DNA from: Actinomycetes bacterium
Lineage (GTDB): Bacteria > Actinomycetota > Acidimicrobiia > Acidimicrobiales > JAMCPL01
NCBI GenBank assembly: GCA_021816935.1
Contig: JAKAWR010000001.1
Span: 62,001-126,000, forward strand
Direction: 5' to 3'
DNA length: 64,000 nucleotides
Shown here piece by piece: positions 1 to 64,000 of this stretch (position 1 is the stretch's first letter; every line of letters starts with the position of its first letter). A program made the position numbers and the translations under genes. Under the pieces are notes generated by a model. It made no database searches, was not told the origin of the DNA, and saw only the letters and a program-made list of their open reading frames with translations.

Positions 1-626
1 TACAGAAGGGCGAGAAGGTTAACCTGAACCTGATCGTAAAGGCAGACGGGCAGGGTACGTTGCAGGCGGTGGTTGACAGCCTTGGCAAGCTCGACAGGGA
101 GGGGGTGGCTATAACGTTCCTACACAAGGGCGTGGGTGGTATCACCGAGAGCGACGTGGAATTGGCCACAGCGTCCAGCGCGACGATAATCGGCTTCAAC
201 GTGAGGCCAGATCGCCGGTCGAGAGCACTCGGAGCATCGAGAGGGGTGGAGATCCGCACCTATGAGGTCATCTACAAGCTCATCGAGGAGATGGAAGCCG
301 CGGTAGCCGGGATGCTAGCGCCCGAGATGGAGGAGCGGGTCACAGGCGAGGCCGAGGTGAGAGAGGTTTTCCGAGTGCCACGCGCGGGGGCAGTGGCCGG
401 GTGCTACGTGCGAGAGGGGACGATATCGAGAGGATCGAGGGTACGGTTCCTCCGGGACGGTGTAGTCATCTGGAAGGGACGGGTTGCTTCCCTGAAGCGG
501 TTCAAGGAGGATGTTAAGGAGGTCGCCGGCGGGTTCGAGTGCGGCGTGGGGCTGTCGGATTTCCAGGACCTCAAGCCTGGGGACGTGATCGAGACCTACG
601 AAGAGGTAGCGGTAGCGAGAGCGTAG
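1..626 (+). CDS. infB: Translation initiation factor IF-2, C-terminal part (5' end outside window)
   Basis: This is the last ~207 codons of IF-2, the GTPase that places initiator tRNA on the 30S subunit. The frame is open from base 3 and opens with NLIVKADGQGTL, the typical start of the C-terminal half. It continues through GVGGITESDVELA and the second OB/beta-barrel domain IV (VREGTISRGSRVRF), ending at TAG 624-626. The G domain and the start codon lie to the left. rbfA and truB follow, the standard bacterial order. The identification rests on these motifs and on synteny. Confidence 0.96.
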   Translation, partial: QKGEKVNLNLIVKADGQGTLQAVVDSLGKLDREGVAITFLHKGVGGITESDVELATASSATIIGFNVRPDRRSRALGASRGVEIRTYEVIYKLIEEMEAAVAGMLAPEMEERVTGEAEVREVFRVPRAGAVAGCYVREGTISRGSRVRFLRDGVVIWKGRVASLKRFKEDVKEVAGGFECGVGLSDFQDLKPGDVIETYEEVAVARA

Positions 627-685
627 GGGCGCTGTGGGCGGCCAGTCAGGGCAGCTGGGCCCAGTGCCCAAGGTAGCGGCTCGGG

Positions 686-691
686 TATAAT
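686..691 (+). promoter_or_regulatory. -10 hexamer TATAAT for leaderless rbfA transcript
   Basis: A perfect TATAAT ends 7 bases before the GTG of rbfA, so transcription would begin at or next to the start codon. No Shine-Dalgarno is present. No clear -35 is visible. Read-through from infB is also possible. Confidence 0.55.
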
Positions 692-698
692 CGGGCGC

Positions 699-1112
699 GT
701 GTTAGTTACAACAGGGGCGCAGGCGCGGAAGGGTTGGTCGCGGATTGCCAGGGTTAACGAACTGCTGAAGGAGGTGCTCGCCGAGGAACTGGAGCGGTCT
801 CTTTCGGGTGATGAGCCGTTCGGGATGGTGACCATTACTGGCGTGCAGGTGAGTGGGGATCTCTCGGTGGCCAGGGTTTACGTGGAGCCTGGTGGGGATG
901 CCGTCATGGACTTCCTGGAGGACGTCCGGGGGCAGTTGAGGCGGGAGATCGGCCGCCAGGTTCGGATGAAGCGAGTGCCGCGGCTTGCATTTGTAGCGGA
1001 TCCGGCTGTCGAAATGGGCGATCGCGTAGAGGTAGCCTTGCGGCGGATCCATTCGCGGGAGTCGTTATCGGGTGGCGGTGGAACGGGGCCGGATGCCGAG
1101 GACGAAAGATGA
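699..1112 (+). CDS. rbfA: Ribosome-binding factor A
   Basis: RbfA is a small KH-fold protein that binds immature 30S subunits and helps 16S rRNA 5'-end maturation. The 137-residue product has the family pattern: a basic N-terminus (RIARVNELLKEVLAEELE), the FGMVTITGVQVSGDLSVARVY strand-helix core and the VRMKRVPRLAF segment. Length is normal for the family, with a low-complexity acidic tail. The start is GTG, chosen because TATAAT lies exactly 7 bases upstream and nothing earlier fits. The stop overlaps the truB start by 4 bases, so the two are translationally coupled. Confidence 0.93.
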   Translation: MLVTTGAQARKGWSRIARVNELLKEVLAEELERSLSGDEPFGMVTITGVQVSGDLSVARVYVEPGGDAVMDFLEDVRGQLRREIGRQVRMKRVPRLAFVADPAVEMGDRVEVALRRIHSRESLSGGGGTGPDAEDER

Positions 1113-2047
1113 CTAATACGGGGAGGCCCGGGCCGGCTACCGGCGGCACGGCTGCATCGCGCGCTGTACGCCCCGGTCCTGTCGGCCTCGCGGTGGTGGA
1201 CAAGTCAGCCGGGTGGACGTCCCACGACGTAGTGGCGAAGCTGCGGCGGGTGCTCGGGGAACGGCGCATTGGTCATGCTGGAACGCTGGATCCGGATGCG
1301 ACGGGCGTGCTTCTGGTCGGGGTGGGCCGCTTCACTAGAGTGCTGAGGTATCTGTCAGCGTTGGAGAAGGCCTATACGGGCGAGATCGTCCTCGGCATCG
1401 CAACGACTACGCTCGATGCGTCGGGCGACGTCACGGGGCGGTGGGATATGGCTTCCCTTGGGGTCGAGGCGGTTCGGGAGGCAGCGCAACGGCTGACGGG
1501 CGAGATCGAGCAGGTGCCGCCTATGGTGTCGGCTGTCAAGGTTGACGGCGAGCGCCTGTACAAGAAGGCGAGGAGGGGTGAGGTAGTGGGCCGGGAGCCT
1601 CGGAGGGTGACGGTGTACGAATTGGAGGTCCTGGAGCCAAAGGAAGAGGGTGTGTTCCCGGTGATCGTGAGGTGCTCGACGGGCACATACATCCGTTCGC
1701 TGGCGGCCGATCTCGGGAGCATTCTCGGTGGCGGTGCCCATCTCCGTCGGCTCCGGCGGATCCGGATCGGTTCGTTTACGGTAGGAGAGGCGCGAGGGGT
1801 CGAGGCGATCTCGCCTGATTCCTTGATAACGCCGGCGCAGGCGCTGCGCGACTTGACGCAGGTGGCAGCCGAAGGGGAGGTCCTGGATCTGGCACGGCGA
1901 GGGCGTCCGCTCGACAGCGTGTCGATCGGTGCGGGCGGTGGCAGCGAGGGACCGGTCGCTGTGCTGGACCGTGCGGGTCAGCTCATCTCGGTGTACGAGC
2001 GAACGGATACCGATCGGCTCCTTGCGGGGGTTGTGTTCGCGGCGTAG
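1109..2047 (+). CDS. truB: tRNA pseudouridine-55 synthase TruB
   Basis: TruB converts U55 to pseudouridine in the T-loop of tRNAs. The 312-residue product has the catalytic motif GTLDPDATG with the nucleophilic Asp at residue 61, preceded by the RIGHAG segment. The substrate-binding VPPMVSAVKVDGERLYKKAR and the C-terminal STGTYIRSLAADLG stretch are also present. An additional ~20 residues precede the usual VVDKSAGWTSHD start. The ATG overlaps the rbfA stop (ATGA). Transcription meets the convergent sensor kinase gene 45 bases downstream. Only a weak 5-bp inverted repeat (around 2065-2082) lies in that gap. Confidence 0.95.
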   Translation: MTNTGRPGPATGGTAASRAVRPGPVGLAVVDKSAGWTSHDVVAKLRRVLGERRIGHAGTLDPDATGVLLVGVGRFTRVLRYLSALEKAYTGEIVLGIATTTLDASGDVTGRWDMASLGVEAVREAAQRLTGEIEQVPPMVSAVKVDGERLYKKARRGEVVGREPRRVTVYELEVLEPKEEGVFPVIVRCSTGTYIRSLAADLGSILGGGAHLRRLRRIRIGSFTVGEARGVEAISPDSLITPAQALRDLTQVAAEGEVLDLARRGRPLDSVSIGAGGGSEGPVAVLDRAGQLISVYERTDTDRLLAGVVFAA

Positions 2048-2091
2048 GCGGGGCCGGAGGGGGGCGCGGCCGTAAGACCGCGGGAAGCCGA

Positions 2092-3666
2092 TCAGGCGAG
2101 GGGCAGGTCGACGTCGATGGCGGTTCCGTAGGACGTGACGGTAACGGGATCGGTGTATATGCCGGACCGAGCCTGAACCCGCCCGCCCATCGCGTTGACC
2201 AGTTCGGCGACTATGGCAAGGCCCAGACCGGTGCCTCCCTTCCCGCCGGAGCGGTCGGCGCGGTAGTGGCGGGAAAATATCCGTGGGAGTTCGTCTGCGG
2301 GTATCCCGGGGCCATCGTCGGCGACCGTCAGAACGACCCGGTTCGCCTGGCGTGTGAAGCCCAAGGCTATGGAGGACTTCGTGAAACGGAGGGCATTCTC
2401 TACGAGGTTGGCGAGTACCTGTCGGAGGCGGTCCGGATCGGCCATCACGGTTGCCGGCACGAGATCGGTCCGTGACGGAGCGTGAAGGTTGATGCCACGC
2501 GACTCGGCTTCGGGTTTGAGGCCGGCTTCGACCTGGGCGAGAACGGTAGCCGCGTCGACACGCTGCAAATTGAGCGAGAATTTTCCAGACTGGAGGTGCG
2601 CAAGGTCGAGAAGATCCTTGATGAGGCGTTCGAGGCGGGTGGCTTCGCTGAGGATGACCCCGACTGCGTGGCCGGTGTCGTCTGCCGCACCCTCGGCCAG
2701 CGCCTCGGCGTAGCCGCGGATCGATGTCAGCGGTGTGCGGAGCTCGTGGGACACCGAGAGGAGGAACTGGCGTTCCGCCTGGCGTGACGCGCTGAGCTGC
2801 ACCGCCATTTCGTTGATGGAGTCTGTGAGGGAGGCGATCTCCGCAAGATCCTGGCTGCCTGTTTCGGCGCGAGCGTCCAGGTGGCCGGATGCGATGCGTT
2901 CCGTTGTGGCCGAGAGGGTGGCGAGGGATCTGCCGAAGCGGCGTGAGATCTCCCAGGCGACCAGGGATCCGACGGCGAGCGCAAGGATGCCAATGAGAAT
3001 GAAGTAGCCGAGGCCATTTGCAGGCGGCGGCGTCGTCTTGGTGACAACCAGCGCGACGGTGTCTGATAACGGTAGCTGGAGAGCGTGCATCTGCCTGGGC
3101 CGGAGCGGCAGCGGAACGACCGCGTACGCCAGATTGCCCTCAGTACCGGCAACAGCGTTTCCCGCAAGGAGCGCCGAAGTGCTTATGTCCGCGGCGGAAA
3201 TACCCTGAGGGATGCTCTCGCTGCTGAGCGACGAGTAGGAGCCGTCGCTTGCGATGGCGATGAAATCTGCAGCGGTGAAGCCGGTATGGGTCAGAAGCTC
3301 GCTCGTCTGAGCCTCAGGGATATTCGGAACCACGGTCGCAATATCCTCGGCTTCCGTACGGATGGCGGTGGCCGAGTTGTTCGACGCGCTCTTGCTGACT
3401 ATGACGTAGGTGCCGAGCCAGGTTACTGCAAGCGTGCCCAGGGAGATCGAGATGATGGCGGTGAGAATCTGGGATCTCAAAGAGCGGGTCCGCTGCCTGG
3501 CGCCGGAGGCCTTCCGGGAGATGGCGCGAATCGATGCGGGTTCCGGCCCGTTGGTACCTGGTCGGGCCGATGTGTTCCCTTCAGAAGGTCGGCCCCGCTG
3601 GGAGAAGTTGCCTGCCGGAGGGTCGTAGGGGGATCGGTCGTGGGCCGATGGGCGTCCTAGCGTCAT
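2092..3666 (-). CDS. Sensor histidine kinase with extracytoplasmic domain and HAMP
   Basis: This is a 524-residue membrane histidine kinase. It has a Pro/Arg-rich cytoplasmic N-terminus (1-65), TM1 at about 66-90, an extracytoplasmic sensor domain of ~125 residues with no recognisable fold, TM2 at about 218-240, HAMP, then the dimerisation helix SVSHELRTPL with phosphoacceptor His307. The ATPase domain has an N box around Asn424 (NLVENALRF), DDGPGIP and GGTGLGLAIV. It lies 28 bases downstream of the response regulator on the same strand, so they form a cognate pair. The architecture resembles MprB/BaeS-type envelope-stress kinases, but the signal is not predictable from sequence. Confidence 0.93.
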   Translation of the reverse strand: MTLGRPSAHDRSPYDPPAGNFSQRGRPSEGNTSARPGTNGPEPASIRAISRKASGARQRTRSLRSQILTAIISISLGTLAVTWLGTYVIVSKSASNNSATAIRTEAEDIATVVPNIPEAQTSELLTHTGFTAADFIAIASDGSYSSLSSESIPQGISAADISTSALLAGNAVAGTEGNLAYAVVPLPLRPRQMHALQLPLSDTVALVVTKTTPPPANGLGYFILIGILALAVGSLVAWEISRRFGRSLATLSATTERIASGHLDARAETGSQDLAEIASLTDSINEMAVQLSASRQAERQFLLSVSHELRTPLTSIRGYAEALAEGAADDTGHAVGVILSEATRLERLIKDLLDLAHLQSGKFSLNLQRVDAATVLAQVEAGLKPEAESRGINLHAPSRTDLVPATVMADPDRLRQVLANLVENALRFTKSSIALGFTRQANRVVLTVADDGPGIPADELPRIFSRHYRADRSGGKGGTGLGLAIVAELVNAMGGRVQARSGIYTDPVTVTSYGTAIDVDLPLA

Positions 3667-3694
3667 GGGAGCGTCAGGAGTCGGGGACGCATGT

Positions 3695-4378
3695 TCAGCC
3701 GAAGCGGTAGCCGACTCCCCAGATGGTTTGAATGGGGATGTCCTCGCCTAGTTTCTTGCGGATCTGGCGGATGTGGACGTCGACCGTGCGCTCGTCGCCA
3801 ATCCAGCCGTTGCCCCATACGCCGTTCAGGAGTTGTCTTCGCGAGAGGACGGATCCCTTGCGCTGAGCCAGAAATACGAGGAGGTCGAACTCCTTCGCCG
3901 TGAGCTGGATCTCCCTACCGTCGGGATCGACGACCCGCCGGCTCGATGGCTCGATGGCGTAGGCACCTGCAGCGATTGCGCGAACCTGCTCGGCCGGGGA
4001 ACGGACCGAGCGTCGCAGTACAGCCTTAACTCGGGCGACAACCTCGCGAGGGGAAAAGGGCTTAGTGATGTAATCGTCTGCACCCATCTCGAGGCCGACG
4101 ATCTTGTCCACCTCACCGTCGCGGGCTGTCAACAGGATGAAGGGGATGTCGTCCGTTGCACGGACCGTGCGGCAGAGCTCGAGGCCATCGATGTCGCCAG
4201 GCAACCCGATGTCGACGATCAGGAGGCATGGCTTCGACGTCCGGTAGATGTCGAGAGCTCTTGATCCGTCGCCCGCGATGAGAGGGCGGTAGCCTTCGCG
4301 GCGCAGGTACATCGAGCACAGGTCGGCGATGTTGGTATCGTCCTCAACTATCAGGATCGTGCCGCTGTCAGCAGTCAT
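3695..4378 (-). CDS. OmpR/PhoB-family response regulator
   Basis: This DNA-binding response regulator of 227 residues is the partner of the downstream kinase. The receiver domain (1-120) has the acidic pair in VEDD, phosphoacceptor Asp56 (VDIGLPG) and Lys107 (ITKPFSP). The C-terminal winged helix ends with the family pattern ERTVDVHIRQIRKKLG and VGYRFG. The ATG at 4378 is preferred because it directly precedes the conserved receiver strand. An in-frame codon 25 residues earlier gives an atypical extension. A TACTGT hexamer lies ~15 bases before this ATG. Its targets are unknown, though phased repeats of a type used by this family occur before the HtrA gene at 48306. Confidence 0.94.
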   Translation of the reverse strand: MTADSGTILIVEDDTNIADLCSMYLRREGYRPLIAGDGSRALDIYRTSKPCLLIVDIGLPGDIDGLELCRTVRATDDIPFILLTARDGEVDKIVGLEMGADDYITKPFSPREVVARVKAVLRRSVRSPAEQVRAIAAGAYAIEPSSRRVVDPDGREIQLTAKEFDLLVFLAQRKGSVLSRRQLLNGVWGNGWIGDERTVDVHIRQIRKKLGEDIPIQTIWGVGYRFG

Positions 4379-4446
4379 AAGGTCAATTCTGACACAGTAG
4401 CGGCGTGCAGGGCTGCCCGATACGGTTAGGTGAATGTGAAGATTAG

Positions 4447-4464
4447 CTCCCACTAGGGTGGGAG
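4447..4464. promoter_or_regulatory. Perfect 7-bp inverted repeat upstream of the response regulator
   Basis: CTCCCAC, four bases, GTGGGAG. It sits 69 bases upstream of the response-regulator start, in the divergent gap before der. It could be an operator or a small transcript hairpin. Confidence 0.4.
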
Positions 4465-4543
4465 GCGTCGCTAGAATGAAAGTTAACAGCTATGCCGAAG
4501 CCGCGCCGAATTCACTCCGAGGGAAGTAGATGAAGGCACCGTA

Positions 4544-4577
4544 CCGCCTCTCGCAAGCCCTTGATTGCGAGAGGCGG
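4544..4577 (+). promoter_or_regulatory. Perfect 13-bp stem hairpin in the der leader
   Basis: Arms 4544-4556 and 4565-4577 (starting CCGCCTCTCG, ending CGAGAGGCGG) pair without mismatch around an 8-base loop, 35 bases before the chosen der start. No T-run follows, so it is not a normal intrinsic terminator. It could be an RNA leader structure, a processing site or a protein-bound operator. Confidence 0.6.
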
Positions 4578-4612
4578 AATGTGCATGGAGCGGATGCGGG
4601 GTGAGGGCACAG

Positions 4613-6148
4613 ATGACTATCCGGGAAGCGTCGATGAATCTTCCCACTGTCGTAGTGGCCGGGCGTCCGAACGTCGGGAAATCCGCACTTGTCAACAGGA
4701 TCGTGGGGAAGCGCCAGATGGTAGTGGAGGAGGAGCCCGGGGTTACCCGCGACGTGGTGGTCGCTCACACTAGCTGGTCGGGCGTGGCTTTCCGGATTCT
4801 TGACACGGGCGGCTTCCTGAGCGTTCACCACGGCCTCGAGGGTAAGGTCGCAGCCAGGACGGCAGAGGCTGTCTTGTCGGCCGACTTGGTCCTACTTGTA
4901 GGGGACGTGGTCGTGGGGGTGACCGATGAGGACCTGGAGGTGGCAAGGCTGGTCAAGAGGTCGGGGTGCCCGGTCGTGGTCGTTGCCAACAAGGCCGACA
5001 ACGACCAGAGGGATTCGGATGCGTGGAGTCTGATGGCACTGGGGCTTGGCGAGCCTGTACCGGTGAGTGCCGTGCATGGGAGGGGAGTGGGGGATCTTCT
5101 CGACATCGTTGTGGCGCTGCTCGGTCCTACGATAGGGGCTCGAGATGAGGCCTTGGAGGTATCAGCCGGGGAGGGAGGCGATTCCGGACAAGCCGGGCGG
5201 GGGTCGTCTGGCGGTGCGGCAGGGAGGGTTTCTGGGGCCGGCAGGGAGCATAACGGTGCGATGTGGGATGGTCGGGATCGGGCAATCAAGAAAGAGGTGC
5301 TTACCGTGAGTGATAACCATGGCGTGGCGGAGCTTGGCGGCAGTGACTTTGATGTAGATGAATCACTCGACGTCGGGGGGATGCCGATGATAGCCCTGGC
5401 GGGCAGGCCTAATGTGGGGAAATCGACCCTCTTCAACAGGATGACGGGCGGTAACCGTTCGATCGTGCATGACGTGGCCGGCACGACGAGGGATGTGGTT
5501 GACACCGTGGTAGATATCGGTGGCAAGAACTACCGATTCCTGGACACAGCGGGGATGCGTCACAAGGACGGGAAAGGTGGGCGAGTCGAGCATTTCTCGG
5601 TACTCAGGGCGCTCGATGCAGTTGACGCCGCGGATGTGGTCCTGCTGGTGATCGACGCTGCCTCGGGGGTGACTCAGCAGGACGCGAGAATCGCCAGCCG
5701 GGCAGCTGAGTCGGGGAGTCCGGTCGTCGTCGTTCTCAACAAGTGGGATCTGGTTCCCGGCGGGGAGCGGGAGGTTGTGGTGTCGGAGACGGAGGAGAGG
5801 CTCGCATTTCTCGGCGATCCGCGCCTCATTCGTGTGAGCGCGGCGGTGGGAACGGGGGTAGCAAAGGTGATGCCTGCCGTCGACGAGGCGCTCGCTGCAT
5901 ACAGGCACCGGATACCCACCGGCGAGCTGAATCGCGCGGTTCATGGCCTGCAGGAGAGGCACCCCTGCCCGGGAGGGGCACGGATCAAGTACGCTGTTCA
6001 AGGGGCGGCGAAGCCTCCGACGGTGGTGCTGTTCGCGTCGAAGAAGGTTCCGGTTGCCTACCAGCGTTATATCGAGGGGCAGCTACGGAGCCACTTCGGG
6101 CTCGAGCGGACGCCGCTGAAGATCAAGGTCCGGATCGGCTCGCACTGA
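4613..6148 (+). CDS. der: Ribosome-assembly GTPase Der (EngA)
   Basis: Der has two tandem GTPase domains and acts in 50S subunit maturation. Both G domains are complete: GRPNVGKSALVNR, DTGGF and NKAD in the first; GRPNVGKSTLFNR, DTAGM and NKWD in the second. The C-terminal KH-like domain ends in LKIKVRIGSH. The linker between the domains is unusually long, about 100 residues, rich in Gly, Ser and Ala then acidic. ATG 4613 is chosen because GGTGAGG sits 6 bases upstream. An ATG at 4634, just before NLPTVVVAGRP, is the alternative. The gene stands alone here, without cmk. Confidence 0.94.
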   Translation: MTIREASMNLPTVVVAGRPNVGKSALVNRIVGKRQMVVEEEPGVTRDVVVAHTSWSGVAFRILDTGGFLSVHHGLEGKVAARTAEAVLSADLVLLVGDVVVGVTDEDLEVARLVKRSGCPVVVVANKADNDQRDSDAWSLMALGLGEPVPVSAVHGRGVGDLLDIVVALLGPTIGARDEALEVSAGEGGDSGQAGRGSSGGAAGRVSGAGREHNGAMWDGRDRAIKKEVLTVSDNHGVAELGGSDFDVDESLDVGGMPMIALAGRPNVGKSTLFNRMTGGNRSIVHDVAGTTRDVVDTVVDIGGKNYRFLDTAGMRHKDGKGGRVEHFSVLRALDAVDAADVVLLVIDAASGVTQQDARIASRAAESGSPVVVVLNKWDLVPGGEREVVVSETEERLAFLGDPRLIRVSAAVGTGVAKVMPAVDEALAAYRHRIPTGELNRAVHGLQERHPCPGGARIKYAVQGAAKPPTVVLFASKKVPVAYQRYIEGQLRSHFGLERTPLKIKVRIGSH

Positions 6149-6275
6149 GCTGGTCCTGGATGGCGGAGAGGCGGCTGTCCCAGGGTGCAGTCGGACCGCT
6201 ATGCTGCCGGCAATTTTGCGGTGCGTCCCTGATTCGGAGGTCAGAGGGTCGTGCCCGCTGGAAAGACGTGCGGGC

Positions 6276-6281
6276 TATGAT
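6276..6281 (+). promoter_or_regulatory. -10 hexamer TATGAT for the RCC1 lipoprotein gene
   Basis: TATGAT lies 6 bases before an in-frame ATG (6288) and 36 bases before the GTG with a Shine-Dalgarno (6318). It supports a promoter here but does not settle which start is used. Confidence 0.45.
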
Positions 6282-6317
6282 TGCGCAATGCTTGGCGGAG
6301 ATACTGGAGAGTGGCGT

Positions 6318-7694
6318 GTGAAGGTCGGGCCGTTGTTCGCTTTGCCTGTGGTGGTCGTGATGGCTGTCGGAGGGTGCAGTGCCGTCAGCAACGGGAAGGA
6401 CCACGCGGCGCATTCGCGACGCGAACGGGCAACCGTCATTGCCGTCGGGTCGCAGGCCGCGTACGCGGTTGGCAGCAACGGCGGGCTCTACGCATGGGGG
6501 TCGCAGTCGGGAGGAGCGATCGGCGACGGTGACTCCAATGGGTCGGTGGTGTCCCCGAGTGAGGTCAAGGGTATTCATGGTGCAGTGTCCGTGGCGGCGG
6601 GTGCCTTCTCAGCGGTGGTGCTTACGTCCGTCGGATCGGTCTACTGGTGGGGCAACGCCGGCTCGAGTGTATCGGCCGGAGGAGGAGTGGGCGCAGGCAG
6701 TGGAAGTGGTAGGGTACCGGAAGCGGTGCTGGGTAGCGCTGGCGGTACGGGACCGGGGACCGGCGCGGAGAACAGTCGGGGAGGTGGGCCATCCGTCCGG
6801 GCTACCGGCTCGGCTGCGGGTGCCGGAATCTGTCGGACCCCGGGTAGCACAACGCCTAAGCGGGTAAAGGGGCTGCCGTCTGCAGTGGCTGTTGGCGCTG
6901 GGTCGTATAGCGGTTATGCGGTTACGGACGATGGGCACGTCTATGCGTGGGCGATGGGGTGTGGTCCGTGGCCGTCCCGGCCGCTCCGGTTAAAGGGTTT
7001 GTCCGGGGTGGTGACGGTGGTCGCGCACGGTGATACGGCGTACTTCCTTACCAAGCGGGGAGCGGTGTGGGCGGTAGGGTCGAACGCGTCCGGGGCGCTG
7101 GGCAACGGGTCTTCGCTGTCCTATTCGAGTACGCCGGTGGAGGTGGCTGGCTTGCACGATATTACGGATATTGCTGCGGGGAGTCACTTCGGTATGGCGC
7201 TCGATAGCCAGGGGGTGGCTTGGGTGTGGGGAGATACGGGCATGAACCTGTCGAAGACGGCAGACCCGACACATACGTCCACTAGGGGTGCGCCGGCTGC
7301 AGTGCCGGGAATTACGAATACGAAGGCGATCGCCGCGGGCGCAGCGGACGGCTACCTGCTTCGGTGGGACGGAACCATCTGGGCATGGGGACGCGATGTG
7401 CACGGGGAGCTCGGGGGTGGCCAGACTACACCGGCCACCCTTCCGGGAGGCGCTCCGTTGCACTATTCAAACTCGTTCGTGCCGGTGGGGGTACCACCCG
7501 CAGAGTCGGGCGTTGCAGCCATCGTTGCGGGCTATCAGGCTGCGTTTACCATTGGTACGAACGGCACCGTCTGGTCTTGGGGTGGAAACGGGCAGGGGCA
7601 GCTGGGAGAGACGGCTGCGACGACGGCGGCGTGCGGATGCGTGGACCTCGCTTCGGAGGTAACCGGCCTTTCCGGGAAAGTTTCGTCGCCATAG
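6318..7694 (+). CDS. RCC1-repeat lipoprotein
   Basis: This exported protein of ~458 residues is predicted to form a seven-bladed beta-propeller of the RCC1/BLIP-II type. From GTG 6318 it begins with a lipoprotein signal peptide ending in the lipobox AVGGC. GGAGAG lies 6 bases before the GTG. At least six RCC1-like units are visible, each with the W-G core: YAWGSQSGGAIGDG, VYWWGNAG, VWAVGSNASGALGNG, VWVWGDTG, IWAWGRDVHGELGGG, VWSWGGNGQGQLGE. One blade carries a Gly/Ser-rich insert of ~70 residues. Such propellers usually bind proteins; the partner is unknown. An ATG at 6288 (leaderless) is the alternative start. Confidence 0.8.
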   Translation: MKVGPLFALPVVVVMAVGGCSAVSNGKDHAAHSRRERATVIAVGSQAAYAVGSNGGLYAWGSQSGGAIGDGDSNGSVVSPSEVKGIHGAVSVAAGAFSAVVLTSVGSVYWWGNAGSSVSAGGGVGAGSGSGRVPEAVLGSAGGTGPGTGAENSRGGGPSVRATGSAAGAGICRTPGSTTPKRVKGLPSAVAVGAGSYSGYAVTDDGHVYAWAMGCGPWPSRPLRLKGLSGVVTVVAHGDTAYFLTKRGAVWAVGSNASGALGNGSSLSYSSTPVEVAGLHDITDIAAGSHFGMALDSQGVAWVWGDTGMNLSKTADPTHTSTRGAPAAVPGITNTKAIAAGAADGYLLRWDGTIWAWGRDVHGELGGGQTTPATLPGGAPLHYSNSFVPVGVPPAESGVAAIVAGYQAAFTIGTNGTVWSWGGNGQGQLGETAATTAACGCVDLASEVTGLSGKVSSP

Positions 7695-7991
7695 GCGGAG
7701 CGCCATCCGGGGGGTTATGGGGATAATAGCTGTCGGGAGGCCTTTTCGATGTCTTGGGTCGATTATTACAGTTGCGTTATATGTAGTCGCGCAGTTTCGT
7801 TGAGATCGGAATTGTGAATCGGGAAGGCGGGACTCGCGATGCGGGCGGCGGGGGAGAACTTCCGGGTTGTGCCGATCGCTGGTGCGTGTCGGAGCGATAC
7901 CAGATGCTACGATTATGGCATTGCAGTGACCTTGCGACTTCATCCGGACCTGGAGGATGTGCAACGTGTGGCCGCCGGAGAGGGAAAACCC

Positions 7992-8807
7992 GTGTCGAGG
8001 CGCTCCTGCCTGCCAGTGCTCGCCATCGTCATGGGCCTGGCGTCGGTGGCCTGTGGCCGAGCTACGGCGGTCCCGCGTATGCCAGCCCGCCGGCTTCACC
8101 CCGCTACCTCAACTACAATCATGGGAGCGGCCCCAAAGACGTCGAAGGTAACGACCGAGTCCGTTCCAACGTTTTCCACCTCCACATCCACCACTCGGTC
8201 GTTTCCACCGCTGAGCTTCAACGCGTTGCCCGTTCCGTCCGACTACACCTGCGCACCAGGTAGCGGAGTTCTGTTCACAGGGAACCGCCGCGCGTTCCAC
8301 AAGTGCATTCCGGACGCGTACCTCTTTAGCAAAACCACCAGGACGGCATGCCCCGCCGGCTCTTACATGACAATGGGTCCGGTAATGTGCATCTACGATC
8401 CCAGCAACGGCCCCGGATTCGGGATCGTCGCGCCGGTGCCTCCCGGTCCGGATACGTGTTCGAGCGTCGCAGCACCCTGCCTTTCGTCGAAGCTGCCACT
8501 CTCTCCGAAAGCCTCGGTCCTCCCCTGGTCGGACATCGAGAATGCGACCGGGGCGTGCCCGTCGGGTTACTACTTTGGCGAGAGCAAGGTTGGGGCAGCC
8601 TGCGTGCCTTACGGCTACCTGCCGGGCGGAACCGACGCCCATCCGAGCGGGAACACGGACTGCCCGCCCGGCTCCGGTCGAATCACCGCAAAGCCGAACG
8701 TGGCTCTTTGCACCCGGAGCACGACGACCACGCACAGCGGCGAGGAGCCGTTCGTTGCATACTACATCGTCGCACCGATCGCACCGATCGCACCGGCCGG
8801 CACTTAG
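7992..8807 (+). CDS. Small Cys-repeat lipoprotein, function unknown
   Basis: This is an exported protein of ~271 residues. GTG 7992 is preferred because GGAGAGG lies 8-10 bases upstream and it yields a compact signal peptide with lipobox ASVAC. After a Thr/Ser-rich linker come four loosely repeated units of ~20-28 residues, each opening with Cys-Pro/Ala-x-Gly and closing with a second Cys: CAPGSG...KC, CPAGSY...MC, CPSGYY...AC and CPPGSG...LC. Each unit probably holds one disulfide. No known family is recognised. It lies between two other exported-protein genes on the same strand, which suggests a surface role. Confidence 0.65.
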   Translation: MSRRSCLPVLAIVMGLASVACGRATAVPRMPARRLHPATSTTIMGAAPKTSKVTTESVPTFSTSTSTTRSFPPLSFNALPVPSDYTCAPGSGVLFTGNRRAFHKCIPDAYLFSKTTRTACPAGSYMTMGPVMCIYDPSNGPGFGIVAPVPPGPDTCSSVAAPCLSSKLPLSPKASVLPWSDIENATGACPSGYYFGESKVGAACVPYGYLPGGTDAHPSGNTDCPPGSGRITAKPNVALCTRSTTTTHSGEEPFVAYYIVAPIAPIAPAGT

Positions 8808-8889
8808 GCCTGCCGGACGAGCCTCCGGGTGCCCTGGACCCTGGGGGACGTCGTCGGAACCCAGCACCCCAAGAAGAACCGGGCTCTGG

Positions 8890-8895
8890 TAGGGT
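8890..8895 (+). promoter_or_regulatory. Possible -10 TAGGGT before the subtilase gene
   Basis: TAGGGT ends 9 bases before GTG 8905. The spacing is slightly long compared with the other leaderless genes here. Confidence 0.3.
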
Positions 8896-8904
8896 TAGGC
8901 CGTT

Positions 8905-11900
8905 GTGGGTCGTGCAGGGCTGAGAAGACATTCCGTGGGGCAGGTTGCGACGTCGGTCGTGATTCTCAGTGGAACCTTTGTTGCGGCATTGGCGGGAGCG
9001 GGGGCGCTTGCGGACTCGGTGGTTGCGTCTCCTGCGAACGGTGCGGCGGTGAGCGGGTACGTGACGATCAACGTACCCGCCGGAGGTTACGATGCGGGAG
9101 GCTGTACCGGGGCAAGCACGAGCGTGGAGGTGGTCAACTCCGCCGGCAGCGAGGTCGCATGGTGGACGAGGAGTAATCTCGATGGAGCGGCCGGCCCGGT
9201 GTATACACCGCTTGACGAGAGCTGGCTGAGCAATACGGTTCCGAATGGGCAGTACGTGATCGCCGAGACGAGCGAGAATGCCAGGCCTGGAAGTACGGGG
9301 AAGTGCATGACGGTCGGGGGGATGGCCGGGGCGGTTCACGTGACGGTCGCAAACGGCCCGAAGCCCTATGTCGGATCCTCGGGTGCGACGCCAGCGCGGC
9401 CCGTACGTTGTCCCGTATCTCCCGATACGGCCAACGCTTCCACGGGTGACCTCCTCACGCCAACTGCGGAAGGTATCGTTCCCTGGCCGCCGGCTCCCCC
9501 GGGAATCGACCCGGAGAGCTACGGAAGCTACCTGCACGAGCCGGCCACCTCTCCTCCTGTGCGCCCTCAGAACTGGGAATCGAACGCCTGGAAGCTGACG
9601 AGCGCTCAGGCTGGCGACACTTCGACGTCCAGAGCGGAGCCCGCCGGTATCGATCAGAACCCGCAGGAGCTCTGCGGTGTGATGGGTATGTCCGTGGACC
9701 AGGCGTGGCAGACGACCACCGGCAGGCCGGACACCGTGATCGCGAGCATCGATTCCGGAGTCGAGGAGTGCAGCCAGAGCATCGTGAACAAGCTCTATCT
9801 GAACCGGGGGGCCCTACCGTACCCGGAGAACGCGGCAGGGCTGGCGAAGCCGCAGCTAGCGGCGCAAGGCCAGTCGTTTGCCGATCAGGATCCCTACGAT
9901 CTCGACGGGAGCGGGGTGCTAGATGCCGCGCAGTACGCGTCCGATCCGCGCGTTGCGGCGGTCGCGGCCGCCTACGGCGGGCTGTTCTGCGCGAGAACGG
10001 CCCGCTCGGGATCGGATTTCGTATCGCCGGAGGACCTGATACTCACCTTCGGGACGCCCACCCTGCCCGGCGGCAGAGCCAACCCTTACTACTACCCCTC
10101 CTGTGGGGCGTCGGCGTGCTCGCCGACTTACCCCGGTCAGGTTCCGGCGGGCTTCACCGAGGCGATCTCGGGCTGGGACTTCGTCGACAACACGAACAAT
10201 CCCTACGACGTTGTCCACTACGACCACGGGACGGGGGAGGCGAAGGACATGGCTGGAGCCGCCGACTCGACCACTGGTAGCGTCGGTACCTGCCCGAGCT
10301 GCATGGTGATGCCGATCAGGGCGGGTGACAGCTTCATGACGACAGGGAACTGGTTCGCCGAAGGGGTGCTCTTCGCCGTCGATTCGGGAGCCACGCTCGT
10401 CTCTTCGGCGGAGGGGGGTTTCGACGTGACGCCAACGGATCGCCAGGCGATAGCCTACGCCGGCTCCCATGGTGTGCCGATCTTGGCTAGCGCCGCGGAC
10501 GAGGAATCGCAGCATCACAACTTGCCCGGGGTGCTGAGCCACCTGATCGTCGTGAACAGCATCACGGCGCCGCCGCAGGTCACGACCAACGGCCTTGCCA
10601 CGTATAATCCCGGGAGCTATCTATACCTGAACGGATGTACCAACTACGGTACCAATATCGCCGTGAGCGTCGAGAGTCAAGCCTGCTCGTCCGAGGCTAC
10701 GGGCAAGGTAGCGGGAATAAGCGGTCTTGCCAAATCGGCGGCCGCCGACGCCGCCGAGAAGGGGGTGATCGAGGCGTACCCCGGGCTGACGAGTGTTTCG
10801 GGGCAGCCGGTTGCCCTTTCGGCCAACGAGCTCAAACAGCTCGTCACCATGTCTGCGAACCCGGTTGACTTCGCGGACGCGGCGGGTCCGCAGCCGCCCG
10901 TTACGGCCTCAGGGTCCGGGCCTGCTACGACTGCGGACAACTACGGCGTGAGCGTGAAGCTGCCGCTCGGTCTCCAGGTCCCGGTGACGACGAGCCGCTA
11001 CCCATCGACGGCAGGGTTCAACCAGTACTTCGGTTACGGCAGGGTGAACGCGGCGAACCTGGTCGAGAGGATCGCCGCAGGAGATATCCCCCCCGAGGCC
11101 TCGATCAGCTCGCCTTCGTGGTTCTCCACGCTCGATCCCGACGTCGCCGGCGCGACTCTCGCCGTGAGCGGGCGGGTGGCGGCGGTCAGGTCGAGCTCGT
11201 ACCAGTGGGAGGTGCTCGTCGGTGCCGGCGTCTCGCCCCTGCCGAATGCCTGGCGCCTCGTGGCATCGGGCAAGGGGGCGGGCGGCCCGGCGGGGGCCTA
11301 CTCGGGAATGCTCGCCCACGTGCCCCTTTCGACCATTGCGTCGGTGTTTCCCAAGAGCACGAACTTCTCGGCGCCCCCAACCCTGCCGAACGGGCAGCCC
11401 AAGCCGAACGTAGGAGCCTTTACACTGCTTGTGCAGGTCAAGGACGCGCGAGGCCTTGTCGGGATGGCCCGGCGGACGGATTTTCTTCACCACGACGCTT
11501 CCCTCCTGGCCGGCTCCCCGCAGCGCCTCGACAGCTCGGTCGTCGGATCGCCCAAGCTGGTCCCGATCGGCCCCGGCGGAGTGAACGCTCTGGTTGTGGC
11601 GCAGTCCGATGGGACGGTCGACGCGTTCCAACCGGACGGTTCGGAGCTGCCAGGCTGGCCGGTGGAGACGCAGGCCATCGGAGCGCACACCGCAGAGGGA
11701 GCGTTCACCAGCGGAGCGGTTACCGCTGATCCGCACTGCGAGATACTGGGCAATCCTGCGGCAGGTGACCTGCTCGGCAACGGCAGTACGGACGTGGTTG
11801 CAACAGACGTATGTGGCAACGTCTACGCCTGGACGAGCGCCGGGCAGCTGCTTGCCGGGTTCCCGGTGCATTCCGACCCCGCTTACTGCGGGCCGGCCGT

Positions 11901-13704
11901 GGCTAATCCGGATAACCGGGTTCTGTGCGGCTTCTTCGCGGGGCCCGCGCTCGGTGACCTCATGGGAAACGGGCAACTCGACATAGCGGCAGCGTCCATG
12001 GACCGCCACGTCTATGCCTGGCAACCTGACGGCACAGCGGTTCCTGGTTGGCCTGTGCTTGTCGTCGACCCCTCAAAGGTAGCGTCCGTGGATCCGGTGA
12101 CCAACCAGGTGACCTTCGAGAAGGACGCGGGCCAGCAGCAGGGCACGAAGCTCATCACGACTCCTGCGATCGGGAGGCTCCAGGGCGGTGACGGCCCGCC
12201 CGATGTGATCGTGGGTAGCAACGAGGGCTACTCGGAAACCCCGAACACGGCCTCGAGCGATCCCGCCTGCATCCTCGGCGAATGTTTGCTCTCGCCGGGC
12301 AACTCGCGTGTATACGTTATAAGCCCGCAGGGTACGGGAGCGGCCTCGAACTGCAGCATCTCGGCGGCAGGCGCTGCAACTGCACAACCGGATGCGTGTG
12401 CGTTCCTTACTGGATGGCCGGTGGCCATTGCCGACTGGGCGATGGCCACTCTGCCGGATGTCGGAGACGGGACCACGGCCAGCCCGGCCTTGGCCGACCT
12501 GAGCGGCAATGGCAAGTTAGAGGTGGGCGTCAGCGCGGACATCGGGCCTGCCTATGTTCTGAAGCCGGACGGGACCTCGTATCTCGGTACGTCAGGGGGC
12601 AAGCCCGTGACGGCGACCACCAAGCCTTACGGCACAGTGGACCAGGACGGCGACGCCGACGACGCGGGTGGGTGGTCCGGCCATGACACTGACGGCGACG
12701 CGAAGGTCGTCAACGGTTCGGATGCGCTTTGCTGGGGCCAGCCCGGGGGCGCGGGGCTGGGCCGTTCTATCCCCGCACTGGGATCGCCCGTGTTTGCACC
12801 ACTCGCCAACAGCAAGGCACCCGGGATCAGCCTGATCGAACCCGCTCTGTCGTTCTGCAAAGCCCTCGACTCGGGGCTGCCGGCCCGCCAGACGCCCGCG
12901 GAGGCACAGCTTGACGCCTGGGACGTCTCCGGTGGAGGCCGTGCGCTGCAGTACGCGTTCCCCAGGGTGATGAATGACATGGAGTTCTTTGACCAGCCGG
13001 TCGTCGCCTACCTGGGAGCCGGTGGTCCCTACGTGATCACGGGCAGCTCGGTCTACGATCTGCGGGCGGTCGACGGCGCAGGAGCTGAAGCGCCTGGGTT
13101 CCCGAAGTTTACCGGGGGGTGGATGGTTGGTTCGGCGGCCGTTGGGGATTTCGGAGCTGAGCAGGATCAAGTGATTGTTGCCGGTACGAGGGAGGGCCGG
13201 CTTTTCGTCTGGGGAACGGGTCGGCCCGCCGGAGAGGCGAGCGGGCCGTGGCCGATGGGTGGGCACGACCTGGCGAACACTGGAAACCTGGAGACTCCGC
13301 TTCCGGCGAATCGGGTCTCGGCGCCGCCTGCCGGCACTGCGCAGCCGGGTACTGAGCAGCCCGGTACCGAGCAGCCGGGTACCGAGCAGCCGGGTACCGA
13401 GCAGCCCGGAGGTAGCGTAGTTGCGCTGCCCGCACCAGGTGCGGCTGAACACGCTGCGACGTCTCCGACAGCGAGAGCGCTCCCAGGACCCAACGCGGTG
13501 TCAAGCGTGAACAGCCGGCACGCTGGAAAGGGCGGTACGTCGGGCGGACACGCCCGGGCTGCCTTCAGGCCCGGTCGATCACCTCACGGCAGTGGGGGAG
13601 GGCTGCCGGGCTGGGTGTGGTGGATCATCAGTGTAGCCGTAGCCATGCTCGCTGGCGGCGCCCTTCTGTTCGCCACACGTTCGAGGCGCCTGCGCCGGGC
13701 GTAG
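8905..13704 (+). CDS. Large subtilisin-like (S8) surface protein with FG-GAP-type repeats
   Basis: This exported protein of 1599 residues starts with a signal peptide (about 1-36). An S8-type catalytic domain follows: Asp283 (SIDSGVE), His441 (DHGTGEAKD) and a Ser596 candidate (ACSSEATGKVAG, aligned to the usual GTSMAAPHVAG). The residue at the oxyanion position is Asp532 (ASAADEE), where subtilisins have Asn. The second half holds repeats of the VCBS/FG-GAP kind (GDLLGNGSTDVV, GDLMGNGQLDIA, ADLSGNGKLEVG). The C-terminus has four PGTEQ repeats, a low-complexity stalk, a transmembrane helix (~1570-1590) and a basic tail. It is therefore likely membrane-anchored and outward-facing. Activity is uncertain because the GTS box and the oxyanion residue both deviate. 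Confidence 0.8.
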   Translation: MGRAGLRRHSVGQVATSVVILSGTFVAALAGAGALADSVVASPANGAAVSGYVTINVPAGGYDAGGCTGASTSVEVVNSAGSEVAWWTRSNLDGAAGPVYTPLDESWLSNTVPNGQYVIAETSENARPGSTGKCMTVGGMAGAVHVTVANGPKPYVGSSGATPARPVRCPVSPDTANASTGDLLTPTAEGIVPWPPAPPGIDPESYGSYLHEPATSPPVRPQNWESNAWKLTSAQAGDTSTSRAEPAGIDQNPQELCGVMGMSVDQAWQTTTGRPDTVIASIDSGVEECSQSIVNKLYLNRGALPYPENAAGLAKPQLAAQGQSFADQDPYDLDGSGVLDAAQYASDPRVAAVAAAYGGLFCARTARSGSDFVSPEDLILTFGTPTLPGGRANPYYYPSCGASACSPTYPGQVPAGFTEAISGWDFVDNTNNPYDVVHYDHGTGEAKDMAGAADSTTGSVGTCPSCMVMPIRAGDSFMTTGNWFAEGVLFAVDSGATLVSSAEGGFDVTPTDRQAIAYAGSHGVPILASAADEESQHHNLPGVLSHLIVVNSITAPPQVTTNGLATYNPGSYLYLNGCTNYGTNIAVSVESQACSSEATGKVAGISGLAKSAAADAAEKGVIEAYPGLTSVSGQPVALSANELKQLVTMSANPVDFADAAGPQPPVTASGSGPATTADNYGVSVKLPLGLQVPVTTSRYPSTAGFNQYFGYGRVNAANLVERIAAGDIPPEASISSPSWFSTLDPDVAGATLAVSGRVAAVRSSSYQWEVLVGAGVSPLPNAWRLVASGKGAGGPAGAYSGMLAHVPLSTIASVFPKSTNFSAPPTLPNGQPKPNVGAFTLLVQVKDARGLVGMARRTDFLHHDASLLAGSPQRLDSSVVGSPKLVPIGPGGVNALVVAQSDGTVDAFQPDGSELPGWPVETQAIGAHTAEGAFTSGAVTADPHCEILGNPAAGDLLGNGSTDVVATDVCGNVYAWTSAGQLLAGFPVHSDPAYCGPAVANPDNRVLCGFFAGPALGDLMGNGQLDIAAASMDRHVYAWQPDGTAVPGWPVLVVDPSKVASVDPVTNQVTFEKDAGQQQGTKLITTPAIGRLQGGDGPPDVIVGSNEGYSETPNTASSDPACILGECLLSPGNSRVYVISPQGTGAASNCSISAAGAATAQPDACAFLTGWPVAIADWAMATLPDVGDGTTASPALADLSGNGKLEVGVSADIGPAYVLKPDGTSYLGTSGGKPVTATTKPYGTVDQDGDADDAGGWSGHDTDGDAKVVNGSDALCWGQPGGAGLGRSIPALGSPVFAPLANSKAPGISLIEPALSFCKALDSGLPARQTPAEAQLDAWDVSGGGRALQYAFPRVMNDMEFFDQPVVAYLGAGGPYVITGSSVYDLRAVDGAGAEAPGFPKFTGGWMVGSAAVGDFGAEQDQVIVAGTREGRLFVWGTGRPAGEASGPWPMGGHDLANTGNLETPLPANRVSAPPAGTAQPGTEQPGTEQPGTEQPGTEQPGGSVVALPAPGAAEHAATSPTARALPGPNAVSSVNSRHAGKGGTSGGHARAAFRPGRSPHGSGGGLPGWVWWIISVAVAMLAGGALLFATRSRRLRRA
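13345..13404 (+). repeat. Four tandem 15-bp repeats encoding PGTEQ
   Basis: There are four near-identical 15-bp copies, in frame within the subtilase gene, with a degenerate fifth copy just upstream (GTAQ). The copies differ only at third codon positions. It is a likely site of length variation. Confidence 0.9.
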
Positions 13705-13715
13705 GAGCGCGGTCG

Positions 13716-15869
13716 CTAAAGGGGTTGCGTGGTGACGCATGGCTGCGTGCCGCACGTATCGGGTACGGAGCCGGTGTCCAGGAACGTGACGAGCTGCTGC
13801 TGGGCGGCGGCGACAGCCCTGGGCACGGAGTCGTGGGGATCAGGACCGGTGGTGGGAACGAGATCGCCGGCGGGCGGGGCAGCGACCGCCGTGTCGTACC
13901 ATTCGTAGAGTGTTGCAGGGCCGGAGTAGGAGCCTGTGTTGGGCGTGGACGGGAGGCCGGCGAAGGGATCGCCGCCGAGGGTTGCGGACTGAGCCGGGGG
14001 AAGGGTGGGGCGGTGTACTGCTGCGGCAAGGGTGCGCGCCTCGGCGAAGGTGGAGACGTTCGCAACCTGGTGATCGCCAAAGGCCATCTGCAGGAGTACC
14101 TGGTGGACGGGGGTTCCGGGAAGGGGATTGTAGTCGAGGTTCTCGACGTAGCCGTCGGCTTCGGCCCGGTCCCAGAGCATGCTCATGATGTCGAAGAGGA
14201 TCAGGGCGACCGACGGACCGGTGTAGTGCATGGAAAGTATCCTGGCGAAGGGAGCAAAGTCCTCGCTGCGGGGCAGCAGGACAGCGTAGTTCATGCTAGG
14301 GACGCCGAGCACCGCGCGCTTCCACTGGGTAGAAATGGCGGTGACCGCGGCGCCCATCAGGCTGCCCTCGCTGTTCCCGTAATACTCGATAGGAGTAGCC
14401 GTATCGATCAGCGAGCGGCCCTCGAGCCGGAAGTTGCTGTTTGCCGGCAGTCCCTGAGGGTCGGTCATCAGTCTGGCGAGGAACAACGCGTCGATCATCG
14501 ACTGTTGCAGGCGATCGGGGATCGAGGGGAAGTCGGAGAGATTGCTCACGACGCCGAGGTCGAACGAGATGTCGTTGCCGTCGAGGCCGAGCCAGTTGGT
14601 CGAGCAGAGGACGAGGTCATACTGATTGGCGGTGGCGATCACACCGGGCGCGTCCATCTGGGTTGCGACGCTGAGCAGGCCCTTGCCGTAGAGGATTGGC
14701 CGGGCTGGATGGACACCGGCAACGGCAGTGGTGCCGAGGCCGAGATTGGTCGACCGCGGGATCAGGCAGGAGAAAACGGCGTGCTGGATATTGCCGGGCA
14801 TCTGGGAGGGTAGACCGCCGGAGCCGAAGTGGAGGAAGGAGCCTTGAGGTCCGCCGGGCTTGTTGAGGAAACTCGGGACATCGAAGGTGCCTGTGACCTG
14901 GCGGGCTATGGAGCTGTTCTGAGCAGGGGTGAAGTTCGTGACCGCGGTGACGCTGTAGCGGGGCACTCCTTTCCCGAGCTGGTGGAAAGCCTGGTCGCGC
15001 ATACTCACGGTCCAGCTCGTGAGGTTCTGCTCGCTTGCCACCGTGAAATCCCATGCGAGGTAGAGGCCCTGGTGGGGAATCCCGATCTTGGCGAGGTCGG
15101 CGAGGAGGGCCGAAATGTGGCGCTCGATCGGTTTGGCCGAGGACGTAGCGGGGCCGGAGTCACCCGCCAGGATCGTTGCGAAAAGTCCCCGGGGAGCGAT
15201 TTCCTGGCCGCCTGCCGTCGCCATGTTGCGCAGGGCGACGATGATCCGGTGGCCTTCGGGCAGGTTGGCGGCCGGGTGGATGATCAACATGGCGTTGGCC
15301 GGGTTGGGGTTCTTGGCATCCAACTCTGCCCAGCACGACAGGCGGCCGAGCGTAGCCGAGTCCAGAAGCACGATAGGGGAGTCCGCGGATGTGCATGCTT
15401 GGACATCTCCGGGCCCCGGGAGGCCGGATGTGGCGGCAGAAAGGTCGGGCACGAGGGCGAGTATGGGTGAGCCGGGGCTGAAGCCGTCATTCGACTCGTA
15501 GGGCGTGGGGTCCAGTTTGGTTCCGGTATCAGAGGTGATGGCATTCGGTGGGAAGTCGATCCTCCAACCTGTTGGCATTGAAGCATCGGGCCGTGCGTAG
15601 TAGTTGCTGGGGAATGGCGCCATGCACGGCGTCCCCCCGAGGGGGTCGCAGGCAGGCGCTCCCTCGACAGATACGCCCCAGGCGGGCGTTGCCACTTTGG
15701 CGATCGCAGGGTATGCCGGTGGGGCCCCCGTGCCCGAGGTCGAGGGAGTCGATGAACTGCAGGAGGCGGCGAGGCTTGCTGCAAGGGTCAGTGCGAGAGC
15801 GATGGCGGGTGCTGTTGTCCAAGGTGGCGTACCACCACCTACTCCGGTGCGGCGTGTGGATGTGCGCAT
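13716..15869 (-). CDS. Exported lipoprotein with alpha/beta-hydrolase signature
   Basis: This is a 717-residue lipoprotein. The signal peptide ends in the lipobox LAASC with Cys37. The body is a large esterase-like protein with the nucleophile elbow GNSEG (Ser500) following a strand (IEYY). A GDHQVAN segment, ~120 residues later, is the likely site of the catalytic His. The substrate is unknown. No established subfamily is recognised. It converges on the subtilase gene with only 11 bases between stops, and it has its own leaderless-type promoter. Its position suggests a function at the cell surface. Confidence 0.7.
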   Translation of the reverse strand: MRTSTRRTGVGGGTPPWTTAPAIALALTLAASLAASCSSSTPSTSGTGAPPAYPAIAKVATPAWGVSVEGAPACDPLGGTPCMAPFPSNYYARPDASMPTGWRIDFPPNAITSDTGTKLDPTPYESNDGFSPGSPILALVPDLSAATSGLPGPGDVQACTSADSPIVLLDSATLGRLSCWAELDAKNPNPANAMLIIHPAANLPEGHRIIVALRNMATAGGQEIAPRGLFATILAGDSGPATSSAKPIERHISALLADLAKIGIPHQGLYLAWDFTVASEQNLTSWTVSMRDQAFHQLGKGVPRYSVTAVTNFTPAQNSSIARQVTGTFDVPSFLNKPGGPQGSFLHFGSGGLPSQMPGNIQHAVFSCLIPRSTNLGLGTTAVAGVHPARPILYGKGLLSVATQMDAPGVIATANQYDLVLCSTNWLGLDGNDISFDLGVVSNLSDFPSIPDRLQQSMIDALFLARLMTDPQGLPANSNFRLEGRSLIDTATPIEYYGNSEGSLMGAAVTAISTQWKRAVLGVPSMNYAVLLPRSEDFAPFARILSMHYTGPSVALILFDIMSMLWDRAEADGYVENLDYNPLPGTPVHQVLLQMAFGDHQVANVSTFAEARTLAAAVHRPTLPPAQSATLGGDPFAGLPSTPNTGSYSGPATLYEWYDTAVAAPPAGDLVPTTGPDPHDSVPRAVAAAQQQLVTFLDTGSVPDTCGTQPCVTTQPL

Positions 15870-15877
15870 GACCGGGA

Positions 15878-15883
15878 ACCTTA
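15878..15883 (-). promoter_or_regulatory. -10 hexamer TAAGGT for the hydrolase lipoprotein
   Basis: TAAGGT lies 8 bases before ATG 15869 on the minus strand, which suggests a leaderless transcript. Confidence 0.45.
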
Positions 15884-15965
15884 GCAGGTAAGATTATTGA
15901 CCGCGTGGCGAGCTATCGGGAGGAGCGGAGGGGGTCGGATCCCGATGGCGTACCTTACGGGAAGC

Positions 15966-15971
15966 TAGACT
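15966..15971 (+). promoter_or_regulatory. -10 hexamer TAGACT for the ABC transporter genes
   Basis: TAGACT lies 7 bases before GTG 15979, favouring that codon over the adjacent TTG 15976. Confidence 0.45.
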
Positions 15972-15978
15972 GCCCTTG

Positions 15979-16890
15979 GTGATCGAGGTGCGCGGCGTAT
16001 CGAAGCGTTACGGCAGGACAACCGCAGTCGACGGCTTGTCCTTCGAGGTACTGCCGGGAAGGGTCACAGGTTTCCTCGGTCCGAACGGTGCCGGCAAGTC
16101 AACAACCATGAGGCTCATCATGGGCTTGCACCACCCGGACTCCGGGGAGATCAACGTCAATGGCCGGCGTTTTGTCGACAGCCGCTACCCGCTTTCAGAG
16201 GTGGGTGCGCACCTGGAGGCGCGGTCCGTGGACGGAGCGCGCAGCGCCTTCAACCACCTCCTCGCCCTCGCCTACGCCAATGGGCTTCCGCGTTCGAGGG
16301 TGACGGAGATGCTGGAGACTGTCGGGCTCGCCGGTGTCGGGCGCAAACGCGTAAAGGGCTTTTCGCTCGGGATGGCACAGCGCCTGGGTATTGCGGCGGC
16401 GTTGCTCGGTAACCCTCCCATCCTGCTGTTCGACGAACCGATGAACGGCCTTGACCCCGAGGGGATCAAATGGGTCCGGGACCTCCTGAAAGGGCTCGCC
16501 GCTCAGGGCAGGACCATTTTTGTATCGAGCCACCTGATGAGCGAGATGGCGATCACTGCCGATCACATCGTCGTGATCGGCCACGGCAGGCTCATTGCGG
16601 ATGCTCCCGCAAGCGAGCTCGTGAGCAGGCAGGCTGCCCGGTCCGTGTTGGTTAGGTCGCCACGGGCACCCGAGCTGGCGGAAGCGCTCCAGAGGGCCGG
16701 TGCTGTGGTGAACTTCGGCCAGGATTGGTCCCTTACGGTCTCCGGTATGGATGCCGCCCGCGTGGGCGAGTTCGCAGCGGAAGCCGGAATCGTGCTCCAC
16801 GAGCTTTCGCCGCAGGAGGGTTCGCTGGAGGAGGCGTACCTCGAGCTCACGGCCGCTGCGAGTGACTATCACGGAGTGCTGGGAGGCTGA
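15979..16890 (+). CDS. ABC transporter ATP-binding protein
   Basis: This is the ATPase subunit (303 residues) of an ABC-2 type exporter. It has Walker A GPNGAGKS, signature SLGMAQR, Walker B ILLFDEP followed by MNGLDPEG, and the H-loop VSSHLMSE. The C-terminal ~80 residues form the short regulatory extension common in DrrA/CcmA-like proteins. The start is set by the -10 hexamer 7 bases upstream. The permease follows after 44 bases and is presumably co-transcribed. The substrate (lipid, drug or peptide) cannot be read from the sequence. Confidence 0.92.
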   Translation: MIEVRGVSKRYGRTTAVDGLSFEVLPGRVTGFLGPNGAGKSTTMRLIMGLHHPDSGEINVNGRRFVDSRYPLSEVGAHLEARSVDGARSAFNHLLALAYANGLPRSRVTEMLETVGLAGVGRKRVKGFSLGMAQRLGIAAALLGNPPILLFDEPMNGLDPEGIKWVRDLLKGLAAQGRTIFVSSHLMSEMAITADHIVVIGHGRLIADAPASELVSRQAARSVLVRSPRAPELAEALQRAGAVVNFGQDWSLTVSGMDAARVGEFAAEAGIVLHELSPQEGSLEEAYLELTAAASDYHGVLGG

Positions 16891-16934
16891 GTGGTTCGTC
16901 CGATTGAGACACTGAGCCTGGCGGAGCAGCCCTA

Positions 16935-17798
16935 ATGGCAAGTGTGGTAGCGCCCGCGGGTCGAAGGGCTCCCGGCCTGTGGGACGCGATCAGGTCGGAA
17001 TGGGTGAAGCTCCGGACCGTTCGCTCGGCTCCCTGGATGCTTGGCGCAATGGTTGTGGTGGGAGTGGGGGTGGCGATGCTGTCTGCTCACGCGTATTCAA
17101 TTGCGGGACAGGGGCTGGGGGGTTGTCAAGGTGCGACGGTAGGCGGGAACGTAGTGTCAACTGGACAATCGTCGCTGAGGGCGAGCCTCGCCGGGTTTTT
17201 CCCGGCGCTTCTTATCGTTGGGATACTCGGCATGGAGGTCGTTACCGCAGAGTATGGCAGCGGGATGGTGCGCGCGACCTTCTCGGCAGTCCCGAGGCGG
17301 TACGTGGTGGTTGCAGCGAAGGCCATCGTGCTAGCTGTGGTCGTTTACGTAACGAGCGGGATCATGCTCCTTGTCTCCTTCCTTGCCGGCCAAGCCCTGA
17401 TTGGCCATCCTTGCAGCGCATCGTTCTCGACTCAGGGGGTGACGCTGGGGCTCGCAGGTGGGGCATTGGGCCTGGCCTTGGTGGGGCTGGTTTCGCTTGG
17501 GATCGGGATGGTAGTGCGCAAGACGGCCGGAGGCATTGGCATCCTGGTGGCGGTCCTGCTCGTTGTGCCCTGGATCCTGGCTGGGGTGTTCAGCGGAACG
17601 TTCGAGACCCACATCGCGAAGTTCATGCCGCTCTGGCAGGAGATAGCCGTTGTCATGGGCAATACTGCTTCGAACACGGGAGGCGCTTCGGGGAGTACCG
17701 TGTTCTTTCCGCCATGGATCGGCCTGGCCATCCTTGCGGGTTATACGGCCGCCGTTCTCGCCATCGGAACAATTCTTACGATCCGCCGGGACGTCTAA
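16935..17798 (+). CDS. ABC-2 type transporter permease
   Basis: This 287-residue membrane partner of the preceding ATPase has an N-terminal cytoplasmic helix (LWDAIRSEWVKLRTVRSAPW), typical of ABC-2 permeases in actinobacteria. Six hydrophobic segments follow, including MLGAMVVVGVGVAML, FPALLIVGILGMEVV, AIVLAVVVYVTSGIMLLVSF and a last helix ending in ILTIRRDV. The motif EYGSGMVRATFSAVPRR between TM2 and TM3 is characteristic of this permease group. The stop is followed two bases later by a terminator-like hairpin. Confidence 0.88.
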   Translation: MASVVAPAGRRAPGLWDAIRSEWVKLRTVRSAPWMLGAMVVVGVGVAMLSAHAYSIAGQGLGGCQGATVGGNVVSTGQSSLRASLAGFFPALLIVGILGMEVVTAEYGSGMVRATFSAVPRRYVVVAAKAIVLAVVVYVTSGIMLLVSFLAGQALIGHPCSASFSTQGVTLGLAGGALGLALVGLVSLGIGMVVRKTAGGIGILVAVLLVVPWILAGVFSGTFETHIAKFMPLWQEIAVVMGNTASNTGGASGSTVFFPPWIGLAILAGYTAAVLAIGTILTIRRDV

Positions 17799-17800
17799 GC

Positions 17801-17817
17801 CGGAGCGCCACGCTCCG
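17801..17817 (+). terminator. Hairpin after the ABC transporter genes
   Basis: CGGAGCG, CCA, CGCTCCG: a perfect 7-bp stem with a 3-base loop, 2 bases after the permease stop. There is no T-run, which is common for terminators in high-GC actinobacteria. Confidence 0.5.
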
Positions 17818-17950
17818 CCGAGCGTCGCAGCAAGTTGTTGAGATACCTGCTGGTCGCGCATAGCCTACGATCCCCAGCCGCCGCCGATGGGGGCGGCGCG
17901 TCACCCGGGACCCGGAGCGATGCTGCAGTATGAGGCTGCAGGATTCGCAG

Positions 17951-18025
17951 TCGGGCCGGCGGGATTCGAACCCGCGACCTCTTGACCCCCAGTCAAGCGC
18001 GCTAACCAAGCTGCGCCACGGCCCG
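17951..18025 (-). tRNA. tRNA-Pro (anticodon GGG)
   Basis: On the minus strand the acceptor stem CGGGCCG pairs with CGGCCCG, followed by discriminator A. The D arm is GCGC...GCGC. The anticodon arm CTTGA-CTGGGGG-TCAAG gives anticodon GGG. The T arm GCGGG-TTCGAAT-CCCGC is canonical. It is 75 nt long and the CCA is not encoded. It reads codon CCC and, by wobble, CCU. Confidence 0.95.
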
Positions 18026-18056
18026 CGACCGTAACCAAGGATAGCGCAGGCGGGCA

Positions 18057-18062
18057 TACTAT
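18057..18062 (+). promoter_or_regulatory. -10 hexamer TACTAT for the small gene at 18070
   Basis: TACTAT overlaps the first of two possible ATGs and lies 7 bases before the second (18070), which is therefore the preferred leaderless start. Confidence 0.4.
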
Positions 18063-18069
18063 GGGACTG

Positions 18070-18288
18070 ATGGGAGAAGACTATGACGACCTGCTTGAAC
18101 GGTTACGTACGCTGTCGGATGAGTTAGGCGATCGGGCTTTCGGGTGCCTGATGGGGGCTGCCGATCCCGATGAACCCGACGCAAGGCGTACTGAGCTACT
18201 CGCCGAGGAGAAGGCTCTTGGGAAGGCGAGACGGGCGGTCGATCGCGCCATTGCCGTGCTCACGGTGCCGGACAGCGCCGACCCCTGA
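18070..18288 (+). CDS. Small acidic helical protein, unknown function
   Basis: This is a predicted 72-residue soluble protein: GEDYDDLLERLRTLSDELGD, a short middle segment with one Cys, then a charged helix rich in Ala, Glu, Lys and Arg (LLAEEKALGKARRAVDRAIAVL). It has no signal peptide or membrane segment and no recognised family. The second ATG is used because a -10 hexamer overlaps the first (18061). The codon pattern and clean start support a real gene. It converges with the LOG gene 47 bases downstream. Confidence 0.6.
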   Translation: MGEDYDDLLERLRTLSDELGDRAFGCLMGAADPDEPDARRTELLAEEKALGKARRAVDRAIAVLTVPDSADP

Positions 18289-18335
18289 GGGTCTCAGCGG
18301 ATAGGGCGGTTGCACAAGGGAGGTCTTCACCCTGG

Positions 18336-19361
18336 CTATCGGGTCCCGTTGAGTGCGTCGATCAGCACACGCAAGCGGCTGAAGCTGGCCTTGTTGAATC
18401 GTAGGGCGATCCGGTGGAGATCGAGGTGGTCCGATTCCGCCTTTTCCGGCGAATAGGGTCCGGTCCTGCGGATCGAGCCGTCTGAAGTGATGTCCGCAAA
18501 CCGGGTATTGAGATTGTCGAGCGCAGTGTCTTCGACGGGCTTCATTGTGCGGATGACGAGCATGTCGCCGACGAAGCGCATCGAATGGTAATTCGAGTAG
18601 AAGTGGAGGATCTCGGCCACCGCTTCGTCGATGTCCGTAGAGAGGTGGTACAGCACGACGTCCTCGGGGCTTACGAGGCCCCGGGGAACGAGCAGGTCTC
18701 TGACGAGACCGTCCCACTTCGGCCAGTAGGGATCGCCTGGTACGTCGAGTAGGATCAGCGGAGCCGGAGGCATCTTTCCGGTTTGGAGAAGGGTGAACAG
18801 CTCGAAGCACTCGTCGAGGGTGCCGAAACCACCGGGCAGGACGACGTATGCGTCTGATTCCTTTACAAGCATGAGTTTGCGAATGAAGAAGTAGCGCATC
18901 TCGACGAGCTTGGGGTCGTGGGCGATAAATGGGTTGGCGCCCTGCTCATGGGGTAGGCGGATGTTGACACCCAGGGACTTGTCCTGGCCCGCACCCTCCA
19001 TGGCTGCCTGCATGATCCCCGGTCCGGCGCCGGTGACGGTCATCCATCCGAGCTCGGACATTCTCGATGCGAGGAGCGTTGCCTGAGTGTAAAGGGCGTC
19101 GTTCGGCTGCGTTCTGGACGAGCCGAAGAAGGTGACCTTGGGCATGTCCGCGTAGGGCTTGAAGATGGCGAAGGCTCCGGCCATCTCGGTGAGCACGTTG
19201 CTGGTGATCTTCATGTCAAGCGTGGCGGTCTTGAGCTTCGCCATGGCAACGAGGGCTTCGAGAGCACGGGCGAAAAGATCGTACCGGTCCTCTCCGTCGA
19301 GATTGTCGAGGAGCTCGTCGAAAAGGGGCCGAAGGTCCGCCCGTGAGGTGCGCCTCATCAT
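18336..19361 (-). CDS. LOG family protein (nucleotide phosphoribohydrolase-like)
   Basis: This 341-residue protein of the LOG/YgdH family hydrolyses nucleoside monophosphates to base plus ribose phosphate in characterised members. The family motif PGGFGTLDE is present with GAGPGIMQAAMEGA, and the strand KVTFFGSSRTQ begins the Rossmann-like core. It is longer than plant LOG proteins, with extra helices at the N-terminus (~80 residues) and C-terminus (~70). The C-terminal tail ends close to the small gene at 18070. It lies 95 bases downstream of fbiC on the same strand. The true substrate is not inferable. Confidence 0.88.
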   Translation of the reverse strand: MMRRTSRADLRPLFDELLDNLDGEDRYDLFARALEALVAMAKLKTATLDMKITSNVLTEMAGAFAIFKPYADMPKVTFFGSSRTQPNDALYTQATLLASRMSELGWMTVTGAGPGIMQAAMEGAGQDKSLGVNIRLPHEQGANPFIAHDPKLVEMRYFFIRKLMLVKESDAYVVLPGGFGTLDECFELFTLLQTGKMPPAPLILLDVPGDPYWPKWDGLVRDLLVPRGLVSPEDVVLYHLSTDIDEAVAEILHFYSNYHSMRFVGDMLVIRTMKPVEDTALDNLNTRFADITSDGSIRRTGPYSPEKAESDHLDLHRIALRFNKASFSRLRVLIDALNGTR

Positions 19362-19456
19362 CGGGCTACTGCCGGTACATCTGCGTGCCGGGTCCTGGGA
19401 GGCGTCCTCGAGATGCAGCTGCTCATGTGACCTGTTACGACCCTGACCCTAAGCGA

Positions 19457-21871
19457 TCAGGCTGCCGCTGACGGGACCTTGTACAGGGTGGTGCGCTGGC
19501 GCAGCGGCCTGCCTATCGGATCCGTGATGGCAAGGAAGTCGTCGATGTCGAACGCCTGGCCGTGAACAGCGCCGGCCGCCCGCGAGATGCTCTCCTCCAT
19601 TAGGGTGCCGCCGAGGTCGTTTGCGCCGGCGAGAAGGGTCTGCCTCGCTCCCTCGACACCCAGCTTGACCCAGCTGGCCTGTACGTTGTCGATGTAGCCG
19701 CGGTACGCTATGCGCCCGACAGCGTACATGAGCAGGGTCTCGCGAAATGTCGGGCCCTGCCGCGACCGGCCCTGCAGGTAGAGGGGGGCACCCATGTGAA
19801 CGTAGGGGAGAGGGACGAACTCGGTGAAGCCGCCGGTCTCCCCTTGGAGCGCCCGCGTCGCCAGGATGTGCCCCACCCAGTGGCGAGGCTGCTCCACGGA
19901 GCCGAACATTATCGTGATGTTAGATCGTAGCCCGATTGAGTGCGCTACCTGGTGGACCTCGAGCCACTCCGCCGTCCTGATCTTGTCAGGACACAGGACG
20001 GCTCTCACGTCGTCAGAGAGGATCTCCGCGGCGGTACCGGGAAGTGTGGATAGTCCGTGCTCCTTCAGTAGAAGCAGGTATTCGGTCAGGTCCAAGCCAC
20101 AGCGGCGCGCCCCCTCGTGGACTTCGAGCGCGCTGAACGCATGTATATGGATCGTGGGCGATCCACGGCGTACTGCGTCCAGGACCTCGACGTAGTAGTT
20201 CCCGTCGAAGGAGGGATGGATGCCACCCTGCAGGCAGACCTCTGTTGCACCTGCCACTTCAGCTTGCCGGACCTTTTCCGTAATATCGTCGAGCGAGAGG
20301 AGGTAGGGTTCACCCCGGAGGTTCAGGGACAGTGGTCCCTTCGAGAAGGCGCAGAACCGGCACTTGAAGGTACAGATATTGGTGTAGTTGATATTGCGGT
20401 TGACGACATAGGTTACGGCGTCTCCCACGTCGGTGGAGCGGAGGTCATCCGCCAACTCGATTACGGCCCGAAGATCTTGGCCCCTTGCGCCGAAGAGCGT
20501 GAGGAGCTCGGGGGCATCGGCGCGCTGTCCCATGGCTACGCCGGCAAGGACTTCACGGATATGGCCGTGACCGCGAACCCGGCGGTGCGTCACGGCGGGC
20601 GCTGGAAGAGCGGGAGCACTGGGTACAGCAAGAGCCGGAGCACTGTTTGTCGGGGCGCTGCGTGTCGGAGAACGGGCTGCAAGAGCGCTGCGTGCCGGAG
20701 CGCCCGGCGCCGTCGGGACAACGTGGGGTGGGACGAGGGCAGGCGGGAGCAACCCGCTCCCCGGCGACCAGTGGTCGGAGCGGGCGTACTGGGCAGCGTC
20801 CGAATTGGCTAGAACGGCAAAACGCATGGCGGGATCGAGCCAGCGTTCGGGATCGCCAGCGTACGCTGGGTAGACCGTCAGGCGTGGGGCCAGCTCGAAG
20901 CCCTCGCTTTCGGTAGTGCGGCGCAGGAACTCGACCTCGGGCCACGGGCGCTCCGGGTTGACGTGGTCGATTGTCACGGGTGAAACGCCCCCCCAGTCGT
21001 CGATCCCAGCTCGCAGTAGCCCGGCGTGGCTATCTGTCAGGTTCGGTGGGGATTGCACGTGGACCTCGCCGGGCAGGATGACACGGGCGGCCGCGATGGT
21101 CCAGCGCAACTCCTCTTCCGTGCAGGGAGGGGCGCCGCGCATGGCAGTTCCGGGCTTCGGGAGAAAACCCTGGACGATCACCTCCTGGACGTGGCCGTAT
21201 TCGCGATGGGAACCTGCGATTGAGCGAAGTGCGGCAAGGCGGGATTGCCTGGATTCGCCGATGCCCACAAGGAGGCCGGTGGTGAAGGGCACGGTGGCTC
21301 GTCCGGCTGCGGCCAGCGTCGCCAGGCGTACTGCCGGGTCCTTGTCCGGTGCCCCGTGATGAGCTTGCAACTCGCCGTCGAGGGTCTCGATCATCATGCC
21401 CTGGCTGGCGGTAACCCTCCTCAGAAGGGTAAGGTCGTCGTAAGATATAGCACCCGCGTTGGCGTGCGGAAGGAGGTTTGTTTCGTCGACGACAAGCCTG
21501 CACATCGCAGCGAGGTAATCGACGGTCGACGCGTAGCCATTGGAATCGAGCCAGTCCCGGGCGGCGGGGTAGCGATCCTCGGGGGATTGCCCGAGGGTGA
21601 AGAGGGCTTCGCTACATCCGGCGGCCTTACCTGCCTTCGCGACCTGGAGCACCTCGGCGGGCGTCATGTAAGGGGCGGCGAGGCGTGCGGGCGCTTTGGC
21701 GAAGGTGCAGTAACCGCAGCGATCCCTGCAGAGCTGGGTCAGGGGAATGAAAACCTTAGGCGAGTAAGTGATGGTGGAGCCGTGGGCCTCTTCGCGGATC
21801 GTTCTAGCGGATTCTTCGAGCTCTTCGAGGCGAGCGCCAAGTATCGCCTGGTCGGACGCGGGGGTGTTCAC
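19457..21871 (-). CDS. fbiC: Bifunctional FO synthase (CofG-CofH fusion), F420 biosynthesis
   Basis: FbiC makes the deazaflavin FO, precursor of cofactor F420, from tyrosine and 5-amino-6-ribitylaminouracil using two radical-SAM domains. The N-terminal CofG half has the cluster motif CRDRCGYC. The C-terminal CofH half has CTFKCRFC followed by AFSKG. The halves are joined by a Pro/Ala/Ser-rich linker of ~65 residues. GTG 21871 is preferred: TAAAGT lies 7 bases upstream and homology begins right after it. Upstream in-frame codons would overlap pgl and give an unrelated sequence. The product is ~804 residues, normal for actinobacterial FbiC. Its own promoter lies just inside the 3' end of the pentose-phosphate operon. 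Confidence 0.95.
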   Translation of the reverse strand: MNTPASDQAILGARLEELEESARTIREEAHGSTITYSPKVFIPLTQLCRDRCGYCTFAKAPARLAAPYMTPAEVLQVAKAGKAAGCSEALFTLGQSPEDRYPAARDWLDSNGYASTVDYLAAMCRLVVDETNLLPHANAGAISYDDLTLLRRVTASQGMMIETLDGELQAHHGAPDKDPAVRLATLAAAGRATVPFTTGLLVGIGESRQSRLAALRSIAGSHREYGHVQEVIVQGFLPKPGTAMRGAPPCTEEELRWTIAAARVILPGEVHVQSPPNLTDSHAGLLRAGIDDWGGVSPVTIDHVNPERPWPEVEFLRRTTESEGFELAPRLTVYPAYAGDPERWLDPAMRFAVLANSDAAQYARSDHWSPGSGLLPPALVPPHVVPTAPGAPARSALAARSPTRSAPTNSAPALAVPSAPALPAPAVTHRRVRGHGHIREVLAGVAMGQRADAPELLTLFGARGQDLRAVIELADDLRSTDVGDAVTYVVNRNINYTNICTFKCRFCAFSKGPLSLNLRGEPYLLSLDDITEKVRQAEVAGATEVCLQGGIHPSFDGNYYVEVLDAVRRGSPTIHIHAFSALEVHEGARRCGLDLTEYLLLLKEHGLSTLPGTAAEILSDDVRAVLCPDKIRTAEWLEVHQVAHSIGLRSNITIMFGSVEQPRHWVGHILATRALQGETGGFTEFVPLPYVHMGAPLYLQGRSRQGPTFRETLLMYAVGRIAYRGYIDNVQASWVKLGVEGARQTLLAGANDLGGTLMEESISRAAGAVHGQAFDIDDFLAITDPIGRPLRQRTTLYKVPSAAA

Positions 21872-21878
21872 TGTGGCT

Positions 21879-21884
21879 ACTTTA
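21879..21884 (-). promoter_or_regulatory. -10 hexamer TAAAGT for fbiC
   Basis: TAAAGT lies 7 bases before GTG 21871 on the minus strand. No Shine-Dalgarno is present, consistent with a leaderless fbiC transcript. Confidence 0.5.
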
Positions 21885-21923
21885 GCGCCTGGCCGCCACG
21901 GTCGGATCGCCCTCTTCAGAGGC

Positions 21924-22643
21924 TCAGGGAACGGCGCCGAAGGCTGAGGGATCAACCAGGAACACGACCTCGTCTGCGCTGACCGATGCGGCGGGGATCG
22001 CTTCGCCGGCGAGTAGCGCACGGACAGCGTCCCGTTTGGAATCGCCGCTGACTGTGAAGATTGCAAGGCGGGCCGAGTCGAGCGCGACGGGGGTGAGTGT
22101 CATGCGGGGATGGGGATTGAGGCCGGCGGCATCGGCCGTCATGGTTACCAGTGGAACCCGGTCATGAGAGCCGGAGAAGATCGTGTCTCCGGGGAAGATC
22201 GAAGCGGTGTGGCCGTCAGGTCCCATTCCAAGGTGGACCAGGTCGAGTGGGAGGTGGGGTGCCAGCTCCTCGGCGTAGGCGGAAGCTCCCGCGGTGCAGC
22301 TCATGGGATGGAACGTCGCGGGCGCGGCTGTTCTTGAGGCGAGGAGGTCCCGGACCATGCCGCTGTTGGAGTCCGGGTGGTCGATGGGCACGCAACGCTC
22401 GTCGGTCATGAAGATGTGGACTCCCTCCCAGGCGGGCATCTGATCGGGAGGGAGGGTGGCGAGCAGCTCGTAGCACCTTCGGGCAGTGGGCCCTCCCGAC
22501 AGGGCGATGCTCTTGAGCGACCGGGCCGCGGGGGTCGGCACTGCGAGAACGCGGCGTGCGAGCTCGCAGAACGCTGCCGGGACGTCGGGAACGACGAGGA
22601 CAGTCCCGTTCGGAGCGGTGCACTTTCGGAGCGGCAGTATCAA
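21924..22643 (-). CDS. pgl: 6-phosphogluconolactonase
   Basis: This enzyme hydrolyses 6-phosphogluconolactone, the second step of the oxidative pentose-phosphate pathway. The 239-residue product has the DevB/SOL family signatures IALSGGPTAR, MTDERCVP...DSNSGMVRDLL and HLGMGPDGHTASIFPG. The start codon begins immediately after the zwf stop, so the two genes are coupled. It is the last gene of the tkt-tal-gnd-zwf-pgl run. Confidence 0.94.
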   Translation of the reverse strand: MILPLRKCTAPNGTVLVVPDVPAAFCELARRVLAVPTPAARSLKSIALSGGPTARRCYELLATLPPDQMPAWEGVHIFMTDERCVPIDHPDSNSGMVRDLLASRTAAPATFHPMSCTAGASAYAEELAPHLPLDLVHLGMGPDGHTASIFPGDTIFSGSHDRVPLVTMTADAAGLNPHPRMTLTPVALDSARLAIFTVSGDSKRDAVRALLAGEAIPAASVSADEVVFLVDPSAFGAVP

Positions 22644-24146
22644 CTACGGCGCGGGGTTATGCCACTCGTGGCCGTTGCGAGCGAGCAGGATATCGGCTTC
22701 GTGAGGTCCCCAGGAGCCCGCCGGATAGGTAGAAAGCGGCGGGTCCCCCTGGGCGAACGCGTCGAGGTAAGGATCGATTATGCGCCAGGCCTGTTCTGCC
22801 TCGTCGGCACGTAGGAACAGCATGTGGTCGCCAAGAAGAGCGTCGTGTATCAGGCGCTCGTACGCGTCCGCGGGTGCAACGCCGAACGTATCAGCATAGG
22901 AGAAATGCATGTCAACTGACCGTAGGTTGAAGGATTCGCCGGGCTCCTTGGCACCGAATGCGAGGTTGATACCTTCATGGGGTTGGATCCGCATTACAAG
23001 ATGATTCGGCTCCAGACGCCTCGCCTGGTGAGCTTTGAATGCCATGTGGGGTACTTCGCGGAACTCGAGGACCACCTCTGTGACCGTCTGGGCAAGACGC
23101 TTACCGGTGCGGATGTATACGGGCACGCCTGCCCAGCGCCAGTTGTCGACGTGGAGCTGGGCAGCAGCGAACGTCTCGGTCTCGGACGCGGGGGCGATCC
23201 CTTCCTCTTCGAGGTAGCCCGGGACGGCGGCGGTACCGATCACGCCAGCGTCGTACTGCGCGCGAACGGTTCGCTGGCTCAGCTCATGAGGCGGGCCCAG
23301 TTCGACTGCACGGAGCAGCTTCACCTTCTCGTCGCGCACGCCCAGGGGATCTATCGCAGCGGGCGGCTCCATCAGGGTCAATGCCACCACCTGCGCGAGG
23401 TGGTTCTGCACCATGTCGCGCACCGCTCCAGCCTTATCGTAGTATGCACCCCGATGTTCGACGCCGAGTTGCTCTGCGACGGTGATCTGAGCGTTGGAGA
23501 TATAGCGCCTGTTCCAGATGGGCTCGAAGATCGCGTTCGCAAAACGCAGGGCCAGGAGGTTCTGGACAGTCTCCTTGCCCAGGTAATGGTCGATGCGGAA
23601 GATCTGGTGCTCGTCGAAGCACTCATGGAGCATGACGTTGAGGTCGATGGCCGAGTCGAGGTCCGATCCGAAGGGCTTCTCCACGACGATGCGTGTAAAC
23701 GGGCCGCTTCCCGGAGGGTTGGAAAGGCCAGCCTGCTTCAGGGCCTGCGTGAGGATGGGAAACAGCGACGGGATGGTTGCAAGGTAGTAGAGGCGGTTGC
23801 CCTGCGTGGAGCAGGTGCGATCGATGTCTTCCAAGACTTTCTTGAGGGTGGCAAAGGTAGTCGCATCCTCGTAATGGCCGCAGATGTAACGAAAGGAGTC
23901 GGTCAGCGTTGCCCAGGAGGGCGGAGCGTCGGGGACCGCCGCGCGCCCAAGATCCCGGAACCCGTTGTCGTCGAGCTCGCTGAGCGCCACTCCGACGACG
24001 GAGAAATGCTCCGGGAGGGCGTCCCGTGCGGCGAGCGACGCCAGTGCCGGTAGGAGCTTGCGGGTGGTGAGATCGCCGGATGCCCCGAATATCACCAGGA
24101 CCTGCGGATCGGGTTTCGCAAGCGCATAGCGCGCCTGGGACGTCAT
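22644..24146 (-). CDS. zwf: Glucose-6-phosphate dehydrogenase
   Basis: Zwf oxidises glucose 6-phosphate and feeds the pentose-phosphate pathway, generating reduced nicotinamide cofactor. The 500-residue product has the nucleotide-binding FGASGDLTTRKLLPAL and the active-site signature RIDHYLGKETVQN, where His is the catalytic base. Length is normal. The ATG overlaps the gnd stop (ATGA). The actinobacterial partner opcA, usually next to zwf, is absent from this operon. Confidence 0.96.
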   Translation of the reverse strand: MTSQARYALAKPDPQVLVIFGASGDLTTRKLLPALASLAARDALPEHFSVVGVALSELDDNGFRDLGRAAVPDAPPSWATLTDSFRYICGHYEDATTFATLKKVLEDIDRTCSTQGNRLYYLATIPSLFPILTQALKQAGLSNPPGSGPFTRIVVEKPFGSDLDSAIDLNVMLHECFDEHQIFRIDHYLGKETVQNLLALRFANAIFEPIWNRRYISNAQITVAEQLGVEHRGAYYDKAGAVRDMVQNHLAQVVALTLMEPPAAIDPLGVRDEKVKLLRAVELGPPHELSQRTVRAQYDAGVIGTAAVPGYLEEEGIAPASETETFAAAQLHVDNWRWAGVPVYIRTGKRLAQTVTEVVLEFREVPHMAFKAHQARRLEPNHLVMRIQPHEGINLAFGAKEPGESFNLRSVDMHFSYADTFGVAPADAYERLIHDALLGDHMLFLRADEAEQAWRIIDPYLDAFAQGDPPLSTYPAGSWGPHEADILLARNGHEWHNPAP

Positions 24147-25063
24147 GAGCCGGAGTCGCCCGAGATCTCGCGCTTGACCGCGTGGCCTCCGAACTGGTTG
24201 CGCAGTGCTGCAGTCAGCTTGCCGGCGAAGGCGTCAGGTTGCTGGGAGGCGTACCGGACAAAGAGCGACGTCGCTATCACTGGAACGGGGACATGGCGCT
24301 CGATGGCGGCCTGAACCGTCCAGCGCCCCTCTCCGGAGTCGGCTACGTAGCCGGCGATATCGGAGAGATCCGGGTCGTCACGCAGCGCCCGCTCGGTCAG
24401 GTCAAGCAGCCATGACCGTATGACGGAGCCGTAGCGCCAGATCGACGCGATCTCGTGGAGGTCCAGATCGAAATCGCCCGCGGCCTCGAGCAGCGCGAAT
24501 CCCTCGGCGTACGCCTGCATCAAACCGTACTCGATCCCGTTGTGAACCATCTTCACGAAGTGGCCGGCACCGGCGGTACCAACATGGGCATAGCCCCCGT
24601 CGGGGGCGAGGGCGCGGAAGATCGGCTCGCATACGGATACGTCATCTGCAGAGCCTCCCACCATGAGGCAGTAGCCCTCTTCGAGGCCCCAGATGCCTCC
24701 AGAAGTCCCGGCATCGATGAAGCCCACGGAACGGCCGGACAGGGAGGTTGCTAGGCGGACCGAGTCGTCGTAGCGGGAGTTGCCCCCGTCGATCACGATG
24801 TCGCCTGCGCAAAGCTCTCCTGCTAGGGCCTCGATCGTCGAGTCGGTGGGTTTGCCTGCGGGGACCATTACCCATACGACGCGAGGAGCGTCGAGATTGG
24901 CCACGAGTTCCTGGAGACTTCCCACTGTAGCGATTCCCTCTGCGCCCGCTGCAGCCCTGGCGTCCGGCGACATGTCGTAGCCGACCGCTTCGTGCCCATT
25001 ACGTGCCAGCCGGAGTGCCATGTTCGCGCCCATCTTGCCGAGACCGATCATTCCTATTCTCAC
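24143..25063 (-). CDS. gnd: 6-phosphogluconate dehydrogenase, short NAD-type
   Basis: This enzyme decarboxylates 6-phosphogluconate to ribulose 5-phosphate. At 306 residues it belongs to the short form rather than the ~470-residue NADP form. The Rossmann start is GLGKMGANMALRL. The second beta strand ends in Asp (GYDMSPD), which favours NAD+ over NADP+. The substrate motif IDAGTSGGIWGLEEGYCLMVGG and the KMVHNGIEYG helix are present. The start is GTG 25063 with AAAGGAGG just upstream. It is coupled to zwf by a 4-base overlap. Confidence 0.93.
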   Translation of the reverse strand: MRIGMIGLGKMGANMALRLARNGHEAVGYDMSPDARAAAGAEGIATVGSLQELVANLDAPRVVWVMVPAGKPTDSTIEALAGELCAGDIVIDGGNSRYDDSVRLATSLSGRSVGFIDAGTSGGIWGLEEGYCLMVGGSADDVSVCEPIFRALAPDGGYAHVGTAGAGHFVKMVHNGIEYGLMQAYAEGFALLEAAGDFDLDLHEIASIWRYGSVIRSWLLDLTERALRDDPDLSDIAGYVADSGEGRWTVQAAIERHVPVPVIATSLFVRYASQQPDAFAGKLTAALRNQFGGHAVKREISGDSGS

Positions 25064-25127
25064 TGCCGCCTACCTCCTTTGTTGATTGGTTGCGCGTCCT
25101 CTGCGATGTCGACCTGGCGCAAGAGCG

Positions 25128-26333
25128 TCAGCGGGTTACCGCCTTGGCCGAGCCAGACATCTTCCGCTGCACCGCGGACACCAGATCGTCGAAGGACCTG
25201 GCAAAGGCCTCCACGCCCTGCTTCTCGAGGACGGCAGTTACGTCGTCCATGTCAACGCCCAGCTCGTCCAGGTGTTCCAGCGTGCCCCGGGAGGACTCCG
25301 GGTCGATCGGCGACACGGAAGGGGAGCCGTGGTCGGAAAAGGCATCGAGCGTGGCATCGGGCATCGTGTTTATCGTCATGGGGAAGACCAGGTTGTCGAC
25401 GTAGATGGTGTCGGGGTATGCGGGGTTCTTGGCGGAGGTCGAGGCCCACAAGGGGATCTGGGTACCTGGCGGCAGGGGAGCGCCGGGGTCTGGCCGGACC
25501 CCTCTACAGAACTGGTCGAGGAAGATACCGTAGGCGAGGGACGCCTGGGCAACAGCAGCCCGGCCGCGTAGATCGCGGACGTCCTGGACTATGTGCGTGG
25601 CCACACCGTTGTACTCGAATTCCGCGGCGAGTTCGTCGAGGCGCCGGTCCACCTCGGTGTCTACCCGTGAGACGAAGAAGGAGGCCACTGAAAAGGCCGA
25701 AGATGCGGTTGCAGGGTCGTTGGCGGTCAGGCGCTCGTAGCCCGCCTTGAAGGAGCGGATCACGGCCTCGTAGCGTGCGAGGCCGAAGATCAGCGTAACG
25801 TTGACCTTGATGCCTTCGGCGGTAGCGTCCTCGATCGCCTGGAGGCAGGGCTCTGTCGCCGGGATTTTGACAAGAAGGTTCGGCGCTCTGAAGCGCTTCC
25901 ATATCGTTCTTGCCGCCTCCAGGGTCCCGTCCGAATCGTAAGCGAGCGCCGGATCGACCTCTATGGAGACGAAGCCGTCCCGGGCCTCCGAGGACTCGTA
26001 GACCGGAGCGAAATGTCGAAGGGCATCCTCGATGTCCGAATAGATCAGCTGCCAGACGGCTTCTTTCGGGTCGTGGCCGGAAAGTTGCTCTGCCAACTGG
26101 TCGTCATAGTCGTTCTCACCTTCTATCGCTTTCTGGAAGATGGTCGGGTTGGATGTGGCGCCCCGTACTCCGGCGGCAATTAGCTCTTCGAGATGGCCGT
26201 TGCGCAGGTAGTCCCGCCGCATATTATCCATCCAGGGGCTCTGGCCGCCCCGGGTATGAAGGTCGTGGAGCCGGGTCGTGCCGGGGGTCTCGGCGATGCT
26301 GCCGGTGTCGCCCGGTTGTGTGGCTGATGCCAT
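25128..26333 (-). CDS. tal: Transaldolase
   Basis: Transaldolase exchanges dihydroxyacetone units between sugar phosphates. The 401-residue product fits the longer actinobacterial type (TalB subfamily 2). It has ATSNPTIFQKAIEG near the N-terminus and the Schiff-base Lys in LLVKIPATEP, followed by GIKVNVTLIFGLARYEAV. AGGAGGT lies 9 bases before the ATG. It lies 6 bases downstream of tkt and is surely co-transcribed with it. Confidence 0.95.
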   Translation of the reverse strand: MASATQPGDTGSIAETPGTTRLHDLHTRGGQSPWMDNMRRDYLRNGHLEELIAAGVRGATSNPTIFQKAIEGENDYDDQLAEQLSGHDPKEAVWQLIYSDIEDALRHFAPVYESSEARDGFVSIEVDPALAYDSDGTLEAARTIWKRFRAPNLLVKIPATEPCLQAIEDATAEGIKVNVTLIFGLARYEAVIRSFKAGYERLTANDPATASSAFSVASFFVSRVDTEVDRRLDELAAEFEYNGVATHIVQDVRDLRGRAAVAQASLAYGIFLDQFCRGVRPDPGAPLPPGTQIPLWASTSAKNPAYPDTIYVDNLVFPMTINTMPDATLDAFSDHGSPSVSPIDPESSRGTLEHLDELGVDMDDVTAVLEKQGVEAFARSFDDLVSAVQRKMSGSAKAVTR

Positions 26334-26339
26334 GAGCTG

Positions 26340-28586
26340 TTACCTCCTAGTGTCTTGACTCTTCCCCGGAAGGGCAGCGGCGGCGCCAGCGGGGACGGCG
26401 AGGGAAGATTCCGCTGGCACCACAGCGTCCGCCTGTTCCAACAGGTCCTTGGCAACAGTGGCGACAGTGGCGGGGTCAAAGCCGAACGAGCGCATCACTT
26501 CGGGTCCTGGGCCCGATCTCCCGAAGGTAGTCATGCACAGGACGCTGGCGGCGTATCGCTCCCAACCCAGAGATCCGGCAGCCTCGACGGCGAGACGGGG
26601 TACGTCTCCCAGCACGCCCAGGCGGTAGGCTTCGTCCTGCTCCTCGAAAAGCTCCCAGGAAGGCAGGGACACGACTCGTGTGTCTATACCGTCGTTGTGA
26701 AGAAGATCGCGCGCCCCAAGGCAGGTCGCGACCTCGCTTCCCGTGGCTATGAGCGTGATCCGGCGGGCCGGATCGCCAGGTGCCGAACCGGGAGGGGTCC
26801 CAGGTCTCCCGAAGTCGGCGAGGATGTAGCCACCTCTCGCGAGCCCCGTGCCGCACGCGTGATCGTTACCGCCTACGCTCTTCCCGGAAGCAGGTTCGGC
26901 GACGGTGCCTTCGAGTACCGGGAGCGCCTGCCTCGACAGGATCAGGGCGACGGGGCCGTCGCTCTCGACGGCAACACGCCAAGCCTCAGCCGTCTCATTG
27001 GCGTCGGCGGGCCGGATCACGGTCATGCCCGGGATGGCCCGCAAAGCGGCAAGCTGCTCGACTGGCTGGTGTGTCGGACCGTCCTCGCCGAGTCCGATCG
27101 AATCGTGGGTGAATGAATAGATCACGTGAGTGCGGGACAGAGCGGCAAGCCGGATTGAGGGTTTCATGTAGTCGCTGAAGATGAAGAAGGTCCCGCCGAC
27201 GGGCAGTACGCCACCGTGGCGCGCAGCGCCGAGCATTGCCGCGCCCATAGCGTGCTCCCTGATCCCGAAGTGGAGTTGGCTGCCGGAGGGGGAGGCGGCC
27301 TCCTGATCGGTGAAACCTGCAACCGATACGCCGGTGTTGGAGGTGAGGTCTGCCGAACCGGCGACGAGAAAAGGCAGGGATGCGGCCGTTGCGTCAATAC
27401 ATTTCTTGAGCGCAGCCCTGGTTGCAACGGGTGGGTCCGACGTCGAGAAGACGGGCAAGGTGCTCTCCCATCCGGGATCGGGACGTGCCGGCCAGAGTGT
27501 GGACAGAAGCTCTGCGCGGGCGGGTTCCAGTCCGGCGATCCGTTTCTCCCAGGACTTGCGCATCTCCCGGCCTGCCGAGACGCAGTGTCGGTAGTACTCG
27601 ACCACTTCGGAGGGGACGTACATCTCCCTGTCCGGAGGCAGCCCTAGCAACTCTTTTGTCAGGCGCACCTCGTCGGGCCCGAGGGGTTCACCGTGCGCAG
27701 CGGACGTGTCGGTCTTGTGCGGCGAAGGCCGGCCGATGTGGCTGCGGAGCACGAGCAGGGATGGACGCGGGTCCAACCTGGCTCGGGCGAGTGCGGCATC
27801 CAGAAGATCGGTGTCGTCCGCGATGTCACCGAGGCGGTCGACATGCCATCCGTAGCTCTCGAAGCGGCTGGCAGTATCGTCGCTGAACGCCAGGGAGGTC
27901 GGCCCGTCGATCGTGATCCGGTTGTCGTCGTAGATGCAGACGAGATGGCCGAGGCCGAGATGGCCGGCAAGGGAGCCGGCCTCATGGCTGATGCCCTCCA
28001 TCATGTCGCCGTCAGAGGCGATGACGTAAGTGTAGTGGTTCATCACGTCGTCACCTAGCCGGTCGCGGAGCATCCGTTCGGCAAGGGCCATGCCGACGGC
28101 GTTGCCGAGACCCTGGCCGAGCGGTCCCGTGGTGACCTCGACGCCGGGGACGATGCCGGCTTCGGGGTGGCCCGGTGTAATGGAGCCGAGCTGCCTGAAG
28201 TGCATCAGGTCGTCCAGGGAGATCCCGTAGCCGCAAAGGTGGAGCATGCTGTAGAGGAGCACAGAGGCATGGCCACAGGAGAGGATGAAGCGGTCGCGAT
28301 CGGGCCATTCGGGAGCCGAGGGATCGTGGTTCATAACCCGGGTGAAGATAACGTGGGCCAGTGGAGCGAGCGCCATTGCGGTCCCCGGGTGGCCGGAGCG
28401 GGCGCGCTCGGGCATATCCATGGCCAGACCGCGGATCGTCGCTACAGCGAGCTTCTCCAGTTTGGGATCCCGGGAGCTGGAGCCTTCATGGTCGCCGGGA
28501 TTGTCCTTGCTCGCACCCGCGGGACGGAGATGGCCCGTTCCCTTGGGTTCGTGTTCGCCGGGAGCGACGGGATCGGCCTTGCTCAC
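26340..28586 (-). CDS. tkt: Transketolase
   Basis: Transketolase is the thiamine-diphosphate enzyme of the non-oxidative pentose-phosphate pathway. The 748-residue product has RSGHPGTAMALAPLAH, the ThDP motif GDGDMMEGISHEAGSL...YDDNRITIDG, and the pyrimidine-domain segment HFGIREHAMGAAMLGAARHGG. The first ~45 residues are a low-complexity polar extension. GTG 28586 lies 7 bases after TAGGGT, so the operon transcript appears leaderless. It is the promoter-proximal gene of tkt-tal-gnd-zwf-pgl. Confidence 0.96.
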   Translation of the reverse strand: MSKADPVAPGEHEPKGTGHLRPAGASKDNPGDHEGSSSRDPKLEKLAVATIRGLAMDMPERARSGHPGTAMALAPLAHVIFTRVMNHDPSAPEWPDRDRFILSCGHASVLLYSMLHLCGYGISLDDLMHFRQLGSITPGHPEAGIVPGVEVTTGPLGQGLGNAVGMALAERMLRDRLGDDVMNHYTYVIASDGDMMEGISHEAGSLAGHLGLGHLVCIYDDNRITIDGPTSLAFSDDTASRFESYGWHVDRLGDIADDTDLLDAALARARLDPRPSLLVLRSHIGRPSPHKTDTSAAHGEPLGPDEVRLTKELLGLPPDREMYVPSEVVEYYRHCVSAGREMRKSWEKRIAGLEPARAELLSTLWPARPDPGWESTLPVFSTSDPPVATRAALKKCIDATAASLPFLVAGSADLTSNTGVSVAGFTDQEAASPSGSQLHFGIREHAMGAAMLGAARHGGVLPVGGTFFIFSDYMKPSIRLAALSRTHVIYSFTHDSIGLGEDGPTHQPVEQLAALRAIPGMTVIRPADANETAEAWRVAVESDGPVALILSRQALPVLEGTVAEPASGKSVGGNDHACGTGLARGGYILADFGRPGTPPGSAPGDPARRITLIATGSEVATCLGARDLLHNDGIDTRVVSLPSWELFEEQDEAYRLGVLGDVPRLAVEAAGSLGWERYAASVLCMTTFGRSGPGPEVMRSFGFDPATVATVAKDLLEQADAVVPAESSLAVPAGAAAALPGKSQDTRR

Positions 28587-28593
28587 GTCCTAC

Positions 28594-28599
28594 ACCCTA
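28594..28599 (-). promoter_or_regulatory. -10 hexamer TAGGGT for the tkt operon
   Basis: TAGGGT lies 7 bases before GTG 28586 on the minus strand. No clear -35 is visible. Confidence 0.45.
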
Positions 28600-28836
28600 A
28601 CCTGTTCGTGTGCGTACCATAGTGCGACCCGGCTTTGCCCGGGATAGCTATTTGCCGAGCGTCTCGAAAGACGGATGCCTATCCTGCTCCTTCAGCACCT
28701 TTCGGCCGGAATCGCACGAACCGCGCTTTTCGCATGACTCCGATGTGATCGCCGGGGGTCTGGCGGTAGCAGTCCCCGTAGCCATTCCCACCGTTCTCGC
28801 AGGTCCGGGCGCTGCTTGTTCGGATTGCGCCGAGGT
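28600..28836. other. Intergenic stretch with no supported gene
   Basis: This lies between the tkt promoter and the VapC relic. Short open frames exist on both strands, but none has a recognisable motif or start signal. It may hold decayed remains of the same toxin-antitoxin insertion. Confidence 0.4.
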
Positions 28837-28956
28837 TTACGGAAGCAGGTCGAATGCGGCAACGTGGGACGGACGGACGACCCGGAAGTGTCTCTCATCC
28901 ACTGTGGCGATGGTGGTGACTCCCAGGCATTGGGCGAGCCCGATATGCCTATTCAC
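28837..28956 (-). pseudogene. VapC-type PIN toxin, C-terminal relic
   Basis: A 39-codon frame from GTG 28956 to TAA 28837 reads as the last part of a VapC ribonuclease: IGLAQCLGVTTIATVDERHF, then VVRPSHVAAFDLLP. This matches the usual VapC ending (IAT.D.RHF..VRP.H...F.LLP). The N-terminal PIN core with the first catalytic acidic residues is missing; upstream the frame runs into nagA. No vapB is recognisable beside it. It is a decayed toxin fragment and cannot encode a working toxin. Confidence 0.7.
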
Positions 28957-28964
28957 CGAGGTTC

Positions 28965-30281
28965 TCAGTCGCGGGTTGGACCGTATGCCGGCCGGCCGCC
29001 GATGAAGACCGCCTCCACGGAGAGGTCCTCGGCGGAAAGAGCCACCAAGTCGGCGCGGTAGCCCTCTCTAATGTCGCCGTTTGCCTCGAGCCCGAGAATG
29101 CGGGCCGGCACGCTGGAAAGGGCTCGGGCGGCTGCGGCGAGGCCAATGTCGCATTCCCGGGCGAGGTTGGCAAGCGCCCGGGGCATGGTAAGGACTGATC
29201 CCGCGAGGCGCCCCTCCGCAGTGAGGGGTACCGGATGACGGCCCGTAGTAGTCGGACGTACCGCGGGCCCTTCCGGGCCGGCGCAACCTGCGGTAGTAGC
29301 GGGAGACCGGACGGGGGTGCGAACTGGTGGGTCACGCGGATCGGATGACACGGTGGCGACACGGATAGCGCCAGCAGTGCCGGCGTCGGCAGCCACGGCG
29401 TCGGTTACGCCGACGAAATGGTCGGGACCCTTGAGCCGGTAGGCGAGCCGAATGAAGCCGGCGCTCGTATGGGCCAGGTCGGCGATGACGCAGACGGTTA
29501 CGCGGTCATCCAGCAGAGCCGCTCCCGCCAGACCGATATCCCTGTGGTGGATGCCTGTCATGGCGTTTCCCAGGTGAGTCGTAAGGCGCGCTCCGGCGTC
29601 GAAGGCGCGTGCAGCCTCCTCAGCCGTACAGAGGGAGTGGCCGGCGGATACGACCGTACCCTGGTTGGCAAGGGCGGCGATGGCGTCTGGCGCCCCGGCG
29701 ACATCGGGAGCAAGCGTAACGATTGCGGCGCCATCGCAGATATCGAGATAGGCGGGCAGGTCCACAGTCCGGCGGAGGTGCTCGGGCACGTGTGCGCCCG
29801 CACTGGTCAGGTACGGGCCTTCAATGTGAGCGCCGGCGACGTTTGGGCGCGGCTGCGACGGGTTATCCGGCCTGCGCGCTGCGACCTTGATGGCCTCGTG
29901 AGCTGCGGCCATCTCGTCGAGGGGGGCCGATGTAATGGTCGGGCACCACGCGACGACCCCCTGGGACAGTAGCAGAGTGTCGAGTCTGCTCCAATCTTCT
30001 CCGCACGCGCCGGCGACGTCGAAGGCCCCGATACCGTTTACCTGCATGTCAACGAACCCCGGAACCAGGATGTCGAAGGCACTCGCAGCGCCGGCATCCG
30101 GGAGGGGGCGCTGTTCCGCCTCTGGGAACGGATCCATCCCGTCGTGCTCTCCGACGACCAGGGATATGATCCCATCGGTGATGTGGACGGCCCCGTCCCG
30201 CAATAGTCCGCGTGGAGTAACGACTGTACGGGCCTCAATGATGAGGTCGGCCGCGCCGGGAGCTGGGGCAGGGGCTGCCAC
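28965..30281 (-). CDS. nagA: N-acetylglucosamine-6-phosphate deacetylase
   Basis: NagA removes the acetyl group from GlcNAc-6-P in amino-sugar and cell-wall recycling. The 438-residue amidohydrolase has the metal and substrate motifs GFVDMQVNG, GAHIEGPYL, SAGHSLCT and HLGNAMTGIHHRD, and the catalytic Asp in GVTDAVAADAG. A ~45-residue Pro/Thr/Arg-rich insertion follows IRVATVSSD, where most homologues have a short loop. GTG 30281 is 6 bases after TAGGGT. No nagB lies nearby. It ends next to the VapC relic. Confidence 0.92.
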   Translation of the reverse strand: MAAPAPAPGAADLIIEARTVVTPRGLLRDGAVHITDGIISLVVGEHDGMDPFPEAEQRPLPDAGAASAFDILVPGFVDMQVNGIGAFDVAGACGEDWSRLDTLLLSQGVVAWCPTITSAPLDEMAAAHEAIKVAARRPDNPSQPRPNVAGAHIEGPYLTSAGAHVPEHLRRTVDLPAYLDICDGAAIVTLAPDVAGAPDAIAALANQGTVVSAGHSLCTAEEAARAFDAGARLTTHLGNAMTGIHHRDIGLAGAALLDDRVTVCVIADLAHTSAGFIRLAYRLKGPDHFVGVTDAVAADAGTAGAIRVATVSSDPRDPPVRTPVRSPATTAGCAGPEGPAVRPTTTGRHPVPLTAEGRLAGSVLTMPRALANLARECDIGLAAAARALSSVPARILGLEANGDIREGYRADLVALSAEDLSVEAVFIGGRPAYGPTRD

Positions 30282-30287
30282 GGGGCC

Positions 30288-30293
30288 ACCCTA
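30288..30293 (-). promoter_or_regulatory. -10 hexamer TAGGGT for nagA
   Basis: TAGGGT lies 6 bases before GTG 30281 on the minus strand, the same hexamer as before tkt. Confidence 0.45.
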
Positions 30294-30384
30294 ACAGCGA
30301 TGGGAGGAATGCGCTCCCAGAAAGCTACGGTGACGACGGAAAGCCCCCGCCATTGAGATTGCCCGCTGCCTGCCCCGCTGCCTG

Positions 30385-30390
30385 TACGAT
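30385..30390 (+). promoter_or_regulatory. -10 hexamer TACGAT for the thioesterase gene
   Basis: TACGAT lies 6 bases before ATG 30397. The promoter is divergent from nagA. Confidence 0.45.
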
Positions 30391-30396
30391 GTCCTG

Positions 30397-30822
30397 ATGA
30401 CGCCCGAGCTGGCGAAAGTACCCCAGATCCCCCCGCCATGCGACCTGACTCTGGCCAATGTCTGCATTGGCAAGCCGGAGCCCGGGGTGACGGTGTGGCG
30501 TATGAGTGCCGACGAGCGGTTTGCCAATGCTGTAGGGGTGATGCAGGGCGGCTTCATAGCTGCTCTATGCGACTCGGCCATGGGGGCCTCTTCGATCAGC
30601 TGGGCCGCTGCGAACAACCGGGAGCGGAAGGTGGTTTCCTATACGACGGACATGCGGGTCAGCTTCATCAAGGCGGTTGAGCTGCCCTGCGAGCTGGAAT
30701 GCACGGCCCGGATCATCGCGGGCGGGAGGCGGGTGCTGTTTGGGGAGGCAGAGGTGAACGACGAGTCGGGTTGCCTGGTGGCGAAGGCGAGTGCCACGTT
30801 CATGATCGCTGACAGGCACTGA
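30397..30822 (+). CDS. PaaI-like hotdog-fold thioesterase
   Basis: This 141-residue hotdog-fold protein likely hydrolyses an acyl- or aryl-CoA thioester. The family core is visible: NAVGVMQGGFIAALCDSAMG, where the Gly-Gly and the following helix form the active-site loop and the Asp is in the catalytic position. VVSYTTDMRVSFIKAV and the last strand KASATFMI follow. Length is normal. The substrate is unknown. The ATG is set by the -10 hexamer. It does not appear to be in an operon with nagA (divergent). Confidence 0.82.
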   Translation: MTPELAKVPQIPPPCDLTLANVCIGKPEPGVTVWRMSADERFANAVGVMQGGFIAALCDSAMGASSISWAAANNRERKVVSYTTDMRVSFIKAVELPCELECTARIIAGGRRVLFGEAEVNDESGCLVAKASATFMIADRH

Positions 30823-30860
30823 GTTCTGCCCTGCAGGTGCGGCCACGGGGAATGTCGTAG

Positions 30861-30866
30861 TAGGAT
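30861..30866 (+). promoter_or_regulatory. -10 hexamer TAGGAT for the gene at 30873
   Basis: TAGGAT lies 6 bases before ATG 30873. Confidence 0.4.
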
Positions 30867-30872
30867 CACGCC

Positions 30873-31319
30873 ATGCGCCAAGACGGGCCGCCGGTCGCTA
30901 GCGGCACTTTGCAGACCGAGCCGGGAGACGCCGAAGATAGGCCGGCGCTTCGTGGTACTCCGAGGTCGCAAGGCGGGTCGGTCGTCGAGGAGATCGAAGA
31001 GCTAGCCGGCATGGTACGGAGCTATGCGTACCAGGAGACCGTGGAGCCGCTGAAGAGGGTCGGGCGTTTTCTTGCTTTCGGAGTTAGTGGGGCAGTTGGC
31101 ATCGCTATCGGGTTGAGCTTCGCACTTGTGGGCTTGCTGAGGCTCTTTGAGACCGAGACTCACGGGACATTCGCAGGCAGGTTATCGTGGGTGCCGTACC
31201 TGCTGGTGGCGGTCGTAGCGCTGGTGCTGGTGGGTGTAACGGCGTGGCAGATACCACGCCGGGTTGCCTCCAAACGGGACGCAGCGGCGCGGTACGGCCA
31301 AAGGGTGCATGGGCGTTAG
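30873..31319 (+). CDS. Two-helix membrane protein, unknown function
   Basis: This is a 148-residue protein with a polar N-terminus (1-65, ending in an acidic/amphipathic helix VVEEIEELAGMVRSYAYQE). Two transmembrane segments follow (about 68-92 and 106-128), then a basic C-terminal tail. The topology resembles small holin-like or envelope proteins of actinobacteria, but no specific family is recognised. It is the first of three consecutive small genes; the next begins 38 bases downstream with its own Shine-Dalgarno. Confidence 0.68.
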   Translation: MRQDGPPVASGTLQTEPGDAEDRPALRGTPRSQGGSVVEEIEELAGMVRSYAYQETVEPLKRVGRFLAFGVSGAVGIAIGLSFALVGLLRLFETETHGTFAGRLSWVPYLLVAVVALVLVGVTAWQIPRRVASKRDAAARYGQRVHGR

Positions 31320-31357
31320 GTGGCGGCATTGCGGGCATACGAGGAAGGTTCAGAGAC

Positions 31358-31687
31358 ATGAGCGGCATATCCCGGAACGGTCGCCAGAGCCATACCGCGT
31401 CAGGCTCGGGCAGGCATCGGAGCGGCGCGCACAATGCAGGCGTCCGTGGGGCGGAGCAGGTGGCACGGGAAGGTCATGCGGAGCCGGAGCGCGTGAGCAT
31501 AGAGGATATCGAGGAGCGTCTGCGGAGGCTGACCGGTAGTGCCGGTTCAACGGTAGCGGCTGCAAGGGAAAGTGGCCCTGCGGCGCTGCTACTGGCGGCG
31601 GCCGTGGCGGCCGTGGCGGTTGCGTATCTATTGGGCCGGCGCAGCGGGAAGCTTAGTTCGGCGGTCATCGAGATCCGGAGAAGCTGA
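31358..31687 (+). CDS. Single-helix membrane protein, unknown function
   Basis: This is a predicted 109-residue protein: a Ser/Arg/His-rich disordered N-terminus, an acidic helix (VSIEDIEERLRRL), then one transmembrane segment AALLLAAAVAAVAVAYLLG followed by basic residues RRSGK. AGGAAGG lies about 10 bases before the ATG. The pattern is like small actinobacterial membrane proteins of unknown role. The next gene begins ~20 bases downstream. Confidence 0.65.
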   Translation: MSGISRNGRQSHTASGSGRHRSGAHNAGVRGAEQVAREGHAEPERVSIEDIEERLRRLTGSAGSTVAAARESGPAALLLAAAVAAVAVAYLLGRRSGKLSSAVIEIRRS

Positions 31688-31706
31688 GGCCATCCACGCG
31701 CGGGTA

Positions 31707-31958
31707 TTGAAGAGGCTGCTCGATGAAGCCCGGAGAGCGGCGCTACGCCGGGGTGCCAAGGGGGACGCACGCTGGCTTCTGGGCGCGGGCGTGGCCTGGT
31801 TCTTTCTCTGGCGAGGCGATCGAGTGGTCCGGCCCCTCTGGAGGGGGAGGGTCAGGAAGGGTGAGCAGGTTGTCGTGAGCCTGGCTCCCCGGAGGTCCGA
31901 ACGCATACGGCCGGCCGTTGAACGCATGGGCCGCCCGGCCGAGCGCCGGGGCGAGTGA
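31707..31958 (+). CDS. Small basic protein with hydrophobic segment
   Basis: This is a predicted 83-residue basic protein. It has an N-terminal Arg/Ala-rich helix (LLDEARRAALRRGAKGDARW), a hydrophobic stretch (LLGAGVAWFFLW), then an Arg-rich tail. The TTG start is a guess, as no good Shine-Dalgarno or ATG is present; the frame is open further upstream. It sits between the previous small gene and trmI, with 9 bases to trmI, which supports an operon. Function is unknown. Confidence 0.5.
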   Translation: MKRLLDEARRAALRRGAKGDARWLLGAGVAWFFLWRGDRVVRPLWRGRVRKGEQVVVSLAPRRSERIRPAVERMGRPAERRGE

Positions 31959-31967
31959 CGCCGCATC

Positions 31968-32795
31968 GTGGCCGTGAGGGACCCGTTGAGGGGAACGCTG
32001 AAGGAGGGAGAGGAGGTACTTCTCGTCGACAGGAAGGGGAGGAAGTTCCTTGTGCAGCTCCGGGCAGGGGAGCGGTTTCACTCGCATGACGGGATAATTG
32101 ACCACTCGGCGGTGATCGGGCACCTGCCCGGTTCGGTGGTGACGACTACCAAGGACAGCCTGATGCTGGCGATGCGACCGACACTTGCGGATCGGATTCT
32201 CGAGATGCCGCGAGGCGCTCAGGTCATCTATCCGAAGGACCTCGGGTCGATCCTCATGTATGGCGACGTCTGGCCGGGCATGTCGGTGTTCGAGGCAGGG
32301 GTTGGATCAGGCGCTCTGTCGATGGCACTTCTCCGGGCGGGGGCCTCGGTGACAGGATACGAGTTGCGCCCCGATTTCGCTGCTCGTGCCCGCAAGAACG
32401 TCGCAGCGGCTTTGGGTCGTGATGTCGATTTCAGTGTTGAGGAACGTGACGCCTACGAGGGCATCGATGGAACGCGATTCGAACGCATCATGCTCGACTT
32501 GCCGGAACCGTGGCGGGTTATCGCCCACGCCGAGATGGCTCTGGTCAGCGGCGGTATTTTCATGGCGTACTTGCCGTCAATGGACCAGGTGGCGAAGCTG
32601 CGGGAGGCGCTGTCGCGGAGCAGGTTCGGGCTCGCAGGGACTTACGAGGTAATGCAGCGGGGTTGGTATATCGAGGACAGGGCGGTGCGTCCCGACCACC
32701 GGATGGTGGCGCACACAGGTTTTCTCACGACAGCCCGGCTCCTAGCGGGTCATCTGCGATCGTTCCGTTCGCTGACGTTCAGCCCTCCCCGCTGA
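31968..32795 (+). CDS. trmI: tRNA (adenine-58-N1) methyltransferase TrmI
   Basis: TrmI methylates A58 in the T-loop of tRNAs using SAM. The 275-residue product has the N-terminal beta domain (LKEGEEVLLVDRKGRKF, HSHDGIIDHS). The Rossmann methyltransferase follows: YPKDLGSILMYGDVWPGMSV, EAGVGSGALSMALLR (SAM motif I) and the catalytic Asp in MLDLPEPW. In mycobacteria the homologue is also next to the proteasome ATPase gene, so the synteny supports the call. The start is GTG 31968. Confidence 0.94.
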   Translation: MAVRDPLRGTLKEGEEVLLVDRKGRKFLVQLRAGERFHSHDGIIDHSAVIGHLPGSVVTTTKDSLMLAMRPTLADRILEMPRGAQVIYPKDLGSILMYGDVWPGMSVFEAGVGSGALSMALLRAGASVTGYELRPDFAARARKNVAAALGRDVDFSVEERDAYEGIDGTRFERIMLDLPEPWRVIAHAEMALVSGGIFMAYLPSMDQVAKLREALSRSRFGLAGTYEVMQRGWYIEDRAVRPDHRMVAHTGFLTTARLLAGHLRSFRSLTFSPPR

Positions 32796-32800
32796 GGCTC

Positions 32801-33037
32801 TCAGCCCTCCTCGATGAAGATGCACTCCCCGGGACACTCTTCGGCCGCCTCCCGGACGGAGTCCTCGAGGTCGTTGGCTACCGCCACCATGCCCGCTTGA
32901 CCTCCGGGGTCGTTCATAATCGTGTCGCCGTCTTTCACGTATGCGAGCCCGTCGTCCAGCAGGGTGAAGACACGGGGACAGATCTCCTCGCAGAGGCCGT
33001 CTCCCGTACACAGATCCTGATCTATCCAGACTTTCAA
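32801..33037 (-). CDS. Small ferredoxin next to the proteasome genes
   Basis: This is a 78-residue ferredoxin. The pattern C-x5-C-x3-C-P (residues CTGDGLCEEICP) followed by ECPGEC near the C-terminus is consistent with a single iron-sulfur cluster. A fourth Cys in the first or second motif could allow [4Fe-4S] rather than [3Fe-4S]. The TTG start is decided by a strong GGAGGAG 6 bases upstream; earlier in-frame codons lack any signal and would add ~50 unrelated residues. It is divergent from arc. A ferredoxin in this position is common in actinobacterial proteasome loci; its partner is unknown. Confidence 0.88.
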   Translation of the reverse strand: MKVWIDQDLCTGDGLCEEICPRVFTLLDDGLAYVKDGDTIMNDPGGQAGMVAVANDLEDSVREAAEECPGECIFIEEG

Positions 33038-33282
33038 CTGCTCTCCTCCTCCCGGCCTCGCAGCCGGTTCCGGTACGTGGGTGTCACTGCTTAAGAGCCT
33101 AGCGCGCAGGGAGGGTCGATGGGCGCGGATCACTTTGCGGGCTTGGATGAGATCCATATCCACTGAGATCCTCGGGAAGGCCACGAGAAGATTGGCCGAT
33201 GCGGAACATCAGGCCACGGGAGCGTGTAGGGTCGGGACATGAGCTCTTTGGCGTACGAGCCCGATGCGAGGAGGCAACGGTA

Positions 33283-35121
33283 GTGGTTGTCGAAAGGAAG
33301 GGTGGCGACCGTAAGGCAAGCGGAGATGGCGGTGCTACCTCCGGTTCAACCTCGCCAGAGAGGGCGTCAGTGCGCGCAGCTGGGAAGGGAGCGGAGAGCG
33401 GGTTGGTTGGAGAGCTAAAGGAAAGGGCCCGTCATGCCGAAGAGGAGGTAGTAGTATTGCGTCGTCGTATAGCGGAGGCGCCGACTCGCACCCAGGCGCT
33501 CGAGGAGCGCCTTCTCGAAACCCAGGGCCAGCTTTCGCAGGCGGTGTCGCGCAACGAGAAGCTCATCTTCGCGTTGCAGCAGGCGAAGGAGCGGGTCGAA
33601 TCGCTGCGGGAAGAGGTGTCGAAGCTTGCCCAGCCTCCCTCCAGCTACGGGATTTTCCTGCAGGCCAACGATGACGACACGGCTGACGTCCTCACTGCAG
33701 GCCGTAAGATGCGTGTCGCGGTCCACCCGGAAGTCGATGCCTCCAAACTGAAGAAGGGCCAGGAGGTTCTGCTCAACGAATCGCTTGCGGTTCTGGCGGC
33801 ACTTGATCCGGACGGATCAGGCGAGGTGGTGACGGTGAAGGAGGTCCTCGAGGGGAAGAAGCGCGCGATCGTCTATGCGCGAGCCGACGAGGAGCGCGTC
33901 GTGGAACTTGCGGCAAATCTCGTGGACATCGGCCTGCGTCCGGGAGACGCTCTGCTAATGGAGCCGCGGGGCGTTCTAGCGGTTGAAAGGCTGCCGAGGC
34001 CCGAGGTCGAGGAGCTGGTGCTGGAAGAGGTACCGGACGTTACGTACGCAGACGTCGGCGGCCTTGACCAGCAGATCGAAGAGATCATGGATGCTGTTGA
34101 GCTCCCCTTCGTGCATCGGGCGCTTTTCGGTGACTACCAGCTCCCGGCTCCGAAAGGCGTTCTGCTCTACGGCCCTCCGGGGTGCGGAAAGACGCTGATC
34201 GCAAAGGCCGTTGCTAACTCGCTTGCCTCGAAGGTATCGGAGGTGGTCGGCAGGTCCGGAGCGAGAAGCTATTTTCTGAACATCAAAGGCCCGGAGCTCT
34301 TGAACAAGTATGTAGGGGAGACCGAGCGGCAGATCCGGCTGGTGTTCGAGAGAGCAAGGGAAAAGGCAGAAGAGGGCGTGCCGGTGATCGTTTTCTTCGA
34401 CGAGATGGATTCTCTCTTCCGGACCCGCGGCACGGGGATCAGTTCGGACATGGAGTCGACGATCGTTCCGCAGTTGCTGGCCGAGATCGACGGGGTGGAA
34501 GCGCTGCGCAATGTCATAGTGATTGGAGCGTCGAACCGGGAGGACCTGATCGATCCGGCGATCCTGCGGCCGGGCCGCCTCGACGTGAAGATCAAGATCG
34601 AGCGGCCAGACGAGGCGGCGGCGGCTCAGATCTTCACTAGGTACCTGAACAGCGGCGTGCCTCTCGATGCAACCGAAATCGAGTCAGCAGGTGGCGGTGA
34701 CGTTGCCAAGACGGTCCAGATCATGATCGAGGCAGCGGTATCAGCAATGTACTCGTCCAGCGACGAGAACCGTTTCCTGGAGGTCACCTACCAGAACGGG
34801 GACAAGGAGGTCCTGTACTTCAAGGATTTCGCGTCGGGTGCGATGATCGAGAATGTCGTACGGCGATCGAAGAAGCGGGCGATCAAGCGTGAGATCGCCA
34901 CCGGTGAGAGGGGCATCCGATCAGAGGACCTGCTGGTATCGACCCGCCAGGAGTACAAGGAGAACGAGGACCTGCCCAACACGACGAACCCTGATGACTG
35001 GGCCAAGATCTCGGGGAAGAAGGGTGAGCGCATCGTCTACGTGCGGACGCTGCTCGCCGATGATCGGGAGGCGAAGGGTGGGCGATCCATAGAACACGTC
35101 GGCACGGGCCAGTATCTTTAG
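33283..35121 (+). CDS. arc: Proteasome-activating AAA ATPase (ARC/Mpa)
   Basis: This is the hexameric unfoldase that recognises Pup-tagged proteins and threads them into the 20S proteasome. The 612-residue product has an N-terminal coiled coil that binds Pup ([22 protein letters not shown] onward) and tandem OB folds. The AAA domain has Walker A GPPGCGKT (297-304) and Walker [10 protein letters not shown] (Asp373, Glu374). The extreme C-terminus GQYL is the motif that docks into the proteasome alpha ring. GTG 33283 is preferred because AGGAGG lies 8 bases upstream; an ATG 28 codons earlier lacks a signal. It is the first gene of the Pup-proteasome cluster. Confidence 0.96.
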
Positions 35122-35167
35122 TGGCCGGGGGACGGCGAGCGCCTCGCCCGCTAACGTAAGAGGGTAT

Positions 35168-36652
35168 ATGGCGATCGCCAAGATCTGCGGCATCGAGACG
35201 GAATACGGAATCCATCGTTCCAACCCGGGGGATAATCCGGTCACCTCGGCGTCACTCCTGATCAACGCCTACATAGCGGGGCTTAAACGTGCGCAGTGGG
35301 ATTTCCAGGACGAGACACCCGGTAACGACGCGAGGGGCTTCGTAGCAGGTGCCGGAACACCTCCGGAGATTGATGTCCACCTGGTGAACGCTGTGCTCTC
35401 GAACGGGGCACGCTATTACGTGGATCATGCCCACCCCGAAATGTCGACGCCGGAGTGCGCCTCGCCGTTGGAGCTCGTGTTGTACGACAAGGCGGGGGAG
35501 GAGATCGTACGCAGGTCGCTCGCACTTGCCAACAGTTACTACCCGGGCGAGGGGCAACTCTCGGTTCACAAGAACAACTCCGACGGGAAGGGCAACTCCT
35601 ACGGATGCCACGAGAACTACCTCATGGACCGGAACACGCCGTTCGCACGTATCGCCCAGCAGGTGACGGCACATTTTGTCACGAGGATTATCTACACGGG
35701 CGCGGGCAAGGTGGGTGAGGAGGTCCGCTCCGGTGGGGAAGCCGCCAATTTCCAGCTGTCCCAGCGAGCGGAGTTCTTCGAAGAGGAGATTGGCTTGGAG
35801 ACAACGCTCAAGCGACCGATAGTGAACACCCGTGACGAGCCGCACGCGGACCCGCGGCGCTTCAGGCGCCTCCACGTTATCGTGGGCGATGCCAACCTGT
35901 CGGAAGTGGCAACCTTCCTGAAGGTCGGTACCACGGCGCTTGTGCTGGCCCTCATCGAGGAGGGCCGGCTGGACGGCGCAGGGCTTCTCCTGGAGAACCC
36001 GGTGCAGGCTCTGCATCAGGTATCGCGCGACATAGGACTTGCAAGGACTGTAGAGCTCGTTGACGGGAGGTACCTGCGCCCGATCGATATCCAGTGGGAG
36101 CTGTACCGCTTCGCCCGGGAGTACGCGGATGACGGGGGACTCGAGGTGTTGGGTGACGAGGATGCGGGGAAGGATCTCCTGCGCCGGTGGGAGAGTTGTC
36201 TTGCTGTGCTGGAAGAGGACCCGATGCAGCTCGCGAACGTCCTCGACTGGGTCGCGAAGTTGCAGGCGGTTGAGGGCTACATGCAACGCCACGGCCTCGA
36301 CTGGCAGGATCCGAAGCTCAAGGCGATCGATCTGCAGTATCACGACATCGATCCGGCCAAGTCGCTTTACACCAGGTTGCGGATGGAGCGTCTCGTGGAC
36401 AGCGAGGCCGTTGCAGTAGCTGTGGCGTGCCCGCCGGCGTCCACGAGGGCCTACTTCAGGGGTATGTGCCTTACGCGGTTCCCGGAGAACGTCGCGTCGG
36501 CCAACTGGGACTCGATCGTTTTCGATCTCGGCGAGGGGCCGTTGCGCAAGGTTCCGATGACGGATCCTCTCAAGGGGACGGCTCTGCATACCGAGAACCT
36601 GATCGGGCAGGCAAGCAGCGTCGAGGACCTGATCGAGCGCCTCGGGGCGTGA
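35168..36652 (+). CDS. dop: Deamidase/depupylase of Pup
   Basis: Dop is a carboxylate-amine ligase-like enzyme that removes Pup from substrates and, in species whose Pup ends in Gln, deamidates it. The 494-residue product begins with the hallmark GIETEYGIHR and continues with ETPGNDARGF (the Dop-specific loop region), YVDHAHPEMSTPEC and [17 protein letters not shown]. It is a paralogue of PafA, encoded 3.6 kb downstream. Pup here already ends in Glu, so the depupylase role should dominate. It lies 46 bases after arc. Confidence 0.95.
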   Translation: MAIAKICGIETEYGIHRSNPGDNPVTSASLLINAYIAGLKRAQWDFQDETPGNDARGFVAGAGTPPEIDVHLVNAVLSNGARYYVDHAHPEMSTPECASPLELVLYDKAGEEIVRRSLALANSYYPGEGQLSVHKNNSDGKGNSYGCHENYLMDRNTPFARIAQQVTAHFVTRIIYTGAGKVGEEVRSGGEAANFQLSQRAEFFEEEIGLETTLKRPIVNTRDEPHADPRRFRRLHVIVGDANLSEVATFLKVGTTALVLALIEEGRLDGAGLLLENPVQALHQVSRDIGLARTVELVDGRYLRPIDIQWELYRFAREYADDGGLEVLGDEDAGKDLLRRWESCLAVLEEDPMQLANVLDWVAKLQAVEGYMQRHGLDWQDPKLKAIDLQYHDIDPAKSLYTRLRMERLVDSEAVAVAVACPPASTRAYFRGMCLTRFPENVASANWDSIVFDLGEGPLRKVPMTDPLKGTALHTENLIGQASSVEDLIERLGA

Positions 36653-36744
36653 CCGGTCGGCGCCGGAGCCGCCTGGGCGGATGGCCGGAGCGGGGCCGCT
36701 TGGGCGGATATGCGGGGGTTCGACGCTTGGCACTCCCGCTCCGT

Positions 36745-36750
36745 TAGGAT
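36745..36750 (+). promoter_or_regulatory. -10 hexamer TAGGAT upstream of pup
   Basis: TAGGAT lies 8 bases before an in-frame GTG (36759) and 62 bases before the conventional Pup ATG. It indicates an internal promoter between dop and pup, with the possibility of a leaderless, N-terminally extended Pup. Confidence 0.4.
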
Positions 36751-36812
36751 TACAGAAGGTGGCCTGGAACGGTAGGCAGGTGGGTGAAACCGTCCGGATA
36801 AGGATCGAGGAT

Positions 36813-37022
36813 ATGGCAGAGCGAGAACTAAAACGTAAATCACCTGAAGGTGCTGCAAGAACCGAGGAGAGCACGAGCGATACCGGCGCGGTCCCTGCGC
36901 AGAACGAGGCCGGTGAGAAGATCAAGGCCGAGTTGGACGACCTGCTCGACGAGATCGACGAGGTGCTCGAGGAGAACGCCGAGGAGTTCGTGCGGAGCTA
37001 CGTGCAGAAGGGCGGAGAGTAG
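36813..37022 (+). CDS. pup: Prokaryotic ubiquitin-like protein Pup
   Basis: Pup is the small, largely disordered tag attached through its C-terminal Glu to lysines of proteins destined for the proteasome. The 69-residue product carries the conserved helix AELDDLLDEIDEVLEENAEE and VRSYVQKGGE at the end. The Gly-Gly-Glu end means it is made ready for ligation by PafA without deamidation. ATG 36813 has GAGGAT just upstream and gives a typical length. An in-frame GTG at 36759 behind a -10 hexamer would add 18 residues. The stop precedes the prcB GTG by 2 bases. Confidence 0.95.
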   Translation: MAERELKRKSPEGAARTEESTSDTGAVPAQNEAGEKIKAELDDLLDEIDEVLEENAEEFVRSYVQKGGE

Positions 37023-37024
37023 GC

Positions 37025-37903
37025 GTGGGATTACCGGTTTTTGCCGCGAGCGATGATCCGGGTCCGAGCTTCATCGGGCTTCTCCGGTCAAGTCCACCAC
37101 TTCCCGGAACGCCTGGCTGGATGGCGGTTGCTGGCTTGGCGAGGGCCGGAGGTGTTCCCGGGGAGGCCGGTACGGGAGCTTCCTCGGTTGCGTCGATGAT
37201 GCGACATGGAACGACCGTGCTTGCCCTGCGGTTCGAGGACGGGGTGGTCCTTGCGGGAGACAGGCGGGCAACGGAAGGCCACCTGATTGCCTATCGGACC
37301 ATGGAGAAGGTAATACAGGTGGATGAGCTTTCGGGGGTGGCTATTGCCGGGGTGGCAGGCCCCGCAATCGAGCTGGTGAGGCTCTTTGCCACGCAGTTGG
37401 AGCACTACGAGAAGGTTGAGGGGGTGTCCCTCTCGATCGAGGGGAAGGCGAACCAGCTTGGGCAGCTCGTAAGCGGTAACCTGCCCATGGCGATGCAGGG
37501 AATGGTGGTGATTCCACTATTTGCGGGATTCGACGATCTTTCCCTCACGGGCCGGGTGTTCTCCTTCGACGTAACGGGTGGTCGTTACGAGGAGTCCGAT
37601 TACGCCACGGAGGGATCGGGGGGGCGTAATGCCAAGTCGGCCCTCAAGATGGGGTGGTTTCCGGGAATGGGACGCGACGACGCCGTTCGTCTGTCGCTGG
37701 AGGCGATAGTGGAGGCGGCCGACGAGGATGTGGCGACAGGAGGGCCGGATCCTGTCCGGGGTATCTACCCGACCGTTGCGGTCATAACCAGGGACGGCTT
37801 CGGCAAGGTGGACGCTGGGGAGGTGGCAGAAAGGGTCGCAGGTATTAACGATGCCGCGGTGGCCCGCCTGAGGCCGGGCAGAGTACGGGGGCGAGGAGAG
37901 TGA
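37025..37903 (+). CDS. prcB: 20S proteasome beta subunit
   Basis: This is the catalytic subunit of the core particle. The 292-residue precursor has a 62-residue propeptide ending in RHG. Autocatalytic cleavage would expose Thr63 (TTVLALRFEDGVVLAGDRRA), the N-terminal nucleophile; the Asp and Lys/Arg positions of the active site follow the family pattern. GIYPTVAVITRDGF near the C-terminus is typical. The GTG start is 2 bases after the pup stop, with GGAGAG upstream, so it is coupled to pup. Confidence 0.96.
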   Translation: MGLPVFAASDDPGPSFIGLLRSSPPLPGTPGWMAVAGLARAGGVPGEAGTGASSVASMMRHGTTVLALRFEDGVVLAGDRRATEGHLIAYRTMEKVIQVDELSGVAIAGVAGPAIELVRLFATQLEHYEKVEGVSLSIEGKANQLGQLVSGNLPMAMQGMVVIPLFAGFDDLSLTGRVFSFDVTGGRYEESDYATEGSGGRNAKSALKMGWFPGMGRDDAVRLSLEAIVEAADEDVATGGPDPVRGIYPTVAVITRDGFGKVDAGEVAERVAGINDAAVARLRPGRVRGRGE

Positions 37904-37946
37904 CCAGCGTGGTAACCCTGAGTCGAGCGGGAGTTGAGGAAGCGAG

Positions 37947-38651
37947 ATGACGATCCCGTACTACGTTTCACCGGAGCAGGTTATGAAGGACCGTGCCGAG
38001 TATGCGCAGAAGGGGATCGCACGTGGGCGTGCGCTTGTGGCGGCGACCTACAAGGAAGGGATCGTGATCGTTGCCGAGAACCGGTCGCGCTCGCTGCGCA
38101 AGATCTCCGAGATATACGACAGGATCGCGTTTGCGGGGGTGGGTCGCTACAACGAGTTCGACCAGTTGCGTGTGGCCGGCGTGAGGCACGCCGATACGAA
38201 GGGATTCTCGTTCTCGAGGGGTGACGTGGAGGCGCGTTCGCTGGCGAACCTGTATGCGCAGTACCTCGGGCAGGTTTTTACCCACGAGATGAAACCCCTG
38301 GAGGTGGAGATCCTCGTTGCAGAGCTCGGAGTCGATCCGGAGCACGACCAGATGTTCCATATCGCGTACGAGGGAACCATAACTGACGAGAATGCCTACG
38401 CCGTCATCGGGGGAGATGCTGAGACGATCCGGTCCAGGATCGTCAGGACGTTTCGTCGTGGATGGTCACTACCTGATGCGGTAAGGGCCTGTGCGGCTGC
38501 TCTTTCCGGTAGCGATAAGACTCTGGGCACCGATGAGCTCGAGGTCGCTGTACTAGCGCGGAACGGTCCGAGGCGGGCCTTCGAGCGCCTGAGTCAGGCT
38601 GAGGTAGAGCAGATACTCAAGGCCAAGCGTGCCGCGCGGGCAAAGGGTTGA
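37947..38651 (+). CDS. prcA: 20S proteasome alpha subunit
   Basis: The 234-residue alpha subunit forms the outer gated ring. It opens with TIPYYVSPEQVMKDRAEYAQ, the gating N-terminus of actinobacterial PrcA, followed by the core KGIARGRALVAATYKEGIVI. The C-terminal tail is Lys/Arg/Ala rich. It lies 43 bases after prcB, the usual order. A short 7-bp palindrome (GGAGGCC-A-GGCCTCC, 38691-38705) lies in the gap before pafA. Confidence 0.96.
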   Translation: MTIPYYVSPEQVMKDRAEYAQKGIARGRALVAATYKEGIVIVAENRSRSLRKISEIYDRIAFAGVGRYNEFDQLRVAGVRHADTKGFSFSRGDVEARSLANLYAQYLGQVFTHEMKPLEVEILVAELGVDPEHDQMFHIAYEGTITDENAYAVIGGDAETIRSRIVRTFRRGWSLPDAVRACAAALSGSDKTLGTDELEVAVLARNGPRRAFERLSQAEVEQILKAKRAARAKG

Positions 38652-38791
38652 GATCGGTCGCCGAGAGGGTCAGGGGGAGCGGGCAGACCGGGAGGCCAGG
38701 CCTCCGGTGAAGGCGAAGGAGAGCGAAGAGAGTTGAGAGGTTCCATGTTCGCTGAGGCCCTCAAGCGTCCGGTGGAGGCGACGGCGATTCG

Positions 38792-40150
38792 GTGAACAAG
38801 CGGATCTACGGTATCGAGAACGAGTACGGGGTGACCTACTCGTTTCGCGGCCAACGACGGCTCTCGCCGGACGAGGTTGCGCGGTACTTGTTCCGGCGGG
38901 TGGTCAGTTGGGGACGGTCGTCCAACGTTTTCCTCGAGAACGGCGCTCGGCTCTACCTGGACGTCGGGAGCCATCCGGAGTACGCGACGCCCGAATGCGA
39001 CACGATTGGCGATGTGGTCAAGTACGACAAAGCCGGTGAGCGGATTTTCGAGGGGCTAGCGGCGGCGGCGGAGTCGAGGCTGCATGAGGAGGGGCTTCGG
39101 GGCAGCGTACGAATCTTCAAGAACAATACCGACTTTGCCGGCAATTCCTACGGGTGCCACGAAAACTACCTGACCTCCAGGATGGACGATTTCAACCGGT
39201 ATGCTGAACGGCTCATCCCGTTCCTGGTGACGAGGCAGATCTATGCAGGCGCGGGAAAGGTGCTGCATAGCACCCGGGGTGCCATGTTCGCACTGTCACA
39301 GAGAGCGGAGCACGTCTGGGAGGGAGTCTCGTCGGCGACGACGAGAAGTAGGCCGATCATCAACACGAGAGACGAGCCGCATGCGGACGCCGAACGGTAC
39401 CGGCGGCTGCATGTGATCGTCGGCGACTCGAATATGAGTGAGTACGCGACCTTCCTGAAGGTTGGAGCTACCAGTATTGTGCTGAGGCTTATCGAGACGC
39501 CCTCCTTTGTCATGCGCGACCTCACAATCGAGAACCCGATCCGGGCCATCCGGGAGATCAGCCACGACACGACCTGCAGGCGAAAGGTGAAACTGGCCAA
39601 CGGGAGGGAGATGTCCGCTCTGGACCTGCAGTCTGCCTATCTGGAAAAGGCGTTGGCCTACCGGGACAAGACCGGGCTGCCTGCAGACGAGAGCCTCGCG
39701 CTCGACATGTGGGAGCACTGCTTGAAGGGGCTCGCATCGGATCCGCTCAGCCTGACCCGGGAATGCGACTGGGTGATCAAGTACAATCTTCTCGAGAAGT
39801 ACAGGGAGAGGAACGCTCTGGCCCTGGATCACCCGCGGGTGGCTCTGATGGATCTCCAGTACCACGAAATCATCCGGACGCGGGGTCTCTACTACCAGAT
39901 GGTGCAGCACAATCTTGTCGACCGGATTACGACCGACGAGGCCGTTGCCGAGGCAACGGACGTCCCCCCTGCCACTACAAGGGCGAAGCTCCGCGGCGAA
40001 TTCGTGCGCAAGGCGAAGCAGAAGGGGAGGGATTTCACAGTCGACTGGGTTCATCTCAAGTTGAACGATCAGGCCCAGCGCACGATCCTTCTCAAGAACC
40101 CGTTCAACTCGCATGACGAGAGAGTGGCCCGGCTGATGGAGAATCTATAA
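38792..40150 (+). CDS. pafA: Pup-protein ligase PafA
   Basis: PafA uses ATP to join the C-terminal Glu of Pup to substrate lysines. The 452-residue product starts with the family signature [15 protein letters not shown]. It also has [15 protein letters not shown] (the catalytic Asp is in this strand), [17 protein letters not shown] and [13 protein letters not shown]. It lacks the Dop-specific loop. The start is GTG 38792, with GGAGG about 12 bases upstream. It closes the proteasome cluster. Confidence 0.96.
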
Positions 40151-40186
40151 GCCGGGCCGCGCGGTAGGAAGCTCCGTCGCATCGGG

Positions 40187-40192
40187 TACGCT
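40187..40192 (+). promoter_or_regulatory. -10 hexamer TACGCT for lepB
   Basis: TACGCT lies 8 bases before ATG 40201. No Shine-Dalgarno is present. Confidence 0.45.
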
Positions 40193-40200
40193 GGGACCCG

Positions 40201-40995
40201 ATGAGCGCTGGCGATGACGGAGGTGTCAATCCGGTTGGGCACGATTTAGCGGGAGGTGGGCTCGCCTCGGGAGACGCGCCTCGGGAACGAGTCTCTGCTG
40301 AACAGAAGCTGGCCGAGAGGCCTGTCGGGGTGGGTTCGGAGGTGCCCGAGGACGCTGGATCGTCTGCTGTGGGTACCGCTGCTCCGCCCGGAGCGGGATT
40401 AGATCTGAAGCTCCGCCGTCCGGTGCCGAAGCGGAGGCGGTTCCGCCGGCGGTTGATCGAGTGGGCGATTATCCTTGTCGTGGCCGTCGCGGTTGCGGTT
40501 GTCGTGAGGACCTGGGTACTTGAGAGCTTCTTTATACCATCTGGGTCCATGGAGCCGACGCTGATGATCGGCGACAGGATTCTCGTCAACAAATTGAGCG
40601 TACATTCCAGTCGCATCAACGATGGGGAGATGGTTGTGTTCCGGCGCTCACCGAGTATGAATGTTGGTTCACCGAACATCAAGTATCTCGTCAAGCGGGT
40701 CGTGGCGGGCCCTGGGCAGACCATAGCCGTTCGTGGCGGCAGGGTCTGGGTGAATGGGAAACTCCAGCGGGAGAGCTATCTGCCGGCCGGTACCAGTTCG
40801 GTCTGCCGAATGGGCATGAGCGTCGTGTACTGCAGTGCCGCGGGCTACAAAGTGCCGCGAGGGGATTACTTCGTCATGGGCGACAACCGTGGGGACTCCG
40901 ATGACAGCAGGTACTTCGGGCCCGTACCCGGTCGGCTCGTGGTAGGTACGGTCTGGCTCAGGTTCTGGCCCCTCTCCAGGTTCAAGATCTTCTGA
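40201..40995 (+). CDS. lepB: Signal peptidase I
   Basis: This enzyme cleaves signal peptides from exported proteins at the outer face of the membrane. The 264-residue product has a disordered cytoplasmic N-terminus of ~75 residues. One transmembrane helix follows (about 82-103, AIILVVAVAVAVVVRTWVL). The box IPSGSMEPTL carries the catalytic Ser116, KYLVKRVVAGPG carries the general base Lys165, and MGDNRGDSDDSRYFG is the substrate-binding box E. Its own -10 hexamer sits 8 bases before the ATG. The tat genes follow, giving a protein-export group. Confidence 0.95.
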   Translation: MSAGDDGGVNPVGHDLAGGGLASGDAPRERVSAEQKLAERPVGVGSEVPEDAGSSAVGTAAPPGAGLDLKLRRPVPKRRRFRRRLIEWAIILVVAVAVAVVVRTWVLESFFIPSGSMEPTLMIGDRILVNKLSVHSSRINDGEMVVFRRSPSMNVGSPNIKYLVKRVVAGPGQTIAVRGGRVWVNGKLQRESYLPAGTSSVCRMGMSVVYCSAAGYKVPRGDYFVMGDNRGDSDDSRYFGPVPGRLVVGTVWLRFWPLSRFKIF

Positions 40996-41020
40996 AACCG
41001 GCGGGCGACCACCCCGGGGG

Positions 41021-41026
41021 TAGAAT
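41021..41026 (+). promoter_or_regulatory. -10 hexamer TAGAAT for tatA
   Basis: TAGAAT lies 8 bases before GTG 41035. Confidence 0.45.
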
Positions 41027-41034
41027 GATTCACG

Positions 41035-41712
41035 GTGCTCTCGATTACGCCTGTAAAGCTGATGATCGTGCTGCTCTTCGGGCTCATCATCCTGGGTCCG
41101 GACAAGCTGCCCCAGGTGGCGCGGCAGGTGGGGCAGGCGTGGTCGGATTTCAAGAAGTTTCGGCAGCGCCTGGAGAACGAGGTGCGGTCCGCCGTTCCGC
41201 AGTTGCCGTCGACGACGGAACTGACGAGCGTGATTCGTTCTCCCGTCGCGCTGCTCGATAGGCTGGCCTACGACCACGAGCAGAAAGCGTCCTCCGAGGC
41301 CGCAATGGTTGCGGCCGCGGAGCGGGAGCGTGCCCGCAATGCTGCAGCATTGTCGGCCGAGCAGAGTTCTCCTGCCGGAGCGGGCAACACCGGCGACGCA
41401 GCCAGTAGCGCAGGAGAGCTTAGCGCAGGTGCCGGTGGGGGAGTAGGGGAGGGCGCAGTCGGGGGTGCCGGGCCGGATGGCGTGCCGCCTATTGGCACGG
41501 GCGGGGAGCCAATAGCAGGAGATTCCCGGGTGCAGGAGAATGTTGTGGGGGGCGAGAGCGTGCACCCTCGGACCGGCAGAGCTGGGATTGGCCAAGACAG
41601 TGGAATGGAGGCGGGTTCGCGTGCCAGCGGCGCCAACGTCAATGGGGGTACTGCGGGGGGGCTTGCGGAGGAGACTGAGAGTATTCTCTCGTCGGCCCAC
41701 AACTTCAACTGA
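41035..41712 (+). CDS. tatA: Sec-independent translocase TatA/TatB-like protein
   Basis: This is the pore-forming or receptor small subunit of the twin-arginine export system. It has one N-terminal membrane helix (PVKLMIVLLFGLIILGPDKLP) with the Gly-Pro hinge, then an amphipathic helix (VARQVGQAWSDFKKFRQRLENEV). At 225 residues it is longer than typical TatA; the last ~140 residues are low-complexity Gly/Ala/Ser. The GPDKLP hinge and length are closer to actinobacterial TatB, so TatB is possible. It lies 14 bases before tatC, presumably co-transcribed. Confidence 0.82.
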   Translation: MLSITPVKLMIVLLFGLIILGPDKLPQVARQVGQAWSDFKKFRQRLENEVRSAVPQLPSTTELTSVIRSPVALLDRLAYDHEQKASSEAAMVAAAERERARNAAALSAEQSSPAGAGNTGDAASSAGELSAGAGGGVGEGAVGGAGPDGVPPIGTGGEPIAGDSRVQENVVGGESVHPRTGRAGIGQDSGMEAGSRASGANVNGGTAGGLAEETESILSSAHNFN

Positions 41713-41726
41713 GCCGGCAGCGCCTT

Positions 41727-42539
41727 GTGAGTTTTCGCAACTGGGTGCATGGCCGCAGGCGGAAGAGGGAAGCCCCGATGTCCCTCGTGGAGCACCTCAC
41801 CGAGCTGCGCCGGAGGGTCATCCTGGTGGTGGTGGTGTTCGTGGTGTTCGGGGTGGGCAGCTTCGTCTTTTACCCGCAGATACTGCACGCGCTTCAGGCT
41901 CCGTATTGCCGCGTCAGCCGATCGTGCAAGTTCTTCATCACCACTCCGCTCGGAGGTCTGTCCATCCGGGTAAATGTTGCCATGTACGGCGGTGCGATCC
42001 TGGCAAGTCCCGTGGCGTTGTGGGAGGCATGGCGCTTCGTCACACCGGGCCTCAAGGCCAACGAGAGGCGGTACGCCGCTCTGTTCGTGTCGTCAGCGAT
42101 CCTGCTCTTTGCCGGCGGCGCGGCGGTTGCGTACCTGACATTCCCTCACGCAATGGGGTTCCTCAACGCCATTGGCGGAAGCTCCATAAGGCAGATCTAC
42201 AGCCCGTCGAGCTACGTGAACCTGATCCTGGCACTGATGGCGATTTTCGGGGTGTCCTTCGAGTTTCCGGTCGTTCTCGTGGGGTTGCAGCTGGCCGGTA
42301 TCGTAAGCCCAAAGACGCTTGGCAAGTGGCGGAGGCTGGCTGCTTTTCTCATCGTGGCTCTGGCGGCCGTGATAACCCCGTCGGGAGACCCGTTCTCGAT
42401 GTTCGCGTTGGCCGTTCCGATGTACGTGTTCTACGAGCTGTCGATATGGCTGGCCAAGCTGATCTTGCACAGGAGAGAGGTCCGTGCTTCTGCAGCACCG
42501 GAACCTGCCGCCGCTACAGAGGGGGGCGCGGCGGGATAG
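41727..42539 (+). CDS. tatC: Sec-independent translocase TatC
   Basis: TatC is the signal-peptide receptor of the twin-arginine system. The 270-residue product has the hallmark N-terminal SLVEHLTELRRRVILV, six hydrophobic segments, and the conserved FVTPGLKANERRYA loop between TM2 and TM3. The C-terminus is Ala-rich and cytoplasmic. Together with tatA and lepB it forms a small export cluster adjacent to the proteasome genes. Confidence 0.95.
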   Translation: MSFRNWVHGRRRKREAPMSLVEHLTELRRRVILVVVVFVVFGVGSFVFYPQILHALQAPYCRVSRSCKFFITTPLGGLSIRVNVAMYGGAILASPVALWEAWRFVTPGLKANERRYAALFVSSAILLFAGGAAVAYLTFPHAMGFLNAIGGSSIRQIYSPSSYVNLILALMAIFGVSFEFPVVLVGLQLAGIVSPKTLGKWRRLAAFLIVALAAVITPSGDPFSMFALAVPMYVFYELSIWLAKLILHRREVRASAAPEPAAATEGGAAG

Positions 42540-42678
42540 GGGATAGGGGGTTTGTGCGGTGATCGCGCCCAGCTGTGCAGCCCGGCGGGGAGGACGGCGC
42601 AGCGGCGGCGCGTGAAAATGACACTTCAACCTGGATCAGGACGTGAGCGCAATCCGACACCGGCGGGCCGCGCTGCTC

Positions 42679-42684
42679 TATTCT
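42679..42684 (+). promoter_or_regulatory. Possible -10 TATTCT for the ThyX-like gene
   Basis: TATTCT ends 9 bases before ATG 42694. It supports that ATG over the in-frame GTG at 42643. Confidence 0.35.
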
Positions 42685-42693
42685 GTTGACTGC

Positions 42694-44421
42694 ATGTTCC
42701 CCTACGCCGAAGAAGAGTTCACCGAGGACGAGGAGGATCTCCTTTCCGCCTACTTCACGAACACGACCGGACCGGTCTTTGCCCTTGTGAATCTGGACGA
42801 GGTGGTAAAAGGGGCCCTTTTTGCGCGTTACTCGCGATCTGCCAAGAGCCTGCGTAGGCTTTTCCTGGACGAGTTCGCATCGGACGTCATCGGGCACAAG
42901 AAGAAGGGGTTCGCCGGGGAGGGTACCGGCGGTGGCATAGGCGAGGCAAGGGCCCGCCGGTTGTACGGCACGGTATTCTCCGAGTACGGCGATGATTCGG
43001 TTGCCCAGCTTGGAGGGTTACATCTCGCCTGTGAGCAGGCCTCTAACCTGCTCACGAAGATCCTGGAGCGCTCGCGGCTCATGTCGTACCTGGAGCAGTC
43101 GACGCGGTATATTGCTTACGACGTCCGTCTTCCCAACGGCAGGTACAGGTATTACCGGGATCCTGAGGTTCTGGACTCGCAGCTTGGTGCTGTATACGTG
43201 GCTTCCATGGACGCGATGTTCGACGCCTATAGGGACGCGGTACCTAAGCTCGAGGGTTTTCTCGCTCGCGCTCATCCCAAGAAGGCGGACGAGCCCGACA
43301 TTGCCCATCGTAGAGCCGTGCGAGCGAGGGCACTCGATCTCGCACGGGGCTTGCTGCCTACTGCCTCGCTTTCGAACGTTGGGATCTACGGGAGTGGACA
43401 GGCTATTGAGCGACTCGTGCTGCGGTTGCGCTCAAGCCTGCTTCCCGAGGCACGTGGCTACGCTGAGATGGTGCTGGAGGAGGCGAGAAAGGTAATTCCG
43501 TCATTTCTTGATCGTGTGGATCGTGCGGATCGGGGCCTTGCCTGGCAGCAGTACCTGGAGGATAAGCGCAACCGGATGCACGACATAGTGGCTGCGATAA
43601 GCGATGGAGATGGGGGGCAGTCTGACGCGCGTTCGAGTGACGGCCGATCCGGGGATGTTCTTGCCGACGAGCGGGCGGTCGTTGGGCTGGGAAGCTACGA
43701 CCCGCTGGGAGAGGACCGAGTACTGGCAGCCGCGCTTTTCGAGTTCTCGGACCGCTCTATTTCGGATTGCGCTGAGCGGGTGGAGCGCATGAGTTACGAA
43801 GAGAGAGGCGCATTACTCGCTGCCTATCTGGGGGAACGAGGCAACAGGCGCCACAGGCCAGGCAGGGCATTGGAGGTGACAGCGTACACCTTCGAGATCG
43901 TATCCGATTACGGCGCGTTCAGGGATCTTCAGAGACACAGGATGCTTACGGTCGACTGGCAGCGCTTCACCCCGGAGCTCGGGTTCACAATTCCGCCAGA
44001 GCTCGTCGAGGCAGGGGTCGACGCCACATACAGGGCGACGCTGTCGCAGTCGCAGGAGTTGTACGAAGCCATGGTCGGGAGATTCCCTGAGCAGGCTCCG
44101 TACGTGCTTGGTCTTGCGCACCGAATCCGATACGCGATGACGATGAACGCGAGAGAGGCGATGCACGTTATCGAGCTCAGAACGTCTCCGCAGGGTCATG
44201 AGGTGTACCGTCAGATAGCGCAGGAGATGCACTGCCTCATTCGGGACAAGGCGGGTCATGCGAATATTGCGGGCTGCTTTACGTTTGCCGACCACTCGGG
44301 CGAGTCGCTTGGGAGGCGAGTCGCAGAGAGTCTGGCGGCGGTGCGTACGATAGGTGAATCGGGGACAAATGCAGCCGCGAGGACGCCGGAAGGCGGCGGG
44401 GCCGTCGTGGTTAGCAAGTGA
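42694..44421 (+). CDS. Tandem two-domain ThyX-like flavin-dependent thymidylate synthase
   Basis: ThyX makes dTMP from dUMP with FAD and methylene-tetrahydrofolate. This product is ~575 residues, about twice the usual 220-250. It contains two ThyX-like halves. The N half has RSRLMSYLEQSTRY (126-139), where the family has RHR...S.NE.S.RY, so His and Asn are replaced but the Ser, Glu and Arg-Tyr remain. The C half has RHRMLTVDWQRF (414-425), keeping RHR but losing the later Ser and Arg-Tyr, and retains MNAREAMHVIELR. Length and two-domain layout suggest a fused pseudo-dimer. A GTG at 42643 would add 17 residues. Confidence 0.75.
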   Translation: MFPYAEEEFTEDEEDLLSAYFTNTTGPVFALVNLDEVVKGALFARYSRSAKSLRRLFLDEFASDVIGHKKKGFAGEGTGGGIGEARARRLYGTVFSEYGDDSVAQLGGLHLACEQASNLLTKILERSRLMSYLEQSTRYIAYDVRLPNGRYRYYRDPEVLDSQLGAVYVASMDAMFDAYRDAVPKLEGFLARAHPKKADEPDIAHRRAVRARALDLARGLLPTASLSNVGIYGSGQAIERLVLRLRSSLLPEARGYAEMVLEEARKVIPSFLDRVDRADRGLAWQQYLEDKRNRMHDIVAAISDGDGGQSDARSSDGRSGDVLADERAVVGLGSYDPLGEDRVLAAALFEFSDRSISDCAERVERMSYEERGALLAAYLGERGNRRHRPGRALEVTAYTFEIVSDYGAFRDLQRHRMLTVDWQRFTPELGFTIPPELVEAGVDATYRATLSQSQELYEAMVGRFPEQAPYVLGLAHRIRYAMTMNAREAMHVIELRTSPQGHEVYRQIAQEMHCLIRDKAGHANIAGCFTFADHSGESLGRRVAESLAAVRTIGESGTNAAARTPEGGGAVVVSK

Positions 44422-44528
44422 GGATCGGCTGGTGTATCCTGATGCGCAACGCGTCTTGGCCAGCTGGCCGTAGCGGGACTTGGTGCGTTGGTCGGGAACT
44501 ATTACCCTAACGACAGGTTGAGGACATA

Positions 44529-45047
44529 GTGAAGAATATCGAGGAGATTCAGGAGCCGGAGGCGGATCTGGATGACGCTGGATTGGACGACGCTGATCTT
44601 GACGCGGAGGTGGGGGAGGATTTCGAGGGCGATTTCGAAGATGGCGAATTCGGCGTCGAAGGGCCCGATGAAGAGGATCTCGCAGATGACGAAGAGGACG
44701 GGCAGCCGCTAGACGAGGGCAGTCTTAGTAAGTCGTCGTCCGTTGAGACTGGTGGAGCTGATGACATAGCTGAAGCTGGCGGGCCGTACGACGGTACCGA
44801 GGCGGATGCGGAGAGGGGCGATGATGTCGAAGTCAGCCTTGATCGAATCCTTTCGAAAAGGCTTGATTCGGGAGATGACGAGGAGGAGGGCGGGTCCGGC
44901 TTCTTCCAGGAGGATCGCGATTCGGACACGATGGAGCATGCCCTGCCCAGGCAGCCCGATGAGTTCGTGTGTCGATCATGCTTTCTCGTCAAGAACGTCG
45001 CTCAGCTCGCCGATCGTAAGCGACGGCTCTGCAAGGATTGCATCTGA
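44529..45047 (+). CDS. DUF4193 family zinc-ribbon protein with long acidic N-terminus
   Basis: This is a 172-residue protein. Its C-terminal ~35 residues, DEFVCRSCFLVKNVAQLADR then LCKDC, match the actinobacterial DUF4193 family: two CxxC knuckles, likely binding zinc. The first ~130 residues are strongly acidic (Asp/Glu-rich, few hydrophobics) and probably disordered. Most DUF4193 proteins are near 100 residues, so the acidic arm is extended. The start is GTG 44529 with GAGGAC a few bases upstream. Function is unknown, but the family is near-universal in actinobacteria. Confidence 0.8.
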   Translation: MKNIEEIQEPEADLDDAGLDDADLDAEVGEDFEGDFEDGEFGVEGPDEEDLADDEEDGQPLDEGSLSKSSSVETGGADDIAEAGGPYDGTEADAERGDDVEVSLDRILSKRLDSGDDEEEGGSGFFQEDRDSDTMEHALPRQPDEFVCRSCFLVKNVAQLADRKRRLCKDCI

Positions 45048-45217
45048 CGCGTGGCGCAGGCATTAGGATCGGCAGGAGTTACACTGGGGCGCTCAAGCGT
45101 AGGGTCCACCAAGTGGTGCGATGCTATCCGGCGAGCCCGGTGCGTCAGCTGGCCGGCGAGAGTACGCTGACTATTTGGCGAACACCACGCCAGCATTATC
45201 AGGAGGTCGCAAGCGGG

Positions 45218-45865
45218 ATGGCAAGTAAGAAGACTGCAGTGGAACGTGCGCTCGACGTGCTGGTCTACCTTCCGGTCGGTTTGGCCAAGCAAGTTAGTGA
45301 GGACATCCCCAAGCTGGAAGAACGGGGCCGGCGGGACGTCGAGTCAAGGTTGTCGAGTGCGCGCGTTATTGGGCAATTCGCCGTGCAAATGGCAAGGAAG
45401 CAGGCAGGAAAGCAGTTTGGCGATATGGCGGCCCAGGTGATCGGTGAATCCTTGGACAGGTTTGCGGCCCTGTCGCGGCTGGCCGTGCCACTGGTCTCGC
45501 CCAGGCGCGAACCGGCGAGCCCCGGCAGCACAGCAGAACGGGACGTTGGCGGCGAGAGCCACGGGGAGTCCGGCGCTTCGGAAAGGGTTCGGTCTAGTGG
45601 AGTCAGGCGGGGAGCGACCGGAACGCCCAGCGAGCCTTCAAAGATAAGAGAAAGGGCTCGATCGAACGGTTCCGGTCGGGATGTGGTCAATGTGGCAACG
45701 CTTGCTATCCCGGCGTATGACAGCCTGTCCGCTTCGCAGGTCGTAAGACGGCTAGCGGGTCTGAGTCGGGAAGAATTGAAGGCTTTGTCGGCCTATGAGG
45801 AGGGTACGCGCAAGCGGCGTACGATCCTGAGCAAAGTCGAGGAGCTGCTCAGCGGAGAGTCATGA
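45218..45865 (+). CDS. Helical actinobacterial protein with C-terminal IPxYD motif, unknown function
   Basis: This 215-residue protein has an N-terminal helical region (TAVERALDVLVYLPVGLAKQVSEDIPKL), a polar Ser/Arg/Gly-rich linker and a conserved C-terminal helical segment. The segment contains IPAYDSLSASQVVRRL, then LSREELKALSAYE. That C-terminal pattern recurs at the ends of several actinobacterial proteins of unknown or lipid-associated role, as I recall it. AGGAGG lies 11 bases before ATG 45218, deciding the start. The codon use resembles its neighbours. Confidence 0.7.
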   Translation: MASKKTAVERALDVLVYLPVGLAKQVSEDIPKLEERGRRDVESRLSSARVIGQFAVQMARKQAGKQFGDMAAQVIGESLDRFAALSRLAVPLVSPRREPASPGSTAERDVGGESHGESGASERVRSSGVRRGATGTPSEPSKIRERARSNGSGRDVVNVATLAIPAYDSLSASQVVRRLAGLSREELKALSAYEEGTRKRRTILSKVEELLSGES

Positions 45866-45890
45866 CAGCCCGCGATGTGGGTTGTGACGC

Positions 45891-46463
45891 GTGCCAGGTG
45901 GTGGGCTACGTTGTGGTCGTGAGGTGAAGGGCGGCGGCGAGCCGGTCGTGCGGCATGCGAGACCGGACCCTTCGGCTGGCGCTTGCTGTGATGTGAGCGT
46001 CCAGCGAACCCGGCCAGAGGACGCGGATGAAGTTTCTGTCCTGTGCAGGGAAGCCGTCCGGGCTATCGAGGGTCGGCGTGGGGCGGACCAACTGCTTTCG
46101 GGGAGTAGGAGGGATCTCGCAGAACGCCTGTCCTCACCAGCGGGGGTACGGGAGCTGCTTGGTGAAGGCGGAAGGATCGTCGTGTCGGGCTTCTACGCGG
46201 GGGTGGTTGCCGGATTTGCGGTCGGCTCGATCGATCCGGAGGCGACGCCACGCCGCGGGATACTGCATGGTGTGTACGTTGCGGCCGGGCTAAGGGAGCT
46301 TGGCACCGGCGGAGCCCTGCTGGAAACGATGCTACAGGTTTTCCGCGATGCGGAGTGCCAGTCAGTGGAGGCTTACTGCCTGCCCGGGGACAGGGCTACA
46401 AAGAGGCTTCTCGAGGCGGCCGGCATGACGGCAAAACTGCTGACGGTGGCAACTGCGTTGTGA
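45891..46463 (+). CDS. GNAT-family N-acetyltransferase
   Basis: This is a 190-residue product with one acetyltransferase domain. It has the N-terminal strand-helix VSVQRTRPEDADEVSVLCREA, the central beta-hairpin AGFAVGSIDP, and the acetyl-CoA-binding region LHGVYVAAGLRELGTGGALLE. YCLPGDRATKRLLEAAGM near the end is typical. The start is uncertain: GTG codons at 45891, 45948 and 45993 are all in frame, and the domain itself starts just after 45993. The substrate is unknown. Confidence 0.8.
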   Translation: MPGGGLRCGREVKGGGEPVVRHARPDPSAGACCDVSVQRTRPEDADEVSVLCREAVRAIEGRRGADQLLSGSRRDLAERLSSPAGVRELLGEGGRIVVSGFYAGVVAGFAVGSIDPEATPRRGILHGVYVAAGLRELGTGGALLETMLQVFRDAECQSVEAYCLPGDRATKRLLEAAGMTAKLLTVATAL

Positions 46464-46557
46464 TGCCCGTACCCTCCAAGCGGGGGAGTGTCGCCGAGGA
46501 TTACCATGAATGAGATCGGCAGGTCCGGGCGGGCGGTGGGCGTAAGCAGAGCAGGTC

Positions 46558-47847
46558 TCAGCCTGCCGACTTGACCGGCGGCGGCGGCATTGCCATGCCG
46601 AGCAGCTTGGCGAGGCCGGGCACCACACCAGCGTAACGGCGTGCGAATGAGACCATGGCGGCCGAAGGCGAAGGGGGCAATCCCGCCGGATGGACGTTCC
46701 GGTGGACAGGCGAGGATACGACGGCAGCGAGAAGCTCCATCCAGGTGGGCTCGCTGGCGTCGGGAGACAGCGCCTCAGAGGCAGCTGTTGCGAGCTTTAT
46801 GGCCAGGTCTGCCGGCACGCGTGAGCCTCGGTCGGGGGGGCTGGCCGAGGCTCGTAACGCTTCGAGCGTTTCACCCTTCTTTAAGAGGTTGCCGATCCTT
46901 CCCTCCCAGGATCGTCGCAAGGCTGCAACGCGATCGGTGAGGAGCCTGGAGAACTCCGCTGCGATGGCCGCGGCGTCCTCGTCCAGTTGCAGCTGGGAAG
47001 CCGCAGATACGATTGAACGCAGGTCGTGGAGGGGGCAGGTCTTTCCCAGGGTTCTTGCCGTTTCGGCACGGTCCTTCCAGGATGCGAGGTTGACTGAGGG
47101 TAGCAGTTCTTCGGCAAGCGATAGAATCGGCTCAGGTGCTATTGCCGGCCTGCCGTCCCTGAGCGCAGCGGCGCTTTGTTCGGCGAGGCGGTTCCGGACA
47201 GCGGGGATACCTCCGCGGATCAACTCCTCGGCGATAGGGATATGTTCCACACTGAGCTGCGCCAAGAACTTGTCCCTGTGGACCGTCGATATCGGACGGG
47301 CAACTGGCCGGCCCTCGCCGCTGCCCCGCGTGGTAGGGGCGCGGCGGCTAGCCGGATCGCCGGGAACGTCACGGGACCGGGAGCGAGAGGCGTCGTGGGA
47401 GGTTCCGCGAGCCGCATGGGATCCCGCAGCGCCGGCCGCAGTACGTCTCCTGGAGCGTTGGTCGTCCTGCGCGCTTCCCGCCGTGCGCCTTCCCCATCGT
47501 TCGTGGCGATCGGAGTCGCCTGTGTCGCCGTGCGCTCTATCGTGGGAGCGGCCGGGCTGTTCGCGGGTCGAGACGTCCTGCGACGGCCGGGGGCGCGATC
47601 CGAGTATCTCGAAAGGCTCACCGCGAGATGACGCCTGCGCAGAGGCCACTATCGGTAGGAGCCTAGTCAGCTCAACGCTGTCGATGGCGGTCTCCATCTC
47701 CGCTCTGAATCGGGAGCCAGGTTGCGCTCCGTCGGGGACCAAGTCTGCGATGACTTCGCCGCGGGGTTCTCGCGCGTCGGCGACGCGCCAGGTCCATGAC
47801 CCATCGTCTCGTCGTCCTGTGAGTAGTATTTCTACGGTCCTGGCCAT
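46558..47847 (-). CDS. Conserved-looking bipartite protein, unknown function
   Basis: This 429-residue protein has three parts. The N-terminal ~85 residues look like a small beta-barrel (ARTVEILLTGRRDDGSWTW, GEVIADLVPDGAQPGSRFRA). A ~120-residue Arg/Ser/Gly-rich disordered region follows. The helical C-terminal ~210 residues start at DKFLAQLSVEHIPIAEELI. A long open frame on the opposite strand is a mirror of the GC-rich codons and lacks any motif. The start codon ATG 47847 lies 10 bases after TAACTT. No family is recognised; nucleic-acid binding is only a guess from the basic linker. Confidence 0.65.
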   Translation of the reverse strand: MARTVEILLTGRRDDGSWTWRVADAREPRGEVIADLVPDGAQPGSRFRAEMETAIDSVELTRLLPIVASAQASSRGEPFEILGSRPRPSQDVSTREQPGRSHDRAHGDTGDSDRHERWGRRTAGSAQDDQRSRRRTAAGAAGSHAARGTSHDASRSRSRDVPGDPASRRAPTTRGSGEGRPVARPISTVHRDKFLAQLSVEHIPIAEELIRGGIPAVRNRLAEQSAAALRDGRPAIAPEPILSLAEELLPSVNLASWKDRAETARTLGKTCPLHDLRSIVSAASQLQLDEDAAAIAAEFSRLLTDRVAALRRSWEGRIGNLLKKGETLEALRASASPPDRGSRVPADLAIKLATAASEALSPDASEPTWMELLAAVVSSPVHRNVHPAGLPPSPSAAMVSFARRYAGVVPGLAKLLGMAMPPPPVKSAG

Positions 47848-48146
47848 GTGCGCTTACAAGTTAGCCCATTCAGGGCCATTCCGTCATAACGGGAATTCCA
47901 GAGCGGCGCCAACCCTGCCGCTTGCCCGATGCCGCTGTTCTGGCAATACGATACCAGGCCCACCGTTGACGATGCTTCCGAGATAGCCGCGTTGCTGGCA
48001 TCGTGCGTTTGTTACCGTTCCGTTCACTGGTCCTCCGTCTCCTCGTTCTCCCTCGTGTTGCTGGCGCTTACTCGTTTGCGCCAGGGTGCGTTTGACGGTG
48101 CTCTAAGAGAACGCTGCGCCTGCGTCGCCAGGTCGAAGAGGTGCCG
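47848..48146. other. Intergenic region upstream of the HtrA gene
   Basis: This is the first part of a 458-base gap. TGTTAC (48010-48015) and CGTTCA (48021-48026), offset by 11 bases, resemble a further degenerate pair of the phased repeats described at 48147. A minus-strand frame of 85 codons (48024-48281) would give a polar helical peptide, but it has no Shine-Dalgarno and crosses the repeat array, so I do not call it. Confidence 0.4.
47858..47863 (-). promoter_or_regulatory. Possible -10 TAACTT for the gene at 46558-47847
   Basis: TAACTT lies 10 bases before ATG 47847 on the minus strand, giving at most a very short leader. Confidence 0.3.
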
Positions 48147-48183
48147 TGTTATGAGATTGTTAAGCTGTGTTACCTGCTTGTTA
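48147..48183 (+). promoter_or_regulatory. Four phased TGTTA direct repeats (operator array)
   Basis: TGTTA occurs at 48147, 48158, 48168 and 48179: exact copies with periods of 11, 10 and 11 bases, so all face the same side of the helix. The array lies 123 bases before the start of the HtrA-like protease. Tandem half-sites with ~11-base period are the usual target form of OmpR/PhoB/PhoP response regulators. Confidence 0.75.
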
Positions 48184-48305
48184 AGAAACGCTTCCTGCAG
48201 GGAGGTTCGGCTTGAACGGCCGGTAGGCTCGTTGTTGAGCTGGCTGCGCCGTGAGCGCAGAATGGAGCGGATCCGGCTCATGAGTTAGCTAGGAGGCTAT
48301 AGGCA

Positions 48306-50330
48306 ATGAGCAACGAGCTTTCGGGAACTGAAAACGAGAACTGGGCAGGAGCCCGAGATGTACCAAATGATATCCGGAGCGCGTCGGTCGCTGACAGGGC
48401 GGGCGAAGCGGGCGAAGGTAAGGCCGGGCGCGGCGAGGATCGGGATGGTGGTGCTGCCGGTAGCGAACGGGTAGAGCGCGGTCAGCATAGTGCTGGAGAG
48501 AGGGTGGTGCGGAGATTCGCGATGCCTGGCGGCGGGCACGGCATAGAGGGTCCGGAGGTTAACCGGGAATGGCGCTCGCAGGAGCCGGTGCCGGTTGGTA
48601 CCGGAGCGGCTGAAGCCCACTTTACCGGACCAACCCAGCGGGATGAAGGCAGCTCGGGACCTCTTGGCGTTAATCGGGTCGGTGCTGCTCCGGATTCCGG
48701 AAAGCAGGGGCAAGGTTTCCAGGGAGCCCCGTGGAATACGGGAAATGTGCCGGAGGATCGTGGCAGCCTACAGGGCGCCTTCGGCGATAGGCCTGCATGG
48801 ATAGCGGCAGATCCTCAGGGACTTCAGGACTGGCAGCCGGAGGAGCGGCAGAGCGGGTGGCAGCAGGGCACGGGCTGGAACGGCGGCCCTGGCGAGGGAG
48901 GCCCGTCGAGAGCTGAGTTGCACGGCGGACTGGCATGGGAACCAGCCGATGCCGGCGCGCCCTGGGACTACCCGGCAGGTGTCGGAGTCACTGCCGGGGC
49001 TTCGGGCGGCGATGGCGGCACGTGGCAGTATCCGGGCCACGCGGGGCAATGGGACCCGCCGGGGGCGGGGATGCCCGGTTCATCGGGGGCGTACGGCGGA
49101 GGAGCGGGGGGGCGCCCGTTCGGCCAGGGAGCCGGGTCCAAGTCGTCGGGCATGAAAATCGGGATTCTCTTGGTCGTGGCGGCACTTATTGGCGGCCTTG
49201 TCGGCGCCGTGACGGTAGCAGTGTCGAGAGGGTCCTCTAGTGGTGGTAACAGAACCGTTTACGTCAGCAAGGGGGGAGCGGGACCGGCGCTGCTGGCGTC
49301 CGGGGCACAGATACCGACAATCGTTCAGAAGCTCATGCCTGCCGTGGTGGGCATCAAGGCCCAGCAGGTTAGCCAGAACATCCAGCAACTGCCCTACGGA
49401 ATCGGCGGTGGAGGGGGCAGCGGTAATCCCTTTGGGAGCCAGGTTGCTACGGTGGAAGGCTCGGGGATGATCATCAGTCCGGGGGGCGAAGTCGTTACCA
49501 ATAACCACGTGATCGAGGGAGATACGAACATTACCGTCACGCTGTACGGGTCGACAAAGTCGTTCCCGGCGAGGGTGATCGGAGCGGATCCGACCGACGA
49601 CGTAGCGTTGTTGCAGATCGAGAACGCCCCCGGGAACCTTCCGACGGTCACCTTCGGCAGTTCGACATCGCTTCAGGTTGGTGACGCAGTGATCGCGATC
49701 GGCAACGCTCTCGGCCTTTCACTGTCGAGCCCGACTGTGACATCGGGAATTGTGTCAGCGCTCAACCGATCCGTACAGGCAGGATCCGGGAGCGGGGTGG
49801 TTGCGAGCGAATCGCTGTCGAATATGATCCAGACGGATGCGGCGATCAACTCCGGGAACTCCGGCGGGCCGCTTGTCGACTCCGAGGGCCAGGTCATCGG
49901 GATGAATACTGCCGTAGCGGGTTCGTCGGCCGGGAATGCACCCGCCGAGAACATCGGCTTCGCTATTCCGTCCGCGCAGATCCTCGATTTGCTGCCGCAG
50001 TTGAGGAAGGGTGGCACCCAAGGGACATCGCATGCCTACCTCGGTGTCTATATGACCGACGACACGTCGCAGGTGCAGCAGGCTTACGGCCTGGTGCCGA
50101 GCGCGGGGGCTCTTGTGACACAGGTGGTTGCCGGATCGCCGGCGTCATCGGCGGGGTTGCAGGCGGGTGACGTCATAGTGGCGGTGAACGGCAAGGCGGT
50201 GAGGTCCGCGTCAGATCTGCAGGTCGACATCCAATCCCGGAAACCTGGAGACAGCGTTACGCTGACCCTATGGCGCGGGCAGGAGAAGCTGAAGGTGAGC
50301 GTAACCCTGGCATCCAGCCCAATCGGCTGA
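48306..50330 (+). CDS. HtrA/DegP-like membrane-anchored serine protease with PDZ domain
   Basis: This 674-residue protein has a long disordered Gly/Pro/Gln-rich cytoplasmic arm (1-280) and one transmembrane helix (~283-307, KIGILLVVAALIGGLVGAV). A trypsin-like domain follows with His401 (NNHVIEG), Asp432 (PTDDVALLQI) and Ser519 (NSGNSGGPL), then a C-terminal PDZ domain (~575-665; QVVAGSPASSAGLQAGDVI). All catalytic residues are intact. AGGAGG lies 9 bases before the ATG. It is probably an extracytoplasmic quality-control protease (PepD-like). The phased TGTTA array upstream suggests control by a response regulator. A hairpin overlaps the stop. Confidence 0.93.
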   Translation: MSNELSGTENENWAGARDVPNDIRSASVADRAGEAGEGKAGRGEDRDGGAAGSERVERGQHSAGERVVRRFAMPGGGHGIEGPEVNREWRSQEPVPVGTGAAEAHFTGPTQRDEGSSGPLGVNRVGAAPDSGKQGQGFQGAPWNTGNVPEDRGSLQGAFGDRPAWIAADPQGLQDWQPEERQSGWQQGTGWNGGPGEGGPSRAELHGGLAWEPADAGAPWDYPAGVGVTAGASGGDGGTWQYPGHAGQWDPPGAGMPGSSGAYGGGAGGRPFGQGAGSKSSGMKIGILLVVAALIGGLVGAVTVAVSRGSSSGGNRTVYVSKGGAGPALLASGAQIPTIVQKLMPAVVGIKAQQVSQNIQQLPYGIGGGGGSGNPFGSQVATVEGSGMIISPGGEVVTNNHVIEGDTNITVTLYGSTKSFPARVIGADPTDDVALLQIENAPGNLPTVTFGSSTSLQVGDAVIAIGNALGLSLSSPTVTSGIVSALNRSVQAGSGSGVVASESLSNMIQTDAAINSGNSGGPLVDSEGQVIGMNTAVAGSSAGNAPAENIGFAIPSAQILDLLPQLRKGGTQGTSHAYLGVYMTDDTSQVQQAYGLVPSAGALVTQVVAGSPASSAGLQAGDVIVAVNGKAVRSASDLQVDIQSRKPGDSVTLTLWRGQEKLKVSVTLASSPIG

Positions 50331-50351
50331 TGGGCTCGGCCGCCCGTCAGC
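50326..50351 (+). terminator. Hairpin overlapping the stop of the HtrA gene
   Basis: GCTGATGGGC and GCCCGTCAGC form a 10-bp stem with one G-U pair and a 6-base loop. It is followed by a weak T-rich stretch (ATCTTT). Confidence 0.5.
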
Positions 50352-50565
50352 GGCTCGATCTTTGACCGGTTGCTCCAGCTGGGCTGCCGATGCAGGGTGG
50401 GTCATGGTCGGTCGGTGACGATGCACCCGGACCAACGGGCCTGCTGGGCTTCCGGCCTGGGTAGGCGTTGACTCGGAGGTCAGAGCGCGTCGTTCCCTTG
50501 TCCCCGGTGGATGTGCTCTAAGCGCTTCCGCTGGGTGCGCCGGGTGAGTCCAGCGCGCTGGAGGC

Positions 50566-50571
50566 TAAGCT
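50566..50571 (+). promoter_or_regulatory. -10 hexamer TAAGCT for the acyl-CoA synthetase gene
   Basis: TAAGCT lies 7 bases before ATG 50579, without a Shine-Dalgarno. Confidence 0.45.
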
Positions 50572-50578
50572 ACGCAGC

Positions 50579-52240
50579 ATGTATCCGGGGACGCACGCAC
50601 AAAATACGCCCGAGAAGCCCGCCCTCATCATGGGCGGAAGTGGGGAAGTGGTTACGTATGGCGAGTTGGACGAGAGGTCTAATCGTCTCGCCCGGCTCTG
50701 GTACGAGCGGGGTCTCCGGCGAGGCGACCACGTGGCGATCTTCATGGAGAACCACCAGCGCTACATGGAGGTCGTCTGGGCGGCCCTGCGATCGGGACTG
50801 TACATAACCCCGATCAGCTCGATCCTCGGTGCGGGCGAGGTAGCTTACATCCTCGAAGACTCTGGAGCGAGGTGTCTCGTCACCTCGGCGGCGAGGCTGG
50901 AGGTTGCCGCCGAGGCAATAGCGAAGGCGCAGCGCGTCGAGCAATTGCTGGTTGCCGGTGCGCCGGGTGCCCTGGATACGGCGGGCCGGCTCAAGGGCGT
51001 AGGCGGTGCCCCGACCGTGGCCGGTGATCCCGTCCGGAATGGCGAGGCGGGTACCGAGGGCGGCCGGGCGTATTGGCCGGCTGGCCGCGTGGCGTCGTAC
51101 GAGGAAGCCCTTGCTGCATCATCGGCGGAGAGGCTTCCGGAAGAGCCGGCGGGCGATATCATGCTCTACAGCTCGGGTACGACGGGCCGGCCCAAGGGCG
51201 TGGAGCACCCGCTGCGGCCGGGAGCGATAACGGACGGGTCCGCGTCAGCCCTCCTGCTTGGCGGCGTGTTCGGTTTCAATGCCTCCGACGTCTATCTGTC
51301 GCCGGCGCCGGTTTACCACTCGGCGCCGAGCCGGTTCTGTGTTGGGGTGCAGAGCCTTGGTGGGACGATCGTGATGATGGAGAAGTTTGATCCGGAGCAG
51401 GCGTTGACTCTCATCTCGCGCTACAAGGTGACGACATCACAGTGGGTACCGACGATGTTCATCCGAATGCTCCGGTTGGCAGAAGAGACCCGCAACGATG
51501 CGGATGTGTCGTCAATGAGGGTTGCGATACACGCAGCCGCTCCGTGCCCCGTCGAGGTGAAGCAGCGGATGATGGATTGGTGGGGACCTGTCATCTGGGA
51601 GTACTACGCCGGTACCGAGGTAAACGGCTTCTGTCTCGTAAAACCGGAGGAGTGGCTTGCCCGGCCGGGGACCGTGGGCAGGCCGATTATCGGAACGCTC
51701 CATATTCTTGATGAGGCCGGAGAGGAGTTGCCTGCCGGCGAGCCCGGTACGATATATTTTGCCGACGGTATGGCTTACTCATATCACAATGACCCCGAGA
51801 AGACCCAGGAGGCTCAGGACCCGTTGGGTCACGGCTGGACCACTATCGGCGACATGGGCTACGTCGACGAGGGAGGCTGGCTCTTTCTAACAGACCGGAA
51901 GGCGTTCATGATCATCTCCGGCGGTGTGAACATCTATCCGCAGGAAGTCGAGAACCTGCTCGCAACCCATCCAAAGGTTGAGGACGTCGCCGTGATCGGG
52001 GTGCCCAACGAGGAGATGGGCGAGGAGGTGAAGGCGGTGGTACAGCCGGTCGACTGGTCGGAGGCAGGCCCAGTTCTAGCAGAAGAGTTGGTAGCCTTCT
52101 GCCGGAAGAGCCTGGCCGGCTACAAGTGTCCCAAGTCTGTGGATTTCGAGCGGGAGCTGCCCCGGAGCGACGCAGGCAAGCTCTACAAGCGCATGGTTCG
52201 AGATCGGTACTGGAAGGACCACGCGACCCGTATCGCGTGA
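50579..52240 (+). CDS. Acyl-CoA synthetase (AMP-forming)
   Basis: This 553-residue adenylate-forming enzyme activates a carboxylic acid as acyl-AMP, then as the CoA thioester. It has the P-loop LYSSGTTGRPKGVEH, the adenine-binding EYYAGTEVNGF, the hinge LTDRKAFMIISGGVNIYPQEVE, and the C-terminal catalytic Lys in RSDAGKLYKRM. A Gly/Ala-rich insert of ~30 residues lies before the P-loop. It is a monocistronic unit with its own leaderless promoter. The chain length of the acid cannot be told. Confidence 0.92.
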   Translation: MYPGTHAQNTPEKPALIMGGSGEVVTYGELDERSNRLARLWYERGLRRGDHVAIFMENHQRYMEVVWAALRSGLYITPISSILGAGEVAYILEDSGARCLVTSAARLEVAAEAIAKAQRVEQLLVAGAPGALDTAGRLKGVGGAPTVAGDPVRNGEAGTEGGRAYWPAGRVASYEEALAASSAERLPEEPAGDIMLYSSGTTGRPKGVEHPLRPGAITDGSASALLLGGVFGFNASDVYLSPAPVYHSAPSRFCVGVQSLGGTIVMMEKFDPEQALTLISRYKVTTSQWVPTMFIRMLRLAEETRNDADVSSMRVAIHAAAPCPVEVKQRMMDWWGPVIWEYYAGTEVNGFCLVKPEEWLARPGTVGRPIIGTLHILDEAGEELPAGEPGTIYFADGMAYSYHNDPEKTQEAQDPLGHGWTTIGDMGYVDEGGWLFLTDRKAFMIISGGVNIYPQEVENLLATHPKVEDVAVIGVPNEEMGEEVKAVVQPVDWSEAGPVLAEELVAFCRKSLAGYKCPKSVDFERELPRSDAGKLYKRMVRDRYWKDHATRIA

Positions 52241-52579
52241 GAGGCCGTTGCTGGCTCGCTGGCTGAGCCTCCTGTGCGGGCTACATAGGCGAAGGGCCCG
52301 TGGAGAATGCTGATGGAGTTTCCTCGGGGGCCCACATCCGGGTGACGTAATAACCTGCGACTTCAGCTTCGACGCAACTTCGCGTGAGCTATATAGATGG
52401 GAACACGCGATCAATGCAAGAGTTGCCGAGCACCGACGGCCCGTTGAGTTACCGGACGACGTTGCTAGAGAAGTTCGGCACGACCTCGAAAAAGGGGATC
52501 GTCCCTGGTGGTTGCAGGGCCAGTTCCGAAGCGAACTCGTCTGGCGCCGATAATAGATATTATGTTAAGTGGAGACGGG
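52241..52579. other. Intergenic region, convergent genes, with an AT-rich palindrome
   Basis: This is 339 bases between the ends of the acyl-CoA synthetase and MFS genes. The only notable element is ATAATA-GA-TATTAT (52550-52563), an AT-rich inverted repeat in GC-rich surroundings, 17 bases after the MFS stop. No gene is supported. Confidence 0.4.
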
Positions 52580-54199
52580 TTAGGCCGGCTTTGGGTTCGA
52601 GGTGGATGTTCGCCCTGGCTCGTGGGGCTTATTGTGGACTGAGGCGGCGGCCGAGTTCGTGCGCGTGGCCCGGGAAGGCAGCAATCCGATTACCAGAACG
52701 GTTGCGGTTGTGGCTACCGCAATCGCAGCGACGTCAGCGGCACGCGAACCGTTGAGGAATCCGCTGACCGCGGCGTTCGATATCGACGTGCCAAGTGATC
52801 CGCCAATGCTACGGGCGACAGTCAACGCTCCGCCGACGGATCCGTTGACGAATGACAAAACGGAGTTGGGCAGGATCTTGAGGAAGGAAATGGCATGGAT
52901 TGACGACTGGTAGTCGACACCCTCCACGCTGCCAAGCACGGCTACTCCGAGAGCTGATCCAACCTGAATCATCGCGGAGTTGGATGCGGCTCCGACGCCA
53001 GACTGGGCGAGTGGGAGCGCCCCAAGTATTGAATCGATGGCAGGCGGCAGCATGAAGCCGATGCCCAGGCCGATGAGGAGTAGCCCATACAGAATGGGCG
53101 TATAGGACTGGAATGATGTGCTCAACCGGAACCACGCGAGCGCGGCGGTAATCAGTGCCATGCCCGATGCAACCGTCGCCTTCGTCCCGAAGCGGCGCTC
53201 CAAGAGGGGCGCCACCGCAGATCCGGCGAACAGCGGGGCTGCGAGTGGTGCCAGACGGAGGCCGGCCTGGAGTGGCGAGTACCCGAGCAGGAACTGGAGA
53301 TCCTGAGTGAGGAGGAACAGCATCCCGAGAAGTGCGAAGAAAGCAAGCGCCGCACCGGCCGAAGCAACAGAAAAGCGCCTGTTTGCAAAGAGCCGGACCT
53401 GGAGCATCGGATGATCGCTGCGCAATTCCACCATCGCAAAGATCCCGAGTAGGACAAGCCCTCCGGCCAGGGAGGCTACGACCCCCGGGGAGGTCCATCC
53501 CCAGCTGTCTGCTTCGATAATGCCGAGTAGAAGCAGTGCGAGGCCTGCCAGGGAAAGGATGGCCCCGAGCGGATCTGGCCGGGGTGCCGAAGGGTCCCTC
53601 GAATTCGGCAGTAGCAACAGGCCAGCCAGCATTGCCAGACCGGCAATGGGCACGTTGATGAGGAAAATCGACCCCCACCAGTAGTGCGCCAGCAGTAGAC
53701 CACTAACAATGGGTCCTACGACAATGCCGATTCCCTCGGTCCCCGACCAGATACCGAGTGCCGTCGCACGTTCCCGGGCATTTGTGAATACGTTGGTGAT
53801 GATTGCGAGCGTCGTCGGCATTATCAGGGCTCCACCCAGGCCCATCACCGCACGTGTGGCAATAAGTGGACCTGCGGACCGGGCGAAGGCGGACAGTACC
53901 GACCCGACGATGAATATTGCCAGCCCCGCCTGGAGAACCCACTTCCGCCCAAAGCGGTCCGCCAGGCTGCCCGAGACCAGTATCAGGCCGCCGAATACGA
54001 GCAGGTAGGAGTCGACGAACCATTGGAGCTGGACCATGCTTGCGTGAAGGTTCTTCACGAGCGTGGGCAGGGCTACGTTGAGGACCGTCGTGTCCATCGT
54101 GATAAGGAGGAGGCTCATACACAGGACCGGTAGGGCGAGCCAGCGTGCGCGGATTTGACGCAAGGTGGTAGGCGACCTCGAAACCGATACTACCTGCAC
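52580..54199 (-). CDS. MFS multidrug exporter, DHA2 (14-helix) family
   Basis: This 539-residue membrane protein has about 14 hydrophobic segments. The first helix carries the DHA2 signature LLITMDTTVLNVALPTL, and ADRFGRKWVLQAGL matches motif A. A second signature, TNARERATALGIWSGTEGIGIVVGPIVSGLL, matches motif C of drug/proton antiporters. The cytoplasmic C-terminus is polar. The start is GTG 54199, 7 bases after TAGTCT. No adjacent TetR/MarR regulator is visible. The substrate is unknown. Confidence 0.9.
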   Translation of the reverse strand: MQVVSVSRSPTTLRQIRARWLALPVLCMSLLLITMDTTVLNVALPTLVKNLHASMVQLQWFVDSYLLVFGGLILVSGSLADRFGRKWVLQAGLAIFIVGSVLSAFARSAGPLIATRAVMGLGGALIMPTTLAIITNVFTNARERATALGIWSGTEGIGIVVGPIVSGLLLAHYWWGSIFLINVPIAGLAMLAGLLLLPNSRDPSAPRPDPLGAILSLAGLALLLLGIIEADSWGWTSPGVVASLAGGLVLLGIFAMVELRSDHPMLQVRLFANRRFSVASAGAALAFFALLGMLFLLTQDLQFLLGYSPLQAGLRLAPLAAPLFAGSAVAPLLERRFGTKATVASGMALITAALAWFRLSTSFQSYTPILYGLLLIGLGIGFMLPPAIDSILGALPLAQSGVGAASNSAMIQVGSALGVAVLGSVEGVDYQSSIHAISFLKILPNSVLSFVNGSVGGALTVARSIGGSLGTSISNAAVSGFLNGSRAADVAAIAVATTATVLVIGLLPSRATRTNSAAASVHNKPHEPGRTSTSNPKPA

Positions 54200-54206
54200 T
54201 TGATGC

Positions 54207-54212
54207 AGACTA
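54207..54212 (-). promoter_or_regulatory. -10 hexamer TAGTCT for the MFS gene
   Basis: TAGTCT lies 7 bases before GTG 54199 on the minus strand. Confidence 0.45.
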
Positions 54213-54337
54213 ACTGCCGCCGGACTGCGAAATCAAGATACCTCGCCCGGGCGGGCCTGGCGGGCAGGCGCGCTACGCCTGGTGAGGGCGCCAGCTATCC
54301 GGTATCCGGCGCAGGAACTCTGAGTGACAGGCGACGG

Positions 54338-55576
54338 TCAGCGCCTAGCGGGCACGGGTGTTGTGCCCAGACGGCCGAAATTCTCGTTGAGCCATGCCAG
54401 GGCGGATTTATAAGCCTCCTGGAGAAGGTCCTCCCCTACCCGACCTCCACCCTCCGGCGCGATATCACCCATCTGCATTCCACAGACATCAGCCAGGATG
54501 GCTCCGACGGTACCTTCATGGCCGACGACGGCACTGCGAAGGTCCGGGTGGATCGGGAGACCCTCGATCGCAATCGCTAGCGGTATCCCAAGAAGAAGGT
54601 CAAGTGTCGAAAGTATGCCGGCCGTGAAGGCTTCATCAGCCCGCTGCGGGTCCAAACGGCGAGCGACTATCTCGCACATACGAGCTCTCAATAGGGAATT
54701 GCCAAGAGCCTCCTCCGACGTAGTACCCCGATCAGTCATAAGTAGGAGAGCAAGCCATGACTGCAGGCGCCTCCAGCCCACGACGACAATCGCCTCGTGG
54801 ATCGACCGTATCTCGCGGCGCAGGCCACCGGCCGCGCCGAGGCCTGCAAGTTCGATTAGCTGGGTTGCCAAAGCCGGGTCTGAACGGACGATGCGTTCCA
54901 GTTGCGATACAGGGGCCTCCTCGCTGAGCAGCGAAGCCGCCAGGTGGATCCGAGCGGCCTGACTCGGCTCGAGCGTTCGCCCGGGAATCAGCTGCGGCTT
55001 GGCAAGGAGGTAGCCCTGGAAATAATCGAATCCGTTCGCTACGCACGCGTTGAGCTGATCGAGAGTGTCTACTCCAGTTGCAATAGCGTTGAGCCCCAGG
55101 TCATGGCAATTGGTGACGAGCTGCGCCAGGGTCTGTTCCTTGAGCTCCGGAACAGGTATCTTAGCGTAGGTGGCTAGCGCAGCCAGGTCGTCGAGACCGT
55201 CGAAGGACTTCACGTCGTCTAGTGCAAGAGCGAACTCAGCCTCCAGCAGGTCCCGGCTTCGGGCGATCAGGCCATCATCGATCGGCGGATCAGAGGGAAT
55301 CTCGAGGACGGCACGCTCTGGGGGGAGCAGGCCGGGTGCGGTACCGGAGAGGAGCTGGCGCGAGACGGACCAGAACAGGAGCTTTGGCCCGACTAGGCGA
55401 TCGAGCTCGCCGGGAATTGCCTCGTACAGGGCCTCCTCGGGGATCAGGCTTCCACCGGTATAGTCGGGCGTCCACTGTGACTTTCCCCACCACCGGAAGT
55501 AGAGTTGGTAACCAAGCACACCGCTCTGTCCATGAAATATCGGTTGCCTACCAACGACGTAATCTAGGACTCCCAT
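54338..55576 (-). CDS. EAL-HDOD domain signalling protein with degenerate EAL
   Basis: This 412-residue protein has an N-terminal EAL-type TIM-barrel domain and a C-terminal HDOD domain. RQPIFHGQSGVLGYQLYFR opens the EAL half; the catalytic Glu of the normal GYELLFR is replaced by Gln, so phosphodiesterase activity is unlikely. GFDYFQGYLLAKPQLIPGR closes it. The HDOD half contains LAGLGAAGGLRREIRSIHEA and GWRRLQSWLALLLM. This combination (YuxH-like) acts as a non-enzymatic signalling adaptor in characterised cases. AAGGACGG lies just before the ATG. Confidence 0.88.
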   Translation of the reverse strand: MGVLDYVVGRQPIFHGQSGVLGYQLYFRWWGKSQWTPDYTGGSLIPEEALYEAIPGELDRLVGPKLLFWSVSRQLLSGTAPGLLPPERAVLEIPSDPPIDDGLIARSRDLLEAEFALALDDVKSFDGLDDLAALATYAKIPVPELKEQTLAQLVTNCHDLGLNAIATGVDTLDQLNACVANGFDYFQGYLLAKPQLIPGRTLEPSQAARIHLAASLLSEEAPVSQLERIVRSDPALATQLIELAGLGAAGGLRREIRSIHEAIVVVGWRRLQSWLALLLMTDRGTTSEEALGNSLLRARMCEIVARRLDPQRADEAFTAGILSTLDLLLGIPLAIAIEGLPIHPDLRSAVVGHEGTVGAILADVCGMQMGDIAPEGGGRVGEDLLQEAYKSALAWLNENFGRLGTTPVPARR

Positions 55577-55923
55577 CGTCCCGTCCTTCTACCTGGCTCC
55601 GTCATGCCGACCGACCTTTCAGGACCTCCACTCGGAGTTTCCTGTCCGCTTATTAGTCATTCTGCCGCTGGCATCTCCCGATCCCGCCGAAACCTCCCGG
55701 TTCGATCGGCACACCATCGCGCCACTTGCGCTCCCAACGTTGACCCGCTCTTACTGCCCGTTATTCCGCTCCGCCCATTCTGCTATCCCGCTCGCAAAGA
55801 CGTCTCCCGATAAGCCGGTACGCTCACTCAACATCTATTGTCGCTTGACCGGCGTAGCAGCTCGACCGGAGGGATAGCTCGACGGGCGCAACCCCTAGGT
55901 CGATGGATCCATCTTCGATCCGG
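55577..55923. other. Intergenic region between gcvT and the EAL-HDOD gene
   Basis: This is 347 bases, pyrimidine-rich on the plus strand, containing a 12-bp palindrome GATGGATCCATC near 55892-55903. It presumably holds the promoter of the EAL-HDOD gene; no hexamer at leaderless distance is seen. I see no gene. Confidence 0.35.
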
Positions 55924-57294
55924 TCATTTCACATTATCGCCTATCAGCGGGCTTCGCGTCACAATACAGGCAATCGTCGTGTTACCGCGGACAACTGACA
56001 CGACAATTCCGGAGGTGAGCCGACAGTCCGCAGGCAGTAGCGCCAGGCCGATGCCGCGCTGGAGTGACGGGCCGTACCCACCGCTCGTCAACGCTCCCAG
56101 TTCGACCTCGTGACCTGCCCCGCAGGTCCCGCTCGAGTTGGCAACAGGGTCTGTTGCAACCTGCGTCCGGCCTGCAGGCCGCGCTTCTGTGTCATCCGAC
56201 CCAGCCTTTTCGGCAGGGTTCCCCGTAACGATCCGGCTCGATGGGCCTGCTGTTCCAGGAGGTTCGGTAACCGGCAACTGCGACGAGGTGGTTGCGTCGG
56301 TGGCATTGCCCGCCTGGCCGTCACTGGCCAGGCGGGCAAACACGCGATCACCGTCACGCAAAGGCCTACGCCCCTCCCCCACTACCGCCCAGAGGAGCCG
56401 CTCAGGGCCAGCCTCCCTGGCGTGCAGGAGGGCGTCGCGACCATTGAACCGCTGCTTGTCCCATCCAATGACCCAACCGAGTCGAGCATCGAGAGGGGTG
56501 ATCCCCCGTCCCAGTTCGTGTCCGAACAGTGGCAGCCCGGCCTCGAGACGAAGGCTGTCCCGCGCTCCAAGGCCCGCTGGCACGGCACCCTCCTCGACGA
56601 GTCGCATGAAGAGTTGTCTCGCGCTGTCCGGCGGTATGTGGATCTCGACGCCATCCTCTCCGGTGTAACCGGTACCGGCCACAATGCAGTCGGTGGGCGC
56701 ACCTCCAACGCCCCCTACTGCGCCGGAAGTGATCGGACCGCCGAGCATGTCCGGAATTGCGATCGTGCTCACCGCGTTGTGGGGCACCTCGGCAGCGTCC
56801 GGGAAGACTCGTTTGAGCATCCGACGTGACCCGGGTCCCTGCACCGCAATCAGCGCCCGCTGCCTTGTGATATCTGATCCGTGGAGGGCGGCGCGGACGG
56901 TAGCCGTATTCGAAGCGTTTGCGACCACGATGAAGTCCTCGGGCTCCAGCCACCAAACGATAACGTCGTCAACAACGCTCCCGTCCGAATCGTCGAGGAG
57001 GTGGCTGTATTGGGTTGATCCCGGCCGAATCCTGCGTAGATCGTTAGACAGGGTTTCTTGTAGACGATCGTAGGCCGGGAAGCCGGCAACGCGGATGGCG
57101 CCAAGATGACTCACGTCGAACACTGCGCATTCACTCCTACACGAAAGGTGCTCGGCGACGGAGCCGTTCGGATAGAAAAGGGGCATTTCCCAACCGGCGA
57201 ATGTCGTGAACCTGGCTCCCAGCCGGACATGAACATCGTGGATAGGAGAGCGAAGCGGAGTCGCAACCCGTTGCTCGGGCCTAGACGATGGCGT
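55924..57294 (-). CDS. gcvT: Glycine cleavage T-protein (aminomethyltransferase), atypical start
   Basis: GcvT transfers the methylene group of glycine to tetrahydrofolate. Conserved segments include HDVHVRLGARFTTFAGWEMP, CAVFDVSHLGAIRV, DDVIVWWLEPEDFIVVANASN and GTGYTGEDGVEI. A ~65-residue Ser/Thr/Pro-rich insert lies near the C-terminus. The conserved N-terminus extends 36 codons upstream of the first ATG (57186). In that stretch there is no ATG, GTG or TTG before an in-frame stop at 57306. AGGAGGT at 57299-57305 is followed 4 bases later by ACG (57294), so I place the start there. Initiation at 57186 would lose conserved sequence. No gcvH or gcvP is in the window. Confidence 0.8.
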   Translation of the reverse strand, partial: TPSSRPEQRVATPLRSPIHDVHVRLGARFTTFAGWEMPLFYPNGSVAEHLSCRSECAVFDVSHLGAIRVAGFPAYDRLQETLSNDLRRIRPGSTQYSHLLDDSDGSVVDDVIVWWLEPEDFIVVANASNTATVRAALHGSDITRQRALIAVQGPGSRRMLKRVFPDAAEVPHNAVSTIAIPDMLGGPITSGAVGGVGGAPTDCIVAGTGYTGEDGVEIHIPPDSARQLFMRLVEEGAVPAGLGARDSLRLEAGLPLFGHELGRGITPLDARLGWVIGWDKQRFNGRDALLHAREAGPERLLWAVVGEGRRPLRDGDRVFARLASDGQAGNATDATTSSQLPVTEPPGTAGPSSRIVTGNPAEKAGSDDTEARPAGRTQVATDPVANSSGTCGAGHEVELGALTSGGYGPSLQRGIGLALLPADCRLTSGIVVSVVRGNTTIACIVTRSPLIGDNVK

Positions 57295-57298
57295 GGCT

Positions 57299-57305
57299 AC
57301 CTCCT
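57299..57305 (-). promoter_or_regulatory. Strong Shine-Dalgarno AGGAGGT before an ACG codon of gcvT
   Basis: AGGAGGT on the minus strand, 4 bases before ACG 57294-57292, in the frame of the conserved GcvT N-terminus. It is the only good ribosome-binding site in the region. Confidence 0.6.
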
Positions 57306-57334
57306 AAGAGCCAACCAATGCGGTACCGTCATTA

Positions 57335-57344
57335 GCGTTAACGC
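57335..57344. promoter_or_regulatory. Palindrome GCGTTAACGC upstream of gcvT
   Basis: A 10-bp perfect palindrome ~30 bases upstream of the gcvT Shine-Dalgarno, in the region expected to contain the promoter. It may be an operator; evidence is positional only. Confidence 0.3.
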
Positions 57345-57486
57345 AATGGTGTGGTGCTGCAACTGCTAGCGCACCGTTTCATAAATAACCATGCGATCTC
57401 GCCAGCCAGATGACGTCGCCGGCTGCGCCCTCGTTCTCGACGTACTCCCTGGCACGCGCATACAATGTGTTTCGCCATGCCTGTCC

Positions 57487-57511
57487 CGCAACAGTCCACC
57501 GGACTGTTGCG
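57487..57511 (-). terminator. Perfect 11-bp hairpin downstream of merR
   Basis: CGCAACAGTCC, ACC, GGACTGTTGCG: a perfect stem with a 3-base loop, 64 bases after the merR stop. No T-run follows on either strand. It is probably the transcription terminator between merR and gcvT. Confidence 0.55.
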
Positions 57512-57574
57512 TATCCTTGCCAGGCAGTGCTCCTGACTTGCCGATTATCATCACGCTATTCATGAGACGGTGTA

Positions 57575-58375
57575 CTAGCTGCTTGCGGCGCGGCGCCCGC
57601 CCACTCGGGCAGGAGCGCCTACGGCTGAAGTGTGTGAGTTGATTCCCCGCCCATTGCGCGTACGTACAGTACGAGACTCGGAGCGTCGTGCGGCCGTTCC
57701 ATCGCCCGAAATGGTATCCTCCGATCCCGCACCTGCCTGCTCTACTGCGGGCAACTGCCGTATGTCGGCATCCAGCTTGACGACCAGATCAGCAAGGCCC
57801 ACCACGTTGATAACTCCCTGGCCGCCTTTGAGTATGTCAACAAGCTGGCCATCGTCACTGACGAGGAGCGTCTTGGAGCCGGACATAACGAGAGCGCTCG
57901 ACGCGATACTGTTGCCGCCAGAACTACGAAGGCACTCGACAGCCCTCCTGGCCTGGCGGAGGGACATGCCGGAGTCCAACAGCTGCTTTACGACCTTCAG
58001 CTCCAGTACATCGTTATACGAGTAAATTCGCTGAGATCCGCTCCCTGTAGCCGCTGCTATCGATGGGGTCAGCAGGCCTGTTCGAGCCCAGTAGTCGAGT
58101 TGGCGATACGAGATTCCTACGAGTTTGCAGACCAAAGGCCCGCGGAAACCACCGACGCGACCCCCGGCACCGGGGGCGTCGTACGTCACCAACGCCGACT
58201 TGAGAGTAGATGCGGAGCCGGTCGAACTCGCACCCCGGGATCGAGAATGCCTGCCCGGGCGCTCGGCGCCAGGAACATCAGCTCCATCCGAACCGCGAGC
58301 CGTAGCCGGCACCCCCGCTCCTGATGAACCTGTAGCCTTGGCTCGACCAGCCTTGGAAGCGCCATCAACTTTCAT
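57575..58375 (-). CDS. MerR-family transcriptional regulator
   Basis: This 266-residue protein has a disordered, Ser/Gly/Arg-rich N-terminus of ~75 residues. The MerR winged helix follows: VCKLVGISYRQLDYWARTGL, then QRIYSYNDVLELKVVKQLLD and MSLRQARRAVECL. A C-terminal region (DILKGGQGVINVVGLADLV) probably serves dimerisation or sensing. There are no clustered Cys residues, so it is not a metal- or redox-type MerR. AGGAGAAGG lies ~6 bases before ATG 58375. The arrangement resembles the MerR genes found near glycine-cleavage genes in actinobacteria. Three palindromic sites lie directly upstream, which suggests autoregulation. Confidence 0.88.
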   Translation of the reverse strand: MKVDGASKAGRAKATGSSGAGVPATARGSDGADVPGAERPGRHSRSRGASSTGSASTLKSALVTYDAPGAGGRVGGFRGPLVCKLVGISYRQLDYWARTGLLTPSIAAATGSGSQRIYSYNDVLELKVVKQLLDSGMSLRQARRAVECLRSSGGNSIASSALVMSGSKTLLVSDDGQLVDILKGGQGVINVVGLADLVVKLDADIRQLPAVEQAGAGSEDTISGDGTAARRSESRTVRTRNGRGINSHTSAVGAPARVGGRRAASS

Positions 58376-58502
58376 CGAACCTTCTCCTCGCTGCAGCATT
58401 CCACCCGCTCACTCAGACCGCACCCCACTCACTTCGAAGGGCCCGCAAACTCCTCGAACAACTGGTGAAACTCTACACCATAGGCGCCGCATGACTGGCT
58501 TC
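58376..58502. promoter_or_regulatory. merR leader region
   Basis: This lies between the merR start and the first palindromic site. It carries the Shine-Dalgarno and presumably the merR promoter on the minus strand. No gene is supported. Confidence 0.35.
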
Positions 58503-58600
58503 GTAGTTACAATACTTTGAAATGGATTCTATGCGCGCGAACTTGTAATTACAAGCACTGTGTCCGCGCAGGGGCGTACGAGTTTGTAATTACGAACTCG
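58503..58600. promoter_or_regulatory. Three phased GTAATTAC palindromic sites (operator array)
   Basis: There are three sites: GTAGTTAC (58503-58510), GTAATTAC within the perfect palindrome CTTGTAATTACAAG (58542-58555), and GTAATTAC (58586-58593) within a 22-bp near-palindrome flanked by CGAGTT and AACTCG (58579-58600). Their centres are 42 and 41 bases apart, four helical turns. They lie between gltD and merR, 128-225 bases before the merR start. MerR-type dimers bind such palindromes, so merR is the first candidate ligand. Confidence 0.7.
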
Positions 58601-58721
58601 AGTCGGGTGGAGTCGGTCACGGAGAAGGCCCCCCTCAGGCGATCGGAGCCGGGCTCGTTCGATTCGGCGCGGGACCTAGCCGCCAAAATCTACTTGCTCA
58701 CCGCAGCGCGTGCGGAGAGTG

Positions 58722-58739
58722 CGCTATTAGGCGATAGCG
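58722..58739 (-). terminator. Weak hairpin at the end of gltD
   Basis: CGCTAT, six bases, ATAGCG: a 6-bp stem overlapping the gltD stop. No T-run. Confidence 0.3.
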
Positions 58740-60241
58740 ACGCTACCGGGAGCGAGAGGAGCAGGAAGGAGGCTGTCCCTGCCGGTTAGGTAACTGTCCA
58801 CGGCGGCGGCACACGAACGCCCTTCCGCTATGGCCCAGACGACGAGCGACTGACCCCTCGCCGCATCTCCGCACGCGAACACGCCCCGTTTCATCGTCAT
58901 CCACCGGGAGTCGACTTCGATGCGGTGCCTCTCGTCGACGGCCGGCGGACCCTCTCCGGGGTGGCCTGCGCCGGCAAAGCCGAGGGCGAGAATCGCCAGC
59001 TCACACGCTATCTCCCTTTCGGTGCCGTCGATCGGGCGGAAGCTCACCCGGCCGCCTTCTACGGCCGTCTCGACCTCCTGGCAGGCCAGCGCACGCAGCC
59101 GGCCATCCGGGCCGCCGAGAAAGCGGTTAGTCGTGATCGAGTAGAGCCGCTCGCCCCCTTCCTCGTGAGCGGAGCCCACCCGGAAGACGATCGGGTAGCC
59201 AGGCCATGGCTGCGCCTCGGGGCGTGCCTCCGGTGGCCTGGGAAGAATCTCGAGCTGCGTGACCGACACAGCGCCCTGGCGATGAGCGGTGCCCAGGCAA
59301 TCGGCCCCTGTGTCGCCACCGCCGATAATAACCACCCGCTTGCCGTTTGCGTCAACCGGGGGGCTGTCCAGGATGCCCTCCCTCACAAGGTTGGAGGGGA
59401 CGAGGTACTCGAGGGCGAGATGGACTCCGGCGAGATCCCTGCCGGGTATCGGCAGATCCCGTGGTTGCGGTGTGCCCACAGAGAGGACAACCGCGTCGAA
59501 CTGTTCTTCGACCCGGGCAAGCTCGACCCTGGTAGAGGGCCCCGCAGAACCGGCGAGCAAGCCCGGTTGCGGCTCGCCGCCGGCCTGCCAGACGACTTCG
59601 ACACCGCAGCGGAACTCGACCCCTTCGGCTACAAGCTGCTCGAGCCGCCTGTCGAGGATGCGCTTTTCCAGCTTGAACTCGGGAATCCCGTAGCGGAGCA
59701 GTCCTCCTGGCCTCGGTGACCGCTCGATGACCTCTACCCGATGACCTGCCCGGCGAAGCTGCTGCGCCGCTGCGAGCCCGGCAGGACCGGAGCCGACGAC
59801 GGCGACCGATTTGCCCGTCTCGTGGTTCGGCCGCAGGGGTACGGTGATCCCGGCAGCAAAGGAGCGCTCTGCTATCTCGTACTCCATCCTCTCGATCGTG
59901 ACGGCATCCGAGTTGATGCCGAGGACGCACGCGGCCTCGCATGGCGCCGGGCAGAGGCGCCCGGTGAACTCGGGGAAGTTGTTGGTTGCATGAAGGCGGT
60001 CAGCGGCGTCGGCCCACCAGCCGCGGTAGGAGAGGTCGTTCCACTCCGGGATCAGGTTCCCGAGTGGGCACCCGAGATGGCAGAACGGGATCCCGCAGTC
60101 CATGCAGCGAGCTGCCTGTTCCCTGACCGCCTGCTCGGGGAAGGGCTCGTAGACTTCCCGCCAATCGCGAACCCGGACGGCGACGGGGCGACGATCTGGC
60201 AGCCTGCGAGAGAACTCGAGAAAGCCGGTCGCCTTACCCAC
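58727..60241 (-). CDS. gltD: Glutamate synthase small (NADPH) subunit
   Basis: GltD passes electrons from NADPH through FAD and iron-sulfur clusters to the large subunit. The 504-residue product has the Cys-rich N-terminus [23 protein letters not shown] for [4Fe-4S] clusters, FAD-binding [17 protein letters not shown], and NADPH-binding [15 protein letters not shown]. Near the C-terminus [19 protein letters not shown] completes the FAD site. The start overlaps the gltB stop by 8 bases. It is the distal gene of a gltB-gltD operon. Confidence 0.96.
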
Positions 60242-63200
60242 GGATCGCCTCCATCACAGCCTCTTCCACGGGTCGTCCCTCGTCCGTTGCACGCCGTGAG
60301 ATTTCGAGTATCCGAGCGTAGTCGTTGGGCAGGACCTTAACGAAATGGTCCACAGCCCGCGACCAATCGAGGAGCAGCCGGGCGGCGATGGCAGAGGCCG
60401 TCTCCGCGTGATGCCGCTGGACAAGCGCCGCGACATCGTCGAGATCCGCGGCATCGAGTGGGAGCAACGAGACCATCTCGGGGTTCAGATTACCCAGGAG
60501 GAGTCGCCCGGGGTCGTAAACGTAGGCCTTGCCTCCGGACATTCCGGCGGCGAAGTTGCGCCCTGTTGGGCCGAGCACCACGACAATGCCACCCGTCATA
60601 TACTCGCAAGCGTGATCACCAACGCCCTCGACTACGGCGGAGGCACCCGAATTGCGGACGCAGAACCGCTCCCCTACCCTTCCCCGGATAAAGGCCTCGC
60701 CGCCGGTCGCACCGTAGAGGATTACGTTACCGGCAATGATCTGTTCTTCGGCAGCGAAAGCAGCGTCGGCTGCCGGCGTTACAATAAGCCTGCCCCCGGA
60801 AAGTCCCTTGCCGAGATAGTCATTCGCGTCACCGATTAGGCGTAGGGTCAGGCCCTTTGGGATGAACGCTCCGAAGCTCTGGCCCGCCGACCCATCGAAG
60901 GTGAGGTCGAGGGTGTCGTCGGCCAGGGCGAATGCTCCATGGCGGCGCGTGATCTCGTGACCCAGGAGGGTTCCCACTGTCCGGTGGGTGTTGTCTATCG
61001 TGTAGCGACCGGTTAATGTGCGGCCGCTTCGCAGGGCGGCAAGGCACGGTTGCATGAAAACGTGGTCGAGCTGCTCGGCGAGATAATGGTGCTGCGGTCT
61101 GGAGCGGAATGCGGCGGCTGCCGGTCCCCCGCGAGGGACCTCGAGGACTGGCGACAGATCGAGACCCTTCGCCTTCCAGTGATCCAGCGCACCGGCGATG
61201 TCGAGCAGGTCCACCCTGCCGACAGCCTCCTCCAGGGAACGAAGTCCGAGCGACGCGAGATGCTCCCTTACCTCCTCGGCAAGCATGCGGAAGAAGTTCT
61301 CGACGTACTCGGGCTTTCCCGCGAAACGGCGTCTCAACTCGGGATTCTGGGTAGCGATTCCCACGGGGCAGGTGTCGAGATGGCAGACCCTCATCATCAC
61401 GCAGCCAAGGGTGACGAGCGCGGTTGTGGCGAAGCCGAATTCCTCGGCGCCCAGGAGGGCCCCGATCAGAACGTCCCTGCCGCTCTTCAACTGCCCGTCA
61501 ACCTGGACGACTATGCGATCCCTCAGGCCGTTTGCGATCAGGACCTGGTTGGTTTCGGCAAGGCCCAGCTCCCACGGGATACCGGCGTGCTTGATAGAGC
61601 TCAACGGGCTCGCCCCCGTTCCGCCATCATGACCCGATATGAGCACCACATCGGATTTCGCCTTCGCAACGCCGGCGGCCACCGTGCCAACACCAACCTC
61701 CGCCACGAGCTTCACGTGCACACGTGCCTCGGGGTTCGCACATTTGAGGTCATGGATGAGCTGCGCGATGTCCTCGATCGAATAGATGTCGTGGTGCGGC
61801 GGCGGCGAGATCAGCTGGACACCGGGCGTGGAGTGCCGCGTCGTCGCTATCCACGGGTAGACCTTGTGGCCGGGCAGCTGGCCGCCTTCACCGGGCTTCG
61901 CCCCCTGGGCAATCTTTATCTGGATATCGGTCGAGTTGACGAGGTACTCGATTGTCACACCGAAGCGGCCCGACGCCACCTGCTTGATAGCGCTAGAGCG
62001 CGAGTCGCCGTCCGGGCCAGCGACAAAGCGATCCGGGTCCTCTCCACCCTCGCCCGTATTTGATCGCGCCCCGAGGCGGTTCATGGCGATGGCAAGAGCC
62101 TCGTGAGCTTCTATGGATATGGCACCATACGATATTCCCCCGGTATGGAACCGCTTCACGATGGACTCGACAGGCTCCACCTCGGACAGCGGCACCGGCG
62201 CAACTGCCTCGGTACGCAAGCGCATCAGGGACCTCAAGGTGCAAAGGGCTTCCCCCTGTTCGTCGACGAGCTGGCTGTACTCTTTGAAGGTCCGGTAATC
62301 CCCTGTACGTGTGGCCTGCTGGAGCTTGAATACTACCTGCGGGCCCAAGAGGTGGCTTTCTCCGCCTCGCCTCCACTGGTACTCCCCGCCCACCTCGAGC
62401 TCCCGGTGAGCGCGGGCCGGTCCTCCCCCGTGAAATGCGCTGGTGTGACGCGCTGATGCCTCGGCCGCGACCTCGTCGAGGCCTATCCCGCCGATCCGGC
62501 TGACCGTGCCGGTGAAATACTCGTCTACGAGATCTGCGGCCAGGCCGACCGCCTCGAAGATCTGGGATCCCCGGTAGGACGCGACCGTGGACACGCCCAT
62601 CTTCGACATCGTTTTCACTATGCCCTTGTTGCAGGCCCGCAGGTAGTTCCGGCGGGCCTGGCGGGCGTTAACCGCTGGTAGCCGGCCAGCTGCGGCCATG
62701 TCGTCGATCGTCTCGAACGCCATGTAGGGGTTGACGGCAGACGCTCCGTAGCCCACGAGCAGCGCCATGTGATGAACCTCTCGCGCCTCTCCGGTTTCCA
62801 GGACGAGCCCGACCCGTGTGCGTGTGCGTTCCCTTACAAGATGCTCATGTACCGCTGAGACGAGCAGCAGCATGGGGATCGGGGCAAGCTCGGGACTCGA
62901 GTGGCGGTCGGACAGGACGACCACGTTGGCGCCTGCGGCAATGGCTTCACCGACCCGCAGCCGGACGCCCTCGAGTGCTGCTGCAAGGGCTTCTCCGCCG
63001 CCACGTGGATCGAAGAGGCCGTCGATGGTGAACGCCGAGAAGCCGGGTGTCTCGCCGCCTTCGTTTACGTACATCAGGCGGGCCAGGTCTTCGTTGTCAA
63101 TCACTGGATGTGGAAGCTGGATCTGCCTGCATGACCTCGCCTCGGGAAGCAGCAGGTTGCCCTCGGGACCCACGAGTGCCCGAGTGCCTGTCACCAGCTC

Positions 63201-64000
63201 CTCGCGGATAGCATCAAGCGGGGGGTTGGTAACTTGGGCAAAACGCTGGAAGAAGTAGTCGTAGAGTAGGCGCGGTTTGCGGGAGAGGACAGCAAGGGCT
63301 GCGTCGTGTCCCATGGACCCGACCGGCTCAGCCCCCTTTTCGGCCATGGGGCCAATGATGAGCCGCAGGTCTTCGCCAGTGTAACCGAAGCAGCGTTGGT
63401 GAAGCAGGACTGTCGAGTGCTGGGGCACGAGCATCCTACGGTGAGGCAGGGAGTCAATCGGTACCTGTTGCTGGCGCAGCCAGTCCCCGTAAGGGCGCTC
63501 GCCAGCCAATTCCGCCTTTATCTCGCTGTCCTCGACGATCCCGCCACGGCGGGGGTCGACAAGGAAGATCCTGCCGGGCTCGAGGCGACCCTTGCGTACG
63601 ACCTCCCCGGGCGCCACGTCGATGATCCCGGTCTCCGAGCCCAGCACGAGAATGCCGGCCTCCGTTAGTAGCCAGCGAGCCGGACGGAGCCCGTTGCGGT
63701 CCAGCACGCCGCCTGAGACGGTACCGTCGGTGAAGACGATTGCCGCAGGGCCATCCCACGGTTCCATGAGTGATGCGTGGTAGCGGTAGAACGCTCGGAG
63801 GGAGGGATCCATCCCGGGGTTCCCCTCCCACGCCTCCGGTATCATCATGAGGACCGCATGGGGCAGGGACCTTCCGGCCAGGTGCAAGAGCTCCAATGCT
63901 TCGTCGAACGACGCCGAGTCCGACGCCCCGGGCGTGATGACCGGGGTTATCCGTTCCAGGTTGCCCGGCAGGAGGTTCGACTGCAGCAGGGCCTCCCGAG
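60234..64000 (-). CDS. gltB: Glutamate synthase large subunit (5' end outside window)
   Basis: This is the large subunit of ammonia-assimilating GOGAT. The frame is open to base 64000, giving the C-terminal ~1255 codons; the N-terminal glutaminase Cys and start lie outside. Visible segments: glutaminase-domain end ([17 protein letters not shown]), the FMN/2-oxoglutarate domain ([30 protein letters not shown]), the [3Fe-4S] motif [15 protein letters not shown], and the C-terminal beta-helix of Gly-rich repeats ([18 protein letters not shown]). It overlaps gltD and is co-transcribed with it. Confidence 0.97.

Follow-up and report, generated by a model that had tools for sequence, protein, structure and literature searches.

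The double ThyX encoded in the window (the whole 64,000-nucleotide stretch of DNA analysed here) consists of two ThyX domains fused in one chain, which keep complementary parts of the active-site residue set, and the same division of residues was found in all of the 106 doubles compared. The protein is most likely a thymidylate synthase that works as a two-chain pseudo-tetramer, with two composite and two degenerate active sites.

Domain Organization and Predicted Structure

The reading frame is open from an upstream in-frame GTG (window 42643-44421, + strand, 592 aa), while the start of most homologues corresponds to the nearer ATG at position 42694. Residue numbers of the window protein given below are counted from the GTG at 42643. 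The positions of the gene, its domains and the main active-site motifs are presented in Table 1.

Table 1. Features of the double ThyX gene and its product in the window.
Feature	Window coordinates	Strand	Basis
Double ThyX CDS, likely ATG start, 575 aa	42694-44421	+	ORF and homologue starts
N-terminal Thy1 domain match, profile 36-191, 52 bits	42946-43503	+	genome profile search
N-half motif RSRLMSYLEQSTRY, residues 143-156	43069-43110	+	sequence, alignment
N-half R235, equivalent of Tm R147	43345-43347	+	alignment; in 106/106 N halves, 1/106 C halves
C-terminal Thy1 domain match, profile 47-187, 83 bits	43849-44247	+	genome profile search
C-half RHR, R431-H432-R433, equivalent of Tm R78-H79-R80	43933-43941	+	alignment
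C-half MNAREAMHVIELR, residues 501-513	44143-44181	+	alignment; Tm N163, R165, H/N169, R174

Thy1 (PF02511) was the sole Pfam family matched by the window protein, in two stretches with a total score of 136.2 bits (cut-off, 24.8), and the genome profile search revealed that each half separately exceeds this cut-off too; the ThyA domain (PF00303, Thymidylat_synt) was not found in the protein. In profile-profile comparisons, both halves aligned with canonical ThyX (N half: probability, 98.3%; E-value, 1.2e-14; C half: probability, 99.3%; E-value, 2.1e-20). Thus, the description of a protein of ~575 residues with two ThyX-like halves, given in the first-pass annotation, holds, and the motifs quoted there are present exactly in the N and C halves. 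The score of the window protein against the NCBIfam thyX equivalog TIGR02170 lies under the cut-off of that model (66.7 vs. 87.9 bits).

The full-chain AlphaFold2 model, built from seven sequences as a single chain, has a mean pLDDT of 73 and a pTM of 0.70. A Foldseek search of the PDB with this model returned only ThyX among the top 50 matches, and its best match in the viral model library, nearly full length, was the 491-residue thymidylate synthase of Microcystis phage LMM01. Folded alone, the N half gave a poor model (pLDDT, 67), for which ThyX ranked top with a TM-score of about 0.3.

The genes located 5' of the double ThyX (window 38792-42539, + strand) encode a Pup ligase, signal peptidase I, a TatA/B-type protein and TatC, and those on the 3' side encode a DUF4193 protein (44529-45047) followed by a GNAT acetyltransferase (45891-46463). 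In a relative (L003), a peptidase-like ORF, not tatC, is found directly upstream of the double ThyX; therefore, the gene context is not conserved.

Partition of Active-Site Residues between the Halves

Active-site positions are numbered after Thermotoga (Tm) ThyX, and the numbering was verified against R78, R80, S88 and R90 as named in PMC3498832 and against PDB alignments. In the window protein, the N-half motif, running from R143 to Y156, retains the equivalents of Tm E86, S88, R90 and Y91, and the RHR of this half is degraded to RSR. The C-half motif starting at position 43933 reads R431-H-R-M-L-T-V-D-W-Q-R-F442, and the second C-half stretch extends from M501 to R513. Neither domain carries the complete RHR-x7-S-x-R-Y signature, as its RHR is located in the C half and its S-x-R-Y in the N half.

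For comparison, 106 doubles were split into halves and aligned with 34 canonical ThyX sequences. The halves were picked by the motifs S-x-R-[YFA] and RH[RN], with no sequence discarded; the counts for R147 and R174, as well as the negative counts, are independent of these motifs. S88, R90 and R147 are present in all 106 N halves but only in eight, one and one of the 106 C halves, respectively, and Y91 is found in 104/106 N halves versus 1/106 C halves. The C halves, in turn, invariably have R78, H79 and R174 (106/106 each, versus 27, 17 and 75 of the 106 N halves), and R80 is kept in 105 of them, compared with 82 N halves. R78, H79 and R80 occur together in none of the 106 N halves, and S88 together with R90 in none of the 106 C halves. 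Among the 22 positions that are near-invariant in canonical ThyX, not a single one is kept at ≥90% in both halves of the doubles; under strict cut-offs, nine are N-only and three are C-only. In place of the dUMP loop, the C halves of the Actinomycetota-type set have a loop with a conserved T-x-x-W-Q-x-L of its own.

It is very unlikely that the doubles possess two independent homotypic sites whose residues were misassigned by the alignment (e.g., with another Arg or Ser from the C-half loop). Although alignment is difficult in the C-half loop that follows RHR, where two residues are deleted and position 441 is an R, and R80, N163 and R174 are kept in some of the N halves, RHR is found in no N half, S-x-R-Y near RHR is found in no C half, and the conserved motif of the C-half loop is unlike the dUMP loop. 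Because the same division of residues is observed in 106/106 doubles, which come from several phyla as well as from phages, chance can be excluded as its cause. Independent decay of two redundant copies was also considered and was ruled out by the direction of loss, which is identical in 106/106 cases.

H53, which in Tm ThyX stacks on folate and flavin, is without a clear equivalent in the C halves, and at the corresponding position the N halves have D in 61% and H in 37% of all cases, with D reaching 96% in the Actinomycetota-type set. Since H53 is not conserved, the folate site of the doubles must differ somewhat. In a phage double (L083, 2998-4512), the N-half lid tyrosine (Tm Y91) is replaced by alanine (EQSTRA), which is rare. 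Acidobacteriota doubles of the HPFYNSEQVSQRY type (L130-L151) make up a second subfamily, in which the RHR is wholly lost from the N half (SHP, AHP).

Proposed Composite Active Sites

According to the literature, a single active site of M. tuberculosis (Mtb) ThyX is built from RHR (95-97) and R199 of subunit A, S71 and R190 of subunit B, and S105, R107 and the lid residue Y108 of subunit C (PMC6514825). Likewise, in an inhibitor complex of PBCV-1 ThyX, Gln-75 and Arg-182 come from one monomer and Ser-88 from the other (PMC3498832). Mtb R199 and PBCV-1 Arg-182 are equivalent to Tm R174, Mtb S105/R107/Y108 to Tm S88/R90/Y91, and Mtb R190 to Tm R165. In the doubles, the subunit-A residue set is located in the C half and the subunit-C residue set in the N half. 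As the residues kept in the halves match the subunits of solved ThyX, the split would thus correspond to the subunit division of one active site. A pseudo-tetramer with composite sites had been put forward in the first-pass annotation, and this subunit-by-subunit match in sequence makes it the best-supported reading.

It is highly unlikely that catalysis rests with the C half alone, as a ThyX that forms sites with other C halves, and that the N half persists as a leftover with a structural or regulatory role. The C half is the stronger ThyX match and keeps all of the FAD-contact residues, but it is short of the residues that bind dUMP, with S88 together with R90 missing from all C halves and R147 from 105/106. 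Moreover, these dUMP-binding residues are present in all N halves, which would not be expected of a leftover.

Under the composite-site reading, the four ThyX folds of two chains would assemble into a pseudo-tetramer. Symmetry then predicts two sites with the full residue set and two in which neither part is complete. In the complete sites, RHR, which contacts the FAD phosphates and the flavin, and R174, for uracil activation, would come from the C half, with an N half adding S88, R90, Y91 and probably R147 for the dUMP phosphate and the lid. The two complete sites would be expected to carry out the normal reaction, in which the CH2 group passes from CH2-tetrahydrofolate to flavin N5 and on to dUMP. 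At the remaining two positions, the N-half remnants of RHR would lie opposite the C-half remnants of SxRY, and these sites may be dead or structural. R165 is retained in most C halves, which suggests that a C half could also supply the third, subunit-B contribution; FAD would then be bound mainly between C halves, and the nearly invariant R408 would stand in place of S71.

The doubles probably represent a ThyX class whose fourfold symmetry was permanently broken by duplication, in which C is the flavin half, N is the dUMP half, and only two of the four sites are working. If so, they would be a natural 'half-the-sites' thymidylate synthase, with dead sites that are free to evolve for regulation.

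Thymidylate Supply in the Host Genome and Its Order

Profile searches of the host genome (2.3 Mb, 85.5% complete) revealed no other Thy1, no ThyA (PF00303), and no match to DHFR_1 or thymidine kinase. At this completeness its own absences are provisional, and relatives were hence added to the comparison. Of the 59 genomes of the order that were compared, 58 carry Thy1; each of these has a pair of matches within a single open frame and no single-domain ThyX, and the only extra Thy1 was a partial second copy at a contig edge in G012. ThyA is present in one of the 59 genomes, which is not that of the host. Across the order and other classes of Actinomycetota, the double proteins share 45-59% identity, and single-domain ThyX proteins are weak matches. 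A check for thyA or a normal thyX elsewhere in the genome, called for in the first-pass annotation, thus found neither, and ThyA is likewise absent from 58/59 genomes of the order.

Therefore, the double ThyX looks like the only dTMP-making enzyme of this bacterium and, as gene content indicates, is the predicted standard thymidylate synthase of the order; we infer its activity, the FAD- and NADPH-dependent conversion of dUMP to dTMP, from the fact that no alternative thymidylate synthase was found. In another member of the order, G035 (92% complete), neither Thy1 nor ThyA was detected, which reflects either an assembly gap or another dTMP source.

Distribution outside the Order

Outside the order, two-domain ThyX is frequent in other Actinomycetota as well as among Acidobacteriota, and it is also present in Bacteroidota, Bacillota and large phages. 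Among 119 genomes of Acidobacteriota (the phylum of the Holophagae relative), two Thy1 matches were found in 58, one in 32 and none in 29, and the two-match cases are nearly all single frames of about 480-690 residues. Full-length ThyA was detected in 24 genomes, all of which belong to the 29 that lack Thy1, so that none of the 58 two-match genomes has it (Fisher p = 7e-17 for the two-match group versus the group lacking Thy1, with related genomes not being independent). This mutual exclusivity indicates that the double form, where present, replaces ThyA. One genome of the phylum, G111, has two full-length double ThyX genes (C5, C71) compared with the usual single copy.

The distribution also bears on the proposal, made in the first-pass annotation as an alternative, that the fusion has changed its substrate or role (e.g., to the methylation or hydroxymethylation of another uracil nucleotide) and makes no dTMP for the cell. 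Such a change is very improbable. A score below the ThyX equivalog cut-off would fit it, as would PDB entry 3ge9, a C. glutamicum ThyX that the title of the entry describes as not required for thymidylate synthesis. However, the double occurs throughout the order as a single-copy gene and is the one thymidylate synthase found there, it is mutually exclusive with ThyA in Acidobacteriota, and its dUMP and uracil contact residues are invariant. With no other ThyX or ThyA in the host genome, and ThyA missing from 58/59 genomes of the order, the changed substrate is left unsupported.

Doubles were also found on plasmid records of Miltoncostaea, Euzebya, Parabacteroides and Paenibacillus, the RefSeq name of these copies being FAD-dependent thymidylate synthase, as well as in phage Tunturi_5 and large IMG/VR phage contigs. 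The likelihood that a chimeric fusion of two genes arose from assembly or annotation is virtually nil, and this artefact was ruled out by the same single frame recurring in dozens of independent genomes, in addition to the phage and plasmid records. Several of the doubles adjoin genes of nucleotide metabolism: dCTP deaminase on the Euzebya plasmid, dUTPase and dCMP deaminase in Tunturi_5, and thymidine kinase in L084. Viral scans with single divergent queries matched only the queries themselves.

Some of these loci have unusual features. The record labelled as a Parabacteroides distasonis plasmid (L059, NZ_OY725790.1) encodes a double ThyX with 43% identity to the window protein, next to a HIT-domain protein and an ATP-binding protein. 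The annotated dCMP deaminase of Tunturi_5 (L057, 1641-2603) also has a CBM_5_12 match of 39 bits, which is an odd pairing. Upstream of the double in phage contig L082, two ORFs (794-1480 and 2099-2797) consist of short degenerate repeats of the AxVGxxAxVG type.

Origin of the Fusion

In a tree built from both halves of the 106 doubles together with the 34 canonical ThyX sequences, the C halves group together with a support of 0.80, and 87 of the N halves form one clade (support, 0.999). The other 19 N halves, all from Acidobacteriota doubles of the HPFYNSEQVSQRY type, are placed apart from this clade, and these doubles may be an independent fusion. The distances among N halves and among C halves are correlated (r = 0.96), partly since related organisms are compared with themselves. 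The tree is compatible with one or with several origins of the fusion of two ThyX domains.

Comparison with Known Systems

Although thymidylate synthase is an essential enzyme, and its ThyX form a drug target, this widespread double branch appears never to have been characterized. The doubles do not fit the textbook model of four identical sites; pipelines annotate them as ordinary ThyX, and predictions on inhibitors or mechanism that are based on the homotetramer may therefore not transfer to them. They also constitute a natural separation-of-function experiment: they reveal which residues have to be contributed by different subunits, and single active sites could be mutated in them while the symmetry-related counterparts stay intact, with implications for the shuttling of CH2 through the flavin of ThyX.

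The two-domain architecture itself is already in print and annotated: Valas and Bourne noted in 2009 that the ThyX of most Chloroflexi has undergone a domain duplication, which in their words 'has not been characterized' (PMC3224940). The residue partition and mechanism are not described in that paper, and the Chloroflexi proteins resemble the doubles by description. No published account of the partition was found in the open literature searched, and to the extent of that search the invariant division of the active site is unreported.

Among phage enzymes, the thymidylate synthase of Microcystis phage LMM01 is a full-length structural match to the model of the window protein, and the double of Tunturiibacter phage Tunturi_5 has the same half order and the same partition. 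Both differ from the window protein in their context of phage nucleotide metabolism and share about 20-30% identity with it. The ThyX of C. trachomatis, about 530 residues long, may be a double as well. That enzyme is active and has been used in assays (PMC3498832).

Canonical ThyX, a homotetramer known from TM0449, M. tuberculosis, H. pylori and PBCV-1, belongs to the same fold family as both halves of the double. When its halves are summed, the double has all the dUMP- and FAD-contact residues of canonical ThyX, and, like its canonical counterpart, it is the only thymidylate synthase found in its genome. In contrast to canonical ThyX, it consists of two fused, diverged domains, does not conserve H53, and has RHR and R174 guaranteed only in the C half and S88, R90, Y91 and R147 only in the N half. 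Canonical ThyX has four identical sites, each built by three subunits, whereas the double would imply four folds in two chains and two kinds of site. A working parallel for the fused, diverged ThyX halves is provided by mammalian adenylyl cyclase, in which two fused and diverged halves, derived from a homodimeric ancestor, form one active and one degenerate site.
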